In this document: piece after piece, positions 1 to 64,000 of the stretch
How positions within the stretch are numbered: the first letter of the stretch is position 1
How the letters are laid out: each line of letters begins with the position of its first letter
Source of the DNA: Methanoregulaceae archaeon
Lineage (GTDB): Archaea; Halobacteriota; Methanomicrobia; Methanomicrobiales; Methanospirillaceae
Direction of reading: 5' to 3'
NCBI GenBank assembly: GCA_021371995.1
Contig: JAJFVA010000010.1
Span: 1-64,000 of the forward strand
Length of the DNA: 64,000 nt
Program-made: the position numbers and the translations under genes
Notes under the pieces: generated by a model
Database searches by the model: none
Told to the model about the DNA's origin: nothing
The model's input: the letters and a program-made list of their open reading frames with translations, nothing else

Positions 1-1700
1 TTGGTGGACGTGTCAGTGAACGTGACCGTCTTTCCGCTGACTGAATACCGGAAACTCGCGACCGGAGGAGTCACGGATCGGGAGACCGTGATCAGGGTGT
101 TATAATACCAGACATTGTTATTTTCATCGGATTCAAGGACTACACCGTTGGCATCGACCCGGATAATGAGGTAGTAATTACCTGCCGGAACTGATGTCGG
201 AACGGCCAGGGTAGCTGACTGTGTGTTTGAGGCACCTGCAGAAAGGGCCGGGACATTTCTATATCCGAGCGGGTAGTCATTTGTGCTATAGGAATTGTCT
301 GTCGAGAGGTAGTAATAATTCGAGGAAGCACCGGCCGGACTGCTCCCAGTGTTCTTTATTTCATCTGAGAGTGAGAAAGATTGGCCGGGACTGAGTATAT
401 TTGGACAGGAAATGATTTTGTATTGGAAATCGGGCTTACTCTGACAATCTTTTACATACACTGCTTCCTGATGATATTTTGCAGAATATGGTTCCCACCT
501 TCTCTCCCCATCACCCGGAGGCCATGGATCGTTAACCTTGAGATAAGGCTGGGACCAGGTGGTATCATCATACCCGATAATTAACCGGGCGTGGTTGTAC
601 CCGCCATCTCTGATCCCATCGTCAAATGGTCGTGTGGAATCAATCTCATTACGGAACTCTCCGAATGTTGGCGTGTTATCATATACACAGCACTTTGAAA
701 TTCGTGATTCGATAAAATAAATCTGGTCGGCAATTGCCATTCCTTCGCCAATGACGACATTGGATGCCCTCGCAATTTCTGACTGGGAAAACCTGTACCC
801 ATAATATTCACATATCATCTGGGTGGTTGCAACCTTACAATAGTAATCTGTTTCCTGCGGACGGAGTATCACGGAAAATTCTTTCCGGGATCCGTAGAGC
901 GATTGCTGGTTCTCTGTCGTTATCTGGGACAGAAGAGTCAGACCCGCATCCTCCTGTAGCTCCTGCACACTCCCGGAATTCTTAATGGTAGGGGTTGAAG
1001 TTCCCCTGTCGAAATTTATTCGCGCATTGTTCAGGACCGCTGTGTGGTTCCTTTCCTCTCTTTCCCATTGGTCAAGATTTTTCTTGATATCTGAATCGGG
1101 GAGGGCATCATAATACGACCAGGCCATGTCTGGTCCGATTGGTTGCCCGGTCACAGCATCCATAATAACTGATGAATTATGCGACTGTCCCTGCTGCATA
1201 TATTCAATCTTCAGTCCGATCCTGCTGTCCCGATACCATACAGGAATGCAGGTAACTATTTTACTGCCTGGATATCGCGAGGCAAGGAATTCTTCAGCCT
1301 GCCTATCCAAACCGGGAGAACCCCAGTATCTCGGAGTAAGATCGATTGACATTACGGATGCTGGCAATAACGAACTTGCACCGATCTTAATCCCCCCGAT
1401 CCGGGCATCCTCTTTTAAGACATCGAAATGGTAAAACAGTAGCTGTCCGTTCAGGTCATAGATGATAAGAGGTTCTGGGGAGATACTTGCACCATCCCAC
1501 GATCCATTCTCAACCCCTGGACTTCCTGAAAGGATAAAATGGGCAAGGGCAGCTTCAGCAAGTTCCCCGGCATGCTCCTCGGAAATTGCTTTTGACGCAA
1601 CATTGGCAGGAGAGACAGCCACAGCTTGGACGGTACAGAACACGAAGAATACAAGAGCAATATATATAATCCGATTCTTATTCAGATTTTGAATAGTCAA
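1..1700 (-). CDS. Secreted C39-like cysteine peptidase with CARDB and PKD domains (partial, runs off left edge)
   Basis: The minus-strand frame is open from a TTG at 1700 to the window edge, so the C-terminus is missing. The N-terminus has a signal peptide (basic start, then a hydrophobic stretch ending near AVAVSPA). A papain/C39-like module follows: a Cys motif DYYCKVATTQMICEYYGY near 815-870 and a His motif HARLIIGYDD near 570-600, followed by LKVNDPWPPG. After it comes a CARDB-like adhesive domain (PGQSFSLSDEIKNTG; DSDENNN-type end) and the start of a PKD domain (VASFRYSVSGKTVTFTDTST) at the edge. An in-frame TGA lies six bases before the TTG, and no ATG or GTG occurs before the signal peptide, so TTG is the likely start. 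Probably an exported, cell-surface peptidase; its substrate is unknown. Confidence 0.75.
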   Translation of the reverse strand, partial: MTIQNLNKNRIIYIALVFFVFCTVQAVAVSPANVASKAISEEHAGELAEAALAHFILSGSPGVENGSWDGASISPEPLIIYDLNGQLLFYHFDVLKEDARIGGIKIGASSLLPASVMSIDLTPRYWGSPGLDRQAEEFLASRYPGSKIVTCIPVWYRDSRIGLKIEYMQQGQSHNSSVIMDAVTGQPIGPDMAWSYYDALPDSDIKKNLDQWEREERNHTAVLNNARINFDRGTSTPTIKNSGSVQELQEDAGLTLLSQITTENQQSLYGSRKEFSVILRPQETDYYCKVATTQMICEYYGYRFSQSEIARASNVVIGEGMAIADQIYFIESRISKCCVYDNTPTFGEFRNEIDSTRPFDDGIRDGGYNHARLIIGYDDTTWSQPYLKVNDPWPPGDGERRWEPYSAKYHQEAVYVKDCQSKPDFQYKIISCPNILSPGQSFSLSDEIKNTGSSPAGASSNYYYLSTDNSYSTNDYPLGYRNVPALSAGASNTQSATLAVPTSVPAGNYYLIIRVDANGVVLESDENNNVWYYNTLITVSRSVTPPVASFRYSVSGKTVTFTDTST

Positions 1701-2116
1701 TCCCAGTCACCAGCCACCTGAGGGATGACTAAGTCTTTTCGTTTAGAACTTATCCTGACCCCCCTCAGGATTGAGTATACCTCTTTTAGTCAGTTCCTTG
1801 GCATAATATAATTTTGATTTGATGTTTCTGGTGTTGTCTTTGGTCAATAATGATCGGTTCTGATGCACCATCTGAAAAAATGATAATTTTTTGGTTGAAT
1901 CAGGTAATACTCAGGTCTAAAAAAATTGGAACCTGACCTCCCATGAATGGTCGAACACATGATTCTTTCCCTCACATTATCCGGTGTGCTTCCGGAAGTA
2001 GTCATTGCCTGGTACGTAATCCCCGAATATCTATCTCCACATTGGAAATCCATCCCGGGAATAGGTAAATATCTGAGATATTATCATTTTTTTCTGATAA
2101 TTGTTTGATATCCTGA
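1701..2116. other. Intergenic region, no gene recognised
   Basis: These 416 bases separate the start of the secreted peptidase from the end of trm1, both on the minus strand. I see no ORF with protein-like composition. An inverted repeat at 2080-2101 lies just after the trm1 stop. The promoter of the peptidase gene should lie in 1720-1800, but no clear TATA box stands out. Confidence 0.5.
2080..2101 (-). terminator. Inverted repeat after trm1, possible terminator
   Basis: ATTATCA and TGATAAT form 7-base arms around an 8-base loop rich in T (A on the transcribed minus strand). It lies 15 bases beyond the trm1 stop. The stem is AT-rich and weak, so a terminator role is only a suggestion. Confidence 0.3.
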
Positions 2117-3229
2117 TCATTTTTTAAGTAGTGAGAGGATGAGGGAAGCTGGGGCATCAGTCTTCAATGCAGTTCCGGAATAGTGGGCACGACTCGCCCG
2201 GTAGCCCACTTCCCGGAGCAACCGAATTACCTCTTCAACAGGCAGCGGGGAGACCTTCGCCCGTTTTGCAAGGGCATGGTAATCATAGTGGGACGAAGTC
2301 GGCAATTCCTCCCCAAGCACATCAATAAGCACCCCCAGTTGCCGTACGGTATTCAGTTCCAGGCGGGAAAGTGCCTCCTTCATGGCCATGATAACCGTTG
2401 GGTCCTGCACGGCTCCCAGCCATAAGGGACCAGCCGGCGTCATCATTTCTCCACATCCAAAACATTTCATGGATTCTGGGATAAGGCCTGCCTTTTCGAT
2501 TCGTTCCGGGCAGCAGGTGCACCGGAAGACATACCCAATCCTTCCTAATGCACGATCGGCTGCCGCGGCCCCGTTCATGAGACGGAAATGGGCCCGGACA
2601 TAGTGTTCACGTGCATAGCAGAAAAGCGGCTCAATTCCACGGTCATATTTTACTGTTTCCCGGACCGTGAAAGCAAGAAGAGTCCGGAGGCCGGTCTCGG
2701 CATGATACTCGTTGTTTGCAGGCTTCGCAAAATACCTCCGGATACCTGCACGCAGGTGGGCACCGCAAAGCGGCGCGGTATCAGTGGCAGTAACCATAAG
2801 AAACCTGCCGGTACCACGTATTGCTGAGTCAATAAAAGGAGCGGGTGAACCATAGGGATCAATATCAACCGCATCAAATCTTCGTTCTGCGAGTAGTGAA
2901 TGCACATTTCTACAGGTTACCCTGATCCCCAGATCCGGATGGGCTGCATTTTTCCGGATGAGCTCACAGGCTTCGGGATCCCTGTCATTGATTGTCACGT
3001 CTGTACCGCATTCCGCAGCAATCCGTAGACCACGGACACCTGTTGCCCCCATCGCATCCAGGTACTCTGAAGGTTTCATGACAGTGACAAAGAGAACCGT
3101 TCCATCACGGTTGAGCTCCATACGCCTGTTGTAAAAAACGTGGGCGCTCCCAGGGGGAAAGTGCGAGGATGCATCCTGTTGTGGTACAAAAAACCTCGTA
3201 GTGCCTTCTTCCACCTCAATAAGGTCCAT
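2117..3229 (-). CDS. trm1: tRNA (guanine-26-N2,N2) dimethyltransferase Trm1
   Basis: A 370-residue protein of the Trm1 family, which makes N2,N2-dimethylguanosine at position 26 of tRNA from S-adenosylmethionine. Residues 57-70 (YLDAMGATGVRGLR) form the SAM-binding loop and DIDPYGSPAPF at 122-132 is the catalytic motif of N2-guanine methyltransferases. A C-terminal zinc-ribbon (CTCCPER ... CFGCGEMM) and winged-helix region complete the usual archaeal architecture and length. The gene is divergent from a tRNA-Arg gene 63 bases away; that tRNA carries G at position 26 and could be a substrate. Confidence 0.95.
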   Translation of the reverse strand: MDLIEVEEGTTRFFVPQQDASSHFPPGSAHVFYNRRMELNRDGTVLFVTVMKPSEYLDAMGATGVRGLRIAAECGTDVTINDRDPEACELIRKNAAHPDLGIRVTCRNVHSLLAERRFDAVDIDPYGSPAPFIDSAIRGTGRFLMVTATDTAPLCGAHLRAGIRRYFAKPANNEYHAETGLRTLLAFTVRETVKYDRGIEPLFCYAREHYVRAHFRLMNGAAAADRALGRIGYVFRCTCCPERIEKAGLIPESMKCFGCGEMMTPAGPLWLGAVQDPTVIMAMKEALSRLELNTVRQLGVLIDVLGEELPTSSHYDYHALAKRAKVSPLPVEEVIRLLREVGYRASRAHYSGTALKTDAPASLILSLLKK

Positions 3230-3250
3230 AAGCCGTTCATTGGTAGAATT

Positions 3251-3270
3251 GCAAAAACCTTATACCTTCT
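3251..3270 (+). promoter_or_regulatory. TATA-box promoter of tRNA-Arg
   Basis: AAAAACCTTATACCTT lies about 27-35 bases before the mature tRNA 5' end at 3293, the usual spacing for an archaeal TATA box serving a tRNA gene. The 63-base gap also has to hold the divergent trm1 promoter. Confidence 0.55.
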
Positions 3271-3292
3271 CCTCGTCTATTGATAATGCTGC

Positions 3293-3367
3293 GGGCGTGT
3301 GGCCTAGTCTGGACAGGGCGGCAGCCTCCTAAGCTGTAGGTCGGGGGTTCAAATCCCCCCACGCCCG
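3293..3367 (+). tRNA. tRNA-Arg (anticodon CCT)
   Basis: A full cloverleaf is visible: acceptor GGGCGTG/CACGCCC, D stem GCCT/GGGC, anticodon stem GCAGC/GCTGT around the loop CTCCTAA (anticodon CCT, reads AGG), variable loop AGGTC, T stem GGGGG/CCCCC with loop TTCAAAT, discriminator G at 3367. No intron is present and the 3' CCA is not encoded (TTT follows). Confidence 0.95.
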
Positions 3368-3532
3368 TTTTCTCTCTTCTTGTCAAATTCCCTGCAGCAT
3401 AATATATCATTGGCCTTAAGGTTGCTCACGGGAAAGGATTTTTTGATGGCTGGAACTGTAGCAGAGTTGCAGGCGGGTTTTCCCAGGAACAATACGAGAC
3501 CTTATCCTGTATCTTGATATTACTAAAAGACG

Positions 3533-4402
3533 ATGTGTTATTTACCGGAGGTTTGGCAGGAGTTGAAGATTCCCGGGCAGATACGAATCCTGCGACCGGT
3601 TAATGCAATCGTTGCAGGGTTTGCTGCCGTCCTGGCATATTTCATAGCATCAGGAACCCTGATTCCTGAGACTCTCACCCTCCTTATTATAGTATTTCTT
3701 ATAACAGCCGGGGGAAATACGATCAATGATTATTTTGATGTTGCAATTGATCGAATAAACCGCCCCGACCGCCCGATACCCGCCGGTGAGATGGGTATGG
3801 GTCAGGCAGCGTTTCTGGCGTTTGCCCTTTTTTCATGTGGTATCCTGCTTTCCCTTTTTACCAACCCGCTCTGCTTCACCATTGCAGTTTTCAATGCATT
3901 GCTGCTCTATCTATATGCAGCCAGGCTCAAGAGGATGCTTTTTATTGGGAATATGGCAGTTGCTTATCTCTCTTCATCCATTTTCCTTTTTGGAGGTGCA
4001 TTTTACGGGACTGATGGTATCGAAAAGGTTGCTGCGATAGCAATCATGACATTTTTTGCCATGCTTTCCCGCGAGCTCCTGAAAGCCGCTGAAGATGTTG
4101 AGGGAGACGCTGCTGCAGGAGCCCTTACCATCCCGGTCGAATATGGTATCCGGGTGGCGGTATTCCTTTCCCTCCTCTTTGCACTCTGTGCAATGGCCGG
4201 AAGCCTCTATCCCGTACGCTGGTGGGGTGGACTGTATCTTGCAGGGATTCTTGTTGTGGATGCAGTGATTTTTATTGCAACCGCCCGGCCGCTGAGGTGC
4301 CGCCTGCCGGCCTGTGTCAGGGATACAGGAGCAAGTACTCTTTTAAAAATCGGTATGTTCTCATCACTCATCGTTTTTACTCTCTCTGCCGCGTTCCTGT
4401 GA
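3533..4402 (+). CDS. Digeranylgeranylglyceryl phosphate synthase (UbiA prenyltransferase family)
   Basis: A 289-residue integral membrane protein with about eight hydrophobic segments. It carries the two Asp-rich UbiA motifs, the first clearly as NDYFD at 65-69 with DRINRPDRPIPAG following, the second as DVEGDAAAG near residue 188. In archaea this family attaches the second geranylgeranyl chain to geranylgeranylglyceryl phosphate in ether-lipid synthesis. The ATG start gives a short leader before the first conserved block (IRILRPVNA); a TTG ten codons later, preceded by GGAGG, is an alternative. The stop lies 9 bases from the convergent DUF116 gene. Confidence 0.88.
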   Translation: MCYLPEVWQELKIPGQIRILRPVNAIVAGFAAVLAYFIASGTLIPETLTLLIIVFLITAGGNTINDYFDVAIDRINRPDRPIPAGEMGMGQAAFLAFALFSCGILLSLFTNPLCFTIAVFNALLLYLYAARLKRMLFIGNMAVAYLSSSIFLFGGAFYGTDGIEKVAAIAIMTFFAMLSRELLKAAEDVEGDAAAGALTIPVEYGIRVAVFLSLLFALCAMAGSLYPVRWWGGLYLAGILVVDAVIFIATARPLRCRLPACVRDTGASTLLKIGMFSSLIVFTLSAAFL

Positions 4403-4411
4403 TGCTGCGAT

Positions 4412-5134
4412 TTATGCAGGGAGATTATTCCCGGCAGGGGAAACCAGGTCGGGAGGAATTGTATCAGGGTCAATACCAAGTTTTGCAATCTCTATCAGAT
4501 CTTCCCAGTCAAGGAGGGTCTCCACGCACCCCTCTTTCAGGGTGACAACTCCCATCGAAATCAGGCCGAGTTTATCAGACATCTCAAGCCCTTCCTTCAC
4601 TTCGACAAGACAACCCACCCCGATGATGGCTTTCGGCTTGTATTTCCTGACCATCCGTTTGATGAATGAAGATCCCGGGACCGAAAACACCCGGTAACCC
4701 ATCCTTTCCAGGATAGGGAGCCAGTACCCAATCATACACAGTCCGCAGCATTTGCATTTGAGCCCCTCGGGTGTCAGGTGCGCCGGGCATTTTGCGGACC
4801 GGAGACATTGCGGAAGGAATATCGCACGGTCCCTGACCGGAACTGCCTCGAAAGCCTTCTTGTTCATGGAGTTATGCAACTGGATGAAGAAAGCATGTAC
4901 CTGCACGTCTTCCAGTCCGATGAGCCGGAAAAGTGCCCTCATAAGACCCTCGAGAAGAACCATTCCGGATTTGATAAGTGAGGGGAAATAGATCTTTCCT
5001 CTCCGGATTGAGATCAGGGCAAGGGTGACCATCAGGATTGCAAAGAGGATGCTGCCAAGAATAAACAGGAGGGTAATCTCTCCAATGATGAAGATAAACT
5101 GGTTGAGGAGAGATATCTCGGCATCCATTTGCAT
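4412..5134 (-). CDS. DUF116 family membrane-anchored protein
   Basis: A 240-residue protein. Residues 10-42 form one or two N-terminal membrane segments (FIFIIGEITLLFILGSILFA), followed by a soluble domain with a Cys-rich block (CLRSAKCPAHLTPEGLKC, then KCCGLC) near 110-135. It has the conserved GVGCLVEVKEG and GVVTLKEGCVET stretches of DUF116. The Cys pattern suggests metal or Fe-S binding, but the family has no established function that I know. It starts 18 bases after the stop of the upstream mtnA gene on the same strand, so the two may be co-transcribed. Confidence 0.8.
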   Translation of the reverse strand: MQMDAEISLLNQFIFIIGEITLLFILGSILFAILMVTLALISIRRGKIYFPSLIKSGMVLLEGLMRALFRLIGLEDVQVHAFFIQLHNSMNKKAFEAVPVRDRAIFLPQCLRSAKCPAHLTPEGLKCKCCGLCMIGYWLPILERMGYRVFSVPGSSFIKRMVRKYKPKAIIGVGCLVEVKEGLEMSDKLGLISMGVVTLKEGCVETLLDWEDLIEIAKLGIDPDTIPPDLVSPAGNNLPA

Positions 5135-5152
5135 TGAAGATAGCCCGGTATT

Positions 5153-6196
5153 TTATATAATTCTGCGTTTTTCCGCAAGTTCTACCCAGCCTGACGCAGG
5201 AAGGATCACACCTCTCTCATTGATGAGGGCAGTGATGAGGGATATTGGAGTGGCATCGAAGGCAACATTTCTTACCGGTACCCCATCGGGGATCGTTGTG
5301 TGACCTGAGAAATGTGCCACTTCATCACGTTCACGCTCCTCGATCTCGATCTCCTGTTCGGTGTGTACCCGATCATACGTGGAGAAGGGTGCCGCTACGT
5401 AAAACGGGATGTCGTGGGACTTTGCACAGACTGCATGCATGTACGTTCCGACCTTGTTAAAGACCGCGTCGCGGGTAATGCGATCAGCTCCGACAATCAC
5501 GCAGTCAATCTCCCCCTTTCGCATCATGTGGGCAGCGGCCGAATCCGGGATTACGGTCACAGGAATCTCATCCCTTTTTAGTTCCCATGCAGTGAGACGT
5601 GCACCCTGGAGCAGGGGGCGTGTCTCGCATGCAATAACGGAAATGTTTTTTCCACTCTCAATTGCGGATCGGACGACCCCCAGTGCTGTTCCCCATTCCC
5701 TGCATGCGAGAGCCCCCGCATTGCAGTGGGTAAGCACGGTGCAGGTTTCAGGGAGCAGAGCTGCCCCATAGTCCCCGAGGGAATGGCATGCAGCCGCGTC
5801 CTCATCCGCCACTCTTTGTGCCTCTTTCAATGCGACAACGCGGACCTCTTCTATGGATCCCGCCAGCCTGATTTTTGCAAGGACCCGTAGTACTCCCCAA
5901 GACAGGTTCACCGCTGTCGGACGGGCATTTCCGATCTCAAGGGCAGCTGACTCTAAAAGATGAAAATAATGATGAAAATCTCTCTCCCTGATAGTGAACG
6001 CAGCCAATGCAACCCCATATGCTCCTGCAATCCCGAGTGCCGGGGCTCCCCTTACTTCCAGTCTCCTGATAGCGGTAATAAGGCGATCAACAGTCCTGCA
6101 GCGGATAATCCGGTAGGATAGAGGTAGCTTCGTCTGGTCGATGAGAAGGACGGACCGGGTATCTTTATCCCAGGAGATTGTCTCGAGCGCTTTCAT
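5153..6196 (-). CDS. mtnA: S-methyl-5-thioribose-1-phosphate isomerase (aIF-2B-like)
   Basis: A 347-residue member of the eIF2B-alpha/MtnA isomerase family. Conserved marks are RGAPALGIAGAYG (49-61), THCNAGALA with the catalytic Cys 158, CETRPLLQGARLTAWEL from 190, and GADRITRDAVFNKVGTY with catalytic Asp 238. MtnA converts methylthioribose-1-phosphate to methylthioribulose-1-phosphate in methionine salvage; archaeal relatives include ribose-1,5-bisphosphate isomerase, and the two are hard to separate by eye. The length and N-terminal RGAPA block fit MtnA better. It begins one base after the HdrA-like stop. Confidence 0.85.
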   Translation of the reverse strand: MKALETISWDKDTRSVLLIDQTKLPLSYRIIRCRTVDRLITAIRRLEVRGAPALGIAGAYGVALAAFTIRERDFHHYFHLLESAALEIGNARPTAVNLSWGVLRVLAKIRLAGSIEEVRVVALKEAQRVADEDAAACHSLGDYGAALLPETCTVLTHCNAGALACREWGTALGVVRSAIESGKNISVIACETRPLLQGARLTAWELKRDEIPVTVIPDSAAAHMMRKGEIDCVIVGADRITRDAVFNKVGTYMHAVCAKSHDIPFYVAAPFSTYDRVHTEQEIEIEERERDEVAHFSGHTTIPDGVPVRNVAFDATPISLITALINERGVILPASGWVELAEKRRII

Positions 6197-6197
6197 T

Positions 6198-7472
6198 TCA
6201 GCAGTCCATCACAGCATCAAGAAATGCACGCATCGCAGCAGCCTGCCCCTGGGCCACGCTGTCAGGAATATCCTTTGGTGAGACAGCTGCACCGGCAATA
6301 TAAATTCCGGGCTTAATCGTTGCAATGCAGTTGATCTTCTCATCCAGCGAAGTAAAAAATCCTGTCTTTTCCACGGGAATACCGCAACGAACGGCAACGG
6401 CCGCTGAATCCTGCGCAGGGCTGAGCCCTACGGAGAGTACAACCAGTTCGGGCCGGAGATCTTCCATTCTCCCGGTCTCAGTATTCTCAATCCTGATTTC
6501 CATATCTTGTCTGTTGGCAATAATCTCCGCCGGCATACCACGGAGGAATCGGACCCCCATCCGTTTCGCACGCTCGAAATATTCCTCGTATCCCTTCCCG
6601 TATGCCCGGATATCCATATAGAGAATCGTTACTTCGGTGTCAGGGTACTTTTCACGGAGCAGCATTGCATTCTTCATTGCGTACATGCAGCAGACACCCG
6701 AGCAATAGGGGCGGCCCAGGGGCACATCCCTTGATCCAACACACTGGATAAAAACCACATGCCGGGGAGTTTTTCCATCAGAAAGCCGCCGGATCGCCCC
6801 CCCTGTCGGGCCGCTTGCATTCATCATCCGCTCAAACTCAAGGCTCGTGATCACATCAGGACACCGAAGATATCCGAACTGCTCCTTTTGTGCAGCATCA
6901 AAGACGTCATATCCGGATGCGATGATGATGCTCGCAGCTTCGATGACAGATTCAGACGATGTGTCTTCTTTCCGGATTGCATCCCTTCCGCAGATATCAT
7001 AACAGAGCCCGCATTCAATGCAGTGCTCCGCATCCCTGATAACAATATCAGGGATCGCCAGCGGATGGGGTTTGTAGATAGCTTTCCGTATCCCGATACC
7101 GGCATCAAACCGATTATAAACCTCCACGGGGCAGATCCTGATACAGTCCCCACAGCCATTACAAAGCTCATCATCGATATACCTGGGATTTTTCCTCACC
7201 TTTACCAGAAAATGCCCCCGTTCCCCTTCAATGCCGATCACTTCGGTACAGGTATAGATCGTGATTAGAGGATGACGGGAGACATCGAGCATTTTAGGGG
7301 AGAGAATACACATCGAACAGTCATTAGTTGGAAATGTCTTGTCAAGCTGTGCCATGTGGCCGCCTATGGAGGGCTCGCGTTCGATGATATGAACCCTGAT
7401 GCCGTGGCCGGCAAGGTCGAGAGCAGCCTGGATACCGGTTACCCCCCCACCGATAATTACCACATCACCCAT
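6198..7472 (-). CDS. HdrA-like FAD/Fe-S oxidoreductase (heterodisulfide reductase A family, short form)
   Basis: A 424-residue flavoprotein. An FAD-binding GGGVTG lies at 8-13, the HdrA-type NDCSMCILSPKM at 50-61, and two 4Fe-4S motifs at C104/107/110/114 and C151/154/157/161. The HdrA signature CVGSRDVPLGRPYCSGVCC follows. It is much shorter than true HdrA (about 650 residues): the extra N-terminal domain and C-terminal ferredoxin module are absent. No HdrB, HdrC or Mvh genes are nearby, so its electron partner is unknown. The stop of the upstream gamma-carbonic-anhydrase gene overlaps its start, suggesting one transcript. Confidence 0.82.
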   Translation of the reverse strand: MGDVVIIGGGVTGIQAALDLAGHGIRVHIIEREPSIGGHMAQLDKTFPTNDCSMCILSPKMLDVSRHPLITIYTCTEVIGIEGERGHFLVKVRKNPRYIDDELCNGCGDCIRICPVEVYNRFDAGIGIRKAIYKPHPLAIPDIVIRDAEHCIECGLCYDICGRDAIRKEDTSSESVIEAASIIIASGYDVFDAAQKEQFGYLRCPDVITSLEFERMMNASGPTGGAIRRLSDGKTPRHVVFIQCVGSRDVPLGRPYCSGVCCMYAMKNAMLLREKYPDTEVTILYMDIRAYGKGYEEYFERAKRMGVRFLRGMPAEIIANRQDMEIRIENTETGRMEDLRPELVVLSVGLSPAQDSAAVAVRCGIPVEKTGFFTSLDEKINCIATIKPGIYIAGAAVSPKDIPDSVAQGQAAAMRAFLDAVMDC

Positions 7473-7957
7473 CAGAGGTAGCTCCTCGCAAGATTCCAGT
7501 AATTCCGGGCATTCTTCACAATGTGATCCCGCTGTTCATCAGAGACCTGCTTGATCGGCCTGCCAGGTACCCCAACGACGACAGAACCTGGCGGGATTTT
7601 CGTCCCCTCGGTGACAACAGTCCCTGCCCCGAGCAGAGAATCTTCCCCTATTTCAGCGCCATTCAGCACAATCGCTCCCATTCCAACCAGCACCCGGTCT
7701 GCTATTCTGCAGCCGTGAAGAATTGCTCCATGGCCGACCGAGACGTCGGTTCCGATCAAAACCGGAAAGCCGGAGCTCGTATGAAGGACAGCGTTATCCT
7801 GGATATTTGACCGGTCACCGATTACAATCCGGTCCTTGTCGGCCCGGATAACGGCTCCATACCAGATGCCGGTCTCATGTCCAAGTGTCACATCCCCGAG
7901 AACGGTAGCATTGGGTGCAATAAAGACCTGCCCACTCTGCACGCTATCCGCAGCCAT
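7472..7957 (-). CDS. Gamma-carbonic anhydrase-like left-handed beta-helix protein
   Basis: A 161-residue hexapeptide-repeat protein: rows such as IAPNATVLGDVTLG, VSVGHGAILHGC and AEIGEDSLLGAGTVV form a left-handed beta helix with a short C-terminal helix. Candidate zinc-ligand histidines are H59 (AVLH), H76 (VGH) and H81 (ILH), the pattern of short CamH/YrdA-type proteins rather than of Methanosarcina Cam, which has an extra acidic loop. CO2 hydration is possible but not shown for most short members. It overlaps the HdrA-like gene by one base and is divergent from coaD. Confidence 0.85.
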   Translation of the reverse strand: MAADSVQSGQVFIAPNATVLGDVTLGHETGIWYGAVIRADKDRIVIGDRSNIQDNAVLHTSSGFPVLIGTDVSVGHGAILHGCRIADRVLVGMGAIVLNGAEIGEDSLLGAGTVVTEGTKIPPGSVVVGVPGRPIKQVSDEQRDHIVKNARNYWNLARSYL

Positions 7958-7987
7958 AATAACATAGGAGGTTTATTATCTACCACA

Positions 7988-8452
7988 ATGAAGGTTATGG
8001 TCGGGGGAACCTTCGATCCCCTCCATGACGGCCATAAACGGCTGATCACACGGTCATTCGAGCTTGCCGGAAAAGAGGGAAGGGTGACAATCGGACTCAC
8101 CACTGATCATTTCGCAAGCAGGAAAAGCCACCCGGTAAAGGTCTATTCTGTTCGTAAATTCTTACTCGAGAAATATATCAAAGAATGCGGGTTTTCTGCA
8201 CAATACGAGATTGAGCCCCTGAATGATCGGTACGGCTCTGCAGCATCAGAAGATTTTGATGCGCTTGTAGTGAGCGAGGAGACGCTGCCGATTGCCCGTG
8301 AGATAAATGTTATGCGCCATGAAAAGGGAAAACAGAAAGTGGATATCCATCAGATCACATGTGTTCTTGCAGAAGACAATCGATGGATATCAAGCACACG
8401 TATTTACAAGGGGGAGATCGATGAGCATGGGCGGCTCCTTCAACTCAAATAG
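7988..8452 (+). CDS. coaD: Phosphopantetheine adenylyltransferase (archaeal type)
   Basis: About 154 residues of a nucleotidyltransferase with GGTFDPLHDGH near the N-terminus (HxGH nucleotide-binding motif) and SSTRIYKGEID near the C-terminus (ISSTRI motif). It transfers AMP from ATP to 4'-phosphopantetheine, giving dephospho-CoA. The ATG at 7988 is chosen because homology begins there; the open frame extends upstream into the divergent gene. AGGAGGT at about 7966 lies a little far upstream (15 bases) for a classical Shine-Dalgarno site. Confidence 0.9.
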   Translation: MKVMVGGTFDPLHDGHKRLITRSFELAGKEGRVTIGLTTDHFASRKSHPVKVYSVRKFLLEKYIKECGFSAQYEIEPLNDRYGSAASEDFDALVVSEETLPIAREINVMRHEKGKQKVDIHQITCVLAEDNRWISSTRIYKGEIDEHGRLLQLK

Positions 8453-8606
8453 CCTCTGACGACAACCATTCCAGAACGAAGAGAGAAGAACCCGGTGGTT
8501 AAAGGATTCAACCACACTGATCAGGATATTATATAAACAAAAATTCTTCAGGTAAACCTGATACTCAAAGCATCCCCTTTTTAGAGATTTCAAAAACGAG
8601 ATGGAG

Positions 8607-9248
8607 TCATTTCTGCATTCTTCTGAAGATGATTGCAGCTGCGGCAAGACCCGGGGCTTCGAGAATAATAAGAACCGGCAGCGGGGCACTTGTAGGGGAG
8701 ATTTTTGTGAGAGCTTCCTGTGCTGTTTCCCTGTTCTTCCTGGCATCTTCTGATGAAGGATCGAGCATGAGGGCCTGCCCGGATGCGGCTGCCGCCTCTT
8801 CATATCTGCCAAGCGCAATCAGGGCTGTACCCTTGTTTACCCAGGCTTCAGTCAGGGCAGGGTCAAGCTCTACAGAACGCACCGCAGCATCAAGACCTTC
8901 CTTGTATCGGCCCAGGTGTATCAGGGCGTACGCCTTGTTATTCCAGGCTGCAGACTGGTTTGGATTCAGTTTTATAGCCCGTTCCGAAGCATCAAGGGAA
9001 TCATTGTACCTGCCGAGAGAATTGAGAATTCCTGCCCGGGTTATATAGGCAAGTGTGAAATTCTGATTTTCCAGGAGAGCATAATCGGTCTCGTTCAGAG
9101 CCAGCAGGAATTCTCCTTTGTAAGCGAAGTCTACTGCTTTATTGTAATGATCGATTGCTGCGAGGTTATCTGCACCTGCAGTACCGCATCCAAAAAAAAG
9201 CGCAAACAGAAATAACAGGCATACGAAGGAGATTTTGGGTTGGGTCAT
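8607..9248 (-). CDS. TPR-repeat protein, exported and membrane-anchored
   Basis: About 213 residues. The ATG at 9248 gives a clean signal sequence (MTQPKISFVCLLFLFALFF, then GCGTAG, a possible lipobox-like Cys) and avoids overlap with pyrI; a start at 9296 is also open. Three to four tetratricopeptide repeats follow, with the usual N-P spacing (AIKLNPNQSAAWNNKAYAL; SVELDPALTEAWVNKGTAL; ALMLDPSS). The C-terminus is a hydrophobic segment ending in basic residues (IIFRRMQK), resembling a membrane anchor or sorting tail. Likely a protein-protein scaffold on the outer face; partner unknown. Confidence 0.8.
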   Translation of the reverse strand: MTQPKISFVCLLFLFALFFGCGTAGADNLAAIDHYNKAVDFAYKGEFLLALNETDYALLENQNFTLAYITRAGILNSLGRYNDSLDASERAIKLNPNQSAAWNNKAYALIHLGRYKEGLDAAVRSVELDPALTEAWVNKGTALIALGRYEEAAAASGQALMLDPSSEDARKNRETAQEALTKISPTSAPLPVLIILEAPGLAAAAIIFRRMQK

Positions 9249-9256
9249 CCTCTTCC

Positions 9257-9721
9257 TCAGAGGATATGGTTTGTGATATCCTTTGTGATCATCCACTCGC
9301 AGTAGAGGCAGTGGAGTCCTTTGGGCAGTACTTCGAATTTGGAGGGGACAGGTTCATTTGTATTCGAGATACAGCCGGGATTCGGGCAACGGACTACTCC
9401 GATGAGGAAAGCCGGGATTTCTACCCCCTTTTTCTCATACACCTCAAAATTACGAATGATGCTGATGGTGGCATGGGGGGCGATCAATGCTATCCGGTCC
9501 ACTTCTTCCTTGCGAAGTTCACGATTCTCAATCTTTACAATATCCTTTATTCCGATTTTACTGCTCTTTACATTTGTTGCAACGGATATGGACTCTGGAG
9601 TGGCGCCGGTAATCCCGATTATCTTCAGGACATTGAGGGCTTCCCCGCCGGCAATATGGTCGATCACTGTTCCATTCCGGATTGGACTGATGAGGAGCCC
9701 GCCCCGTGCATCTCTCCTCAT
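9257..9721 (-). CDS. pyrI: Aspartate carbamoyltransferase regulatory subunit
   Basis: A 154-residue PyrI. The N-terminal allosteric domain (RNGTVIDHIAGGEALNVL, NVKSSKIGIKDIVKIENREL) is followed by the zinc-binding domain with four cysteines (CPNPGCISN ... CLYCEW) that holds the catalytic trimer contact. It binds CTP/ATP and controls the pyrB catalytic chain. The start overlaps the pyrB stop by one base, so translation is probably coupled. Confidence 0.96.
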   Translation of the reverse strand: MRRDARGGLLISPIRNGTVIDHIAGGEALNVLKIIGITGATPESISVATNVKSSKIGIKDIVKIENRELRKEEVDRIALIAPHATISIIRNFEVYEKKGVEIPAFLIGVVRCPNPGCISNTNEPVPSKFEVLPKGLHCLYCEWMITKDITNHIL

Positions 9722-10617
9722 CAGGACATCACCTTTTGAAGCATCGCCATCCGGACAGGTATCCCGTTCCTTGACTGTTCGAAGTAGCGGGCGTGTGAAA
9801 GCGAATCCACACGAGGATCTATCTCGTCAAGCCTGGGAAGAGGGTGAAGCACGATGAACCGTTCTTTTACACCAGTAAGCAGTTCCGGAGTAATCCGGTA
9901 ACTTGATGCCACCTTGAAATATGATGCAGAGTCCGGGAATCGTTCACGCTGGATTCTCGTGACATAAAGGACATCCAGCTCCGAAATCACCCTGCTCACA
10001 TCATCATGCTCGATTATCTCTGTTCCATCCTCTCCCAGTTCCTCAGCGATTGCGGAGGGAAGTTCAAGGCCTTTGGGGGAGATGGTGTGGAGTGTCGCAT
10101 CGTACCGTGAAAGAGCGTGAGCAAGTGAATGAGCAGTTCTTCCATAACGGAGGTCTCCGAGAAGCCCGACCTGGATTCTATCAAGGGGCATGGATTGCCG
10201 GATAGTATAAAGGTCAAGGAGCGTCTGGGAAGGATGCTGGCCTGCGCCATCTCCTGCGTTGATAACCGGAACAGAGGAAAATTCACCGGCAAGGCGTGCA
10301 GCGCCCTCTTTTGGATGTCGGAGAACAATGGCATCTGCATACCCGCTCACAACGCGGACAGTATCGGCAAGCGTCTCCCCTTTTGCCATCGAACTTGCCT
10401 CAACGCTGTCGACGCCGATCGAGGTGCCGCCAAGCCGGGCCATCGCGGCATCAAATGACATCCGGGTACGGGTACTGGGTTCAAAGAAGAGGAGTGCAAG
10501 AATCTTTCCTTTCAGCGCAGTTTCATTATACTGGTTCGCCTGGATAAGCGCAGCTTTGTCAAGAAGGCAGTCGATTTCCGGCCGCTCTAAGTCACGTATC
10601 GAGATGATATGGTTCAT
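9721..10617 (-). CDS. pyrB: Aspartate carbamoyltransferase catalytic subunit
   Basis: A 298-residue PyrB. The carbamoyl-phosphate motif FEPSTRTRMSF lies at 45-55, GAGQHPSQTLLD in the middle and the aspartate-binding LHPLPR near the C-terminus. It makes N-carbamoyl-aspartate, the first committed step of pyrimidine synthesis. Length is normal, and all active-site blocks are present. It forms a pyrBI operon with the next gene. Confidence 0.97.
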   Translation of the reverse strand: MNHIISIRDLERPEIDCLLDKAALIQANQYNETALKGKILALLFFEPSTRTRMSFDAAMARLGGTSIGVDSVEASSMAKGETLADTVRVVSGYADAIVLRHPKEGAARLAGEFSSVPVINAGDGAGQHPSQTLLDLYTIRQSMPLDRIQVGLLGDLRYGRTAHSLAHALSRYDATLHTISPKGLELPSAIAEELGEDGTEIIEHDDVSRVISELDVLYVTRIQRERFPDSASYFKVASSYRITPELLTGVKERFIVLHPLPRLDEIDPRVDSLSHARYFEQSRNGIPVRMAMLQKVMS

Positions 10618-10747
10618 GGCAATCCCCCGGGCCTTTCAGGTGGATTCCAGTTAGGATATTCCGGCGCTCCCCTTGACCGGATTCCGCCTTTATACAAGTT
10701 TGGCTCTGTTCCTTTTTGAGACTATTGGATTACTTTACTGTATATTT

Positions 10748-12250
10748 TCACAGGGATGCCCTGCTGATCGGGGTAACCCTTGAGTCCCGCGTCAAAAACA
10801 GGTTCCAGGCTCCATGTTTCTGGTTGAACCTGACAAGTGCACCGCTTATCTCGAAGATGCTCGAGTAGGGAAGAGAGAGAAGTTCACGGTTTTCCAAAGA
10901 GAGGTGAAAATGGGGAAGGACGACATAGACCGGCTGCCTCGACGTGCCATCGCAGATTAGGAAGACGTGAGTCCCCTTATTTCCAATATCCCCTGACATC
11001 AGGGCTCCCGCAACATTTACCTGCCGGCCAAGCCTGCCCTTCAGGGATGACAAGCGACTGAATGATGAATCCTTGTTAACGATGTAACAGTGACGCTTCC
11101 TCTCATCATTCACGAGCACTGCATAACTGAACTTGATATCAGTATTCAGGAACCGGAAGGCTTCTCGTTTCCCTGCCAGAGCATTCATAAGGCGGGTCGG
11201 CTGGATTGGTGGCTTTTCAATAAAACTCCAGCAGCGTTCTGCTGCACAACGGGGTTGCCAGATACAGGTGCATGGGCTATGAATCTGAAGACCATGACCT
11301 GTTGCTGCCTGGACCGTCTGCCTGAGTTCTGTTGCGTTCCGGAGTTCGGCTGGCTCAATAATAATCATGCATCCTCCTTTTGCAAGAAGAAGTGAGAGGC
11401 TTTTCAGGTATTCGGCCCGCTTTTTGGGGCTTTCCTGTACAAGCTCATTTGTCACATTCTGCATCACGATAAGATCAAGAGCCGAAGGGAGCCGAAGGGT
11501 ATCTGCATCACGCAGATCACCGGAAATTGCCGGATAAGTGGTGATGCGCGGTTCACCAGCGGTGAAACGGTTGACCAGGAACCGGTAAGACTCAAGGAAC
11601 TCTTCTGATCGTTCAAGAGCGAATAGTTCTGCCGAGAATTCCGGAATTTCACGGGCACAGGCCGAGATTGCCAGGGAGACCACTCCAGGACCGGATCCAA
11701 CATCCAGAATCCTTGCATGGTTCGGGATAAGCCCGTCTTTTATCAGCATCAGGAATGCATGCTGGAATTGCGAAAAATACACGGGCGCGTGATATGCCAG
11801 GTATGCGATGACTGCATACCCTTTCCGGTACCCGATTCTCCTTGGTTCACCTTCCTTCCAGTACTGCCATTTCTGCTGCATAACCGCACTTCTGATTCTC
11901 TGGAGAACCAGCGGGTCATTCCAGGATTTGCCTGTTTTATATTCTATATACTGCTCGGTCAGGTCCTGAAGCCCGGCAAGTGCGGGACCCGTGCCCACCT
12001 GCGCAGTGAGTATCCGGGCAGGAGAATCAGGAAGAATAACGTGCTGTTTTGGTAAAATCCGAAATATCCGATAATCCCTGGCGGATCCGCGCCATCCCAG
12101 TGAAAGCCGTGAGAGTGTGGGAAGAATCGAAATGAGAAGTGACGTGAGATCCTTTCCGGGGGAGCAGCTGTCCCTGAATTCACGAAGGGAAAACTGGTCA
12201 CGGGCTCCTGCATAGGACTCAAATTTTTTCTGAATCTCATCGCCGGCCAT
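10748..12250 (-). CDS. Rsm22-like SAM-dependent methyltransferase
   Basis: A 500-residue protein. A Rossmann SAM-binding motif ILDVGSGPGVVSLAI lies near residues 182-196, and the region LDLIVMQNVTNEL matches motif IV. Then comes a Cys-containing stretch (HSPCTCIWQPRCAAERCWSF) like the putative metal site of Rsm22, and a C-terminal beta-rich extension. Rsm22-type proteins are tied to small-subunit ribosome maturation in mitochondria; the archaeal function is inferred. The gene stands alone, with 130 bases to pyrB. Confidence 0.75.
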   Translation of the reverse strand: MAGDEIQKKFESYAGARDQFSLREFRDSCSPGKDLTSLLISILPTLSRLSLGWRGSARDYRIFRILPKQHVILPDSPARILTAQVGTGPALAGLQDLTEQYIEYKTGKSWNDPLVLQRIRSAVMQQKWQYWKEGEPRRIGYRKGYAVIAYLAYHAPVYFSQFQHAFLMLIKDGLIPNHARILDVGSGPGVVSLAISACAREIPEFSAELFALERSEEFLESYRFLVNRFTAGEPRITTYPAISGDLRDADTLRLPSALDLIVMQNVTNELVQESPKKRAEYLKSLSLLLAKGGCMIIIEPAELRNATELRQTVQAATGHGLQIHSPCTCIWQPRCAAERCWSFIEKPPIQPTRLMNALAGKREAFRFLNTDIKFSYAVLVNDERKRHCYIVNKDSSFSRLSSLKGRLGRQVNVAGALMSGDIGNKGTHVFLICDGTSRQPVYVVLPHFHLSLENRELLSLPYSSIFEISGALVRFNQKHGAWNLFLTRDSRVTPISRASL

Positions 12251-12397
12251 GCAGATTGGTGGGTTTTATGCAGGATTATCCTTTGCGGGGCAGGTATTGC
12301 ATCGGAGATTTTATGTGATGAAATTATCGGTTTTCCTGTGTAAATAAGGAACTATTATGGGATAACTTGCCCACTCCTCCTAACGATCTGGTGAAAT

Positions 12398-14461
12398 ATG
12401 GAACAGAAACAATTGCTCCCGGAGGATGAAGGATACCGTCTTCTTGCAGAATTCGGAATTCCGGTGCCTGATTATGAAGTTGTCAGGGATGTCCGGGAGG
12501 CAATAGCAGCAGCGGCACGAATCGGGTATCCCGTGGTGCTAAAAGTAATCTCTCCGGCAATTATCCATAAAAGTGAGGTCGGAGGTGTGAAGACAGGAAT
12601 TGACTCACATGAACGTCTGTCTGAAGCATTCAGCGGTATTTTTGAGAGCGTAAGATATCACAATCCTGAAGCTCCCGTTACGGGGATTATTGTCGAGAAG
12701 GAGCTCCCTCCCGGCCTTGAACTGTTTATTGGCGGAAAGATCGATCCGGCATTCGGACGGGTGATATCCTGTGGCCTCGGAGGAACAACAATCGAGTTAT
12801 TCCATGACTTCTCACTCCGTATCCTACCCGTAAGCCGCGACGAACTCTCGGGTATGATAAGGGATTTACGGAGCTATCCGCTCATCAGTGGATATCGTGG
12901 AAAACCGCCACTTGATGAAGGACAGATGATCCAATGCCTTGAAAGTGCTGTCAGAATGTTTGAGAGCGGGCAGATCACCGAGTTTGATATCAATCCGCTC
13001 ATCCTCTACGAGCATGGGTCCTGTGCAGTTGATGCACGTATATACAGGGGAAAAGCGGATTCATGTATCCCGCAGGTAAAACAGGCATTTGATCCCGATC
13101 TGCTGCATCCGAAATCCATAGCAGTTATCGGTGCATCAGCAGACCCTAAAAAGATAGGGTATGCAATCCTCAGGAATCTCCTCCCGTTCCCGGGAACGCT
13201 CTACCCGGTAAACCCGAACCAGAATGAAGTCCTCGGGCGGCGTGCATACCGCTGCATCGCTGATATTCCGGGAGAGGTCGATACTGCTGTAATCGCAGTA
13301 CCTTCAGCTCTGGTGCCTGGGGTTATGGAGGATCTTGCGCTTCATGGCACACGGCTTGCCATCATCATCTCATCAGGGTTCCGGGAGATGGGAAAAGAAG
13401 GCAGGGATAGGGAAGAAAAAATTCTTGATATCGCACTGAAAGCAGGGATCCGTATTGTCGGTCCCAACTGTCTTGGCATTGTTCTCCCTCACCTGCAGAT
13501 CAATACAACGTTTGACCCGACCACTCCAAGGAAAGGGAATATCGGGTTTATATCCCAGAGCGGGGCAGTCATTACCACAATTGTGGACTGGAGTGTACCT
13601 GAGGAGATTGGTTTTTCCTCAGTGTTCAGTGTGGGTAACCAGGTCGATCTCGGGTTCATTGATTTTGTCAGGTTTGCAGCTGCCGAACCTGAAACGAAGG
13701 CAATTATCCTTTATATTGAGGAGATAAAAGACGGCTGTTCCTTTCTCGATGTACTGAAGGAAATAACTGAGACGATTCCGGTAATTACGCTTAAGTCGGG
13801 CTCATCTTCGCATGGTAAGAAGGCAGCCGCTTCCCATACAGGCTCACTCGCTGGAGATTACGAGGTATACCAGGCTGCATTCCGACAGGCTGGAGCAATA
13901 CCGGTATTCTCGTTACGGGAGGCATTCGACGTGGCAGAACTCCTGGTATCTGAAGGATACCCCCCCGGGAATCGTGCTATCGTTGTTACGACTGCAGGTG
14001 GCTTTGGTGTCCTTGCATCAGACTATTCCGAAAGGTTTGGAGTAACTCTGCCGCCGCTTTCTCCCGCCATCCTTGAAGAGCTTGACGGGTTCCTCCCTCA
14101 GCTCTGGAACCGGGATAATCCTCTTGATATTATCGGAGACGGTGGAGCTGACCGCTTTGCCCGGGTCTTTGACACGCTTATAAAGTTCCAGGAAGAATGG
14201 GATATCGCGGTAATCATTGCGGTCCCTTCAGCTGTGCTCGATCCAACCCAGCTTGCCCTTGAGATCTCAAGGTTTTCCGGGCATACCAGGAATGTGATTG
14301 TCGGGTGTATGATAGGGGGCGAATCAATGAAGGGAGGACTGAGTGTGCTCCGGCACAATCAAATCCCGAATTTTGACGATATTGAGAATGCTTTTAAGGC
14401 AATTGGCAGAAGTCTTGTCGCAGTAAAAAACCAGGTAAAAAATCCCGGGCATGACACCTGA
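12398..14461 (+). CDS. ADP-forming acyl/acetyl-CoA synthetase, fused beta-alpha form
   Basis: A 687-residue fused enzyme. The ATP-grasp (beta) domain comes first (GYPVVLKVISPAIIHKSEVG; FDINPLILYE near 200), then from about residue 234 the CoA-binding alpha domain (SIAVIGASADPKKIGYAILR) and the succinyl-CoA-ligase-like domains. SHTGSLAGD carries the phospho-accepting His near residue 480. The family converts acyl-CoA, ADP and Pi to acid, CoA and ATP or the reverse; substrate preference cannot be read from sequence. The beta-before-alpha order is the reverse of the common alpha-beta fusion. The ATG is the first start after the upstream stop. Confidence 0.88.
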   Translation: MEQKQLLPEDEGYRLLAEFGIPVPDYEVVRDVREAIAAAARIGYPVVLKVISPAIIHKSEVGGVKTGIDSHERLSEAFSGIFESVRYHNPEAPVTGIIVEKELPPGLELFIGGKIDPAFGRVISCGLGGTTIELFHDFSLRILPVSRDELSGMIRDLRSYPLISGYRGKPPLDEGQMIQCLESAVRMFESGQITEFDINPLILYEHGSCAVDARIYRGKADSCIPQVKQAFDPDLLHPKSIAVIGASADPKKIGYAILRNLLPFPGTLYPVNPNQNEVLGRRAYRCIADIPGEVDTAVIAVPSALVPGVMEDLALHGTRLAIIISSGFREMGKEGRDREEKILDIALKAGIRIVGPNCLGIVLPHLQINTTFDPTTPRKGNIGFISQSGAVITTIVDWSVPEEIGFSSVFSVGNQVDLGFIDFVRFAAAEPETKAIILYIEEIKDGCSFLDVLKEITETIPVITLKSGSSSHGKKAAASHTGSLAGDYEVYQAAFRQAGAIPVFSLREAFDVAELLVSEGYPPGNRAIVVTTAGGFGVLASDYSERFGVTLPPLSPAILEELDGFLPQLWNRDNPLDIIGDGGADRFARVFDTLIKFQEEWDIAVIIAVPSAVLDPTQLALEISRFSGHTRNVIVGCMIGGESMKGGLSVLRHNQIPNFDDIENAFKAIGRSLVAVKNQVKNPGHDT

Positions 14462-14847
14462 AAGGCTGCAATGAGAGGATGTATCGGGAGAGTACTGCTC
14501 AACCTCCCGGTTCATTGAATGATAACCGGGGTGTATCAGGTGAACTTCTCTCATTCTGGCATTTTATACGGGTAACTCTGCCAGATACTTGTGGTGGAGC
14601 ATGCCGGACGAACCCCCAGACTCTGCATTGGAAAACAGACAGGGCAGGGATCATGTTCAATTGGGGGTGGCTCCTCCACAACTGGTCAAACGAGTAATCT
14701 GCCACAGCAGGCACCACCAAATCCAATGTCACGAATAATCAGATCTCAAAGGAAATGGGTGCATCCATGGAATCCCTTGAAAGGCGCTTTCCAGAAAGCC
14801 CCATGTTGCATCCAGACACTCCATACCGGGGATGAAGATCGAACCAG
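14462..14847. other. Convergent intergenic region, no gene recognised
   Basis: These 386 bases lie between the stops of the convergent acyl-CoA synthetase and kinase genes. Short frames are open on both strands but have low-quality composition and no recognisable domain. I see no strong hairpin. Confidence 0.45.
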
Positions 14848-17322
14848 CTATTCGTCGAAGATCTCGTATCGTTCAATGTCGATTTGCGTGACAAGGATTC
14901 GCTCAAGCTCGTCAACCAGTTCTTTTACCGATTGATATCTCACTGCCGGATCTTTTTCCAGGCATTTACTGACAATCCTGTCGTATGGCACGGCTGCGGG
15001 AGTCATATCAGATGGAAGATGCGGGATTTCGTTGAGGATCCGTGCACTTACCCGCGTGATATCATCTCCTCCAAAGGGTAGTTCTCCCGTAAGTAATTCA
15101 TAGAACACCACTCCCAGTTGGTAGATATCGGTCCGCTGATCGGTTTCACCGAACCGGTCCGGCGCGATCTGCTCGGGTGCTGCGTAAGAGAGTGAAAATC
15201 CTGTAATGGTGGGAAGGAAACCTGTACCCATTACTTTGCTCATACCCCAGTCGGTTATGCGGGGAATACCTTCGTCGCTCATGAGTATATTTTGGGGTTT
15301 GATATCCCTGTGAATGATTCCCCGGGAATGGGCATATCCGAGACCCTGTGCGATATCACGGACGATACGGGCTGCATCCCCGGATGGAAGGGGTTTTGCA
15401 ATGTCGGCAAGTGAGGTTCCGATGAACTCCATCTCAACATAAGGGACAGGGAGGATATTGACCTCGTGAATCTTCACGATATTCTCATGGGAAAGATCTT
15501 CCCATGCCTTGATCTCCTTCATAAAGCATTTTCCAGCGGTTTCATTGAAATGAACAGGGATTTTCAGGGCAACAACTTCTCCGGTCTGGTTATTATATGC
15601 TTTAAAGACGCGGGCGACACCCCCCATCCCTATCAGCTGAGGCTCGCTGTATTTTTCAAGAAGTTCTTCAGGGAATGTTGCCGGTATCGTGGGAGATCTC
15701 GGGGAGATGATGGTCTCCGGAGAAGGCGATAAGCCGGAACTTTCGGGCGGGGAAATAGAACTGAAAAAACGGGATTCCCACCGGGCGATTGCACATCCGG
15801 CAAGTGCACAGGAAATGATGAGGATAAGCGGGATGCGAAGATCAGCCGGTGTATTGATCAGTGCCAGTGCAGCAACAAATACCCCTATGAGGGAAAAGAG
15901 CAGGTGGCCCGATGCTGTCCACCGCAGCGGTTGGGAAAGAAGGGTTCCGGTAAAGAGAGCAAGACCCGAGATTACCAGGTACGCTGATACAGGGAGTATA
16001 ATCGCAATGAACGGAGGGATGGTTTCGCGCAATATTCCGGTACGATAAACAAGGAACACCGCTCCCGTCAGTCCCGCAATAATGAGCCCGTAAGAGAGTG
16101 ATATCAGTTCCCTCGTCCTGCCTGGCAGAGTAACAGGAGAACGGGGCCTTATGACAAGGTCGGCCATCAGGGGGACGATGCAGAGCCCTCCGGTGAGGAG
16201 TAACACCATGAGGGGGTTCAGGCCGCCGGGAATGGCAGGAAACGGCGTACCTCCGGTGGTATTGCTGTTGAAGGGAGGAGTCGTATCCGCTGACGTTATG
16301 CCTGGAGTTACGGAAGCAGAGGTTTCAGAAGTTGTAATCGATACTGTCGGGAAAATTGTCCCGGTTGTAGCAGGGGTTGTCGTTGTTCCCGTAAGAGTTA
16401 CCGTTACCTGTGTTGTCGCGGTGGTTGATGTACTGGTCGGAACGGTAGTGATTGTGGCGGTCCCTGTAGTGAGCGGAATGGTGGTGCTGGTTGTCGCAGG
16501 GGTATTTGTTGTCACCGGGATTGTGGTGGCAGTTGGGGTAGGTGTCGTGGTCACCAATGTCGTAACAGCAGTTGTCGGAAGCGTAGTAATGGTAACTGTG
16601 GTGGCAGCAGTGGTGGGCGTTGTGGTCACTGTTGTTGTTGGAGTTGTTGTAACAGGTTTCGTGGTAGTGGTTGTTGTTGGGGTAGGCGTTAGGGTGGTCG
16701 GAATCGTGGTTGGAATTGTGGTTGGTGGTGTTGTTGGAACTGTGGTTGGGAGGGGAGTTGGTACGGTAGTTGTGGGGGCAGTTGTGGGATTTGTCACAGG
16801 GACCATGACAACCAGCGGGATTATTGTTGTCTCTCCCTGTCTCACAAGGACCTGGCTGCTCCATGGAGTATACCATTCGTCCCTGAGTTCCACCGTCCTT
16901 GTTCCAACGGCAACGTTATCAATAACCAAAGCTCCTTTTGCCTTTGTTCTGCCAATATAATCGCCGTCAATAAAGACCATTGCCCCCCAGGGATCTGATT
17001 CTATAGAGATAGAACCCGTGAGAGGGCTGAACTGCGCCGTGATAGATTGATCATAATAGACATCGCTGAATGTATATACAGAACGAGGACCAACCGATAT
17101 TCCGTTGACCAGAACAGTATCAATGCGATATCCGGGGTTAGGGATTATCGAAAATATCTGTGTGCCGTTCAGGATGACAAGGACCTCATCCGATGGAACG
17201 ATTGAACCGCCGGGTCCGGCATTTGCAGTGATTACGTAATACCCGTCTGCGGCGGCTATAGCGGAAAATACCCCGGTAAGAATGAGAGCGAATACGAGGA
17301 GTGATACCGGAGTGGTTTTCAT
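14848..17322 (-). CDS. Membrane Ser/Thr protein kinase with extracytoplasmic PEGA sensor and Thr-rich stalk
   Basis: An 824-residue protein, domains in order: signal peptide (1-25), a beta-repeat module (26-97), a PEGA domain (SISIESDPWGAMVFIDGDYIG, about 98-170), a Thr/Pro/Val stalk (about 172-350), five membrane segments (about 365-535) and a Hanks-type kinase domain (about 550-815). The kinase shows the glycine loop GMGGVARVFKA, the VALKI lysine, HRDIKPQN near 669 and an APE-like AAPEQ. DFG is replaced by DWG, as in CK2, so activity is expected. Signal peptide plus five TM segments puts PEGA outside and the kinase inside. It follows the FHA-winged-helix gene by 20 bases. Confidence 0.88.
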   Translation of the reverse strand: MKTTPVSLLVFALILTGVFSAIAAADGYYVITANAGPGGSIVPSDEVLVILNGTQIFSIIPNPGYRIDTVLVNGISVGPRSVYTFSDVYYDQSITAQFSPLTGSISIESDPWGAMVFIDGDYIGRTKAKGALVIDNVAVGTRTVELRDEWYTPWSSQVLVRQGETTIIPLVVMVPVTNPTTAPTTTVPTPLPTTVPTTPPTTIPTTIPTTLTPTPTTTTTTKPVTTTPTTTVTTTPTTAATTVTITTLPTTAVTTLVTTTPTPTATTIPVTTNTPATTSTTIPLTTGTATITTVPTSTSTTATTQVTVTLTGTTTTPATTGTIFPTVSITTSETSASVTPGITSADTTPPFNSNTTGGTPFPAIPGGLNPLMVLLLTGGLCIVPLMADLVIRPRSPVTLPGRTRELISLSYGLIIAGLTGAVFLVYRTGILRETIPPFIAIILPVSAYLVISGLALFTGTLLSQPLRWTASGHLLFSLIGVFVAALALINTPADLRIPLILIISCALAGCAIARWESRFFSSISPPESSGLSPSPETIISPRSPTIPATFPEELLEKYSEPQLIGMGGVARVFKAYNNQTGEVVALKIPVHFNETAGKCFMKEIKAWEDLSHENIVKIHEVNILPVPYVEMEFIGTSLADIAKPLPSGDAARIVRDIAQGLGYAHSRGIIHRDIKPQNILMSDEGIPRITDWGMSKVMGTGFLPTITGFSLSYAAPEQIAPDRFGETDQRTDIYQLGVVFYELLTGELPFGGDDITRVSARILNEIPHLPSDMTPAAVPYDRIVSKCLEKDPAVRYQSVKELVDELERILVTQIDIERYEIFDE
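16320..16810 (-). repeat. Low-complexity Thr/Pro/Val-coding tract inside the kinase gene
   Basis: Imperfect repeats of ACN/ACC-rich codons (read on the plus strand as runs of GTTGTTGT, GTGGTGGT and GTTGGGGT) encode the TTVPTT-like stalk. The same bases give long meaningless open frames on the other strand and frames. Such tracts expand and contract easily and are often glycosylated spacers in archaeal surface proteins. Confidence 0.8.
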
Positions 17323-17342
17323 GGCCAGATTCGTTACAGAAT

Positions 17343-18122
17343 TTATTTGCTGTCAGGCAGGATTACCAGGAGTCGGGCGCCTTTTGCACCTTTTGCTAGC
17401 TCGATAAGATCTCCATCGTGAAGGATGGCAGGCTGCCTTTTTTGCAGCTCGGTGCTGTTGAGGAAAGAGCCACCGGTGCTCCCGCGATCTTCGAAAATGT
17501 ACCGTAAGCCCTCCCTCCTAATAACGCCATGGGGTTTTGAGATACGACTCACAGATGAGTAATCTGCAGAAAGAATGACATCGCCCCCTGTTGATAGGTG
17601 GGAGGGATCAATCCTCCCTATCCGGGATTCGTTATTCTCCAGGATGTAGAGTTTTCCGTCATCTGGTCCCCCAAGCAGAATGACCATCGGCTTGTGCCCT
17701 GCAATCTCGTCTTCGACAACTTCCCTCACATCATCAAGCCGTTTTTTAAGATCGGCATCATCAATATTGATCCGCATGTTGGAGAAGATACCGAGATTCC
17801 GGACGATTGCCTCCATTGCCCCCGGTACAAGAGAATATTTCCAGACCGGGTGGACGCCCTTTGAGGTCTGTTGTCCGAGTCCCACCTCTTTTCGGATAAG
17901 TCCCATGCTGATGAGCTTATCAAGGTGTTTCTTGGTATTCTCATAACTCGTATTGATCTCGGATGCGATCATCCGTACATCTTTTGGTCGTCGTTCAAGT
18001 ATTTTCAGGATCTTGAGGCGCTGGCTGTTTGAAAGCACTTCAAGGTACTCTGAAAGTTCGTTAAAATAATCGGGCGCCTGTTCAAGCACAATGGTTCTTG
18101 ATTCCTCGTGCTGTTCTGTCAT
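17343..18122 (-). CDS. Winged-helix transcription regulator with C-terminal FHA domain
   Basis: A 259-residue protein. Residues 20-115 form an ArsR-like winged helix (LEVLSNSQRLKILKILERRP, then NTSYENTKKHLDKLISMGLI). A linker helix follows and then, from about 145, a forkhead-associated domain with ESRIGRIDPSHLS, SSVSRISKPHGVIRR and DRGSTGGSFLN, which is the phosphothreonine-binding pattern (Arg, Ser, and the N-G-S turn). It precedes the kinase gene by 20 bases on the same strand. A DNA-binding protein reading a phospho-Thr signal from the adjacent kinase is the simplest interpretation, but it is inference. Confidence 0.88.
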   Translation of the reverse strand: MTEQHEESRTIVLEQAPDYFNELSEYLEVLSNSQRLKILKILERRPKDVRMIASEINTSYENTKKHLDKLISMGLIRKEVGLGQQTSKGVHPVWKYSLVPGAMEAIVRNLGIFSNMRINIDDADLKKRLDDVREVVEDEIAGHKPMVILLGGPDDGKLYILENNESRIGRIDPSHLSTGGDVILSADYSSVSRISKPHGVIRREGLRYIFEDRGSTGGSFLNSTELQKRQPAILHDGDLIELAKGAKGARLLVILPDSK

Positions 18123-18300
18123 CCTGCCCCTGCCTCCTGTATTATAAGTCGTCCTGATGAATCAAAAACATTCTCCGACCGGTCAATTCAATGATATAAC
18201 CGGATGGTTCATGCGATATTCCTTTAAGCGGATTATTATCACGAGGAGATGGGAGTAATCATCCAGGAATCAGCCACATTGATTGGATAAGGTAACCATA

Positions 18301-18996
18301 ATGTATCAAGGATATATGGAACCATTCCAGAACCGGGCGGGAAACGACCTGAATGAATTCGCCCGGACTGTACAGGAACGGATGAAGGAGCGAATTGGTT
18401 GTGACAAAATTATCCTGGATCCGGTTCAGATTCAGACCATAGCGGGCGCGGATGCGGCATACGCCGGTGAGTATGGAATAGGGGTAGTGGTTTCTCTCTC
18501 GTATCCTTCTCTTGAATTAACTGCTCATGTGTATGCGAAACGACAGGTTCTGTTTCCTTATATTCCGGGACTTTTTGCATTCCGGGAACTCCCCCTTATC
18601 ATGGCCGCTTTTGAGAAAATAAAAAAGAACCCTGATCTCCTCTTTATTGACGGGCACGGGTATGCCCACCCCAGGAGGTTTGGTTATGCCTGCCATGCAG
18701 GGGCGGTTCTTGGTATACCCACAATCGGAATTGCCAAAAGTCCGTTTACCAGGCAGGTGAAAATTCCAGGCAGGGAACGCGGATCATGTGAAGAGGTTGT
18801 CATGGACGGAGAGGTGACAGGGATTTCCTTAAGAACAAAGCGAGGTACGCCTCCTGTTTACGTATCGGCGGGATATCAAACAAGTCTTCCCTATGCTGTC
18901 AGGATGGTTCTTGAAACAACATGCGACCACCGCATTCCTGAACCTGTCCGGATAGCAGATATCATCGCTCGAAAATACCGGGATTTCTTTTCTTGA
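18301..18996 (+). CDS. nfi: Endonuclease V (deoxyinosine 3' endonuclease)
   Basis: About 231 residues of the endonuclease V fold. Metal and base-recognition motifs are present: AGADAAYAG, VLFPYIPGLFAFRELP (the PYIPG wedge motif), LLFIDGHGYAHPRRFG and the later TIGIAKSPF lysine. The enzyme nicks DNA near deoxyinosine in deamination repair. The frame also opens from a TTG at 18283 and there is another ATG at 18316; 18301 is preceded by AAGGT at a usable distance. It is transcribed away from the FHA regulator. Confidence 0.92.
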   Translation: MYQGYMEPFQNRAGNDLNEFARTVQERMKERIGCDKIILDPVQIQTIAGADAAYAGEYGIGVVVSLSYPSLELTAHVYAKRQVLFPYIPGLFAFRELPLIMAAFEKIKKNPDLLFIDGHGYAHPRRFGYACHAGAVLGIPTIGIAKSPFTRQVKIPGRERGSCEEVVMDGEVTGISLRTKRGTPPVYVSAGYQTSLPYAVRMVLETTCDHRIPEPVRIADIIARKYRDFFS

Positions 18997-19089
18997 GCAG
19001 CCGGACAATGGAAAAATAATTATAATTCCCTTGATAATCCTGGTTTCTGGATTTCTTGACTGAAAAAAAGGTGCGTTTCCAATAACCGG

Positions 19090-19485
19090 TCATGCATCGG
19101 CATTCTCCCCAGTCTCACTTTTCTTTGGGCGCTCGGGTTTTACGTAAGTTATTAAAAACGTCTCCAAACCACTGTGAGAAAGTAGGGCGGGTGAATACTG
19201 AAGATCCATCCTAAGGCATTTTACCGGGCACACTTCGATGCATGAATTACAGACAACACAACGGAGCCGATCTATTCTCCATATTCTCTCGTCTTTTTCG
19301 ACACAGATTGCTTCGGAGGGGCATTTTTTCATGCACATCCCGCATGAGATACATCGGGAGGGATCGATAACCACATGCCCCCGTGAGAGCCCTGTTTTTT
19401 TCCCCGGCCGGGCAGGATACATCAGTGTTGCCGGCCGGCTTACCACTGTCCGGATTGCTGTTTTTGCCATCTCAAAAAAAGCCAT
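19090..19485 (-). CDS. echF: Ech hydrogenase subunit F (2x[4Fe-4S] ferredoxin)
   Basis: About 131 residues with two 4Fe-4S motifs, CISCGMCMKKCP and CVVCNSCIEVCP, that carry electrons from ferredoxin to the small hydrogenase subunit. The ATG at 19485 begins MAFFEMAK and lies 5 bases past the echE stop; a start at 19506 would overlap echE by 16 bases. It is the last gene of the operon. The tail is long and charged, without a recognised domain. Confidence 0.92.
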   Translation of the reverse strand: MAFFEMAKTAIRTVVSRPATLMYPARPGKKTGLSRGHVVIDPSRCISCGMCMKKCPSEAICVEKDERIWRIDRLRCVVCNSCIEVCPVKCLRMDLQYSPALLSHSGLETFLITYVKPERPKKSETGENADA

Positions 19486-19490
19486 CCCTC

Positions 19491-20570
19491 TCACCTCTCC
19501 GTACACCCGATACAGGGATCAATACTGAGCACAATCACCGGTACATCGGCCAGTTCGCAGCCCTGAAGCATTTTCACAAGAGGAGGGATATTAGTAAGAG
19601 TCGGGGTCCGGATTCGTGACCTGACAAGATGTTTTGAGCCGTTAGCTTTCAGATAATGAACAAGTTCCCCTCTCGGTTGTTCAGACCGTGAAAAATACTC
19701 TCCATCCGGGTTTCCTTTCACTTTTACTTCGATATCCCCTTCAGGTATCTTCTCAATTGCCTGACGAATGAGGTCGATTGAGCCGAATAGTTCACGTACA
19801 CGCACTGCGCACCGGGCATAGGAGTCCCCTGCCGTCTCGGTTACCGGTTCGAACCGGAGATCCCTGTAAGCAGCATAGCCCGTTTTCCTGAGATCGATTC
19901 CAACCCCGCTCCCGCGTGCGACCGGTCCCATTGCTCCAAGATCGTATGCGTCGGTCCGGGTGAGTTTCCCGACATCAACCAGTCTCGATTTGACTGAATC
20001 ATCATGAAGGAATACATCGGAGAGATCGCTCAGCTCCGCTTCGAAGCCTTTCAGGTCTGCTGCCATACTGGCAAGTTTCTCATTGCTGATATCCTTACGC
20101 ACCCCGCCAATTTTGCAGCTGCCCTGGATAACCCTCCCTCCGGTTGTCTCTTCCAGAATATCGAGAACAAACTCACGCAGGCGCCATGAGTTCATGAAAA
20201 GGTTCTCAAAACCCATCGCATCGGCAAAGAGCCCAAGCCAGAGGAGATGGGAGTGGAGCCTGGAGTATTCTGACCAGATTGTCCGGAGGTAATGCGCCCG
20301 GGGAGGAACTTCGAGGTCCATTATCTGCTCCACCCCTTGGCAGTACGTCAAACCATGGATAAAACTACAGATTCCACAGGTTCGTTCGGCAATATAAACG
20401 TATTCGGTGAATTCCCGTTTGGCAACCAGCGTTTCAAGTCCCCGGTGGATATATCCAATCGAGGGTATCACATCAACGACCGTCTCGTCCTCAAGAACAA
20501 GGTCCAGGTGGATTGGTTCGGGGAGCACCGGATGCTGAGGTCCGAAGGGGATAACTATTTTTCTTGACAT
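19491..20570 (-). CDS. echE: Ech hydrogenase large subunit E ([NiFe] catalytic)
   Basis: A 359-residue NiFe large subunit of the group 4, complex-I-related type. The two Cys pairs binding the Ni-Fe centre are intact: RTCGICSFIHG near residue 62 and DPCIGCTER at the extreme C-terminus. As is usual for group 4 enzymes, little or no C-terminal extension follows the last Cys pair, so protease maturation is not expected. It overlaps echD by 16 bases. Confidence 0.95.
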   Translation of the reverse strand: MSRKIVIPFGPQHPVLPEPIHLDLVLEDETVVDVIPSIGYIHRGLETLVAKREFTEYVYIAERTCGICSFIHGLTYCQGVEQIMDLEVPPRAHYLRTIWSEYSRLHSHLLWLGLFADAMGFENLFMNSWRLREFVLDILEETTGGRVIQGSCKIGGVRKDISNEKLASMAADLKGFEAELSDLSDVFLHDDSVKSRLVDVGKLTRTDAYDLGAMGPVARGSGVGIDLRKTGYAAYRDLRFEPVTETAGDSYARCAVRVRELFGSIDLIRQAIEKIPEGDIEVKVKGNPDGEYFSRSEQPRGELVHYLKANGSKHLVRSRIRTPTLTNIPPLVKMLQGCELADVPVIVLSIDPCIGCTER

Positions 20571-20938
20571 GGCCCCTCCCCCTGGAATGATGGATTCCGG
20601 AACGGATATTGAACTGAGGTCCTGATAAAATTCCCTTGGAAATCAATATTCATTCCTTTTACTGCAACACCATACAAGTCGTGCATCTCGTTTTCATATA
20701 CAAATGCCCCCCAGTACATCCCGCTGATGCTTGGCACTTCGGTTTCAAAATCGATCACGATTCTAATATTTTCGAACCGGTACTCCCTCTCAAAACAGTA
20801 GTTGATCTCGAACTGCTCACCGATTTTTGAACAGTTCAACTGCACAAGACGATATCCGCCTTTCCGGAACTGCTCCACCCGCCCAATCAGGTGTTCAACC
20901 CCGATAACAATGGTGGTCTGCTCTTCGATCTTCATCAT
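20555..20938 (-). CDS. echD: Ech hydrogenase subunit D (NuoC-like)
   Basis: A 127-residue NuoC-family protein, recognisable by ENEMHDLYGVAVKGM, the counterpart of the conserved E-R-E-x-D-x-(F/Y)-G signature of complex I 30-kDa subunits. It is shorter than NuoC, as in other EchD proteins. It overlaps echC by 4 bases and echE by 16. Confidence 0.9.
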   Translation of the reverse strand: MMKIEEQTTIVIGVEHLIGRVEQFRKGGYRLVQLNCSKIGEQFEINYCFEREYRFENIRIVIDFETEVPSISGMYWGAFVYENEMHDLYGVAVKGMNIDFQGNFIRTSVQYPFRNPSFQGEGPCQEK

Positions 20939-21399
20939 TTCCGCCCCACGGTAGAACTCTGCCCTGTATCCGGATTTTTCATTTTTAAACGTTTCTCCTC
21001 AAGAATTCCCAGTGATTTGACAATTCCATCAATAATCGATTCAGGCCGGGCTGCACATCCGGGCACATACACGTCCACGGGGATGATTTTATCGATACCC
21101 CCACAGACATTGTAGCATTCCCGGAACACTCCCCCGGATGTGGCGCAGATGCCCACCGCAACAACTACTTTGGGATTCGGGATCTGATCGTAGATATTTT
21201 TGATGACGGCTTTGTTCTGCTCGTTAATGCTACCGGTAACCACAAAGACATCAGCGTGCTTGGGATTGCCTGTGTTCACAATCCCGAACCTCTCGATATC
21301 ATACATCGGAGTAAGGCAGGCCAGTACCTCAATATCGCATCCATTACAGCTTGATGCATCGTAATGGATGATCCAGGGGGAACGTTTCAGGTATGTCAT
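20935..21399 (-). CDS. echC: Ech hydrogenase small subunit C (NuoB-like)
   Basis: A 154-residue small subunit. Cysteines for the proximal 4Fe-4S cluster are seen as SSCNGCDIEVLACL, then GICATSGGVF and VPGCAARPE. This subunit passes electrons from EchF to the Ni-Fe site. It overlaps echB and echD by 4 bases each, typical of tight coupling. Confidence 0.95.
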   Translation of the reverse strand: MTYLKRSPWIIHYDASSCNGCDIEVLACLTPMYDIERFGIVNTGNPKHADVFVVTGSINEQNKAVIKNIYDQIPNPKVVVAVGICATSGGVFRECYNVCGGIDKIIPVDVYVPGCAARPESIIDGIVKSLGILEEKRLKMKNPDTGQSSTVGRK

Positions 21400-22262
21400 G
21401 ACTGGATACCTCCTGAAAGGTAATAGAGGACCGCCAGATTAACGAGTCCGAGCATCCCCGCGACAATCCATGCGCTTCGCAGTGTGAATTGCCATTTTAC
21501 CCGGGTGAATGTATTGTCGATAAGTATCTCTATCAGATAGGCAATGACGATCGCTGCCAGAGCAATCGGCACACTGAACGCAAAGAACAGGAAAATAAAC
21601 CCGAACAAGAAGACGGTCTCGTACCAGTGGGCTATCTCAATTTTTCCAAGATTTGGACCGGTAAATTCAGTGGTAACACCCTTGACAATCTCCTGGTGAG
21701 CATGGTGGGAAGTGGAGAGATCAAAGGGGGATTTTCGAAGTTTTATTGTAAGAACCATTAAAAATCCTATAAATATGCCAGGGAGATAGAGTATAATCGG
21801 TATTGTGGTAGCAGCAATATCGCTTACAAAAAAACTCTTCGTGACCATGTACATCCCGACAGCTGAAAGGATTATCATTGGTTCATAAGCGATGATCTGG
21901 ATCAGTTCCCGCTCTGCACCAATAAAACTGTAAGGGGAGCTCGAGGCATATGCGCCCAGCACCAGAAAGATATGCGAGAGGGTGAAGGCAAAGATTACCA
22001 GCAGCAGATCTCCCCCGGCATAGAACAACGCCCCTGAGACCAGCATAAATACGAGGTAACTCAGCGCATAGAGATTCTGGGATCTGGTGACTATGAGGTT
22101 CTCTTTCTCGAAAAGTTTTCCCACATCATAGAACGGCTGGAGCAGGGGAGGGCCTACCCGCCCCTGCATCCTTGCAGTTATTTTCCTGTCAATACCAGCT
22201 ACAATTCCCCCGGCAACCGGAGCAAGCAGGATGTATACCAGGCCATATACGGGGGAAATCAC
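21396..22262 (-). CDS. echB: Ech hydrogenase membrane subunit B (NuoH-like)
   Basis: A 288-residue protein with about eight membrane segments. The NuoH-family loops are present: GIDRKITARMQGRVGPPLLQPFYD near 25-48, SFIGAERELIQ near 113 and RKSPFDLSTSHHAHQEIVKG near 173. It anchors the peripheral arm and links redox change to ion movement. Confidence 0.94.
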   Translation of the reverse strand: MISPVYGLVYILLAPVAGGIVAGIDRKITARMQGRVGPPLLQPFYDVGKLFEKENLIVTRSQNLYALSYLVFMLVSGALFYAGGDLLLVIFAFTLSHIFLVLGAYASSSPYSFIGAERELIQIIAYEPMIILSAVGMYMVTKSFFVSDIAATTIPIILYLPGIFIGFLMVLTIKLRKSPFDLSTSHHAHQEIVKGVTTEFTGPNLGKIEIAHWYETVFLFGFIFLFFAFSVPIALAAIVIAYLIEILIDNTFTRVKWQFTLRSAWIVAGMLGLVNLAVLYYLSGGIQS

Positions 22263-24163
22263 AGGATCATCCCCGCAAGAATAACCATGGATAACAGGAC
22301 GAGCCCGAATCCGAGAGCTGTCCCGGCCATAAGAAGCCGCCTCTCGCCAAAGAGGTCGTTCATGTAGTAATTGGTGAGCGTCACATCCCGGGTTATACCC
22401 ATCGAACCGAGGAATTTCATATCAGCACTGGCAGGCCGGCCGCCCATGTATGGCGCGACCTTCCTGGCACCGTTTCCAGGAATAAGCATCGAGAAAGGCA
22501 TTATCAGCAGGAGAAACAGCATCATGGCCATGATGATAATGTTATCCTGTGACAATCTGGCTGTCTGACCATATACCGAGAGTAAAAATGGTTCGATCAG
22601 GTAGGATGAGATCAGGGGGAAGATCAGGCAGACAAGAACAGTAAGGCCAGTCAGGATATAGAGCACCATCCATTTCTCCTTCCTCATGGTATCTTCCTGT
22701 CTGTGCACATGAGGATCGACTGCGATGATCTTTCCCATCCACTTTGACCAGAAAAAGACCGTTATGGACCCTCCGAATGCAAGGATTGCCACGAAAATAA
22801 GACCGAACTGGGCATCAATAAATGCCTCGAGCGCGACCCATTTCGAGATCAGCATCCCGAATGGTGCAAGGAACATTCCCGCAATCCCAACGAGCATCAT
22901 CACTGCAATTTTAGGCATGCGCACGATAAGGCCCGACATATCCTCAATATTCCTGCTGCCAATCCGGTGTTCAACAGTGCCAACGCAGAGAAACAGGAGT
23001 GACTTCGCGATGGCATGGAAGATGATGAGCAGGATGGCAGCCCAGACCAGTTTATAGGTCCCCACACCGGCACAAGCAACGATGAGCCCAAGGTTTGCAA
23101 TGGTTGAGTAGGCAAGCACCTTCTTTGCATTGCTCTGCGATATGGCGATTGCAGAACCAAGCAGGAATGTAAACCCGCCCACGAGCCCTATGATCAAACC
23201 TTCCGGTGTTCCCGATAACACAGGCGCAAACCTGACAATAATATAGACGCCGGCCTTGACCATCGTGCTTGAATGGAGGAGGGCAGAGACCGGGGTCGGA
23301 GCAACCATCGCTCCGACAAGCCAGGATGAAAACGGCATCAGGGCAGCTTTGGTAATCCCGGCAAAGCTGATAAGGACCGCCGGGACCAGGGCAATTGCCT
23401 GTCCGGACGCCAGAAGTTGTTCAATACCTAGCAGTTCTCCGCTCGGATCAGCGATAAGAAGGTAGATAATTGCACCGGCAAATGCTATCCCCCCGAGCAG
23501 GTTCATTTCCAGGGCAAGGAATGCATTGCTGGTAGCTTCTGCAGATTTGGAATATCCGATCAGGATGAAGGAGGCAAGAGTGGTAATCTCCCAGAAAAAG
23601 AATACCCAGAGGAGGTTATTAGAGAAGATGAGCCCGAACATGGCGGCAAGAAAAACAAACACCATAAAGAAGAAGATGTTCTGCCGGTCCTGGATCTCCG
23701 GGTGGTGTGCATGGTAGGTCTCCATGTAAGCAAGAGCATACACACAGATGAGTGTACCTATAATGCCGACGATGGCGGCCATGATAAGAGAGAACTGATC
23801 GATGAAAAGGGTGTAAAGGGGATGGATATCTCCTGCCAGTCCACTCTCAATTCCAATAAGGAGGAGTGCCTGGACTATGACAAGACCAACTGCAATATAT
23901 TTTCTGTGCTTTATCCCAAGATACAGAAGGAACCCTGCAATGAGGAGCTCGGCGATAAACATAAGCTTCGCAGTCGGTTCAAAGGGGACAGAAAAGAGCA
24001 CCATCCCGGAACTGAAGTAGGTTATCAGAAGAATGAGAGTCCCTGCCCCGATCAGCACTGCCGCGATCTTTACGACCGCATTTCGGATTTGCCCGCTTCT
24101 CACCAGAAGCAGAAGAAGTGCGATTATGGCAGGAAAAAGTATGAGGAATGCCAGTTCTATCAT
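22259..24163 (-). CDS. echA: Ech hydrogenase membrane subunit A (NuoL/Mrp-like ion pump)
   Basis: A 634-residue antiporter-like subunit with about 15 membrane segments. Family marks include the TM5 block FFFWEITTLASFILIGYS with the key Glu, and SSWLVGAMVAPTPVSALLHSSTMVKAGVY with the conserved Lys. It is the first gene of the operon, preceded by GAGGAG 12 bases before its ATG, with a TATA-like box at 24262-24271. Confidence 0.94.
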   Translation of the reverse strand: MIELAFLILFPAIIALLLLLVRSGQIRNAVVKIAAVLIGAGTLILLITYFSSGMVLFSVPFEPTAKLMFIAELLIAGFLLYLGIKHRKYIAVGLVIVQALLLIGIESGLAGDIHPLYTLFIDQFSLIMAAIVGIIGTLICVYALAYMETYHAHHPEIQDRQNIFFFMVFVFLAAMFGLIFSNNLLWVFFFWEITTLASFILIGYSKSAEATSNAFLALEMNLLGGIAFAGAIIYLLIADPSGELLGIEQLLASGQAIALVPAVLISFAGITKAALMPFSSWLVGAMVAPTPVSALLHSSTMVKAGVYIIVRFAPVLSGTPEGLIIGLVGGFTFLLGSAIAISQSNAKKVLAYSTIANLGLIVACAGVGTYKLVWAAILLIIFHAIAKSLLFLCVGTVEHRIGSRNIEDMSGLIVRMPKIAVMMLVGIAGMFLAPFGMLISKWVALEAFIDAQFGLIFVAILAFGGSITVFFWSKWMGKIIAVDPHVHRQEDTMRKEKWMVLYILTGLTVLVCLIFPLISSYLIEPFLLSVYGQTARLSQDNIIIMAMMLFLLLIMPFSMLIPGNGARKVAPYMGGRPASADMKFLGSMGITRDVTLTNYYMNDLFGERRLLMAGTALGFGLVLLSMVILAGMIL

Positions 24164-24261
24164 CGTAAAATCAACTCCTCATGTGTTAGAAATTCCTTCA
24201 TTATTAATCATTCTAAACTGACAGTAGTGGTTCTTTTGTCAAAATGGTTCAAAATTACAGT

Positions 24262-24271
24262 TATTTTAAAA
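24262..24271 (-). promoter_or_regulatory. TATA-like box upstream of echA
   Basis: TTTTAAAATA on the minus strand lies about 100 bases before the echA start. Together with the divergent box at 24309-24318 it fits a divergent promoter pair. Confidence 0.4.
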
Positions 24272-24308
24272 GTAGTAACTGGTTAACAGGCTCCTGACCG
24301 GCAGCTTG

Positions 24309-24318
24309 TTTTTATACT
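24309..24318 (+). promoter_or_regulatory. TATA-like box upstream of the 24.4 kb small gene
   Basis: TTTTTATACT sits about 45-54 bases before the ATG at 24363, leaving a leader of about 20 bases that contains GGAG at 24348. Confidence 0.4.
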
Positions 24319-24362
24319 GGAGCAGACAATTCAGGCATACCTTAACAGGAGTGATACAAAAA

Positions 24363-24689
24363 ATGCCGGAAGCGACAAAAACAGAGATAGGGAGGCGTTT
24401 TTTCAAGCTTCAACAGGAGAAACAGGTGGAAAAGGCGGTTGAGAAGATACGCCAGGCACAGGGATCAGACTGGTCGCTCTATTCCCACCAGGATATCGAA
24501 GCACTCAAAACGGTGCTTGCGGAAGTATGGATCTATATCGATCGTGATTCCTGGGAACAGATTGCATTTACCAGGCTGTCCGGAATCGAACTCCGTGAAC
24601 TTATCAGGTTCGGGAGAGATATACATGATTCTGTCATCAGCGGGAGGACTGCTGCAGAAAAAAGTATGACTGTCCTGATGAAAAAATAA
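24363..24689 (+). CDS. Small conserved-looking protein, paralog of the gene at 25.2 kb
   Basis: A 108-residue, mostly alpha-helical, charged protein that I cannot assign to a family. The ATG at 24363 has GGAG 11 bases upstream and begins MPEATKTEIGRR; an upstream ATG at 24306 is less likely. It aligns from end to end with the protein at 25162-25491: both start MP..T..E.GRR.F, share KIRQ...G.DW.LYS..DI..LK, and W...DR.SW.Q..F.RL, with about half of the first 70 residues identical. No membrane segment or metal motif is visible. Confidence 0.75.
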   Translation: MPEATKTEIGRRFFKLQQEKQVEKAVEKIRQAQGSDWSLYSHQDIEALKTVLAEVWIYIDRDSWEQIAFTRLSGIELRELIRFGRDIHDSVISGRTAAEKSMTVLMKK

Positions 24690-24828
24690 CCTGAATAGTA
24701 ATAACACAAAAACCCTTTCTGGTTTTGCATAATCTAGTGCATGGCAAATTAATATATTTTCAATTTGTTTTGGTTTATTGATCAGTGGAGACGATAGACG
24801 ATATTGATCGAAAGAGGAGTATATTCTC

Positions 24829-25021
24829 ATGAGGTCCTACAGGCAATTAACAATGGTAATACAGACAATGAGAACAGGCAAGTCACTCGGTGACAAAGGA
24901 ACTGACCATCTTGTGAGTATCTACGACCGGATTGCCAGAAAAGGCAGCAGAGGAAATTCCTGATCTTTCACACACATCGCAAAAAATTATTGAAAAAGGA
25001 GCCTTCGCTGAAACGGGATAA
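24829..25021 (+). pseudogene. Small gene with one-base frameshift between the two paralogs
   Basis: AGGAG lies 9 bases before an ATG at 24829; the frame codes MRSYRQLTMVIQTM ... DHLVSIYDRIAR and stops at 24963. Dropping one A from the AAAA run at 24939-24942 continues it as KAAEEIPDLSHTSQKIIEKG to a TAA at 25019-25021, which reads as a natural helical protein of about 64 residues. Past that stop the same frame stays open to 25127, so the original gene may have been longer. It is not similar to its neighbours and I do not recognise the family. Either a broken gene or a sequence error. Confidence 0.5.
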
Positions 25022-25117
25022 TAGTGTACCTGGAATTATGAACAGATTGCAGAGCAGGATGATTTTTTTACCACGTTTATTGTCGTCCGGTACCACTATA
25101 AAAAAGGGCACCTTAAA

Positions 25118-25127
25118 AAAATATAAA
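25118..25127 (+). promoter_or_regulatory. TATA box upstream of the 25.2 kb small gene
   Basis: AAATATAAAT, preceded by a purine-rich stretch, lies 35-44 bases before the ATG at 25162. A second candidate, CTATAAAAAA, lies about 23 bases further upstream. Confidence 0.5.
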
Positions 25128-25161
25128 TCGTACCTGTTACTCTAGGGTAAGTAGAAATCAT

Positions 25162-25491
25162 ATGCCTGATGTGACCGATGATGAACGGGGAAGGAGAGTG
25201 TTCCAGATTCACAAGGAGATGGCTGTCGAGACGGCATTGGGAAAGATCAGACAGACCATGGGAGTGGACTGGAAACTCTATTCAGTTTCTGATATCGATA
25301 TCCTGAAGTATATGCTGGGGGAGAGCTGGGTCTCCATGGATCGTCGCAGCTGGGGGCAGTGCACTTTTTCACGACTCCGCCGGGAGGATATCGATGCCAT
25401 CATCAGAATCGGAAAACAGGTAAAGAGCATGAATCGGATGGAGGGAGATGCTGTCAGTGAGATGAATGAAATATTAATGAGGATTTCTTGA
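25162..25491 (+). CDS. Small protein, paralog of the gene at 24.4 kb
   Basis: A 109-residue protein matching the one at 24363-24689 over its whole length, including KIRQTMGVDWKLYSVSDI and DRRSWGQCTFSRL. Function unknown. Its stop lies 3 bases from the convergent end of the ATP synthase operon. Having its own TATA box and short leader, it is probably transcribed separately from its paralog. Confidence 0.75.
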   Translation: MPDVTDDERGRRVFQIHKEMAVETALGKIRQTMGVDWKLYSVSDIDILKYMLGESWVSMDRRSWGQCTFSRLRREDIDAIIRIGKQVKSMNRMEGDAVSEMNEILMRIS

Positions 25492-25494
25492 GAT

Positions 25495-26142
25495 TCAGAC
25501 CTCTTTTATCCCTTTCTTCTTCCGTTCTATGATCTTCTTCACTTTTTTAAGACGGTAGAGGTCTTCGCGGTCTCTCTCATCGATGGTAATCTCAATGTAT
25601 TTTGCCTGTCGTTTCAACTCCGGGATGAGGACCTGTTCAAGTGCATTTACCCTCCGCCTGGTCATCTGGATCTCGCTCCCAAGTCTCCGGAGCGACGTTT
25701 CAGTCTCGGCAAGGGTTATTATGAGGTCCAGTTCCGCTTCATATTTCTCTGCAGCTTCATCAATACGGCTGCTCACCCCGAGGATACTATAACCGCGATC
25801 CAAGAGACTTTTAACGAAACGCTTTTTCTCGATGATTGGCACAGGAACCCCCATCACATTTTTCCCCTTGATATCAAGTGTGACGCCCCGCCGGGTTGCA
25901 AATGAGGCAGACTTCAGGGTAACAGGATCGTCGATTGCCTGGGCAATGAGCAGAGCATGCTGGGCGATATCGGAGAGTTTTTCAAGCTCGCCTCGTGACT
26001 GTGATACCGATTCCATGACATTAAAAAATTCCTGTATGAGCGCGTCCATCTTCTCCCTGAGAAGATCACGCCCCTGCTCTGCAAGCTTGATCTGGGCATT
26101 CTTCTTTATAAGCTCCATCCGTGTTGGATTGATCTGTTCCAT
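25495..26142 (-). CDS. atpD: A1Ao ATP synthase subunit D (central stalk)
   Basis: A 215-residue subunit D, a long two-helix coiled coil. It starts with NPTRMELIKKNAQIKLAEQG and has the C-terminal TRRRVNALEQVLIPEL block that is typical of the rotor shaft. The last gene of the HIKECFABD operon, 2 bases after atpB. Confidence 0.96.
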   Translation of the reverse strand: MEQINPTRMELIKKNAQIKLAEQGRDLLREKMDALIQEFFNVMESVSQSRGELEKLSDIAQHALLIAQAIDDPVTLKSASFATRRGVTLDIKGKNVMGVPVPIIEKKRFVKSLLDRGYSILGVSSRIDEAAEKYEAELDLIITLAETETSLRRLGSEIQMTRRRVNALEQVLIPELKRQAKYIEITIDERDREDLYRLKKVKKIIERKKKGIKEV

Positions 26143-26144
26143 CT

Positions 26145-27542
26145 CTATCCCTTTTGAGAGGCTGGATGATATTTCTGGATGAATTCACGTTTGATCCGTT
26201 TCAATTCCTCTTCAGGCAGAAGAGTGAACAACTGCCATCCGATTCCAAGGGTTCTCTCGATGCTCCTGTTCTCGTCTCCCTGTGTTATGAACTGCCGCTC
26301 GAATTCATCCGCGAATTTCAGGTACTTCTTGTCAAGTTCAGTAAGCGCCTCTTCTCCGACAATCGCCACGAGGCGTCTGAGATCCCTGCCGTAAGCATAG
26401 GAGGCATAGAGTTGATCGGCAACATTCCGATGGTCCTCCCTCGTTTTCCCCGGCCCTATCCCGAGGTTCATCAGACGTGAGAGGCAGGGGAGGGTGTCGA
26501 CCGGGGGATCAGCACCCCTACGGAAGAGATCACGGGAGAGAACAATCTGTCCTTCAGTGATGTATCCGGTAAGATCAGGGACAGGATGGGTGATATCATC
26601 ATCCGGCATGGTAAGAATCGGGATCTGGGTGATGGATCCTTTCTTTCCTTTCACCCTGCCGGCACGCTCATAGATGGATGCAAGATCGGTGTACATGTAA
26701 CCGGGATATCCCCTCCGGCCAGGTACTTCCTCGCGCGCCGTTGAGATCTCCCGTAATGCTTCACAATAATTGATCATGTCGGTCAGGATGACCAGAACAT
26801 GAAGATCGTGCTCATAAGCCAGGAATTCTGCGGCTGTGAGTGCACACCGGGGAGTCGCTATCCTTTCGATTGTTGGATCATCTGCAAGGTTCATAAAAAA
26901 AACAACCCGTTCCAGTGCGCCGGTCTTCTCGAAATCCCTCATGAAGAATGAAGCTTCCTTGTAGGTAATTCCCATTGCGACAAAAATTACCGCAAATTTC
27001 TCTTCCTCTCCAAGAACCTTGGCCTGTCTTGCAATCTGCGCAGCAAGTTTGTTTGCAGGGAGACCTGCACCAGAGAAAATAGGCAGTTTCTGCCCCCGGA
27101 CCAGGGTATTCAGACCATCGATGGTTGACATCCCGGTCTGGATGAAATCAGCGGGCTTGTCACGGGCTGAAGGATTGATGGGCATCCCGTTGATGTCCAG
27201 ATTTGCCTCTTCAATAATCTCCGGTCCTCCGTCTCGTGGTTTTCCGACACCATTGAAAATCCTCCCCAGCATCTCGATAGAGACCTTGACTTTCGGAGGT
27301 TCCCCTGTGAACCGGACCCGGGTTTCTTTGTTATCGATACCACTCGTGCCTTCATACACCTGGGTGACTGCAATATCCTTTGAGATATCAAGCACCTGCC
27401 CGGTGCGTTCCTCACCGGTGGGTAGAATAATCCGGACAATTTCACCATATGAAACGCCTTTGACATTCTGGATGAATATCAACGGGCCTGAAACATAGCT
27501 GATTGCTTTGGCCTCTTTGGTAAAAAGCGGGATTCTGTTCAT
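26145..27542 (-). CDS. atpB: A1Ao ATP synthase subunit B
   Basis: A 465-residue regulatory nucleotide-binding subunit of the A3B3 hexamer. Blocks such as [20 protein letters not shown] (degenerate P-loop, as expected for B) and [20 protein letters not shown] are present. Length is normal. It overlaps the end of atpA by 4 bases. Confidence 0.97.
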
Positions 27543-29278
27543 CGCTCTGCCTCCAGCGCACTAAGAGTTCCATCAATCTGGTTGATCAGGTCCTTTATTT
27601 TTTCAATATCGGTGAGCTCCTTCATTCGTCCTATCTCTGTTTTCACGGGCAGCTTCAGGATCTTGGCGAGGGGGACACCTTTCCCCATGGCCTGATTCAC
27701 CCGCTCGTAGAATGAAAGTATTACCCGGAGCATCCAGTACTGCTTTTCAAGTGAGCAAAAGGAATCTATGTCATGATAGGCACTCTGCTGGAGGAAATCT
27801 TCCCGAATCATCCGGGTAATCTCAAGAATTGCCTTTTCGCTTTCGGGCAGTGCATCCGGGCCGACCAGTTGCACGATTTCCTGCAGCTCAACTTCCTTCT
27901 GGAGGAGATACATTGCAAGTGCCCTGAGATCCTTCCAGTCAGAAAAACCGCTTGTGGCAAACCAGTCTTTGATCTGGTCCAGGTAGAGGGAGTAACTCTT
28001 AATCCAGTTCACTGAGGGGAAGTGTCTCCGGTATGCAAGACTCGTATCAAGAGCCCAGAATGTACCTGCAATGCGCAGGGTGTTCTGGGTTATCGGCTCT
28101 GAAAAATCCCCGCCCGGCGGAGAGACAGCACCGACCACGGTTACTGACCCCTTCCGTTCGTCAGAACCAAGGCAGACCACACGCCCTGCACGCTCGTAGA
28201 ATGCGGCAAGACGTGTTGCCAGGTATGCCGGGTAGCCCTCTTCTCCGGGCATCTCTTCGAGCCGGCCTGAAACCTCACGTAATGCCTCACCCCACCGTGA
28301 AGTGGAATCGGCCATCAGAGCGACATCATATCCCATATCGCGGTAGTATTCAGCGAGGGTGATTCCGGTGTAGATGGAGGCTTCCCGGGCAGCAACAGGC
28401 ATGTTGGAAGTGTTGGCAATCAGAATTGTACGCTGGATCAGGGGGCGCTTCGTTCTTGGATCGAGAAGCTCTGGGAATTCGGTGAGCACGTCAGTCATCT
28501 CGTTCCCCCGCTCTCCGCAACCGATGTAGACAACGATCTGGGTATCGGACCATTTGGCCAGTGTCTGCTCTGCTACTGTTTTTCCGGTACCGAATCCGCC
28601 AGGAATCATCGCAGTCCCACCTTTGGTCACAGGAAAAAGCGTGTCAAATACCCTTTGACCTGTAACAAGCAATGTATCAGGGTCCATCTTTCTCTGGTAG
28701 GGTCTCCCCTTTCTTACCGGCCAGGTCTGCAGCATAGGTATCTGATCACCGTTATCGAGGATACAAACCGGTTCATCAATGGTAAAATTGCCACCGTGGA
28801 TATCCTTTACAGTCCCGGAAACATACGGAGGTATCATGACCCGGTGTTCGAGATGATACTCTGTTACTGTTCCGATGATGTCACCACCGGATACCTGATC
28901 GCCCTTCTTCACCTTTGGCGTAAACTCCCATTTAGCGTCGTGTAAGAGTCCGGGGAGCGTCACTCCCCGGGAGATGAAACTTCCGGTCTTCTCTGCGAGA
29001 AGAGGGAGCGGCCGCTGAATACCATCATAGATAGAAGAGAGGAGGCCTGGTCCGAGCTCGACTGAAAGTGGCAGCCCGGTATTGGTAACTTTCTCGCCTA
29101 TCTGCAGGCCGGTTGTATCCTCGTAGACCTGGATAACGGCCTGATCATTATCCAGCCGTATGATCTCACCATTCAGCTTCTGCTCCCCTACCTTCACCAC
29201 GTCATACATCCGGGATCCCCGCATCCCTTCAGAGAGGACAACAGGGCCCGAAATTCTGGATATACCACCAACAATCAT
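27539..29278 (-). CDS. atpA: A1Ao ATP synthase subunit A (catalytic)
   Basis: A 579-residue catalytic subunit. The P-loop reads GGFGTGKTV, the bulge region ([21 protein letters not shown]) sits N-terminal to it, and [20 protein letters not shown] carries the Walker B region. It drives ATP synthesis from the ion gradient made by methanogenesis and Ech. No intein is present, unlike in some archaeal atpA genes. Confidence 0.97.
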
Positions 29279-29282
29279 ACAG

Positions 29283-29603
29283 TCACTTCCTCAGCACGAT
29301 ATTATACCCGATTGCTCTTCTCAGCAGCCCCTCGATATAACTGGTCCTGTCCAGCCTCTTTGCACGGGAAGGGATTGGGATGATGATGGGTCGGTAGGAT
29401 TTCTCAATTTTCTCCATCATTTTTTCGTCCAGTGACATCATGTAATCCTCATTAATTGCAATAATGCCGGTATCATCTTTCAGGAGGAGAGAGGGAAGCA
29501 ATTGACGAACCTCTTCGGAATTCTGGATCTCCATTACATCAACTCCGGCAAGGCGGAACCCGGGAGCGGTATCAGGATCGGTTACGACGATGAACTTATA
29601 CAC
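29283..29603 (-). CDS. atpF: A1Ao ATP synthase subunit F
   Basis: About 106 residues. The GTG at 29603, eight bases inside the end of atpC, is chosen because homology starts there ([20 protein letters not shown]). The body [20 protein letters not shown] and C-terminal PIIIPIPSR match subunit F of the central stalk. The frame is open further upstream but that part is the atpC sequence in another frame. Confidence 0.92.
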
Positions 29604-30648
29604 TGATGAGCGCCTCCCTGAGATCTTTTTCAGGCACTTCGGTGACCTTGCACCGGGCAATGACGCGGATATTCGTAACCTCGGTATATTTTGCCCAGAT
29701 GTATGCAATCGGTATGGCGATGGAGAGGGGATCTCCGAGAAACTGACTTATCGCCTTTTTAACGAGATATCGTTCCAGTTCCTTTTCAAAGGCCGAAATC
29801 TTTTCTGCTGCGATGTATTCCGGAGGAATCTTTGTGATGAACTGGTACGGCGTCTGCTCAAGGTATTTCAGCGCTCCCTCAATTGTTCCAGTTTTCATCA
29901 TCGTGAGGAGTTTATTGGCATCAAATTCGGGGCTTCCTTTCACGAAATAGCGTTTTACTTCATCAGGATCTATCCGGTCCCGTATCGCACGTAACACCGT
30001 TTTTATGTTGTTGATATCGATCTCAGTGATTAAAATATTCTTAAGGACACGGGCATCGTCCGATTCCGAGGTTTTCACCTTTGAAATGGCGTCTTCATAG
30101 TAGAATGTGTCAAGGGCATATTCAAGCACCAGCATGTCCCCGGTATCAGTGAATTCCTTGAAGTTGAGGATCAGGGGGCGTGCATATACCATGCCCCAGG
30201 TAGCGAGAAGATCGATGACTGCCTTGACATCAGGCTGTTTTACCAGTTCGGTGAGTGCTGCCTCATCAAGTTCTCCTGCAGGAATCATGCATTCGAGAAT
30301 TTCAGATGGATTTTCCTGAATTTTTTTTCCCCTGAGGATGGTCTTGATATTCTGAACATCCCAGCGACTGAGGATAATAGCAAGAAATGCCTCTGTATCA
30401 CCTCCCTTGATGAGAGTCAGGATCGATCTGAACCTTTTTACAAGGTCTTTTCGGATAGCGACCTCAATACGGTTAATACCAGAATACAGCACCCCTGCCT
30501 TTTCCAGTTCTTCCCTGTATGCCGTTTTTTCAAGCTCGGTAATAAGGGAATCAATATCAGGCTTGTTGATAAGTTGTTCAAGAAGCGATGGATCAAGCAG
30601 GCGGCTCTTCATAGCCCTTATCCGTGCATTGACGTAGGCATACTCCAT
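29596..30648 (-). CDS. atpC: A1Ao ATP synthase subunit C
   Basis: About 350 residues, the V-type d/C subunit that caps the rotor ring. The ATG at 30648 (MEYAYVNARIRAMKSRLL) is the family start and follows the atpE stop by one base; an earlier in-frame ATG overlaps atpE. The LLDPSLLEQLINKPDIDSLI and ITEIDINNIKTVLRA repeats are typical of the three-fold pseudo-symmetric helical fold. Confidence 0.94.
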   Translation of the reverse strand: MEYAYVNARIRAMKSRLLDPSLLEQLINKPDIDSLITELEKTAYREELEKAGVLYSGINRIEVAIRKDLVKRFRSILTLIKGGDTEAFLAIILSRWDVQNIKTILRGKKIQENPSEILECMIPAGELDEAALTELVKQPDVKAVIDLLATWGMVYARPLILNFKEFTDTGDMLVLEYALDTFYYEDAISKVKTSESDDARVLKNILITEIDINNIKTVLRAIRDRIDPDEVKRYFVKGSPEFDANKLLTMMKTGTIEGALKYLEQTPYQFITKIPPEYIAAEKISAFEKELERYLVKKAISQFLGDPLSIAIPIAYIWAKYTEVTNIRVIARCKVTEVPEKDLREALISV

Positions 30649-30649
30649 G

Positions 30650-31234
30650 TCACTCACCGAATAACACTGAGAACATTTCGGGCCTATAGATCTCCTTCGC
30701 TTTTTTGAGCCGGGATTCAAGGGTATTAAATACTACAAAGCGTTCATCATGGCTGTATGCATTCACCCCTCCGGCAGAGGTCAGATCCGCTATTATTTCA
30801 CCGGAGACTTTCTGTTCATTCAGAATATCCTTCAGGAGTGCTTCATCCCTTTTATCGATGTGAAGAATAACTCCATCGCTACCGAGATCCCCCAGTGCTT
30901 CCCCGAGCAATACTTTCAGGATCTCCCTGTATTTTTGGTGTTCACGTATGGATCCCAGATTCCGGACGGCTTCTTCAAAAACTTTCTCATAAACCTCGTT
31001 TTTGGCTTTTATGACCTCCATGCGGCTTTTTCCCCGAACCTCGGAAAGGATCTTGTTTCTCTGTATTGCCACCGATTGCGTTGCATCCTCCATGAACCGT
31101 TTTTTAATTGGCAGGTCCTTTGCCTGTGCCTCACTGATAATTTCATCTGCCTCGGCCTTTGAGCGATCCTGTATCTCGGAAATACGTTCCTCGCCGCTCA
31201 CTTCTACAGCCTTGATCAGATCGTCAATTGCCAT
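30650..31234 (-). CDS. atpE: A1Ao ATP synthase subunit E (peripheral stalk)
   Basis: A 194-residue subunit. The N-terminal two-thirds is a charged coiled coil (EISEIQDRSKAEADEIISEA), and the C-terminal globular part has GGVNAYSHDERFVVFNTLESR. It pairs with subunit H in the peripheral stalk. It starts 66 bases after atpK. Confidence 0.94.
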   Translation of the reverse strand: MAIDDLIKAVEVSGEERISEIQDRSKAEADEIISEAQAKDLPIKKRFMEDATQSVAIQRNKILSEVRGKSRMEVIKAKNEVYEKVFEEAVRNLGSIREHQKYREILKVLLGEALGDLGSDGVILHIDKRDEALLKDILNEQKVSGEIIADLTSAGGVNAYSHDERFVVFNTLESRLKKAKEIYRPEMFSVLFGE

Positions 31235-31300
31235 GGTTCACCCATTCTTTTCGATGTTCCAGAGGGATTCGATTACCATATGATTCTCGCTTTTCTCGGT

Positions 31301-31519
31301 TCACACCAGCATGATCATGATCATGGATGCAACCACAAAACCAAGAATGACAAGGGTCTCAGGAATTGCCACCAGGATAATCATCAGTCCGAAAGTTTCC
31401 GGTTTTTCTGCAATCGTTCCCGCTCCCGCTGCGCCAATCTTTGACTGTGCAATCCCGGTACCGAGCGCTCCAAGCCCGAATGCGATGCCTGCCCCAATGG
31501 GGATTCCGAAATCAACCAT
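31301..31519 (-). CDS. atpK: A1Ao ATP synthase proteolipid subunit K (c-ring)
   Basis: A 72-residue, two-helix proteolipid. Helix 1 has GLGALGTGIAQSKIG with a mid-helix Gln, and helix 2 has IPETLVILGFVVA with the ion-carrying Glu followed by Thr. A Gln plus Glu-Thr pair fits sodium or mixed sodium/proton binding known in methanogen c-rings, though the sequence alone does not settle it. It starts 200 bases after atpI, the largest gap in the operon. Confidence 0.94.
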   Translation of the reverse strand: MVDFGIPIGAGIAFGLGALGTGIAQSKIGAAGAGTIAEKPETFGLMIILVAIPETLVILGFVVASMIMIMLV

Positions 31520-31542
31520 TCACATCAGCCTCCATCCAAAGC

Positions 31543-31562
31543 GCCGCCCCTGCACAGGCGGC
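31543..31562 (-). promoter_or_regulatory. GC stem-loop just before atpK
   Basis: GCCGCC and GGCGGC form 6-base, all-G/C arms around an 8-base loop, about 24 bases before the atpK start in the only large gap of the operon. It could slow or process the transcript between atpI and atpK and so help raise c-subunit levels; this is inference. Confidence 0.4.
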
Positions 31563-31719
31563 ACATCGTTTTACATAATTCTGTTCTTATCTCAACGTAT
31601 CTCATCACGGCATAAGGCGATGAAATAATCAATCCTTATCATAAGCTTCAATTACATGAACAACTCCTCTCCTGTGAGATAATGATGAACTGCGGCCGGA
31701 ATACCTCCGGTCTTATGGA

Positions 31720-33672
31720 TCAAACTGATCCTCCCCCATTTTCCCTCTTGAAAGGTTTGTACATCTTTCCTCCTCCCTCGTAAAATTTTGAGTCAAACTC
31801 AACCAGATGCAGACGAAGGGAGTGCAGGAAAGGACTGAACATGGCAAGGACTATGTTAAGCGTATGGAGGAGGGCAGCAATCAGCAATCCTACCAGCGCC
31901 ACTTCCATCATTCCCCCCATCTTATTGGCAACGACCGCAAGGATGACCGATGCCATCCCTATTGCCATGATACGTGCGTAGGAGAGGATATTTCCAACGG
32001 TACTCATTATCTCAAAAACACCGAAGAAGCCTCCCCCGATGATAATAAGCGGGATTGCAACGATAATCAGAACCGCCCCCGTCGTCACCAGCGGTGCCGG
32101 GAGCGCCAAGGCGGTTGCCACAATCACCAGAATGAGTCCGGTGATCACAATCATCATTCCTGTCTTTTCGCAGATATGTTTCTTTGCTTTATCGACGTGT
32201 CTTTTACAGCTTATCTCGGTATAAGCATTAAAAATCCCGAGTCCAAGGCCTAAAAAGACATGAAACACTCCGATCGCAATAGAGATGAGGAGGAATGGAA
32301 CAATGGCCTCCATCCGGTTCCAGGTAATGCCGAGAAATGTCTGTGGCTCGAGCCATCCCATGTGCTCGCCTAAGTCTCCGAAAAATTCTCCATACAGCCA
32401 ACCAAAGAAAATTACCCAGATTGACGAAATGATTAGAATATTCATAAGATATTGTAGCCATCCCCGTTCGGGAAATTTCCACTTTACAATAAAAGCAAAA
32501 GCCATGATAATCAGGCCGTACGCAATATCTCCCACCATGATTCCGAAGAATATTGGGAAAAATATGGCCATAAGAGGACTGGGATCAAATTCAGTGGATT
32601 TGGCCGGGCTGACGACTTTCATAAGATACTCGAACGGCTTGACAAACCTGGGATTATCATAAAATGTCGGGGCCTCCGCCATTTCATTTGGAGAGAGTGT
32701 GAGTTCGTTGACAATTACCCGTCCTTTAAATTCATTTTTTAGCACATTCTTGGTTTCCTTAAGAGACTTCTTCGGAATCCATCCGGCTAATACAAATGTA
32801 TATTCAGTCTGGCCGATTTTTGAGAATATACTCAGTTCTTCAGTTCTCTCTCCAAGAATCCGGTGAAATGCGCTGAGCTCAGTGTACCACGTCGAAGAAA
32901 TTTTCTCAAGTTCAGTATTCAGTCGGGAAATATCCTGAGTTGTAGTGGTTTTTCTCTCTTCGATCAGGGTAAAAATCTCGTTAAAAGGTTTTCCCAGATA
33001 CTCAGGGGGTAACCGGACTTCATTCACATTCTGGTTGAAAAAATAGGAATGTACCTGCTCCGAATACCGCTTGTTGAAAATTGTCACCGCCGCGATGGTG
33101 GTTTCATCCAGTTCGGCAGACATCAATTCAAACTGCCGCTTTGTTATCTCTGCAAGGGCATTCCGGATGATGTCGATGACATCCTTGAACTCTTTCTGGA
33201 TGAGAAGAACAGTAACCTCGAAGCCCTCCAGCTTTGGCATACTGGTCTCGAGGGGTCGAATCTTGTCGATGATCTTCTCGTACCGGCCCAGGTTGATCAG
33301 CCCGAGTTCGAGTTCGCTCTTCTCTTTCGCGAAGGTTTTTGTGGCCACTTCCAGCTCGTTGATGACAGAATTTACACGGACAAGGAGGTTTTCATGGCTC
33401 ATCGCTTTCAGCCCGGAATAGGTATTTGCTACCGCCTTTTCATCTACCTTGATCTTTGGAAGCGTCAGGAGGATGCCCCCGATCTTCGAATATGCAACAG
33501 CGATATCCCCGACTTGTTCTCCTGTCATTTTCTTTAGGGTAATTTCACCGGGCGCAACGGGTGCAGATGCATCTTCGATATGCACAGTCCCCCTGGCGTA
33601 AAGTAAATCTAAGACATTATGGAGGTCTTTTTTTGGGCCTAATACCTGAATTTTCACCATTTTTTGGAGCAT
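31720..33672 (-). CDS. atpI: A1Ao ATP synthase subunit I (a-like membrane subunit)
   Basis: A 650-residue subunit. The N-terminal half is soluble and coiled-coil (about 1-340), the C-terminal half has about seven or eight membrane segments. The region SYARIMAIGMASVILAVVANKMG carries the conserved Arg of the ion half-channels, and the C-terminus HSLRLHLVEFDSKFYEGGG is the family end. It forms the stator part facing the K ring. Confidence 0.95.
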   Translation of the reverse strand: MLQKMVKIQVLGPKKDLHNVLDLLYARGTVHIEDASAPVAPGEITLKKMTGEQVGDIAVAYSKIGGILLTLPKIKVDEKAVANTYSGLKAMSHENLLVRVNSVINELEVATKTFAKEKSELELGLINLGRYEKIIDKIRPLETSMPKLEGFEVTVLLIQKEFKDVIDIIRNALAEITKRQFELMSAELDETTIAAVTIFNKRYSEQVHSYFFNQNVNEVRLPPEYLGKPFNEIFTLIEERKTTTTQDISRLNTELEKISSTWYTELSAFHRILGERTEELSIFSKIGQTEYTFVLAGWIPKKSLKETKNVLKNEFKGRVIVNELTLSPNEMAEAPTFYDNPRFVKPFEYLMKVVSPAKSTEFDPSPLMAIFFPIFFGIMVGDIAYGLIIMAFAFIVKWKFPERGWLQYLMNILIISSIWVIFFGWLYGEFFGDLGEHMGWLEPQTFLGITWNRMEAIVPFLLISIAIGVFHVFLGLGLGIFNAYTEISCKRHVDKAKKHICEKTGMMIVITGLILVIVATALALPAPLVTTGAVLIIVAIPLIIIGGGFFGVFEIMSTVGNILSYARIMAIGMASVILAVVANKMGGMMEVALVGLLIAALLHTLNIVLAMFSPFLHSLRLHLVEFDSKFYEGGGKMYKPFKRENGGGSV

Positions 33673-33678
33673 GACTCT

Positions 33679-33999
33679 CTATCCTGACAGAACAATGGTA
33701 ATGATTCTTTCAACAGCTTTCGGTAAATTCTTCTCCCCTTTTTTTCGAACCGTTTCTACCTCTCCTCTGGCCTGAACCCTGATATGATCCGCTTCTGACT
33801 CTACTCGTTCCATCTCTCTTCGGAGAAATTCATCAGCTTCCTTCTTTCCCTCCGCTTCTGATGAGGTAATTATCGCCAGGGATTCTTTCCTGGCCCGTTC
33901 AATCATACGATCAGCTTCAACCCGGACATCGTCGATTTTCACGCTTACTTCCAGTTCTTTCTCCCGGATTTGTGCTAGTAGTGATTTCTCAACGGGCAT
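33679..33999 (-). CDS. atpH: A1Ao ATP synthase subunit H (peripheral stalk)
   Basis: A 106-residue, nearly all-helical coiled-coil protein (VKIDDVRVEADRMIERARKE) of the subunit H type, the partner of subunit E. First gene of the operon, 6 bases before atpI. GAGG lies about 10 bases before the start. Confidence 0.9.
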   Translation of the reverse strand: MPVEKSLLAQIREKELEVSVKIDDVRVEADRMIERARKESLAIITSSEAEGKKEADEFLRREMERVESEADHIRVQARGEVETVRKKGEKNLPKAVERIITIVLSG

Positions 34000-34451
34000 G
34001 TTTCGATCCTCGTAAACAGGTGTTCACTTGTCATTACCGTTCTCCTCCCCGTTACCCTCAAACCAATCGCTCACAGACCATGTCGGCTTTTAAGCAGTGA
34101 AGTGACTCCAAACTGGGGAACCGGGCCTTCAACCCTGAAACCTGACCCTTTCCCTGCATTTGCTATACGCTCTTCGCAGCGCCTCATTGTCGCTATTTTC
34201 AGTCTCTCAATCATTTCACTGTTTGGAAGCGGCATGTGAATTCCCCGCAATTCTCAAGCGGGATTGCTGAACCCTTGCTTTCACAGATGATATATTTTGC
34301 CCTCCTGCTTTTTATCTCACGAGAGACAAAAGACAACCCATCAGAAATGAACTTTTCTATTGAAATTATCCAGGCCCAGTCCGGACATTATTTAAGTATC
34401 CTACTGCTTATTTCAGGTATTGAATGACAAGTAGGGAACGGGGTCCGGGGT
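34000..34451. promoter_or_regulatory. Divergent promoter region between atp operon and universal stress gene
   Basis: No gene is recognised in these 452 bases. On the minus strand a TATA-like AAAATATATC at about 34289-34298 could serve the atp operon with a leader of about 260 bases; on the plus strand TTATTTAAGT at 34388-34397 could serve the universal stress gene, with a leader of about 35 bases. Both calls rest on sequence only. Confidence 0.4.
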
Positions 34452-35345
34452 ATGTTCAGTAAAGTACTATTTGCAACTGATTTTTCTGAATATGCAAAGA
34501 AGACACTTGATTGCATCGCAGGTTTCCCCGGGGCCAGGGACATCATAATGCTCCATGTACTCGAAGAGGCACGATCTCCACGAGGAGGTGGCGAGATAGG
34601 TGAGGTGTTCTCCCCTGAGGAAAGAAATTTACTCCGGGATGAGAAACGCCGTCTTGAGGCATTCGCCAAAAATCTGAGGGTGACGACGGTTGTAAAAACA
34701 TCGTCAGATATTGCCGGGGCAATTCTCGATACAGCTGATGAGAAAGACGTTTCCCTCATTGTAGTCGGCGCACGCGGGAAGAGCCTCATGGATGGTATCC
34801 TTCTTGGCAGTGTGTCGATGGCAATCCTCCGCCGCAGCAGGATCAATGTGCTGATCATGCGCCATAAAATTTCCGAGAGCCTGACAGGGAAGACCTATGA
34901 AATGATCTGCCCGATGATACTCTCCAGGGTCCTCTGTCCTATTGATTTTTCGGAGTACTCAGACCGTGCGATAGACCTTGTCAGCAGGACAAAGGGGGTT
35001 GGAGAGGTCATCCTTCTCAATATTGTTTCCCGGGGAGAGACAGAGGCAGAGATTGAAGATGCCGTTGAGAAGGTAAAGGTTCAGATAGAAGCAGTTCGCG
35101 AAACTCTTGCAGTTAAGGGTATCAGGGTCAGGGCAATCGTCAGAACAGGGAATCCTGGTTCAGAGATTTCGGGAATTGCCGATGAAGAGGACGTATCGGT
35201 AATCTGGATTAGTTCCCATGGAAAAGGCTGGTTCCGTGAACTCTTACTCGGAAGTACAGCGTATACGGTCGCTATGAACGCAAAACGGCCGGTTATCATC
35301 ATCCGTACATCCAAACTCAAAAGGAACGAACGAGGCAATATCTGA
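34452..35345 (+). CDS. Tandem universal stress protein (two UspA domains)
   Basis: A 297-residue protein made of two UspA domains. Domain 1 starts FSKVLFATDFSEYAKKTLD and ends with VVGARGKSLMDGILLGSVS; domain 2 starts LSRVLCPIDFSEYSDRAID and ends with SSHGKGWFRELLLGSTA. Both keep the G-x2-G-x9-G-(S/T) type nucleotide-binding loop at least in part, so ATP binding is possible. It is the only plus-strand gene between the two ATPase operons. Confidence 0.92.
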   Translation: MFSKVLFATDFSEYAKKTLDCIAGFPGARDIIMLHVLEEARSPRGGGEIGEVFSPEERNLLRDEKRRLEAFAKNLRVTTVVKTSSDIAGAILDTADEKDVSLIVVGARGKSLMDGILLGSVSMAILRRSRINVLIMRHKISESLTGKTYEMICPMILSRVLCPIDFSEYSDRAIDLVSRTKGVGEVILLNIVSRGETEAEIEDAVEKVKVQIEAVRETLAVKGIRVRAIVRTGNPGSEISGIADEEDVSVIWISSHGKGWFRELLLGSTAYTVAMNAKRPVIIIRTSKLKRNERGNI

Positions 35346-35484
35346 TAAAAAATTCATACATGTATGACGTATGACGTTGCCTGATCTGGCGAAAATTAAT
35401 TTTTAGATTGCTCCTGCCATAAAATAATACGACTCTTCTTGTTGGAAAAACGGGAATATTCCTCTCCAAAATATTTAAAAAAAT

Positions 35485-35922
35485 TCATACTACTGCGAAT
35501 CTCCCAAGGACGCCAAGGGTAAAAGCCATCACAAGCAGAGCAACGGTCTCGGTCAAACCAAGGATAATCATGAGATTTCCAAATCCTTTCCCTGTTTCTC
35601 CCATTGCATCGCAGGCACATGCACCACACTTGCCCTGGAAATATGCAGAGAGGCCAATGGCCGCGCCGCAAAAAGCGCCGATACCCCAAAGGTCATTCCC
35701 TTGTATCGCAAGGTCAACCATCGTGTTCATCACGATAAAGCCATAAATTGTCTGGGTGAGCGGTGCAGCGGCAAACGCAACAAGCATAAATGCCGCTGGC
35801 TTGTTCTGGACGTAATTCTTTTTCCAGGCACCAATCGCAGCCATTCCGGCAGTACCAGATCCTGCTGCAGATCCCAATGCAGACAAGCCAAGTACCAGGC
35901 CTAATCCAAGATCCATTGTCAT
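35485..35922 (-). CDS. ntpK: V-type ATPase proteolipid subunit K (four-helix, second ATPase)
   Basis: About 145 residues forming a duplicated hairpin with four membrane helices. Helix 2 has APLTQTIYGF, helix 3 has AYFQGK and helix 4 has LTETVALL. These line up with Thr64-Gln65, Gln110 and Glu139 of Enterococcus hirae NtpK, the known sodium ligands, and there is only one ion-binding Glu per double hairpin. The ATG at 35922 follows GGAAGAT; the open frame before it overlaps the I-subunit gene. Last gene of the second operon. Confidence 0.9.
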   Translation of the reverse strand: MTMDLGLGLVLGLSALGSAAGSGTAGMAAIGAWKKNYVQNKPAAFMLVAFAAAPLTQTIYGFIVMNTMVDLAIQGNDLWGIGAFCGAAIGLSAYFQGKCGACACDAMGETGKGFGNLMIILGLTETVALLVMAFTLGVLGRFAVV

Positions 35923-35935
35923 GATATCTTCCTTT

Positions 35936-37702
35936 TTATTCCTTGAGCGGTTCGAATGCAGTCCCACTCCATGTTACGTTTGCATGCCCCGAAAATTCAA
36001 GCACATTAAGCCTTACACCGTGCACGAGGACGGACATCAATCCGAGGATGAGATTTAAGCTATGGCCGGATAAAAGAATTACGGCACCCGCCACTAATGC
36101 AATAATGCCAGTGCCGAATCCGGATGCCAGATAATTTGTCGTATTTGCTACTGCCAGGGTTGCCATACCCACCGCAAAAAGACGAATGTACGAGATGACG
36201 TCAGTAATATTGTTCATAAAGCTCAATGCAATCGTTCCCATCCCTTCCCCGATGCTTCTGATAATATTTGATCTTCTGGGATTGGTAAATAGAATTACCA
36301 GGATAACTCCTGCAACAACCAGCCATATCCCAAAAGCTGGAAAAGGATCTCCCAGTATCAGCGTCCTTGCCAGGAAAAACGCAGTCCAGAGAATGCAAAT
36401 ATATCCTATGTCAGCGAGCGCTCTTGCTGACGGAAGTTTTAGTAATGCCCTCCACGAATGAGCAATTGATAAGTGCAGGGCTCCCAGAAAGAAACAGAGC
36501 GTTGTCACGAACGCGGCGTTATTGAGTTGTGGAACGAGGGGTGGTAACCCCCACTGGCCAAAAAAGGTGCCGGTCAGCAGACCCCAAATAACGGCACTGG
36601 AACCCAGGAGATAGAAAAGCGATATAGCAGTCCTCATCTCTCTATTCATCATCTTCTTTTTCTTCAGCCACAGAGATAGCAGCAGGGTTATTATGATATA
36701 GGTAAGTCCATAGCCGGCGTCTCCGATGAGAATACCGAAAAAGATACTGAAAAAAACCAGGAACACCATGCTGACATCCAGCTCATGATAGCCGGGCGTG
36801 AGCCCTAGAAGTCCAAGAACCGGCTTTATCATCTCAACCCATCGGGGATTGCGCAGGAGTGTGGGTACATTGTCATCAGGGAAAGGTTCAGCGATGAGTA
36901 TGCCCCATTTATTCTTCCTTGATTCGGCAATCAGATGTTCCTCCCTGTCAAACGGGATGTATCCCGTTACATAACTGAGTGCCCCCTCTCTGCCCAATCC
37001 AGCTAATACCTGCTGGAATTTGATCTCTTTCTCCAGTTTTTCTTTGATATCTAAAAGGTCATCATAATAAGCGGCGGAACTGGTCACTTCAGATTTAATT
37101 ATCTCCTCGTTCCTGGTGTTCTCAGCAAGGCACGATTTGAGCAGGGACAGGCCCTGCTCCGGAGGAATAATTTCTTTAAAATTGCATTCAAACGGTCGTC
37201 GCGATACCACAGCCACATGGGCAATATCGCCGGCAGTAAATATTGTCTTTACCACCACGTCATCGGGAAAATTTTTAATCTCTGTTATTGGTACCTGGTA
37301 TAACTTGAGATAAATGCCGTTTTTTTGTAAGGACCGTACCTGGGTGAGATCAACATCGCCCCATCGTTCCCATTCGTTAATGTGCCCAATGAGAGTCCTT
37401 TGGGAAGACTCCAGTTGTTCCTGCCTTTTACCAAGTTCGGTGATACGGTTTGCCGTTTCGATCCAGTCACCGCTGATTTTACCCTGTCCATGAATTTTTC
37501 TGTCAGATTCTGCCACCTGATTCAGGACATCAAACGAAGAATTTATCAGGGCAACTCTCTCAAAAAGGGCCGGAATATCTCGTCCTTGCGGCAGATTCTG
37601 GTGCTCTACCTGCATGACGCCCAGTGTACGCAGGTTTTGTATTGTCGCTTCTGCATCCCTGTCCTGGAAAATGATGGTGGCCTTTTTCATCGGAACAATC
37701 AT
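35936..37702 (-). CDS. ntpI: V-type ATPase subunit I (second ATPase)
   Basis: A 588-residue subunit with a cytoplasmic N-terminal half (about 1-300) and seven or so membrane segments. SYIRLFAVGMATLAVANTTN holds the conserved Arg, and HGVRLNVLEFSGHANVTWSG is the family end. Clearly divergent from the atpI at 31.7-33.7 kb and shorter by 62 residues. It overlaps the D-subunit stop by 4 bases. Confidence 0.92.
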   Translation of the reverse strand: MIVPMKKATIIFQDRDAEATIQNLRTLGVMQVEHQNLPQGRDIPALFERVALINSSFDVLNQVAESDRKIHGQGKISGDWIETANRITELGKRQEQLESSQRTLIGHINEWERWGDVDLTQVRSLQKNGIYLKLYQVPITEIKNFPDDVVVKTIFTAGDIAHVAVVSRRPFECNFKEIIPPEQGLSLLKSCLAENTRNEEIIKSEVTSSAAYYDDLLDIKEKLEKEIKFQQVLAGLGREGALSYVTGYIPFDREEHLIAESRKNKWGILIAEPFPDDNVPTLLRNPRWVEMIKPVLGLLGLTPGYHELDVSMVFLVFFSIFFGILIGDAGYGLTYIIITLLLSLWLKKKKMMNREMRTAISLFYLLGSSAVIWGLLTGTFFGQWGLPPLVPQLNNAAFVTTLCFFLGALHLSIAHSWRALLKLPSARALADIGYICILWTAFFLARTLILGDPFPAFGIWLVVAGVILVILFTNPRRSNIIRSIGEGMGTIALSFMNNITDVISYIRLFAVGMATLAVANTTNYLASGFGTGIIALVAGAVILLSGHSLNLILGLMSVLVHGVRLNVLEFSGHANVTWSGTAFEPLKE

Positions 37703-38310
37703 AGCGCCACCTCTTCCAAACCGGTTTCTTCAATCTTGTTTTTGGCAATTTTGCTCCGGCCGACAGCATTGGTCATCTGGTCACCGATATAAATTTTTAT
37801 CAGTCTGATTGCCTCTTTTGCTCCGGGGATTTTTACTTTCTCAAACAAGTTGACGCGCTGGGTTGTTATGCGCAATTCATGATTCAGAACTGAAATTCCT
37901 TTTTCAATGACATGTATCTCTTCCAGCAAAGAAACCATATCCCTTAATGCACTCAATCCCGAATCCAGCCAGAGAGGCGTGAGGAACAGGTCATACTCTG
38001 GGGTTTCAAACACAAGATGTTCGAAAACAGGGATATCGACACCGGCAATGTTTTTCTTACCAGTGATTACGTTTTGAGGTTTAAGCCATTTTTTTATCCC
38101 TGGAGCTTCTGACAGCAGTCCAGACCAATCTTTCGCCGATCGCTTCTTTTCGGATAAGACTCGCTCTCTCTCCCGGAGAGCGCTTTGCTGGTGCAGAATT
38201 TCAAGCTGGATCTGCTGCTTTTTCAGCTGCAGAGTGGGCAGGTACCGCTCGTACTGCCGTAGGGCATCCCTTTGTTTTTTCAGTTCACCCTGGGTTAATT
38301 TAATTTTCAT
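37699..38310 (-). CDS. ntpD: V-type ATPase subunit D (second ATPase)
   Basis: About 203 residues, a coiled-coil D subunit: [20 protein letters not shown] at the start and [21 protein letters not shown] near the end. The ATG at 38310 is preferred over one at 38334, which overlaps the B subunit further. Only weakly similar to the atpD at 25.5 kb. Confidence 0.88.
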
Positions 38311-39604
38311 GCTTGTCGGGCCAGTACTGGTCAATTACAGATCTCTTAATCCCTGTCTCTTCAGGAGAGAAACAATCATGCAGAATCTTCCAGCCGAGGT
38401 CGAGGGCTTTTTCCAGCGGGATATTAACCTTGAGCGACATCATCCTATCTTCGAATAGTTTTCCATATTTCAGGAGTTTCATATCCCATGCACTCATCTG
38501 AAATCCCATTGACTGTTTTTCCTGTGTTTCACGGTAATCGGCGAAAAGTTGGATCATTGTGTCCATGATCGTCCGGTGGTCATCGCGGGTTTTGCCATTG
38601 ACGAGCTGCTTAAGGCGACTTAAAGAACCGAATGGCTCGATAACGCCGTTTTTAAGATAAAATTGCCCCTCGGTAATATAGCCGGTATTGTCTGGTATCG
38701 GATGAGTTACATCATCTCCAGGCATAGTGGTCACTGCAAGAATTGTGATCGATCCCGCATTCTCAAAATCAACCGCCTTTTCATAACGGGCTGCAAGGAG
38801 GCTGTAGAGGTCTCCCGGGTAACCCCTGTTTGAGGGAATCTGTTGCATCGTGATGGCAATCTCTTTCAACGCATCACAGAAATTACTCATATCCGTCAGG
38901 AGAACAAGAACACGTTTTCCCTGAAGAGCGAAATTCTCTGCCACGGCCAGGCTGATATCCGGAACAAGCAGGCACTCGACAACGGGATCGGCTGCAGTAT
39001 GCATAAATACGATCGAATGGGAAAGTGCACCGTGCTCTTCAAGGGTGTCCCTGAAAAATAGATAATCATCGTATTTTAAACCCATGCCACCCAGAATAAT
39101 GATGTCAATTTCTGCCTGGGTTGCAATTCTTGCCAGCAATTCGTTGTATGGTTCACCAGCGATTGAAAATATTGGAAGCTTCTGGGATTCGACCAGAGAG
39201 TTGAATACATCGATCATGGGAATACCTGTACGAATCATCTTGTTCGGGATAATTCGTTTTACCGGATTAACCGGCGGCCCGCCAATGTCTACAAGATTTT
39301 CGATTAGCTCCGGCCCGTTATCAAGAGGTCTTCCGCTTCCGTTAAAGATCCGGCCAAGGAGCATATTGCCGGTAGCAACACGCATCGGGTGACCCAGAAA
39401 TCGTACCCCATCACCTGTAGAAATACCGCGGCTTCCGGTAAAAACCTGTAAAAAGACTTTTTTTCCGTCAAGGCGGATAACCTGGGCCAGGGAGGTTCCC
39501 TGCCTGGTGGTAACCTGGGCAAGTTCTGTAATTCCTATGTTTTCTGCCTCAACAGTGATGACATCCCCGACAATCTGACTGATGCTGGTATATAATTTCT
39601 GCAT
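38300..39604 (-). CDS. ntpB: V-type ATPase subunit B (second ATPase)
   Basis: A 434-residue non-catalytic B subunit. It has the family blocks [24 protein letters not shown] and [21 protein letters not shown]. It is about 30 residues shorter than the archaeal B at 26.1 kb and clearly different in wording, pointing to a separate, bacterial-type lineage. It starts one base after the A-subunit stop. Confidence 0.93.
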
Positions 39605-39605
39605 A

Positions 39606-41342
39606 TTAATCGTTCCCGGACCGCCCGATTACAAATGCGCTGATCTCTTTCTCAGTTCCTTTAAATTCATCGCTCTGCCAGGGAAGGGAGTTCCATCCTT
39701 TGAAAAGTTGTCTCAATTGCTGGAAAAAATGCAAGGCCGCATCTTTATCTTCAAAGATGAATTCCGATTCCATAACACGGTAAATAAAATCAAAAATGTA
39801 AATCTGTCGCTCTTTTGAGGTAGCTTCATCAACTGGATCAAAGGCATTCTGCTGCAGGTAGACAAAATCAAAAAATTCTGCTTTCAGGTAATCCACGTAA
39901 TCGGAAAGCGACGTTCCTTCTTCCCCTACAACTTTCATCATTTGTGCAATATCGAAACCCTTGCGCAGGATTTCATGTCCCCGCTCTTTCTGTTTCTCAT
40001 CGATGAAACTTTTGTATTTGCTCCAACTGATTAACGGGTCTATTGCAGGGTATCTGCGTGCATCGGAACGATTGCGGGAGAGCCCGTGGAAAGCACCAAC
40101 CACCTTTAACGTTGCCTGGGTCACCGGTTCTTCAAAGTTGCCACCTGCAGGGCTGACAGCTCCGCCAATAGTAACTGACCCCGTAGAGCTGTCGTGTAAA
40201 CGAACTAACCCTGCTCTTTCATAGAAAGAGGAGATACGCGACTCCAAATATGCGGGGAACGCCTCTTCTCCGGGGATCTCTTCAAGCCTCCCGGACATTT
40301 CACGCATGGCCTGAGCCCAGCGGGAAGTAGAATCTGCCAGTAACAGCACGTCAAGACCCATCTGCCGATAATATTCAGCTATTGTTACCGCAGTATAGAC
40401 ACTCGACTCCCTCGCTGCTACAGGCATTGAACTGGTATTACAAATAATAACGGTACGGTCGCTCAAAGGCCGGTTGGTCCTCGGATCAACAATAGAGGGG
40501 AAGGTTCTCAGTGTTTCAACAATTTCTCCCGCTCGTTCGCCGCAGGCAGCAATAACAACCACGTCCACATCGGCATGGCGACTTATCAACTGCTGCAAGA
40601 CCGTCTTTCCTGCCCCAAAAGGACCGGGAATACAATACGTCCCGCCACGGGCCACTGGAAAAAGCGAATCGATAAGACGCATCTTGGTAACAAGGGGTTC
40701 CTCAGGTTTCAGTCTCTCTGCATATGCCTGAATCGGAATTTTCACCGGCCACTTCTGACTTAAAAATACCGGCACTATCTTACCGTTCAGGTCTCTAATT
40801 TGAGCCACTGCATCGTGTATTGTGAACTTACCGGAATTTTCAATTGACACAACTTCATAATTCCCTTGCAGGGAGAATGGTATCATGCAGTAATGCTTGA
40901 ATATTTTTTCTTCAACAAATCCAATTTTATCTCCGGCACGTACTCTGTCACCCGGTTTCACCAGAGGGGTGAAATCCCAGGTTCCCGTATCAGAAAGTGC
41001 CTTTATGTATACGCCACGTTTTAAGAAAAAGCCGCATTGCCTTGCAATCTCGGGTAAAGGGTTTTGCAGGCCGTCGAATATCTGCCCGAGCATTCCCGGC
41101 CCCAGCTCAACCGAAAGGAGCTCCCCGGAAAACTCAACCTCTTCACCAATTTTTAAGCCGCCGGTTGCCTCATAGACCTGCATTTCCGCAAGATTGCCAC
41201 GCACACGGATAATTTCAGACTTAAGGCGCTCTTCTCCATGCCTGATATAGGCAACTTCATTCTGCATGACGGGGGAATCGAAAATGACAGTAACCATGTT
41301 GCCACTGATCTTTACAATTCGACCGTTTGAGAGTGCTGTCAT
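39606..41342 (-). CDS. ntpA: V-type ATPase catalytic subunit A (second ATPase)
   Basis: A 578-residue catalytic subunit. The P-loop is [12 protein letters not shown], unlike GGFGTGKTV of the first ATPase, and [20 protein letters not shown] is conserved, so ATPase activity is expected. The GPFGAGKT wording and the neighbouring DUF2764 gene match bacterial V-type operons. Confidence 0.95.
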
Positions 41343-41354
41343 GTATCTCCCCCA

Positions 41355-41885
41355 TTACTGTTGAATAGCTTCTTCAAGAAGGATTGTTCCTTCTGCACTT
41401 CGTATGTTCTCCCAACGCTGGAGTATCAATAATTTATAGGCATAGGTTATCAACAAATCCAAATCAAAATAATGGGACGTTGCCAGCTCATCCAACAACT
41501 TCCAGCGTGTTTCGTCCAGGGACTTCTCATTATCAAGAATTGAACCATTTATATTCATTGTCGAAACTACCGGGGCAAGGGAAGAGCCGCTGTATCCTTC
41601 TGGCCGAAGATACGCCGCAGGGTCAACATGTTTTTTATGGGAGCGAATCTTTACCACCTCATTTCGCAGAGCAGTATCGAACTGAATCCATTTCTGAATA
41701 ATCAGGGATCTCTTGGCTTTTTTCGAATATTCCTCGGGCTGCGGCAGGGTTCTTAAAAGTTGAAAGTCTTTTTCCGGAATAAACTGGCGGCAAATTTCAA
41801 GAAACCGATCAAACGAGAATGGTGGTTTCATTCCAAAATGCAGCATCGGCAGGCTTGCAATCAGATAGGGATAAAAATCTGCCAT
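41355..41885 (-). CDS. DUF2764 family V-type ATPase-associated protein
   Basis: A 176-residue protein beginning MADFYPYLIASLPMLHFGMK, then PFSFDRFLEIC, the DUF2764 signature. In bacterial V-type operons (chlamydiae, spirochaetes, Bacteroidetes) this gene sits between E and A and is thought to take the place of subunit C. Its presence here marks the operon as of the bacterial kind. It starts 6 bases after the E subunit. Confidence 0.85.
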   Translation of the reverse strand: MADFYPYLIASLPMLHFGMKPPFSFDRFLEICRQFIPEKDFQLLRTLPQPEEYSKKAKRSLIIQKWIQFDTALRNEVVKIRSHKKHVDPAAYLRPEGYSGSSLAPVVSTMNINGSILDNEKSLDETRWKLLDELATSHYFDLDLLITYAYKLLILQRWENIRSAEGTILLEEAIQQ

Positions 41886-41891
41886 CTTATC

Positions 41892-42503
41892 TCATTCCTC
41901 AACTGCTTCCTGCAGAATCCTGTTCAATTTCGGTTTAAGGTATGTGCCGATATATGCTGCCAGGGCTTTGTCGGTGAAATCATAGCAGGATTTTCCATCG
42001 TCGAAACTTATGGTAAACCCTCCCTGAATTTCTTCACCGGGCTTCAGAATGATCCCCCTCTCGGTTTCTTCACTGAGTCTATGTAAATAATGTTTTTCCA
42101 GTATTTCCAGGTCTTTTTTATTGAGTATAACCGTAATGTCACTACGTTCCGCAGTGCTATAATTACTAATAACTTCCAAAAGGAGTCTGAAGAGTGCATC
42201 CGGAGTCAGAGCCTGCTGTATGCCCGAAACCACAATACGCCCCAGCATGACATTGATTTCTTTTCTTACTGAGAGAAGCAGATCTCTTCCCGCCTGGGCA
42301 AGCAGGGCTTTTTCTTTTTCATCTTCACGGCGAATTCTTTCGTTTGCAGCAGAAATCATTTCTTCTGCCTCAAGCCGTGCCCGGGAGAGGATGGTATCAG
42401 CCTTTTGATTTGCTTCAGCCTCGATATTTCGAGCCTTTTCCTCTGCAGCCCTGATTCCTTCCTGATTTATTTTGTCGATCAGGTCTCTAATCTCTTCTGG
42501 CAT
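41892..42503 (-). CDS. ntpE: V-type ATPase subunit E (second ATPase)
   Basis: A 203-residue subunit with an N-terminal charged coiled coil (AAEEKARNIEAEANQKADTI) and a C-terminal globular part (GEEIQGGFTISFDDG). First gene of the seven-gene operon E-DUF2764-A-B-D-I-K. There is no separate F or G/H gene next to it. Confidence 0.9.
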   Translation of the reverse strand: MPEEIRDLIDKINQEGIRAAEEKARNIEAEANQKADTILSRARLEAEEMISAANERIRREDEKEKALLAQAGRDLLLSVRKEINVMLGRIVVSGIQQALTPDALFRLLLEVISNYSTAERSDITVILNKKDLEILEKHYLHRLSEETERGIILKPGEEIQGGFTISFDDGKSCYDFTDKALAAYIGTYLKPKLNRILQEAVEE

Positions 42504-42825
42504 ATGTGAAACTCATCCCCCATTCTGGTTATTACCGAGGAATTTAATGAAATCCATATTCTGCCTCTTTTCGGAGTTGTAATGAATTTTTTCATTCCAG
42601 GTTCAACCTGCCTGGTGTTTCTTTTCTGTTTCCTGATCAGGGATATCAAATCAGCCGGCAATAGAAACAATCTCCATCATCACCATCAGGATATCACTTA
42701 TCATATACATTCCTTTCAGACCCTATGAAAAGATCGATGGGATTACACTCATTCTTTGCTCCGGGAACGAAGAAAACTTTTATATTGTTATTTGCTAACA
42801 TATAGCATGATTTATAATCGCCAGG
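42504..42825. promoter_or_regulatory. Divergent promoter region between second ATPase and livG
   Basis: These 322 bases hold no recognised gene. A TATA-like CTTTTATATT at 42777-42786 and a palindrome at 42793-42807 precede livG. On the minus side no single TATA box stands out for the ATPase operon. Confidence 0.5.
42793..42807 (+). promoter_or_regulatory. Palindromic operator candidate before livG
   Basis: TGCTAA-CAT-ATAGCA, one mismatch from a perfect TGCTAT-N3-ATAGCA palindrome. It begins 12 bases after the start of the TATA-like box and ends 18 bases before the livG GTG. Over 19 bases (TTGCTAACATATAGCATGA) it matches the livK element at 16 positions. Confidence 0.65.
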
Positions 42826-43563
42826 GTGAAGACGGTGCTTGAGCTAAACGGAGTAACAAAAAAATTCGGAGGACTGGTCGCCGTCAACGGGGTCGATCTG
42901 AAGGTGGGAGAGGGTGAAATTCTCGGGCTTGTAGGGCCAAATGGAGCAGGAAAGACTACGCTCCTGAATATCATTTCAGGCATCTACCGGCCAGATAGTG
43001 GCTCGGTCCGGTATCTCGGTGAAGACATCTCCCGGTTCTCGATAAATAAGCTATGTAAAAAAGGCATTGCGAAGACGTTCCAGCAGACACATTCATTTCC
43101 TGGTATGACCGCACGGGAAAGTGTGATGATCGGATCGATCTTCGGGAACGGTCATAAAGTAACCCTTGACGAAGCTCGCGCGGAAGCAGCAGTTCTGCTT
43201 TCCCGCGTTGGATTTCCTGCTGAACGGGTAGATATGCCCCTCTTAAACCTGAATGTTATCGAGCTTCGTCGGACCCAGCTTGCACGGGCACTGGCTTCTC
43301 GTCCAAAAATCCTCCTTCTCGATGAACTGATGACAGGCCTCAATCCCAGTGAGAGTGCCGAGGCGATAGCTCTTATCAAAAGTCTCCGGGATGACGGGAT
43401 TACCATTGTGATGATCGAGCACGTAATGCGGGTAATCCTGGGAGTCTCGGACCGGGTTGTCGTCCTGGATCATGGTGAAAAGATCGCAGATGCAACCCCG
43501 AACGAAGTGATACAGGACAAGCGGGTCATCGATTCGTATCTTGGCGAACGATATGCATGCTGA
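42826..43563 (+). CDS. livG: Branched-chain amino acid-type ABC transporter ATP-binding protein LivG
   Basis: A 245-residue ATPase with Walker A GPNGAGKTTL and Walker B ILLLDELMTGLNP. The usual LSGGQ signature is replaced by NLNVIELRRTQLARALAS, a variant that some LivG proteins show. It couples ATP hydrolysis to uptake through LivH/LivM. The start is GTG, just after a shared palindrome, and the end overlaps livF by 7 bases. Confidence 0.9.
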   Translation: MKTVLELNGVTKKFGGLVAVNGVDLKVGEGEILGLVGPNGAGKTTLLNIISGIYRPDSGSVRYLGEDISRFSINKLCKKGIAKTFQQTHSFPGMTARESVMIGSIFGNGHKVTLDEARAEAAVLLSRVGFPAERVDMPLLNLNVIELRRTQLARALASRPKILLLDELMTGLNPSESAEAIALIKSLRDDGITIVMIEHVMRVILGVSDRVVVLDHGEKIADATPNEVIQDKRVIDSYLGERYAC

Positions 43564-44273
43564 CTCAAAATGCCCCGCTGCTCGAAATCCGGCAGCTGAA
43601 TGTCTCCTATGCAAATCTGCAGGTTCTCTGGGACGTGAGCCTTTCCATTGGCGAGGGTGAGATTGTCACACTTCTTGGAGCAAATGGTGCAGGAAAGACC
43701 TCCCTTGTTCAGAGTATATTCGGCCTGAACAAGCCAAGGAGCGGCAGTATCCTTTTTCGTGGGAAGGCGATAACCGGCATTGCACCCTACGATGTTGTCA
43801 GGCAGGGTATAATGCTCGTACCGGAAAAACGCGAACTTTTTCCAAAAATGACCGTGAGGGAGAACCTGATGCTCGGAAGCTATTCGCATACCGGAAATAT
43901 GGCCGATATCGGTGAGATATATGCACTGTTCCCTGCATTGCAGGAGCGGACAGACCAGCTTGCCGGTACACTCTCCGGGGGCGAACAGCAGATGCTGGCA
44001 ATAGCCCGTGCCCTGATGGCCCGTCCCTCCATGATTGTTCTCGATGAACCATCCCTCGGGCTCTCCCCCCTGCTTGTTACTACCGTGCTTGATTCTGTGC
44101 AGAGCCTCAACAAGGGAGGCCTTACCATCCTTCTTGTCGAGCAGAATGTGCAGCATGCGCTCGAGATATCGCACCGGGCATATATACTTGAGAACGGGAG
44201 GATCACGAGGGAAGGATTTGCATCTGAACTGCTTAAAGATGACCAGATCAGGGAAGCATACCTGGGGTTATAG
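43557..44273 (+). CDS. livF: Branched-chain amino acid-type ABC transporter ATP-binding protein LivF
   Basis: A 238-residue ATPase with Walker A GANGAGKTSL, an intact signature LSGGEQQMLAIARALM and Walker B MIVLDEPSLGLSP. MLVPEKRELFPKMTVRENL is typical of LivF. It overlaps livG and converges on the livKHM unit. Confidence 0.93.
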   Translation: MLTQNAPLLEIRQLNVSYANLQVLWDVSLSIGEGEIVTLLGANGAGKTSLVQSIFGLNKPRSGSILFRGKAITGIAPYDVVRQGIMLVPEKRELFPKMTVRENLMLGSYSHTGNMADIGEIYALFPALQERTDQLAGTLSGGEQQMLAIARALMARPSMIVLDEPSLGLSPLLVTTVLDSVQSLNKGGLTILLVEQNVQHALEISHRAYILENGRITREGFASELLKDDQIREAYLGL

Positions 44274-44428
44274 TCCTGAACAATTGTTAAAGTTTAAATA
44301 ATTCTCTGCGCTTAATCAATGATTCGGTTTAATTTCAACAACAGCTACCTTCTGTCAGGAACTACCCCGGATGATCATAGCAGATGTTTCAGATATTCTG
44401 GAATTGGTAAACAGTAATTGAGAAGATT

Positions 44429-45394
44429 TCATATTCTTCTCTTTCTTGCATCAATAATACTCCTGATTTTTTCCGGGAGCGAGACAATCCCCTTAGGCAG
44501 GAAGATGATAATCAGGATCAGCAATACTCCGATAATAATGAAGCGTGCATACGTAAGCCCCATGGACTGGAGACTGTCCCAGATAAGGGTGATGACAACA
44601 GTCCCGATTACCGGCCCGGCAAGAGTCCCAAGACCCCCGCTGATAGAGTAGATAATCGGCCAGAAGGATATATCAACACCAAAAATTTCCGGGGTGATAT
44701 ATCCCAGGTAATGGATCTCAAGCGCACCGGCAAGGCCGGCAAAATACGCACTCACCATGAATGCGAACAGTTTATAGCGGACCGGGTCGATCCCTGCAGC
44801 CCTGGCCTCAAGCTCATTTTCCCGTATTGCTGAAAATGCAAGCCCTATTCTTGAATTCAATATTATCCTGAACAGGATGAGTATGAGAACTGCAATCAGC
44901 AGGATGGAGTAATATTCGTAGAGGAGATAGTTCGGGATCGAACTTGAAATCAGGGGAGGGGCTGCAACACCATCCCATCCACCTGTTGTTGACGCGAACT
45001 GGCTCACTACAAGTACCTGGATAATGATTGCAAACCCGAAGGTGACCATGGCCAGGAACCACTCCTTGAGTCTTACACAAATGACCCCTATAAAAAGACC
45101 GATAAAAGCTGCGGCGGCACCACCGAAGAATATGGTCAGGTATGGGGAGAGCCCTGATTTAACCGCAATCAGGGTTGAAACATACCCCCCGATCCCGAAA
45201 AATGCTGCATGACCAAGAGAGCCCTGGCCAGTGTATGTAAGAAAATTCCATGCCGATGAGAAGATGATGAAAATGAGCATAATGATGAGAACGGTCAGGA
45301 GATAGACATTGCCTGATACAATTGGGAAGAGGATGGCACACAGGAGGGTTACCAGGATCACGAGTAATGTTGTCCGGTTTTTTACGATCTCCAT
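44429..45394 (-). CDS. livM: Branched-chain amino acid-type ABC permease LivM
   Basis: A 321-residue permease with about nine membrane segments. The LivM wording YTGQGSLGHAAFFGIGGYVS and the EAA-like loop ENELEARAAGIDPVRYKLFAF are clear. It starts 3 bases after livH. Confidence 0.93.
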   Translation of the reverse strand: MEIVKNRTTLLVILVTLLCAILFPIVSGNVYLLTVLIIMLIFIIFSSAWNFLTYTGQGSLGHAAFFGIGGYVSTLIAVKSGLSPYLTIFFGGAAAAFIGLFIGVICVRLKEWFLAMVTFGFAIIIQVLVVSQFASTTGGWDGVAAPPLISSSIPNYLLYEYYSILLIAVLILILFRIILNSRIGLAFSAIRENELEARAAGIDPVRYKLFAFMVSAYFAGLAGALEIHYLGYITPEIFGVDISFWPIIYSISGGLGTLAGPVIGTVVITLIWDSLQSMGLTYARFIIIGVLLILIIIFLPKGIVSLPEKIRSIIDARKRRI

Positions 45395-45397
45395 TTC

Positions 45398-46279
45398 TTA
45401 CTCCCCCGATTCCCCAAATAGCCCGGTTGGCCGGAAAATGAGGACGACAATAAGAATGATGAATGCAACCGCATCCTTCCAGGCACCACCAATCGTGAAT
45501 ATCGTGATATTTTCGGCAATACCGAGCAGGAGGCCAGCGGCAATCGCACCAGGGATACTTCCAAGGCCCCCGATAATCACAATGGCAAATGCTTTCACTG
45601 CCGGAATCGATCCCATGTACGGGTTAAATACCTGGCCGCTTACCACCCATAAGGTACCAGCTGCTCCTGCAATACCTGCCCCGATACCAAAACTGATCAT
45701 GTCCATTTTTTCGACATTAATCCCGACAAGCATCGCTCCTTTCCGATTCTGGCTCGTCGCACGGATCGCATGGCCAAGAGATGTTCTCCGGAGAAAAATA
45801 TAGAGTCCGATAAGAATTCCTGCCGTTGTTGCAATGATAATGAGATAATCAAGGGGTATTTTCATACCGCCGATCATGATGGTGATCGATTCATAAGGAC
45901 TATGGAGGACTCTCCACTCATCAGTCCATATGATCGCTGCTGCGTTTTCGAGGATATAGATCAGGCCGATGCTGATAAAGATCTCATTGAGTTTTCCTGT
46001 GCCAAGAATGGGCCGGAAACAGAGTCGTTCGATTGTCACACCCACAAGGATAAGTATCGGGATTGAGGCGGCCAGCAGAACGTACGGGTTGAATCCGGAG
46101 ATCACAAAGAAGGTGAAGGTAACATAGGCACCTATCATCAGGAGCTGGCCGTGGGCAAAGTTCACGACTTTCATTACCCCGAAAATGAGATTCAGACCCG
46201 TCGCAAGGAGGATGTAGATACATCCGGCATAAAGCCCCCAGAAAAGGACCGGTACAATGATCTCGGGATTCAAATCCAT
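45398..46279 (-). CDS. livH: Branched-chain amino acid-type ABC permease LivH
   Basis: A 293-residue permease with about eight membrane segments. GLNLIFGVMKVVNFAHGQLLM and the EAA loop ATSQNRKGAMLVGINVEKMD are the LivH marks. It is followed closely by livM and preceded by livK with a gap of 46 bases. Confidence 0.93.
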   Translation of the reverse strand: MDLNPEIIVPVLFWGLYAGCIYILLATGLNLIFGVMKVVNFAHGQLLMIGAYVTFTFFVISGFNPYVLLAASIPILILVGVTIERLCFRPILGTGKLNEIFISIGLIYILENAAAIIWTDEWRVLHSPYESITIMIGGMKIPLDYLIIIATTAGILIGLYIFLRRTSLGHAIRATSQNRKGAMLVGINVEKMDMISFGIGAGIAGAAGTLWVVSGQVFNPYMGSIPAVKAFAIVIIGGLGSIPGAIAAGLLLGIAENITIFTIGGAWKDAVAFIILIVVLIFRPTGLFGESGE

Positions 46280-46325
46280 CGGCTTATCATCACCTCATAT
46301 GAGGGCTGGACGGAAAAAATGTGTG

Positions 46326-47636
46326 TTATGTTTTTCCCGGCTCAAACCAGTCGGGAAGTATGAAATCGGTTTCTTTCAGACTGGCAGGCCATATAATTTT
46401 TGGCCTGGTCTCATTCACAGACCCGTCCCAGAAGAGCTGCTCCATCGTTAGGTCAAACTTGCTCTCCCGGTAATCTGGGGAAAAATTGATCGTCTGGCCT
46501 TTCATGGTTTCAACCATCTGGGGCATCTGGATCTGTGCAATTGAATCCTTCACCTGGGTCTTGTTGAGTGTCCCTGCGTCTTCAACCGCCTGGGCTGCGA
46601 TGTATACCCCTTCGTAGGTTGCCACTCCCATCATGCCGGGGAAGCCGCCAAATTTCTTATCGAAATCGGTGACGAATTTGTTGTAAGCAGCCTCAGTCGG
46701 GCCTTTGGGAACCGTGTACGGCGAGAACCTGCTCTGGACTATCGAATATTCACCATACTTCCCCACTCCCTTATAGAAATCGGGATCGTCATTTGGTTCC
46801 ACCGCAGTGAAGATCTTGTTGAGACCGACATCCCGCATAGCTTGTGTCTCGATTGGGATCTGTTCATTCAGGAATGCTGCTACATAGACAACATCGGGAT
46901 CGGCATTCTTGATGCTGGTGAGCACGGTGCGGTAATCACTCTCTCCCATCTTGAAAGCCTCTTCCGCAACAACATCAATGTTCAGGTTGTTCTTTGCTAT
47001 GGTATCCTTTATCGCCGTCTGGTGTCCTTTTCCATACGGACTGTCCTGATACAGGATGGCCAGTTTCAGCGGACGATCTGCCGAAAACCCGAATTTGGCA
47101 TTGATTGCCGGTCGAATGGTATCATTGATGAAGAGTGTGATCTGGCTCCCCGAATCATCACACGTTGGAGCATGGTGGAACATATACGAGGTATCCACAT
47201 CAGGATTCCGGGTGATGGTGGGGGTTGATGCACCGGTAATTATGTAGGGCACCTTGTTTGCGGCCACAATCGATTGGTGTGCCGAGACAACAGCACTTGA
47301 AAAGCCACCAACAAGAATATCGACATTGTCCTGGGTGATCATCCTCGATACAGCCTTCTGTCCCCCTTCCCGGGTGGATTCATCGTCACCCTGCACAAGC
47401 CGGATCGGGATTTTTTTGTTCAGATCCGCAATATAAACCCCGCCATCGGCATTGATCTCATCGGCAGCTAGCTGTGCAGACTGCCAGATATCTTTTCCGG
47501 TGGTGCTTGCGGGCCCGGTCATCGATGCAACAACACCGATCTTCAGTTCCTCACCCGATGCCTGTTCCTCTGTACATCCTGCAATCAGCACGAGGCCGAT
47601 GAATACAATGAGAATAAATCCAAGAGTCCTTTTCAT
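46326..47636 (-). CDS. livK: ABC transporter substrate-binding lipoprotein LivK-like
   Basis: A 436-residue periplasmic-binding-protein type I. The signal peptide ends in the lipobox LVLIAGC (Cys 21), so the protein is likely lipid-anchored on the outer face. The family start KIGVVASMTGPASTTGKDI and the hinge GGFSSAVVSAHQSIV are present. LivK proteins bind leucine, other branched-chain amino acids, amides or short organic acids; substrate cannot be read here. A palindrome sits 18 bases before the ATG. Confidence 0.92.
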   Translation of the reverse strand: MKRTLGFILIVFIGLVLIAGCTEEQASGEELKIGVVASMTGPASTTGKDIWQSAQLAADEINADGGVYIADLNKKIPIRLVQGDDESTREGGQKAVSRMITQDNVDILVGGFSSAVVSAHQSIVAANKVPYIITGASTPTITRNPDVDTSYMFHHAPTCDDSGSQITLFINDTIRPAINAKFGFSADRPLKLAILYQDSPYGKGHQTAIKDTIAKNNLNIDVVAEEAFKMGESDYRTVLTSIKNADPDVVYVAAFLNEQIPIETQAMRDVGLNKIFTAVEPNDDPDFYKGVGKYGEYSIVQSRFSPYTVPKGPTEAAYNKFVTDFDKKFGGFPGMMGVATYEGVYIAAQAVEDAGTLNKTQVKDSIAQIQMPQMVETMKGQTINFSPDYRESKFDLTMEQLFWDGSVNETRPKIIWPASLKETDFILPDWFEPGKT

Positions 47637-47654
47637 GGTTCTCCCGCTCTACCT

Positions 47655-47669
47655 TGCTATGTTATAGCA
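47655..47669 (-). promoter_or_regulatory. Palindromic operator candidate before livK
   Basis: TGCTAT-GTT-ATAGCA is a perfect 6-base palindrome with 3-base spacer, ending exactly 18 bases before the livK start, the same distance as at livG. A TATA-like TTTATTTT lies at 47689-47696 on the minus strand, so the element covers the expected transcription start. Confidence 0.7.
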
Positions 47670-47819
47670 TGACAATTTAGTTGAAACGAAAATAAAGATT
47701 GCTATTCGACTGTCGACTGTAAGAATTGAAGCATATAATTAAAAAAAGAGAGCCTGGAAGATGTGCCTTCAATCCACTTTATAATAACTTCTAAAAAAGG
47801 GTATCTGTGCTTCCAGTAT

Positions 47820-48069
47820 TTATGGGGGGTTCAACTTCACGGTCTTCCCCCCCTCGCCAATCTCCCGGGCAAATACCCGTACCCGGTCCTCCAAGATTGC
47901 CACCACGATCCCGGGGCTCTCTTGCTGATCCTGGTATAAGGTTGAGGTAGAGATTATTCCGTGGCCGCCCGACCCTCCAACAGTTGGCAATTTCCAGCAG
48001 ACTGAAAGCTTCGAATGTCCTCCGTTCAGTATCGGAAGGAGCGGCAGGGTCTAAATACATCTTTACCAT
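47820..48069 (-). pseudogene. Small frame-shifted gene after the aldehyde dehydrogenase
   Basis: From an ATG at 48069 the frame reads MVKMYLDPAAPSDTERRTFE, then FSLLEIANCWRVGRPRNNLY and LNLIPGSARE. Removing one base from the four-C run (GGGG at 47913-47916 on the plus strand) continues it as PGIVVAILEDRVRVFAREIG and EGGKTVKLNPP to a stop at 47820; both halves have protein-like composition and codon use. Unrepaired, the frame runs to 47791 with poor composition. The true start may be further upstream, near the end of the dehydrogenase gene. I do not recognise the family. Confidence 0.5.
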
Positions 48070-48125
48070 ATACCGGGATTTTACATCTGGTAATTCCCGG
48101 ACGAAATCAGTACGACATGAGGGGG

Positions 48126-49694
48126 TCAGCCCTGCACGCGTGTCTGGGACTGTTCCCGTAAAAAGGAGAAGAGATAATAAGTGCCTCCCGATCCTTTTCC
48201 TGTCGATCCACTTGCATTCCAACCACCAAAAGGCTGGGCGCCAGGCCATGCACCGGTGGTTGCCCCGCCCGACCGGTTCGCATAGCAGACACCTGACCGG
48301 ATATGTCGAAAGAAGAGATCGAGTTCTTCTGGATCTGCGCTGAATATCCCCGCACAAAGGCCGTATTCAGAGGAATTGGCCAGCCAAATGGCTTCATCAA
48401 GGGATTCCACCGTTTTTACCAGGAGAAACGGCACAAATAGTTCATCGCGAAAAAGAGGGTGGGTAGAGGGAAGCCCTGTTGCAAGAACAGGAGGAACATA
48501 ATAACCGCGATCGAAAAGTCCTCCTTCCAGCCGCGAACCACCCGATTCTATGGAACCTCCCGCAGCCCTGCAATCAGTTACAGCACGCTGATATACGCCA
48601 TAAGCCTTGTTGTCGATAACCGGACCGGTAAAAGAGGCCCGTTCCCGTGGATCTCCTACAACAATGTTGGAGATTCTGGCTTTCAGGGTATCAAAAAATA
48701 AAGCCGCTATCTTCTTATCGACATAGACACGCGATGTTGCACTGCACTTCTGCCCGGAAAACCCGAACGCCGCCCGGGCAATACCTTCGGCAGCCCGTTC
48801 GATATCAGCATGAGAAGTCACGATGCAGGGGTTTTTACTTCCCATCTCTGTAATAACCGGTTTTGGAAAGGGGCTCTTTTCAGCCATTCCCCTGTACAAT
48901 TCCATACCTGCCTTTCGTGAACCGGTAAATGCAATGCCTGACACATTCGGGTCGGTTATAGTGGACAACCCGAATTCTTCCCCCGGCCCGGTTACAATGA
49001 TGAAGACATCTTCGGGCAAACCTGCCCTTGTAAGGAGCCGGGAGAGAGCAAAGAGCGAAAGGGGGGTCATGCGGGATGGTTTTGCAACAACGCTGTTCCC
49101 GCAGATAAGCGCTCCCCCGGACATACCGGTTGCGAGCGCAAGGGGAAAATTAAAGGGGGATATGACTGCAAAGACTCCGTATGGGCGTAGTATACTCTGG
49201 CACTCCTCCCCGGTCAGCGGGGATTTCATGGGAATCTCGTAGCCGCTGTTCTGCTCATATGTTTCCGCGTAATACCTGAGCAGATCAATACTCTCCGATA
49301 CTTCGGCTATTGCTTCAAATCGGTTTTTTCCTGACTCGAGAGTGATAATCGCAGCGAGATGAAACAGATCCTCTTCCATGAGGTCTGCAGTTTTACGGAT
49401 AATCCGTACTCTCTCTCTCCACTCTTGCGCCTCCCAAGATGGCTGATGCACTGATGCTGCCCTGAAAGCATCCCTTGCATCACGGGACGTCCCATTCTCG
49501 AAATACCCCAGGGAAATCTCTTTGTCAATGGGTGAGCGAACCTCATACCATCCGGCATCCCTGTTCTCATGCTCGTCAATAACCATGGGATGGTGCTGTC
49601 CCAGACCGGCCTCCGCCTCGTCCAGTGCTGATTCGTAAGGTGAATGAATCGTATCATCTGAAAAGAGTGATGCATAGGTAATCCGGCTCTTCAT
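48126..49694 (-). CDS. NAD(P)-dependent aldehyde dehydrogenase, P5C-dehydrogenase-like
   Basis: A 522-residue aldehyde dehydrogenase. The catalytic Cys lies in GFSGQKCSATSR, the general-base Glu in TEMGSKNP, and the cofactor region in VISPFNFPLALATGMSGGAL. The N-terminal extension and the EMGSKNP and GQKCSA wording resemble delta-1-pyrroline-5-carboxylate dehydrogenases (glutamate semialdehyde to glutamate), but related enzymes act on other aldehydes. It lies upstream of the liv permease genes on the same strand, so a link to amino-acid uptake is possible but unproved. Confidence 0.85.
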   Translation of the reverse strand: MKSRITYASLFSDDTIHSPYESALDEAEAGLGQHHPMVIDEHENRDAGWYEVRSPIDKEISLGYFENGTSRDARDAFRAASVHQPSWEAQEWRERVRIIRKTADLMEEDLFHLAAIITLESGKNRFEAIAEVSESIDLLRYYAETYEQNSGYEIPMKSPLTGEECQSILRPYGVFAVISPFNFPLALATGMSGGALICGNSVVAKPSRMTPLSLFALSRLLTRAGLPEDVFIIVTGPGEEFGLSTITDPNVSGIAFTGSRKAGMELYRGMAEKSPFPKPVITEMGSKNPCIVTSHADIERAAEGIARAAFGFSGQKCSATSRVYVDKKIAALFFDTLKARISNIVVGDPRERASFTGPVIDNKAYGVYQRAVTDCRAAGGSIESGGSRLEGGLFDRGYYVPPVLATGLPSTHPLFRDELFVPFLLVKTVESLDEAIWLANSSEYGLCAGIFSADPEELDLFFRHIRSGVCYANRSGGATTGAWPGAQPFGGWNASGSTGKGSGGTYYLFSFLREQSQTRVQG

Positions 49695-50417
49695 GAATCT
49701 TCTTCCTCACTTCTATCAGTATCATCAATAGTGAAATACCAGGGGTATGGGTGGCCACATCTCTGGTGCTGACAGGCCATAAATCCCGTTTTGTGAGAAC
49801 TTGAGAATCCTGGATTTTTCATGGATCCTTCAGATAATTCTTAATTGAATGCCGGAATGCTTCATTACAGGCTCTTCACATTAATCGCGCGCTTATCGTT
49901 CATGAACGCAATAACACAGAGTTTAAGAAGAAAAAATTAAGAAAAATATATATGTAATTAGTTACTATTGGGGTATGCCTCAGAGGGGAAAAACTGGGGA
50001 TACCTGCAAGGATTTGACCAGCAGGGAGATCCAAACGGCTTGAAGATCTTCCGGCGAATAAGAGGTCAGATCATTGGGCCGAACAAATGTTCAGGAAGAC
50101 CCGATGCAGCATGGAATGGATCCGTCACATCATAACGGCACGACGATTGACGGATGAATACGACATTCCAGATGACTGGGCCGCACAGAGGTCTCGGAGA
50201 ACATGATGCTCTGTTACCGTGAACAAGCCGGTCAGAACGGCGGAAGACCGGTACGTGAATAAGACACGGCACCAGGGGGCCGACCATGCGTTTCCGTTGA
50301 TTACCTCCTGGGGCACCTTCATATATTGCATAAATGCCCAAATTCTGGTATGCTGGCTTGCGGCATATTTTTCCGCAGCCAAATAATTAATGTGGAATCC
50401 TGAATATTCCTTCTGCA
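49695..50417. other. Long non-coding or decayed region
   Basis: These 723 bases separate divergent genes. AAAAATATATATGT at about 49945-49958 is a strong TATA-like box, and 49976 starts a 22-codon frame (MPQRGKTGDTCKDLTSREIQ) at the distance expected for a transcript. In 50066-50418 short frames on both strands are open; the minus one has a fairly natural stretch (FMQYMKVPQEVINGNAWSAP) but no known domain. It may be remains of a lost gene. Confidence 0.4.
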
Positions 50418-51377
50418 ATGCCCCGTATATTCAAGCGACCTCATATCGTGGTAAGCAAATGCATCGAATTTGAACCATGCCGTAATAACGGAGATATTGT
50501 CACAAGTCATATTGTTTTAAAATTAAAGGAGCATGTAGATTTTATTCCGGTCTGTCCGGAAGTGGAGATAGGGCTTGGGATTCCCCGCCCTACTCTCCGG
50601 ATTGTGAGATCCGGGGATGATGACCATCTTATCCAGCCAGAGACCGGGAGGGATGTGAGTGAGGAGATGAATATCTTCTCACAGAAATTTCTTGGTACTC
50701 TGCCCGCGGTTGAGGGCTTCATTCTGAAGAACAAGTCCCCTACATCAGGAATCCGGGATGTAAAAGTCTATCCTTCTGCCGGAAAATCAGGTCCTGTTGG
50801 ACATGCCCCTGGTTTTTTTGGGAGAGAAATTATTAAACGATTCCCGTTTCTCCCTGTTGAGGATGAAGGCAGGCTCCGGAATATTCGGATACGTGATCAC
50901 TTTCTGACCCGAATCTTTTCAAATGCCGATTTTCATCAGGCCAGGAAAAAAGGAAGGCTCATGGACCTGTTGCGCTTCCATAATGAGAACAGATACTTGC
51001 TCATTGCTCACAGCAGGATTTTTTATGATTCTCTTGAGCGGCTTGTTGGGAAGAACCAGCAGGATCCGGTGAATGTCATGTTCGATAGGTATGGGGATAT
51101 CCTCTTCAGGGCTCTTATGAATCCACCCACCTGCGATTCCAATATCGAGGTCCTGCTCCAGGCATTTGGGCATTTTAAAGGAAAACTGACTTCAGGAGAG
51201 ACAGGGTTCTTTCTCCGGTCAGTCGATCGTTACCGGAAGGGGACGATCTCACTATGCGGACCGAAGAATATCATTGCACTCTGGATTGCCAGAGAAAATG
51301 ATCACCTGCTAGGAAACCAGACATTTTTTTATACCTTTTCCCGAGAACCTTGTAGAACCCGAACCTGCAGAAACTGA
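50418..51377 (+). CDS. DUF523-DUF1722 fusion protein, C-terminus probably frame-shifted
   Basis: A 319-residue protein. The N-terminal DUF523 domain (KCIEFEPCRNNG; HVDFIPVCPEVEIGLGIPRP) has conserved Cys residues; the DUF1722 domain follows (DFHQARKKGRLMDLLRFHNE; RYLLIAHSR). After a 7-T run at 51324-51330 the C-terminus reads YTFSREPCRTRTCRN, out of keeping with the family. Dropping one T gives FFIPFPENLVEPEPAE and a stop at 51409-51411, a natural ending. Function is not established; E. coli YbgA has the DUF1722 part. Confidence 0.85.
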   Translation: MPRIFKRPHIVVSKCIEFEPCRNNGDIVTSHIVLKLKEHVDFIPVCPEVEIGLGIPRPTLRIVRSGDDDHLIQPETGRDVSEEMNIFSQKFLGTLPAVEGFILKNKSPTSGIRDVKVYPSAGKSGPVGHAPGFFGREIIKRFPFLPVEDEGRLRNIRIRDHFLTRIFSNADFHQARKKGRLMDLLRFHNENRYLLIAHSRIFYDSLERLVGKNQQDPVNVMFDRYGDILFRALMNPPTCDSNIEVLLQAFGHFKGKLTSGETGFFLRSVDRYRKGTISLCGPKNIIALWIARENDHLLGNQTFFYTFSREPCRTRTCRN

Positions 51378-51476
51378 TAGGAGGCGTGATTTTTGGAGAG
51401 AACAGGAATAACAGAAAAGAATTTTGCCGCTTGTTTCGGACGATATCTGAAGGTGGCATCATCAGGAGGTCTCGGC

Positions 51477-51496
51477 CCTGCCTGTTTCCAGGCAGG
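51477..51496. terminator. Perfect 8-base hairpin, possible terminator
   Basis: CCTGCCTG-TTTC-CAGGCAGG: 8-base arms, 4-base loop, GC-rich. It lies about 65-100 bases after the DUF523/DUF1722 stop. No T-run follows. Confidence 0.45.
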
Positions 51497-51550
51497 ACGT
51501 CAACCAATGGATTGAACGTTCATTCGGTGACTTAGTTGGACACTAATACA

Positions 51551-51569
51551 CCTGCTATAGAATAGCAGG
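51551..51569. repeat. Inverted repeat CCTGCTAT-AGA-ATAGCAGG
   Basis: An 8-base perfect inverted repeat. Its core TGCTAT-N3-ATAGCA is the same as in the liv promoter palindromes. It lies between convergent genes, so it may be a terminator hairpin or a regulator site without an obvious promoter. Confidence 0.6.
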
Positions 51570-51738
51570 GAATAATTATTAAATCTTTTGGATTTTTCAG
51601 GGTAAAATTACCACAGGACTAGCCCCCTATCAATAAGGAACTTCTCCTGCAGATCACACTATTAAAAAACGGTTCTGCCCCATGGAAAAACGGACTTATT
51701 CCGCCCAGAAGCCTGAAACAAGATCCGGCTATTTGAGA

Positions 51739-52134
51739 CTATTGTTGATGAATGAATCCTTCAGAGAGGAGATCATCGAGCCACCTGTCAAGTAAGGAGG
51801 CGAGATCATTTTTCACCCTGAGATTGACCATTCCGGGTTGTGGATACACGACCCTCCGTTCTGTCCTGTCCTGATAGGCTAAAGGCTCGGCGGTCTTTCT
51901 GATATGGTCAATCCGTATCTCCATATCCGGATCGGCGATCGTGAAGCCATCGATAACCTTGTTCTGTGAGAGGGCATAACAGTCCTCACTTATCCGATCT
52001 ATGCAGAGCGGAACGAAAGGCGGTTTCTCAATGACTGCATATTGCCGTATCCCAAACACTCCCATCCTGTCCATCTTCCCATAAATCCGTTGATAAATAT
52101 CCTCCACAGTATCCTCCCTCATACGGGTATTCAT
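51739..52134 (-). CDS. Hypothetical protein, about 131 residues
   Basis: A soluble protein I cannot assign. It starts MNTRMREDTVEDIYQRIYGK and has RISEDCYALSQNKVIDGFTI and YQDRTERRVVYPQPGMVNLR. GAGGGAG lies about 16-20 bases before the ATG at 52134; longer in-frame starts would overlap the upstream membrane protein gene. Close spacing (25 bases) suggests co-transcription with it. Confidence 0.6.
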   Translation of the reverse strand: MNTRMREDTVEDIYQRIYGKMDRMGVFGIRQYAVIEKPPFVPLCIDRISEDCYALSQNKVIDGFTIADPDMEIRIDHIRKTAEPLAYQDRTERRVVYPQPGMVNLRVKNDLASLLDRWLDDLLSEGFIHQQ

Positions 52135-52159
52135 AAACCATACCCTTAAAACTTCTCCC

Positions 52160-52684
52160 TCAGCGCGGATATCTTTCCTGGTAATTTCTGAGAAAAGGAT
52201 AGAACAGACCGGCAATGACTGCATTGACCAGTGCAGTTGCAGTAATCACGATAACCATGGTTGCCAGGAAATTCCCGGTATGCAGAAATGCCTCTAAAAC
52301 CCGGACTCCGGCAAGCGACAGTGCGAGAGCAGTAAAAACGGCCCCACTCGCGATAGTCGCTGTAAAAGCTGCCGCATAAGGTGCCGCTCTCTTGTGATAC
52401 CGGAGAGAGATGAATACAAGCAGGCATATGGCGGCACCCAGTGGTTCTGATAATAAAAAAGCGGGGTTAATCAATGAGCGGCTGATGAGAGCCGAGATAA
52501 CCCCGCTGATGAATCCGATCCCCATCGCTTCACCAAATGAAGGTAGGATCAGCATGATGGCAATGCTATAGAAGGCAACCAGTATATTAGGGGTCACTGT
52601 CTCTCCAACCATCACAAGAATGAAGCGCAGTAATGTACCTGCACTGAGAAGCACGGCAACGATAAAAATATCCCGTGAATCCAT
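52160..52684 (-). CDS. Small membrane protein resembling ECF/TrpP-type transporter S components
   Basis: A 174-residue protein with five or six membrane helices. MDSRDIFIVAVLLSAGTLLR and TPNILVAFYSIAIMLILPSFG, with the pattern of a short first helix then a long buried one, resemble tryptophan-transporter TrpP and ECF S components. No ATPase or T component is beside it. Substrate unknown. Confidence 0.6.
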   Translation of the reverse strand: MDSRDIFIVAVLLSAGTLLRFILVMVGETVTPNILVAFYSIAIMLILPSFGEAMGIGFISGVISALISRSLINPAFLLSEPLGAAICLLVFISLRYHKRAAPYAAAFTATIASGAVFTALALSLAGVRVLEAFLHTGNFLATMVIVITATALVNAVIAGLFYPFLRNYQERYPR

Positions 52685-52765
52685 GATGGTTCCAGCATGC
52701 CTTCACCCTCCCTGCATATCTATCTTATTGTTGCCAAAAAATCCCGTAATAAAAGAAGCAGGCAA

Positions 52766-53323
52766 TCAGGTGCCGACATGTTCGATGAGAATGCGAATGC
52801 CGATTACGATGAGCACAATTCCACCGGCAACCTCAACAGGGCTTCCGAAACGTGCCGAAAGGCGGGAGCCGAGCATAACGCCCGCAAATGAGAATATAAG
52901 ACTTATAAGACCGATAATGGCTGAAGCCTGAACAATCCCGGTCGACAGCAGAGCAAGAGACAGCCCGACGCCAAGGGAATCTATGCTCGTTGCAATGGAG
53001 AGGATGAGCAGGACTGGGACTGACAGGTAATTCCTGTCCGGGGCCTTTTCACCCTTGAACCCTTCATGCACCAACTTTCCTCCTATGACTGCAAGAATGA
53101 CGAAAGCAACCCAGTGGTCGATGTATCCAATCGTCGCTGCAATCCAGGTTCCTGCTGCCCATCCGATGAGAGCCATTGCAGACTGGAATGCGCCAAAGAA
53201 AATAGCCATGACCGCTGCAGAAAAAAGCTTTCTCTCTTTTATCACAGTCCCTGCAGCCAGTGAAACGGCAAAACAGTCCATTGCAAGGGCAATTGCAATG
53301 GCCAGCACCGTCAGGGTTTCCAT
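52766..53323 (-). CDS. mntP: Manganese efflux pump MntP
   Basis: A 185-residue protein with six membrane segments in two repeats. AIALAMDCFAVSLAAG near the start and SIATSIDSLGVGLSLAL in the middle carry the paired Asp of the MntP (DUF204) family. It exports Mn2+. I see no Mn-riboswitch-like structure in its 5' region. Confidence 0.92.
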   Translation of the reverse strand: METLTVLAIAIALAMDCFAVSLAAGTVIKERKLFSAAVMAIFFGAFQSAMALIGWAAGTWIAATIGYIDHWVAFVILAVIGGKLVHEGFKGEKAPDRNYLSVPVLLILSIATSIDSLGVGLSLALLSTGIVQASAIIGLISLIFSFAGVMLGSRLSARFGSPVEVAGGIVLIVIGIRILIEHVGT

Positions 53324-53460
53324 TATCCATGGTTGGTTTTCCCATTGGATAAGTATTGTCCGTTGTCTCCGGTGATTGTTGAAGCTGTGAAAAATTATCT
53401 GAATTTTGTCTTATAACTGTGACGAAAAAGTATTTTAGTCGTCGGAAGAAATATCTGCCA

Positions 53461-53475
53461 TGCTATAACATGTCA
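53461..53475 (+). promoter_or_regulatory. Degenerate copy of the liv palindrome before the acyl-CoA synthetase
   Basis: TGCTAT-AAC-ATGTCA: the left arm is perfect, the right arm is degenerate. Read on the minus strand, ATGTTATAGCATG is shared base for base with the livK element. A TATA-like TATTTTA lies at 53431-53437, so the element sits at the expected transcription start. Confidence 0.5.
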
Positions 53476-53511
53476 GGGTGAAGAGCTATTACCGTTTCGG
53501 GCTATGATGAG

Positions 53512-55395
53512 GTGTACCGGCAATCAATTGAAGATCCGGAGGCATTCTGGGGGCATGCTGCAGAAGAAATATTCTGGGAAAAGCGATGGAATAAAGTTCT
53601 TGGGAATTCCAGCGGCCCATATTACCGATGGTTTGAAGGCGGGGTCCTCAACACCTGCCACAACTGCCTAGATCTCCATGTGGAACGCGGAAAAGGGGAA
53701 CATACCGCGCTCATTTACGACAGCCCGGTTACCTCGACCATACAGAAATTCAGTTACCGGGAACTGAGGGACCTCGTTGCAATGTGCGCAGGCGGACTCG
53801 TTCAGCATGGCGTGAAGAAAGGAGATCGCGTGGTCATCTATATGCCCATGATCCCTGAAACGGTTATCGCCATGCTGGCCTGTGCGAGGATCGGGGCAAT
53901 TCACTCGGTCGTATTTGGCGGCTTTGCTGCACGGGAACTCGCGGCACGAATCAGAGACGCACATCCAACGATGATTATATCGGCTTCCTGCGGGATAGAG
54001 ATCAGCAGAGTTATTCCTTATAAACCGCTGCTGGATGAAGCTATCACCCTTTCCGGAACCGGACCTGTCCAATGCGTGATATGTCAACGTCCCCATGCCC
54101 AGGCAACCCTTATCGAAGGACGGGATATTTCATGGGATACATTGATGGATGCTCAACCTGTCCCGTGTGTTCCCTGTAAAGCGACCGATCCCCTGTATAT
54201 CCTTTATACATCGGGAACCACGGGGATACCAAAAGGAGTGGTCCGGGATAACGGCGGACATCTTGTTGCACTAACCTGGAGTATGCGGTATATTTATGGT
54301 ATGAAGCCGGGAGAAGTCTTCTGGGCTGCTTCTGATGTCGGCTGGGTGGTAGGGCATTCCTATATTGTATATGCTCCCCTCGCATACGGTTGCACGACAA
54401 TTCTTTATGAAGGTAAATCGGTTGGAACTCCGGATCCGGGAGCATTCTGGAGGGTAATTGCCGAGCATGGGGTGGATGTGCTCTTCACTGCACCGACAGC
54501 GTTCCGCGCTATAAAGAGGGAAGACCCTGAAGGAGTATACATTAAAAAATACGACCTGTCCAGGTTCCGGATGCTCTTTCTCGCGGGTGAGCGGTGTGAT
54601 CCCGATACGCTCCACTGGGCGGAAAACCGGCTCAGCGTGCCGGTAATCGATCACTGGTGGCAGACTGAAACCGGCTGGGCAATCGGTGCCAATACCGCGG
54701 GTCTCGGGCTTCTCCCGGTGAAGGCAGGATCCTGCACAAAGCCGGTACCCGGGTATGATGTCCATGTGCTGGATGATCACGGTGAAGAACTTGCCCCGTC
54801 ACAGAGCGGGACTATCGCAATTAAGCTGCCACTTCCACCGGGGTGTCTCACCACGCTCTGGAACAATGATCATGACTTCTACAAGACCTATCTTTCAGAA
54901 TATCCCGGTTATTATCTTACCGGAGATGCGGGTTTCATTGACAGGGAAGGGTATCTCTGGATTATGGGACGGACCGATGACATCATTAATACCGCAGGGC
55001 ACCGGCTCTCCACCGGAGCCATGGAGGAGGTACTGGCATCGCACCCGGATGTGGCTGAATGCGCAGTGACCGGAGTTGCTGACGAGGTGAAAGGGGAGAT
55101 ACCGGTTGGGTTTGTCGTACTCAAGGCAGGAGTACACAGGGATCCCTCACGTATCGAGCAGGAACTCATCCTGATGGTAAGGGAGCGGATAGGGCCCATA
55201 GCATCTTTCAAACTTGCCCTGGTGGTGCGGAGACTTCCCAAAACACGGTCAGGGAAGATTCTTCGTGGAACTATCAAAAAAATTGCTGATGGCGCTGAAT
55301 ACCGGGTGCCGGCAACCATAGACGATCCGGCAATCCTTGATGAGATAAAACAGAGCCTGGCAATCAGGGGTTATGCAAAGCAGCAGAATAAATGA
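53512..55395 (+). CDS. AMP-forming acyl-CoA synthetase (acetyl/propionyl-CoA synthetase, PrpE-like)
   Basis: A 627-residue enzyme. The AMP-binding loop is YTSGTTGIPKGVVRDNGGH, the core motif TDDIINTAGHRLSTG, and the catalytic Lys lies in TRSGKILRGTIKK. VLNTCHNCLDLHV and DNGGH, with WWQTETGW, are of the acetyl/propionyl-CoA group. The only canonical in-frame start, GTG at 53512, cuts into the conserved YDEVYRQSIEDPEAFW block. A GTG at 53478 codes MKSYYRFG and would join that block if one base near 53499-53502 were removed, so the true N-terminus is probably there. Confidence 0.88.
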   Translation: MYRQSIEDPEAFWGHAAEEIFWEKRWNKVLGNSSGPYYRWFEGGVLNTCHNCLDLHVERGKGEHTALIYDSPVTSTIQKFSYRELRDLVAMCAGGLVQHGVKKGDRVVIYMPMIPETVIAMLACARIGAIHSVVFGGFAARELAARIRDAHPTMIISASCGIEISRVIPYKPLLDEAITLSGTGPVQCVICQRPHAQATLIEGRDISWDTLMDAQPVPCVPCKATDPLYILYTSGTTGIPKGVVRDNGGHLVALTWSMRYIYGMKPGEVFWAASDVGWVVGHSYIVYAPLAYGCTTILYEGKSVGTPDPGAFWRVIAEHGVDVLFTAPTAFRAIKREDPEGVYIKKYDLSRFRMLFLAGERCDPDTLHWAENRLSVPVIDHWWQTETGWAIGANTAGLGLLPVKAGSCTKPVPGYDVHVLDDHGEELAPSQSGTIAIKLPLPPGCLTTLWNNDHDFYKTYLSEYPGYYLTGDAGFIDREGYLWIMGRTDDIINTAGHRLSTGAMEEVLASHPDVAECAVTGVADEVKGEIPVGFVVLKAGVHRDPSRIEQELILMVRERIGPIASFKLALVVRRLPKTRSGKILRGTIKKIADGAEYRVPATIDDPAILDEIKQSLAIRGYAKQQNK

Positions 55396-55539
55396 GAGGC
55401 CGGGTTCAACTCACTCGAGATCCCGCGATAACAATGGAAGCAGACCATTACACCTCGCACTTTTTTTTGGTTCCTGTCACCCCTCAATTGTTAATCCTGA
55501 AAAACATCCGGACTGGTACGATCTTTTTCTCCTTAAAAT

Positions 55540-56034
55540 TTATGGATTAAGGATGTAAATCGCATAATTCAGCACAGTGGCAAATGAAACCCATAAGAGG
55601 TAGGGTATGAGCAGCCAGGCAGCTGCTTTTCGCACAGGGAAGAATGCAATCATGGTCGCCAGGATGAAAATCCAGAGGGGAAGTATGACCATAAGCCCGG
55701 CAACCGGGGATTCCAGTGCAAAGAAGGCAAATGACCAGATGGTATTCAGGATTAGCTGGATGGCAAACAGGACGAGAGGAATACGAACGTCACGGCCTTT
55801 CCTCCCTTCCATGATAACGAGATATAAGGATATCCCCATCAGGATATACAGTATGGTCCAGGCCGGTGCAAAAATCCATGAGGGAGGATTGAAGGCGGGT
55901 TTCACCAGGCTTTCGTACCATGTACCCGGCCCGGTACTGGTCACAAGTGCACCGAGAAAGCCGGCACAGTTGCACAATACTATCGCACCGATAAGGATCA
56001 GTGCAGATTGCCTGTTGAATGCTCGTTCTTCCAT
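55540..56034 (-). CDS. tspO: TspO/MBR family membrane protein
   Basis: About 164 residues with five membrane helices. GTWYESLVKPAFNPPSWIFAP, then AWTILYILMGISLYL and LILNTIWSFAFFALESP are the TspO signature with its many Trp and Pro. Proteins of the family bind porphyrins and are linked to stress. The ATG at 56034 begins MEERAFNRQSA; a longer frame upstream has an unlikely leader. Confidence 0.9.
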   Translation of the reverse strand: MEERAFNRQSALILIGAIVLCNCAGFLGALVTSTGPGTWYESLVKPAFNPPSWIFAPAWTILYILMGISLYLVIMEGRKGRDVRIPLVLFAIQLILNTIWSFAFFALESPVAGLMVILPLWIFILATMIAFFPVRKAAAWLLIPYLLWVSFATVLNYAIYILNP

Positions 56035-56351
56035 ATGATATCCTGTGTGTTGGGTCAGATAACATTTCCCCCATAAGGATACCAGGTGGAACAAGCAGCA
56101 GGTAATACCCGCATTACCTCAAAGAACTTGAGAAGTGGATTCCCGTGTTCAGGTAAGGAATGATTTTCCCGGCTTATTGCAGGCAGCAGGCATCCGGTTT
56201 CGGACCATGCAGCCTTTCCACGTCACACTGGTCCATTCAAGGAAAGAGCTGAGAGGCAGGGGATCAATTAACGCCAGGTGTCCGTAACCTGGCCTCTATC
56301 CGGTTCTTGGTATAGGTTAAATGTTTCCCGGTGCCAACACCATTGGGAACC
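56035..56351. promoter_or_regulatory. Divergent promoter region between tspO and aguB
   Basis: No gene is recognised in these 317 bases. TTGGTATAGGTTAAAT at about 56309-56324 is a TATA-like candidate for aguB with a short leader. Confidence 0.4.
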
Positions 56352-57212
56352 ATGGAACAGCGGACAGTGAGGATTGGACTGATCCAGAACGAAGTATCCG
56401 GGAATACTGAAGATAACCTCTCCCGTACCCTTGAACTGACCCTCGAAGCAGCTCGCAAGGGTGCACGGATCATCTGCCTCGAAGAACTGTTCAGAACACC
56501 ATATTTTCCCCAGTACGCATACAGGGATGCAACCTGCTATGCCGAAACTATCCCGGGACAGTCCACTCGTGAATTTGCCTCACTGGCGCGATCATGCGAA
56601 GTGTCCGTCATCGTCCCGTTATATGAAAGGGGTATGGACGGCAGGTTTTACAATGCAGCGGTGGTGATTGATGATACCGGCACGATCCTTACTCCCTACA
56701 GGAAAGTGCATATTCCCCATGATCCGCTTTTTTACGAACAAAATTATTTTTCCCGTGGTAATGGCTATCATGTCTATACCTGTGGACCGGTGAAAATTGC
56801 GGTCCTGATCTGCTACGACCAGTGGTTCCCTGAAGCGGCGCGTGCCGTAACCCTGATGGGGGCAGAAATAATCTTTTACCCGACCGCTATCGGCTGGATA
56901 AGGGGTCTTGAAGATCCGGGTGAAGGAGACTGGCGTGATGCATGGGAGACTGTCCAGCGGGGTCATGCTATTGCAAACGGGGTACACATTGCCACCGTGA
57001 ACCGTATTGGAACCGAGGGAGAACTCACATTCTGGGGGAGCTCGTTTATTACCGATTCATTCGGGAATATTGTTGCACGGGCAGGAAGCCATAATGATGA
57101 AGTTATTATTGCTGATATTTCGCTGGATATGAATGAGATGGTTCGCGAAGGATGGGGTTTTCTCCGGAACCGGAGACCTGATACCTACGGTATTCTCACA
57201 AAACTGGAGTGA
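56352..57212 (+). CDS. aguB: N-carbamoylputrescine amidase (nitrilase family)
   Basis: About 286 residues. The nitrilase triad is visible: Glu in ICLEELFRTPYF, Lys in YRKVHIPHDP and Cys in VLICYDQWFPEAAR. GDWRDAWETVQRGHAIANGV is typical of the carbamoylputrescine amidases. It hydrolyses N-carbamoylputrescine to putrescine, CO2 and NH3. The ATG at 56352 (MEQRTVRIGLIQN) is chosen over one seven codons upstream. aguA follows after 6 bases. Confidence 0.92.
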   Translation: MEQRTVRIGLIQNEVSGNTEDNLSRTLELTLEAARKGARIICLEELFRTPYFPQYAYRDATCYAETIPGQSTREFASLARSCEVSVIVPLYERGMDGRFYNAAVVIDDTGTILTPYRKVHIPHDPLFYEQNYFSRGNGYHVYTCGPVKIAVLICYDQWFPEAARAVTLMGAEIIFYPTAIGWIRGLEDPGEGDWRDAWETVQRGHAIANGVHIATVNRIGTEGELTFWGSSFITDSFGNIVARAGSHNDEVIIADISLDMNEMVREGWGFLRNRRPDTYGILTKLE

Positions 57213-57218
57213 AAGGCA

Positions 57219-58274
57219 GTGCATATTTGTTACGGTCCCGGCGAGGATACCCCACGCTCTCTCGGATACATGATGCCTGCAGAGTGGGAGAAGCAGGAAG
57301 GGATATGGATCTCCTGGCCTGGGGATGAGGATACCTTCACGGACCTTCGGCAGGTTGAACGTGCCTATACCCAGATGATCAGAGCGGTCTCCCCCTATGA
57401 AAAAATTCACCTGCTTGTCCGTGATGGGGAGACAGCAGAATACGTGATGGGTCTTTTCAGGGATAAGGAAATCAGGAGGGAACATCTGAAATTTCATCGG
57501 GCTGATTATGCCGACGTCTGGTTCAGGGATTATGGCCCGAGTTTTGTCATTCACCGTGACAAATCAGCGCTCGCCATGGTAGACTGGACATTTAATGCAT
57601 GGGGAAACAAATATCCGGGCCTCCTGTATGATGACATCATCCCCTCAATGATAAATCAGGATCTCGACATACCACGGTTTGTTCCCGGGATTGTCATGGA
57701 AGGGGGTTCAATCGATGTGAACGGATGCGGTACCGTCCTGACAACCAAACAGTGTCTCCTCAACCCGAACCGCAATCCCGGCCTCGACCGAACCGGGATC
57801 GAGTGGTATCTCCGGGAATATCTCGGTTGCAGCCATGTCCTCTGGTTAAATGAGGGAATTGCAGGGGATGATACGGACGGTCATGTTGATGATATCGCCC
57901 GGTTTGTGGATAATACAACAATCCTCTGTGCACTGGAAGAAAATCCTGATGATGAGAATTATCCGGCCCTGCTGGAAAACTATCATTTATTGAAAAAAGC
58001 CGTTGATCAGGATGGAATACCGATTACCGTTATCCCGATCCCAATGCCGGGAGAGATCAGGAATGACAACAGACTCCCTGCCAGCTATGTCAATTTCCTG
58101 ATAACAAACAAGCTGGTTCTCTTTCCCACCTTCAACCATCATACTGATGGGATTGCACAGACGATCCTTGAGGGAGTATTCCCGGGAAGAGATATAATTG
58201 GAATCGACTGCAGGGCGATGGTCCATGGTCTTGGAACACTCCACTGTATTAGCCAGCAGCAGCCCGAACCTTAA
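57219..58274 (+). CDS. aguA: Agmatine deiminase
   Basis: A 351-residue peptidyl-arginine-deiminase-fold enzyme. RDYGPSFV, VMEGGSIDVNGCGTVLTT, DDTDGHVDDIARFVD and the C-terminal Cys of GLGTLHCISQQQP are the active-site blocks. It converts agmatine to N-carbamoylputrescine and works with aguB as a two-step route from agmatine to putrescine. Start is GTG, six bases after aguB. Confidence 0.95.
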   Translation: MHICYGPGEDTPRSLGYMMPAEWEKQEGIWISWPGDEDTFTDLRQVERAYTQMIRAVSPYEKIHLLVRDGETAEYVMGLFRDKEIRREHLKFHRADYADVWFRDYGPSFVIHRDKSALAMVDWTFNAWGNKYPGLLYDDIIPSMINQDLDIPRFVPGIVMEGGSIDVNGCGTVLTTKQCLLNPNRNPGLDRTGIEWYLREYLGCSHVLWLNEGIAGDDTDGHVDDIARFVDNTTILCALEENPDDENYPALLENYHLLKKAVDQDGIPITVIPIPMPGEIRNDNRLPASYVNFLITNKLVLFPTFNHHTDGIAQTILEGVFPGRDIIGIDCRAMVHGLGTLHCISQQQPEP

Positions 58275-58621
58275 ATTGTGTGCTTTTTTCGAGAAAAGCT
58301 TAATCAATACTGTCCCCTGGGATTTCAGGCAAGTACTATGCAATGTCATAAACTGAGTAAAGCCATAAAAAGAGGGTATGATTAGTGGTAATGATGATCC
58401 CATCGTCACGGGCTCTTTTTGGGGCTTTTCCTGAAATATTCTGCCGGAGAGAGAATACGGGACGGAATATCCTTCTGAAAAGCGATGATGAAATATTCCG
58501 TATTTTTCTGACCAGAGATCTCCAGTAGATCTCTAGCTCTTACTATGGATATTTGACAATGCAGGAGTAATGAAAGTATACACCTGGCGGGATTACTAAG
58601 CCGGGATTGCAGGGCTGGACC
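58275..58621. promoter_or_regulatory. Intergenic region with an inverted repeat before the PHP-domain gene
   Basis: No gene is recognised in these 347 bases. An inverted repeat lies at 58514-58534, and TGAAATATTCCGTATTTTT near 58490-58507 offers AT-rich promoter candidates for the PHP-dinB unit. Confidence 0.4.
58514..58534. repeat. Inverted repeat AGAGATC-N7-GATCTCT
   Basis: Perfect 7-base arms around TCCAGTA, about 88 bases before the PHP gene. It could be an operator near the promoter of the PHP-dinB unit or a terminator for aguBA. Confidence 0.5.
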
Positions 58622-59503
58622 ATGGATGAGAACTGGGTTAATGAAAGGGTGCGATTTGAAGTTCCATCCTTAACAGATCTTTCCAGGGAGGGTATCAGTG
58701 CCGTTGACATGCACTGTCATACCAATCATTCTGATGCCCCGGTCAGGGTACCTGATGCTCTCCGTTATGCAGCAGGAAAGGGGATCGGGATAGCAATTAC
58801 CGATCACAACCAGGTCAGCGGCAGCATCGAGGCATTACAGAAAGCGACAACCACCCTTGTTATTCCGGGAATTGAAGTAAGTGCTTTTGATGGTCCGCAT
58901 ATCCTGATATATTTTTACTCGGCAGTGGATCTTGCGGATTTTTACAGAACTTCAATCGAAAAGAAAAAGCAAAATAGCCCGTATCTTGCCATCCGGGCAT
59001 CCACTTTTGATATCCTTGAGATGGCATCGGATTACTCATGTATCTGCAGTGCTGCCCATCCGTATGGGTATCTCCTGTTCAACAAGGGAATCGGGCGATG
59101 TGTTGAACGAAACTATCTGCCGGAAGAGCTGATCTCCCGCTTTGATGCAATTGAGGTAATAAGCGGAGGGATGCCGAGGTCAGAAAATATAAGGGCTGTG
59201 CATATGGCCAGAAAGTATCATCTCGGGTTCACCGGGGGAACCGATGCTCACCTTCTTCATGATTACGGAAGAGTCCTTACCTTTGCTTTTACTGAAACCG
59301 TGGATGAATTCCTGGATGCTGTCAAGGATCACCAGAACTATATTATCGGAAAAGAAAAGAGCCTTTTTGGGAAGGGGCTGATGGGTACCCTGATTGCCCC
59401 CCGTTATTTTCCTTATCTCTTCCCGTCACTTGCAATTCATTACGAGCAGAACGTCCCGAGAATCCGAAGGTTTCTCCTGCGTCAGCAGGGTCAGCAGAAG
59501 TGA
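58622..59503 (+). CDS. PHP-domain phosphoesterase
   Basis: About 293 residues. The PHP metal motifs are present in order: DMHCHTNHSDAP, AITDHNQ, IPGIEVSAFDGPHILIYF, CSAAHPYGY and GGTDAHLLHDYG. The protein probably hydrolyses a phosphoester, possibly a nucleotide. It overlaps dinB by 4 bases, so the two are translationally coupled, which hints at a DNA-repair role but does not prove it. The ATG at 58622 is preferred over a TTG at 58607. Confidence 0.82.
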   Translation: MDENWVNERVRFEVPSLTDLSREGISAVDMHCHTNHSDAPVRVPDALRYAAGKGIGIAITDHNQVSGSIEALQKATTTLVIPGIEVSAFDGPHILIYFYSAVDLADFYRTSIEKKKQNSPYLAIRASTFDILEMASDYSCICSAAHPYGYLLFNKGIGRCVERNYLPEELISRFDAIEVISGGMPRSENIRAVHMARKYHLGFTGGTDAHLLHDYGRVLTFAFTETVDEFLDAVKDHQNYIIGKEKSLFGKGLMGTLIAPRYFPYLFPSLAIHYEQNVPRIRRFLLRQQGQQK

Positions 59504-60684
59504 TGGATAAAAAAATGTCCGATCTCAACAGGCAAACAGGGACGAAGGGGCATGGAGAGGAACGGGTTGTACCGGAGACTCCACAAATCATCATCCATGC
59601 TGATATGGACAGTTTTTATGCATCGATTGAAGCACGGGAGCATCCGGAAATGGCAAAAAAACCAGTGGTGGTAGGAGCGGACCCCCAGGATGGTTTTGGC
59701 AGGGGTGTTGTCTGCACCTGTTCCTATGAGGCGCGTAAATATGGTATTCACTCTGCTATGCCCATCTCCCGTGCATTCCAACTCTGCCCGGATGCATACT
59801 TCCTCTCCCCTGATTTCAGCCTCTATGAAAAGGTTTCTTCCCGGGTGATGGAGATCATGAAACACTACCCGGGGAGATTTGAACAGGCAGGTATCGATGA
59901 GGCCTTTCTTGATTTCACCCATACCGGTTCCTTTGCAAATGCCTGCGAGAGAGCCATGCTCCTCAAAGAGGAAATACGGGTGAGGGAGGGGCTTACCTGT
60001 TCGATTGGTATCGCCACCGGCAAAATCCTTGCAAAAATTGCGTCCGATTTCCGGAAACCTGATGGCCTTACGGCAATTCTTCCAGACACGGCAAGGGAAT
60101 TTCTTGCACCTCTTCCAGTAGAAAAGATACCCGGTGTAGGAAAAAAGACTGCCGGGGACCTGCACGGACTTGGTATCTATACAATCGGGGATCTGGCATC
60201 AGCAGATATCCAGCATCTTATCGGGAAATACGGCCGCTCTGCAGCAGGCCTCCAGTCTATTGCACGAGGAGAAGATTGGAGTGGGATTGAAACACGTCAG
60301 GGATTCTGTTCGGTGAGCCGCGAAACCACCTTTGACCATGATACCTCTGATACCGGTCTCCTCATACTGACGCTCGATACCCTTGCACAAGACCTTTCAT
60401 CCTGGTGTGATAATGAGAGCATCTCTTATCGGACAGTTACGATAAAATTACGATACGAAGGTTTTATCACCCGGACACGGGCCAGGACTTTCGCAAGGCA
60501 TACCACTGGAATGAGAACAATACAGGGATGTGCATGGCAACTCTTCAGAGAATTATATGACGGCAGGAACGTCAGGCTGATCGGTATCAGGCTTTCAGGA
60601 CTTCGGGCAAGTGACAGAAAGCAGAAGAGGATCGGGGAATTTCATTCAACTACCCAGCAGAACGAGTATCGACCTGAAGAGTAA
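59500..60684 (+). CDS. dinB: DNA polymerase IV (Y-family, DinB/Dbh)
   Basis: A 394-residue Y-family polymerase. IIHADMDSFYASIEAREHPE holds the first metal-binding Asp, FEQAGIDEAFLDFT the catalytic Asp-Glu, and SIGIATGKILAKIASDFRKP the palm. The little-finger domain follows. The first 28 residues are an extra charged tail compared with most DinB proteins. No C-terminal PIP box is obvious. Confidence 0.95.
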   Translation: MMDKKMSDLNRQTGTKGHGEERVVPETPQIIIHADMDSFYASIEAREHPEMAKKPVVVGADPQDGFGRGVVCTCSYEARKYGIHSAMPISRAFQLCPDAYFLSPDFSLYEKVSSRVMEIMKHYPGRFEQAGIDEAFLDFTHTGSFANACERAMLLKEEIRVREGLTCSIGIATGKILAKIASDFRKPDGLTAILPDTAREFLAPLPVEKIPGVGKKTAGDLHGLGIYTIGDLASADIQHLIGKYGRSAAGLQSIARGEDWSGIETRQGFCSVSRETTFDHDTSDTGLLILTLDTLAQDLSSWCDNESISYRTVTIKLRYEGFITRTRARTFARHTTGMRTIQGCAWQLFRELYDGRNVRLIGIRLSGLRASDRKQKRIGEFHSTTQQNEYRPEE

Positions 60685-60805
60685 CCTGCGAGGGCGAGAC
60701 CCGGAGAATCGATGAAACGGGACTCCATATCATGCCATCACCCAAGATGCCGAAAGCGGAATAGTTATCCGTTATGGATATTCTCTATCAATAACCAGAG
60801 GCGAA

Positions 60806-61108
60806 ATGATGCCTGATGAGCTATCTGAAGATCCAGTCACCCGTTTATATATCCTGATCACGCGGTATACGGTGATCACAGGGTTGCCTGATATTGAATC
60901 CTACAGGAAAATTATCAGGGATAAACCCGGCCGCTGCATATTCAGAGGCTGCACTGAACCGATTGCATGGGAGGACCGCAAGGGCGAAAATTTCCTTTGT
61001 GAGGGGCATTATCACCTAATAAAACAGTGGATATCTGATGCCCGGAAAGGACTGATCCCGGGCAAGCATACAGCAATTTTTTCACAGGATCCCGGGAGGT
61101 CTTCATGA
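60806..61108 (+). CDS. Small zinc-finger-like hypothetical protein
   Basis: A 100-residue protein. CIFRGCTEPIAWEDRKGENF followed by LCEGHYHLIKQW offers Cys and His ligands for one zinc ion (C-x4-C ... C-x2-H). Two ATGs lie next to each other at the start and GAGG lies 9-12 bases upstream. I know no family. It lies 121 bases after dinB. Confidence 0.6.
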   Translation: MMPDELSEDPVTRLYILITRYTVITGLPDIESYRKIIRDKPGRCIFRGCTEPIAWEDRKGENFLCEGHYHLIKQWISDARKGLIPGKHTAIFSQDPGRSS

Positions 61109-61299
61109 CGCTTTTTTGTTCTCCAGTCAGAAGTTACAATACTCCGAATGGGCCTGTACGGGAAGAACTTGATACGATTAGGCAGAGAATACAAGGGATA
61201 TATGGAAGATCCTGATCTCTTCTCTTGTAATGAGCAATATATCCCAGAAAAACAAGTGCCTCCGAATTACCAGTAATAAGGGAAAGGGGACACAGATCT

Positions 61300-62463
61300 T
61301 CACTTTTCTGCTATCATTCGGGAAAGGATCCGTGCACCTTCATAACCAACTGTCCTCTGGCTTCCATGCATCACATCGATAATCCGGATACCGGGGATTG
61401 CTGCGAAGGGGCGCTCGAGCATTCCCCCCAGGATCACGCCGATGCCCTGTTCGGCTAAGGCAGCCTTAATCTCGTGATACGATGGCTCAACAAGGATCCT
61501 GCACTCACTCCCTGCAGCTTCCCTGATCTGCCCTGGCGAAGGGGGTGGAAAGTCAAGGACAATGAGACGGGGAGGGCATGAGAGATCGGAAAGGAACAGG
61601 GAGAGTGCGATCGCCCGCGTGGGACCTGCAAAAATGGCGATGTGAAGTGATGGGTCAATCGAAGGGAGATCGAAGGCATTCTCCCAAGGATTTTCTCCTG
61701 GAGAGAGGGACAGGGCAGAACGGATGGTTTCCAGGAATATTTCAGTTTGCCTTACCCCGATCGGGAGACTGGTGATAAGATATGGTGTGCCAAACTTTTC
61801 CAGGAGCACCTCGGCAGCACCCAGTCCCGAAGCCTCGCATACCACAACATTCAGAGCAACATCTCCCATTCTTGCAAGCTGCTCCCTTTGCAGCCCGGCA
61901 GTGAAGACTGCGTTGACCTTAATTCCTGATGAGGTTATGATATGTCGAATTTCTGTCAGATCGGGACCTGAACGGAGAACCCCAATAAGATTGACGGTTC
62001 GGAAGAGTGAATCCCCGGTGCTTCCGGCAAGGGCTGCGGCAACCTTGGCAAGGCAGTCGCGCAAACCCCCTGCATGATCTCCCTCAAAACCTCCGGAATC
62101 GATGGCGATGGCTTTTGATGCGACAGAGGCCTCCCGGACAGCCGCGCTGACGTCTTCCCCGATAATTCCTGTTGCACAGCAGGAAAGGACAAAGAGCAGA
62201 TCCGGGTGAAATGTGCTGTCAAGTTCAACAATAGCCCTTGTAAGTTTCTCTTCAGCACCAAAGATCACATCGTGCTCATCAAGGCATGTTGAAAATATCT
62301 CGCTTGGCCGGTCCCCCCTCATACCAAGGATATAATTGATGTGGTACACGCAGCCTTTCGGTCCATGCACAAGAATGATTGCATTCTTTATCGTCGAAAG
62401 CGCTTTTATCGTGCCAAAAAGCCTGCACGTACTTCGTGGAATTCTGGATGCTGCCTGCGGCAT
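61300..62463 (-). CDS. Orphan nitrogenase component-1-like protein (NifD/NifE superfamily)
   Basis: A 387-residue member of the nitrogenase component 1 superfamily. STCRLFGTIKALSTIKNAII, LVHGPKGCVYHINYIL, STCLDEHDVIFGAEEKL and LSCCATGIIGEDV align with NifD/NifE blocks, with Cys near 13, 38 and 95-96 placed to hold an Fe-S cluster. No NifH, NifK or cofactor-maturation gene is in this window, and the words do not match CfbD (F430 synthesis) well. Codons upstream of the ATG to a TAG at 62581-62583 remain open and read protein-like (FKDQAAQSSEEEPGGTYC), so the N-terminus is probably longer. Confidence 0.78.
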   Translation of the reverse strand: MPQAASRIPRSTCRLFGTIKALSTIKNAIILVHGPKGCVYHINYILGMRGDRPSEIFSTCLDEHDVIFGAEEKLTRAIVELDSTFHPDLLFVLSCCATGIIGEDVSAAVREASVASKAIAIDSGGFEGDHAGGLRDCLAKVAAALAGSTGDSLFRTVNLIGVLRSGPDLTEIRHIITSSGIKVNAVFTAGLQREQLARMGDVALNVVVCEASGLGAAEVLLEKFGTPYLITSLPIGVRQTEIFLETIRSALSLSPGENPWENAFDLPSIDPSLHIAIFAGPTRAIALSLFLSDLSCPPRLIVLDFPPPSPGQIREAAGSECRILVEPSYHEIKAALAEQGIGVILGGMLERPFAAIPGIRIIDVMHGSQRTVGYEGARILSRMIAEK

Positions 62464-62648
62464 ACAGTACGTTCCCCCGGGCTCCTCTTCTGATGATTGG
62501 GCTGCCTGATCTTTAAACCAATGGATTGCATACCGAGAGGATCTGTGCCAGCATGGTTTCAGGGTCAGGGCGAAGCGGGGATTCTAGCCCTTACGACAGA
62601 GGCAAGTAATGATATTAATGAGAAGCGAGAATAGTAATGACGCGTTGA

Positions 62649-63254
62649 ATGATGAACAGGCGGGTTAATGAGGAGTATATCCTCCTTTTTTTCGAGTTGT
62701 TGTTCCTTGGATTTGCCTACCAGGCAATCGTAATAGAGGATACAACAAGATTTTATGTTGTCATTGCCTCCATGCTCCTCATTCTTGTCCCGCTTCTCGC
62801 GGAAAGGAAGTTTGCTATCAGCCTGCCCGCCGGAACAAAGGCATTGATTGCATTCGCCCTCTTTCTCCATGTTGCCGGGGGAATCAACCGCTGGTACTGG
62901 AAATTTATGCCCTATTACGACAAGTTCGCGCATATCGTCTCCGCCTTCGCTCTCGGGCTGGTAATCTTCTCTTTCTTCCTTCTCCTCGATTACTGGGAGA
63001 TCCGGATGCAGCCTTCCCGTATATATGCCGGGATCTTTATTTTCGTTCTCATATTTGGTGTCAGCTGGGAGATAGGTGAATACTACATCGATGTGCTCGT
63101 AAAATCATCGTATAATAACGGAATTACGGATTCCATCCTTGATGTAATCTCAAATATCATTGGGTCCCTCCTGGCGATTGCATTAGCATGCCATGCACTG
63201 AAGCAGGTGCCCGAGAGTGAATACCCCTCCTCCCTGCTGAAGCCAGGGGTGTAA
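62649..63254 (+). CDS. DUF2238-like (YjdF-type) membrane protein
   Basis: A 201-residue protein with six membrane segments. MPYYDKFAHIVSAFALGLV, GVSWEIGEYYIDVL and NNGITDSILDVISNIIGSLL match the Y-D-K-x-x-H, E-x-x-E and D-x-x-x-D features of DUF2238/YjdF. Function unknown. Divergent from the nitrogenase-like gene. Confidence 0.75.
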   Translation: MMNRRVNEEYILLFFELLFLGFAYQAIVIEDTTRFYVVIASMLLILVPLLAERKFAISLPAGTKALIAFALFLHVAGGINRWYWKFMPYYDKFAHIVSAFALGLVIFSFFLLLDYWEIRMQPSRIYAGIFIFVLIFGVSWEIGEYYIDVLVKSSYNNGITDSILDVISNIIGSLLAIALACHALKQVPESEYPSSLLKPGV

Positions 63255-63402
63255 CCGATTGTGCAATCTGCATGACAATTTTTCCAGAAATCTGAAGCCA
63301 GGAGATATTCCATCCTTCATGAAAAAGGAGGATAGATTCGTCCCACTATAACAAGGGTCGATTAAAGGAATTTCCGGATAAATCCGGAACGGTCCATTCC
63401 TG

Positions 63403-64000
63403 TTACATAAAACTGTTAATTCCCATGGCCAGCGCAACTACTGCAAAAAGAAGGCCGATACAGATCCTGAGTACCCTTTCCGGAGCCCGTGGGGCGAGAC
63501 GTGCCCCGAGATAGCCACCAATCACTGCCCCGCATGAAAAGAGGGATGCATACCAGATGTTCACATGGCCGAGTATTGCATGGATTCCGCCGCCCGTAAC
63601 TGAAGTACAGAGAACCACCAGGGTGGAGGTTGCTGTTGCGAAGTGGACCGGCATTCCGGCTGTTACCAGCGCAGGTACATTGATCACCCCGCCGCCTATT
63701 CCGATCAGACCGCTGGCGAGTCCGGAAAAAAGCCCCCATGCAAGATAATGGAGATGAAAAATCCTGTGCCTTGCGGTGACCGAGAAACAGTCATAACAGA
63801 CCTCATCACAGGCAGGTCCGCATTCAATCGGCCGGATAAGTGGAAATGAAGGGAAAAGAAGTTTGATTGAAAGGAGTCCGACTATCAGGGAGAAGAGAAC
63901 CCCTATGAGAGCGCCCGGAATGATAGCAGTCGCATATGCCCCTATCATCGCACCAGCTATGCCCGGGATGACGAGAAAGAGTGCACTCCGGAAGAAGACC
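63403..64000 (-). CDS. TauE/SafE family sulfite/anion permease (partial, runs off right edge)
   Basis: The minus-strand frame stays open from its stop at 63403 to the window edge (RSALFLVIPGIAGAMIGAYA reads through position 63948), so the N-terminus is missing. GLFSGLASGLIGIGGGVINVP and the second-half repeat SCGAVIGGYLGARLAPRAPE are the TauE/SafE marks. About 199 residues and five or six membrane segments are visible. A Cys cluster (CGPACDEVCYDC) in the loop between halves is unusual for the family. Confidence 0.88.
   Translation of the reverse strand, partial: VFFRSALFLVIPGIAGAMIGAYATAIIPGALIGVLFSLIVGLLSIKLLFPSFPLIRPIECGPACDEVCYDCFSVTARHRIFHLHYLAWGLFSGLASGLIGIGGGVINVPALVTAGMPVHFATATSTLVVLCTSVTGGGIHAILGHVNIWYASLFSCGAVIGGYLGARLAPRAPERVLRICIGLLFAVVALAMGINSFM

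Follow-up and report, generated by a model that had tools for sequence, protein, structure and literature searches.

The gene at 61300..62463 on the reverse strand of the window (the whole stretch of 64,000 nucleotides analysed here, which is part of contig C15 of a 1.85 Mb genome of a methane-making archaeon, by its relatives from the order Methanomicrobiales) encodes an orphan nitrogenase component-1 protein, which may represent a hitherto undescribed type of one-subunit enzyme. Our preferred explanation, to which we give an even chance, is that it is a single-subunit and probably homodimeric nitrogenase-like reductase, which would carry an [8Fe-9S-C] cluster made by NifB and would be driven by a NifH-type protein.

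The gene starts with the ATG at 62463, stops at 61300-61302, and codes for 387 amino acids. An earlier note on this DNA gave its extent as 61300-62554; the open reading frame is there, but the gene itself begins at 62463. There is no in-frame ATG, GTG or TTG upstream of this position. An upstream start that would take in an extra cysteine before Met1 was considered and rejected, given the lack of a start codon and the fact that orthologues start at about the same place. The protein matches Pfam Oxidored_nitro (PF00148) over its full length (E = 4e-70, 237 bits). The gene is maintained under purifying selection, because in comparisons with four relatives dN (0.15-0.23) is well under dS (0.83-2.3), with a dN/dS of about 0.1-0.18. 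The AlphaFold model has a pLDDT of 86.9 and a pTM of 0.85, and the structures closest to it are nitrogenase component-1 subunits, NifEN and DPOR, with TM-scores by query of 0.83-0.85 for the best matches, which are nitrogenase component-1 chains.

The component-1 motifs and Fe-S cysteines described in the earlier note are indeed present, and Cys13, 38, 95, 96, 209 and His366 are invariant in 47 aligned orthologues. All of their codons are on the reverse strand. Cys13 (62425..62427) is equivalent to NifD Cys62 and NifE Cys37, a P-cluster-type ligand that is Ser in CfbD; Cys38 (62350..62352, in the motif HGPKGC) is equivalent to NifD Cys88; and in the pair Cys95-Cys96 (62176..62181, in the motif SCC) it is Cys96 that is equivalent to NifD Cys154. 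Cys209 (61837..61839) is equivalent to NifD Cys275 and NifE Cys250, and is a cofactor-cluster ligand, which is missing in CfbD, NflD/NflK, BchN/B and NifK/N when these are aligned as references. His366 (61366..61368, in the motif MHGS) shares its alignment column with the NHGRS histidine in a NifE of known structure, which is NifD His442 by motif (from a NifD-NifE cross-alignment and profile alignments to NifE), and with a Gln of A. vinelandii NifE, which we read from the alignment as Gln419. The L-cluster is held by Gln419 and Cys250 in NifE, and the cofactor by His442 and Cys275 in NifD (PMC13031127). Judged by alignment, the protein keeps the full NifD-type ligand set, namely the three P-cluster cysteines and the equivalents of Cys275 and His442. 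The protein does not conserve the NifD Gln191/His195 region, so that N2 is not expected to be the substrate.

Phylogenetically, the protein groups with its more distant orthologues from genomes G281 and G409 in a separate clade (support 99/98), which is outside CfbD, NifD/E, NifK/N, NflD/K, and the MarD/K and VnfE/N clades (groups IV and VI). The best placement is on the alpha side (70/92), but the beta side is not rejected (p = 0.28); in an earlier tree that did not include G281 and G409, its sister was a VnfEN-like alpha subunit, with support of 90. The earlier note placed the motifs between NifE-like and group IV proteins; the likeness to NifE is borne out, and NifE is the best NCBIfam model. 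The score against this model (TIGR01283) is nevertheless 120 bits, with a cut-off of 505 (201 bits for G281 and 101 for G409), and the phylogeny that the earlier note proposed as a check rejects a grouping with NifE (AU p = 0.0007). For CfbD the same check is less clear-cut: the protein is outside CfbD in the best tree and CfbD lacks its ligand cysteines, but a sister relation is not rejected (p = 0.31). The score against the CfbD model (TIGR03282) is 73.6 bits, with a cut-off of 268, and the protein has three P-cluster-type cysteines plus the cofactor cysteine, so is outside the two-Cys pattern of CfbD. It is also far under the NifD cut-off. We conclude that it is not NifE and most probably not CfbD, because it falls short of the curated cut-off for each and the NifE grouping is rejected by the tree; the suggestion of a stand-alone reductase or scaffold is plausible.

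Several other matches were considered as relatives and discarded. Bacterial matches at 25% identity (L108, L109) belong to ordinary heteromeric pairs, L110 is a cfbC-NflD-NflK cluster, and the matches in G254 and G164 are subunits without the cofactor cysteine. At the two last loci (L161 in G254, L162 in G164), NifH and the component-1 gene or genes, including a 416-aa subunit that lacks the cofactor cysteine, adjoin a gene for a SAM-dependent methyltransferase, and L161 also has metal/cobalamin-type transport genes.

The main rival that remains, which we consider unlikely, is that the protein is a NifE-like scaffold or carrier, passing the L-cluster from NifB to another client, which in methanogens would be the MCR activation complex (McrC/Mmp7). 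The match to the NifE model is in keeping with this, as are the use of L-clusters and NifB in MCR activation (PMC12176620) and the presence of NifE without NifN in Methanocaldococcus FS406-22 (PMC8809328). It fits less well with the strong His ligand, which in catalytic NifD fixes the cofactor and where A. vinelandii NifE has Gln (PMC13031127). A rather improbable alternative is a CfbD/DPOR-like tetrapyrrole reductase that has only a [4Fe-4S] centre and acts on an F430 or corrinoid intermediate. The CfbD sister relation, which is not rejected, and the presence of BchB among the better profile matches favour this, but neither CfbD nor DPOR has the invariant cofactor Cys and His, which play no part in those enzymes.

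No NifH-like or partner-subunit gene is present within the window, as the earlier note had said. For the reductase, this does not hold for the genome as a whole, which has a CfbC-type NifH and, on contig C37, NifB. There is one strong match to PF00142 (NifH) in the genome; it scores above the CfbC cut-off, and NflD/NflK come directly after it. This sole NifH is 64 kb from the orphan gene, on the same contig, where CfbC, the NflD/NflK pair and CfbD are found at 124.7-142 kb. The genome's true CfbD scores 514 bits and adjoins a gene for a MurF-like ligase, by resemblance CfbE. The genome has four PF00148 proteins, namely the orphan, the adjacent NflD/NflK pair and CfbD, and the search therefore gives neither a NifN nor a NifK partner for the orphan. 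The orphan is the only one of the four with the cofactor cysteine, and neither CfbD nor NflD/NflK has its full ligand set.

In every Methanomicrobiales genome inspected, cfbC is followed by, or is near, an NflD/NflK pair without the cofactor cysteine (L061, at 124.7-127.6 kb of contig C15 in this genome, G000, and L115, L118, L122, L131, L132, L133 and L138-L141). A pair reported for Methanocorpusculum (PMC3464626) is probably the same one. The orphan could be imagined as an alternative alpha subunit with the NflK (or NflD) encoded beside cfbC as its partner: all 61 relatives have NifH, and in those inspected NflD/NflK are close to the NifH of CfbC type. We regard such pairing as very improbable, given that G281 and G409 keep the orthologue without any NflD/NflK.

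Orthologues were found in 23 of the 61 genomes searched (this one included), with 46-78% identity, and always as a single gene. The orthologue is carried by 46 named archaeal records, of which five belong to another order; they are mostly MAGs of Methanoregula, Methanolinea, Methanoculleus and unnamed Methanomicrobiales. Its absence from the other 38 genomes sits poorly with a carrier for MCR activation, since the order's methanogens should all require such activation. Co-occurrence with NifB is uninformative within Methanomicrobiales, nearly every genome having NifB. A pairing with the VnfEN-like pair of some relatives was rejected, as most genomes have the orphan without such a pair. In several methanogens (L123, L124, L134, L135, L191) a VnfEN-like pair is accompanied by a NifH of its own, outside nif operons in the stretches read; an SCCC motif and the cofactor cysteine are present in the alpha subunit of the pair. 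Three genomes (L144, L145, L146) encode NifH-NifD-like fusion proteins, about 650-740 aa long.

Synteny is kept within genera only. In the window, the convergent neighbour is a dinB-type DNA polymerase (59500..60684, forward strand), as the earlier note had it, and is syntenic within the genus only. The divergent neighbour is a membrane protein (62649..63254, forward strand), which adjoins the orphan only in close relatives; the label DUF2238 given to it earlier was not borne out, there being no Pfam match at E <= 1e-3. Neither gene is part of the orphan's system. The window context was consequently dropped as a functional clue, and no function is read from the dinB, TauE/SafE and membrane protein genes, because none of them adjoins the orphan beyond the genus or a few genera. 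The orthologue in 11 Methanoculleus-type records is downstream of an aminotransferase gene on the same strand, after a gap of about 65-350 bases, and where the contig is long and intact these two are preceded by same-strand F430 genes. This arrangement could be cited for a scaffold and for a tetrapyrrole reductase alike, although no tetrapyrrole genes adjoin the orphan in the window.

The methanogen copies have no NifH or NifB linked to them, but this is not so for distant orthologues in two draft genomes, G281 and G286 (4% contamination each), from a neighbouring class of 59 genomes that we infer, by size and gene content, to be Archaeoglobi. Here the earlier observation that there is no reductase fails, since the orthologue is part of a cassette with its own NifH and NifB. 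In G281 the orthologue overlaps NifH, which is followed by a convergent NifB, while in G286 orthologue, NifH and NifB follow one another on one strand, with overlapping frames for the first two. In the G286 orthologue (L182, 1334-2528) the reading passes from one frame to another at about 1760-1810, through assembly error or decay. The NifH proteins of the two cassettes make up a clade of their own (100/100), and that of G281 is nearest to CfbC by score (357 bits, cut-off 402). In G281, CbiB is directly upstream and CbiX is near, which is a further point for a tetrapyrrole reductase; no tetrapyrrole genes adjoin the orthologue in G286, and such an enzyme would leave the NifB of the cassette unexplained.

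G281 has exactly one PF00148 protein and one NifH, and there is no mcrA in it or in G286, which leaves G281 with no partner subunit and no known cluster client. G281 and G409 likewise have no NflD/NflK or other second component-1 subunit, and G281 and G409 both retain Cys13, 38, 96, 209 and His366, with only Cys96 kept of the pair Cys95-Cys96. NifB is thought to serve MCR activation (PMC12176620). It is present in 14 of the 59 genomes of the class, and in the two genera of G281 and G286 it occurs only in the two orthologue-bearing genomes (2/8). Of the 14 NifB genomes, 12 were inspected, G281 and G286 among them: five have canonical mcrA and one more is of that genus, G253 and G309 have V/Fe-type nitrogenase loci, and G120 and G130 have a NifEN-like pair beside NifB. 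NifB thus accompanies a known cluster client wherever inspected, except in G281 and G286, where the sole candidate client is the orthologue. Two genomes of the same class (G248 and G238, family f31) have two divergent mcrA each and no NifB match at E <= 1e-40. The scaffold explanation is weakened by the two genomes that have the orthologue and NifB but no mcrA, and in G281 by the lack of any other nitrogenase-like client.

The reductase that we prefer would work as follows. NifB would make the [8Fe-9S-C] (NifB-co/L-type) cluster, of which the orthologue itself would be the client, and Cys209 and His366 would hold one such cluster per subunit. The protein would work as a homomer, a reading that we base on the lack of a second subunit in G281 or G409. 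The P-cluster of nitrogenase uses six cysteines, and a homodimer would offer six (3+3) for one P-cluster-like centre at its interface. Electrons would come from a NifH-type ATPase, dedicated in the Archaeoglobi-like relatives and presumably CfbC in this genome, because it is the only NifH there. Neighbouring F430 and cobamide genes, seen in two lineages, are a hint at tetrapyrrole metabolism, although inconsistent across lineages. The logic of the cassette may not carry over to the methanogen copies, because these have no linked NifH or NifB and 38 of the 61 relatives have no orthologue. Nor is NifB in this genome evidence, because methanogens need it anyway for MCR activation (PMC12176620).

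If true, a protein of one subunit with all the ligands, together with the cassette of component 1, NifH and NifB in a genome with no other client, would be the smallest natural nitrogenase-like system, and would give a direct test of the origin of the heteromeric enzymes. The protein would also be an added client in the question of why non-diazotrophic archaea retain NifB. A bolder proposal, which we make tentatively and think somewhat doubtful, is that this is a living homomeric branch of the nitrogenase family, intermediate between homodimeric CfbD and the heterotetrameric nitrogenases, in which a single type of subunit would carry an [8Fe-9S-C] active-site cluster as well as a P-cluster-type centre, and which would work with NifH and NifB alone.

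Among known systems, NifE of the NifEN cofactor maturase has the same fold, the three P-cluster-type cysteines, the Cys250 equivalent, and NifB and NifH as partners; the orphan differs in having no NifN, in its score (120 vs 505 bits), in the rejected NifE grouping, and in having His at the place of Gln419. CfbD is alike in being a single gene for a homomeric reductase component that uses a CfbC-type NifH, but it has neither the first P-cluster Cys nor either cofactor ligand, and the orphan is distant from it by score (74 bits vs 268) and is found in a genome that has a true CfbD. Another single-gene component-1 protein in archaea is the NflD that Dos Santos et al. 2012 (PMC3464626) describe as single-subunit, but members of its class (methanogenesis marker 13, now CfbD) lack cofactor ligands and have two Cys. 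In the same survey, single-subunit archaeal members have only the two Cys without cofactor ligands, and NifE-like clades have Cys275 without His442; a single gene with the full ligand set is a combination not listed there. MarDK and VnfEN-like pairs are nitrogenase-like and have the Cys275 equivalent in the alpha subunit, and the methylthio-alkane reductase Mar contains an [Fe8S9C] cluster (PMC12552129), but these are heteromeric pairs, whereas the orphan is in a separate clade without a beta subunit. NifD, finally, differs in that the orphan has only 387 aa, no NifK, no Gln191/His195 region and a score far under the NifD cut-off, but it is alike in that all five alpha ligands (the equivalents of Cys62, 88, 154, 275 and His442) are present in the orphan.
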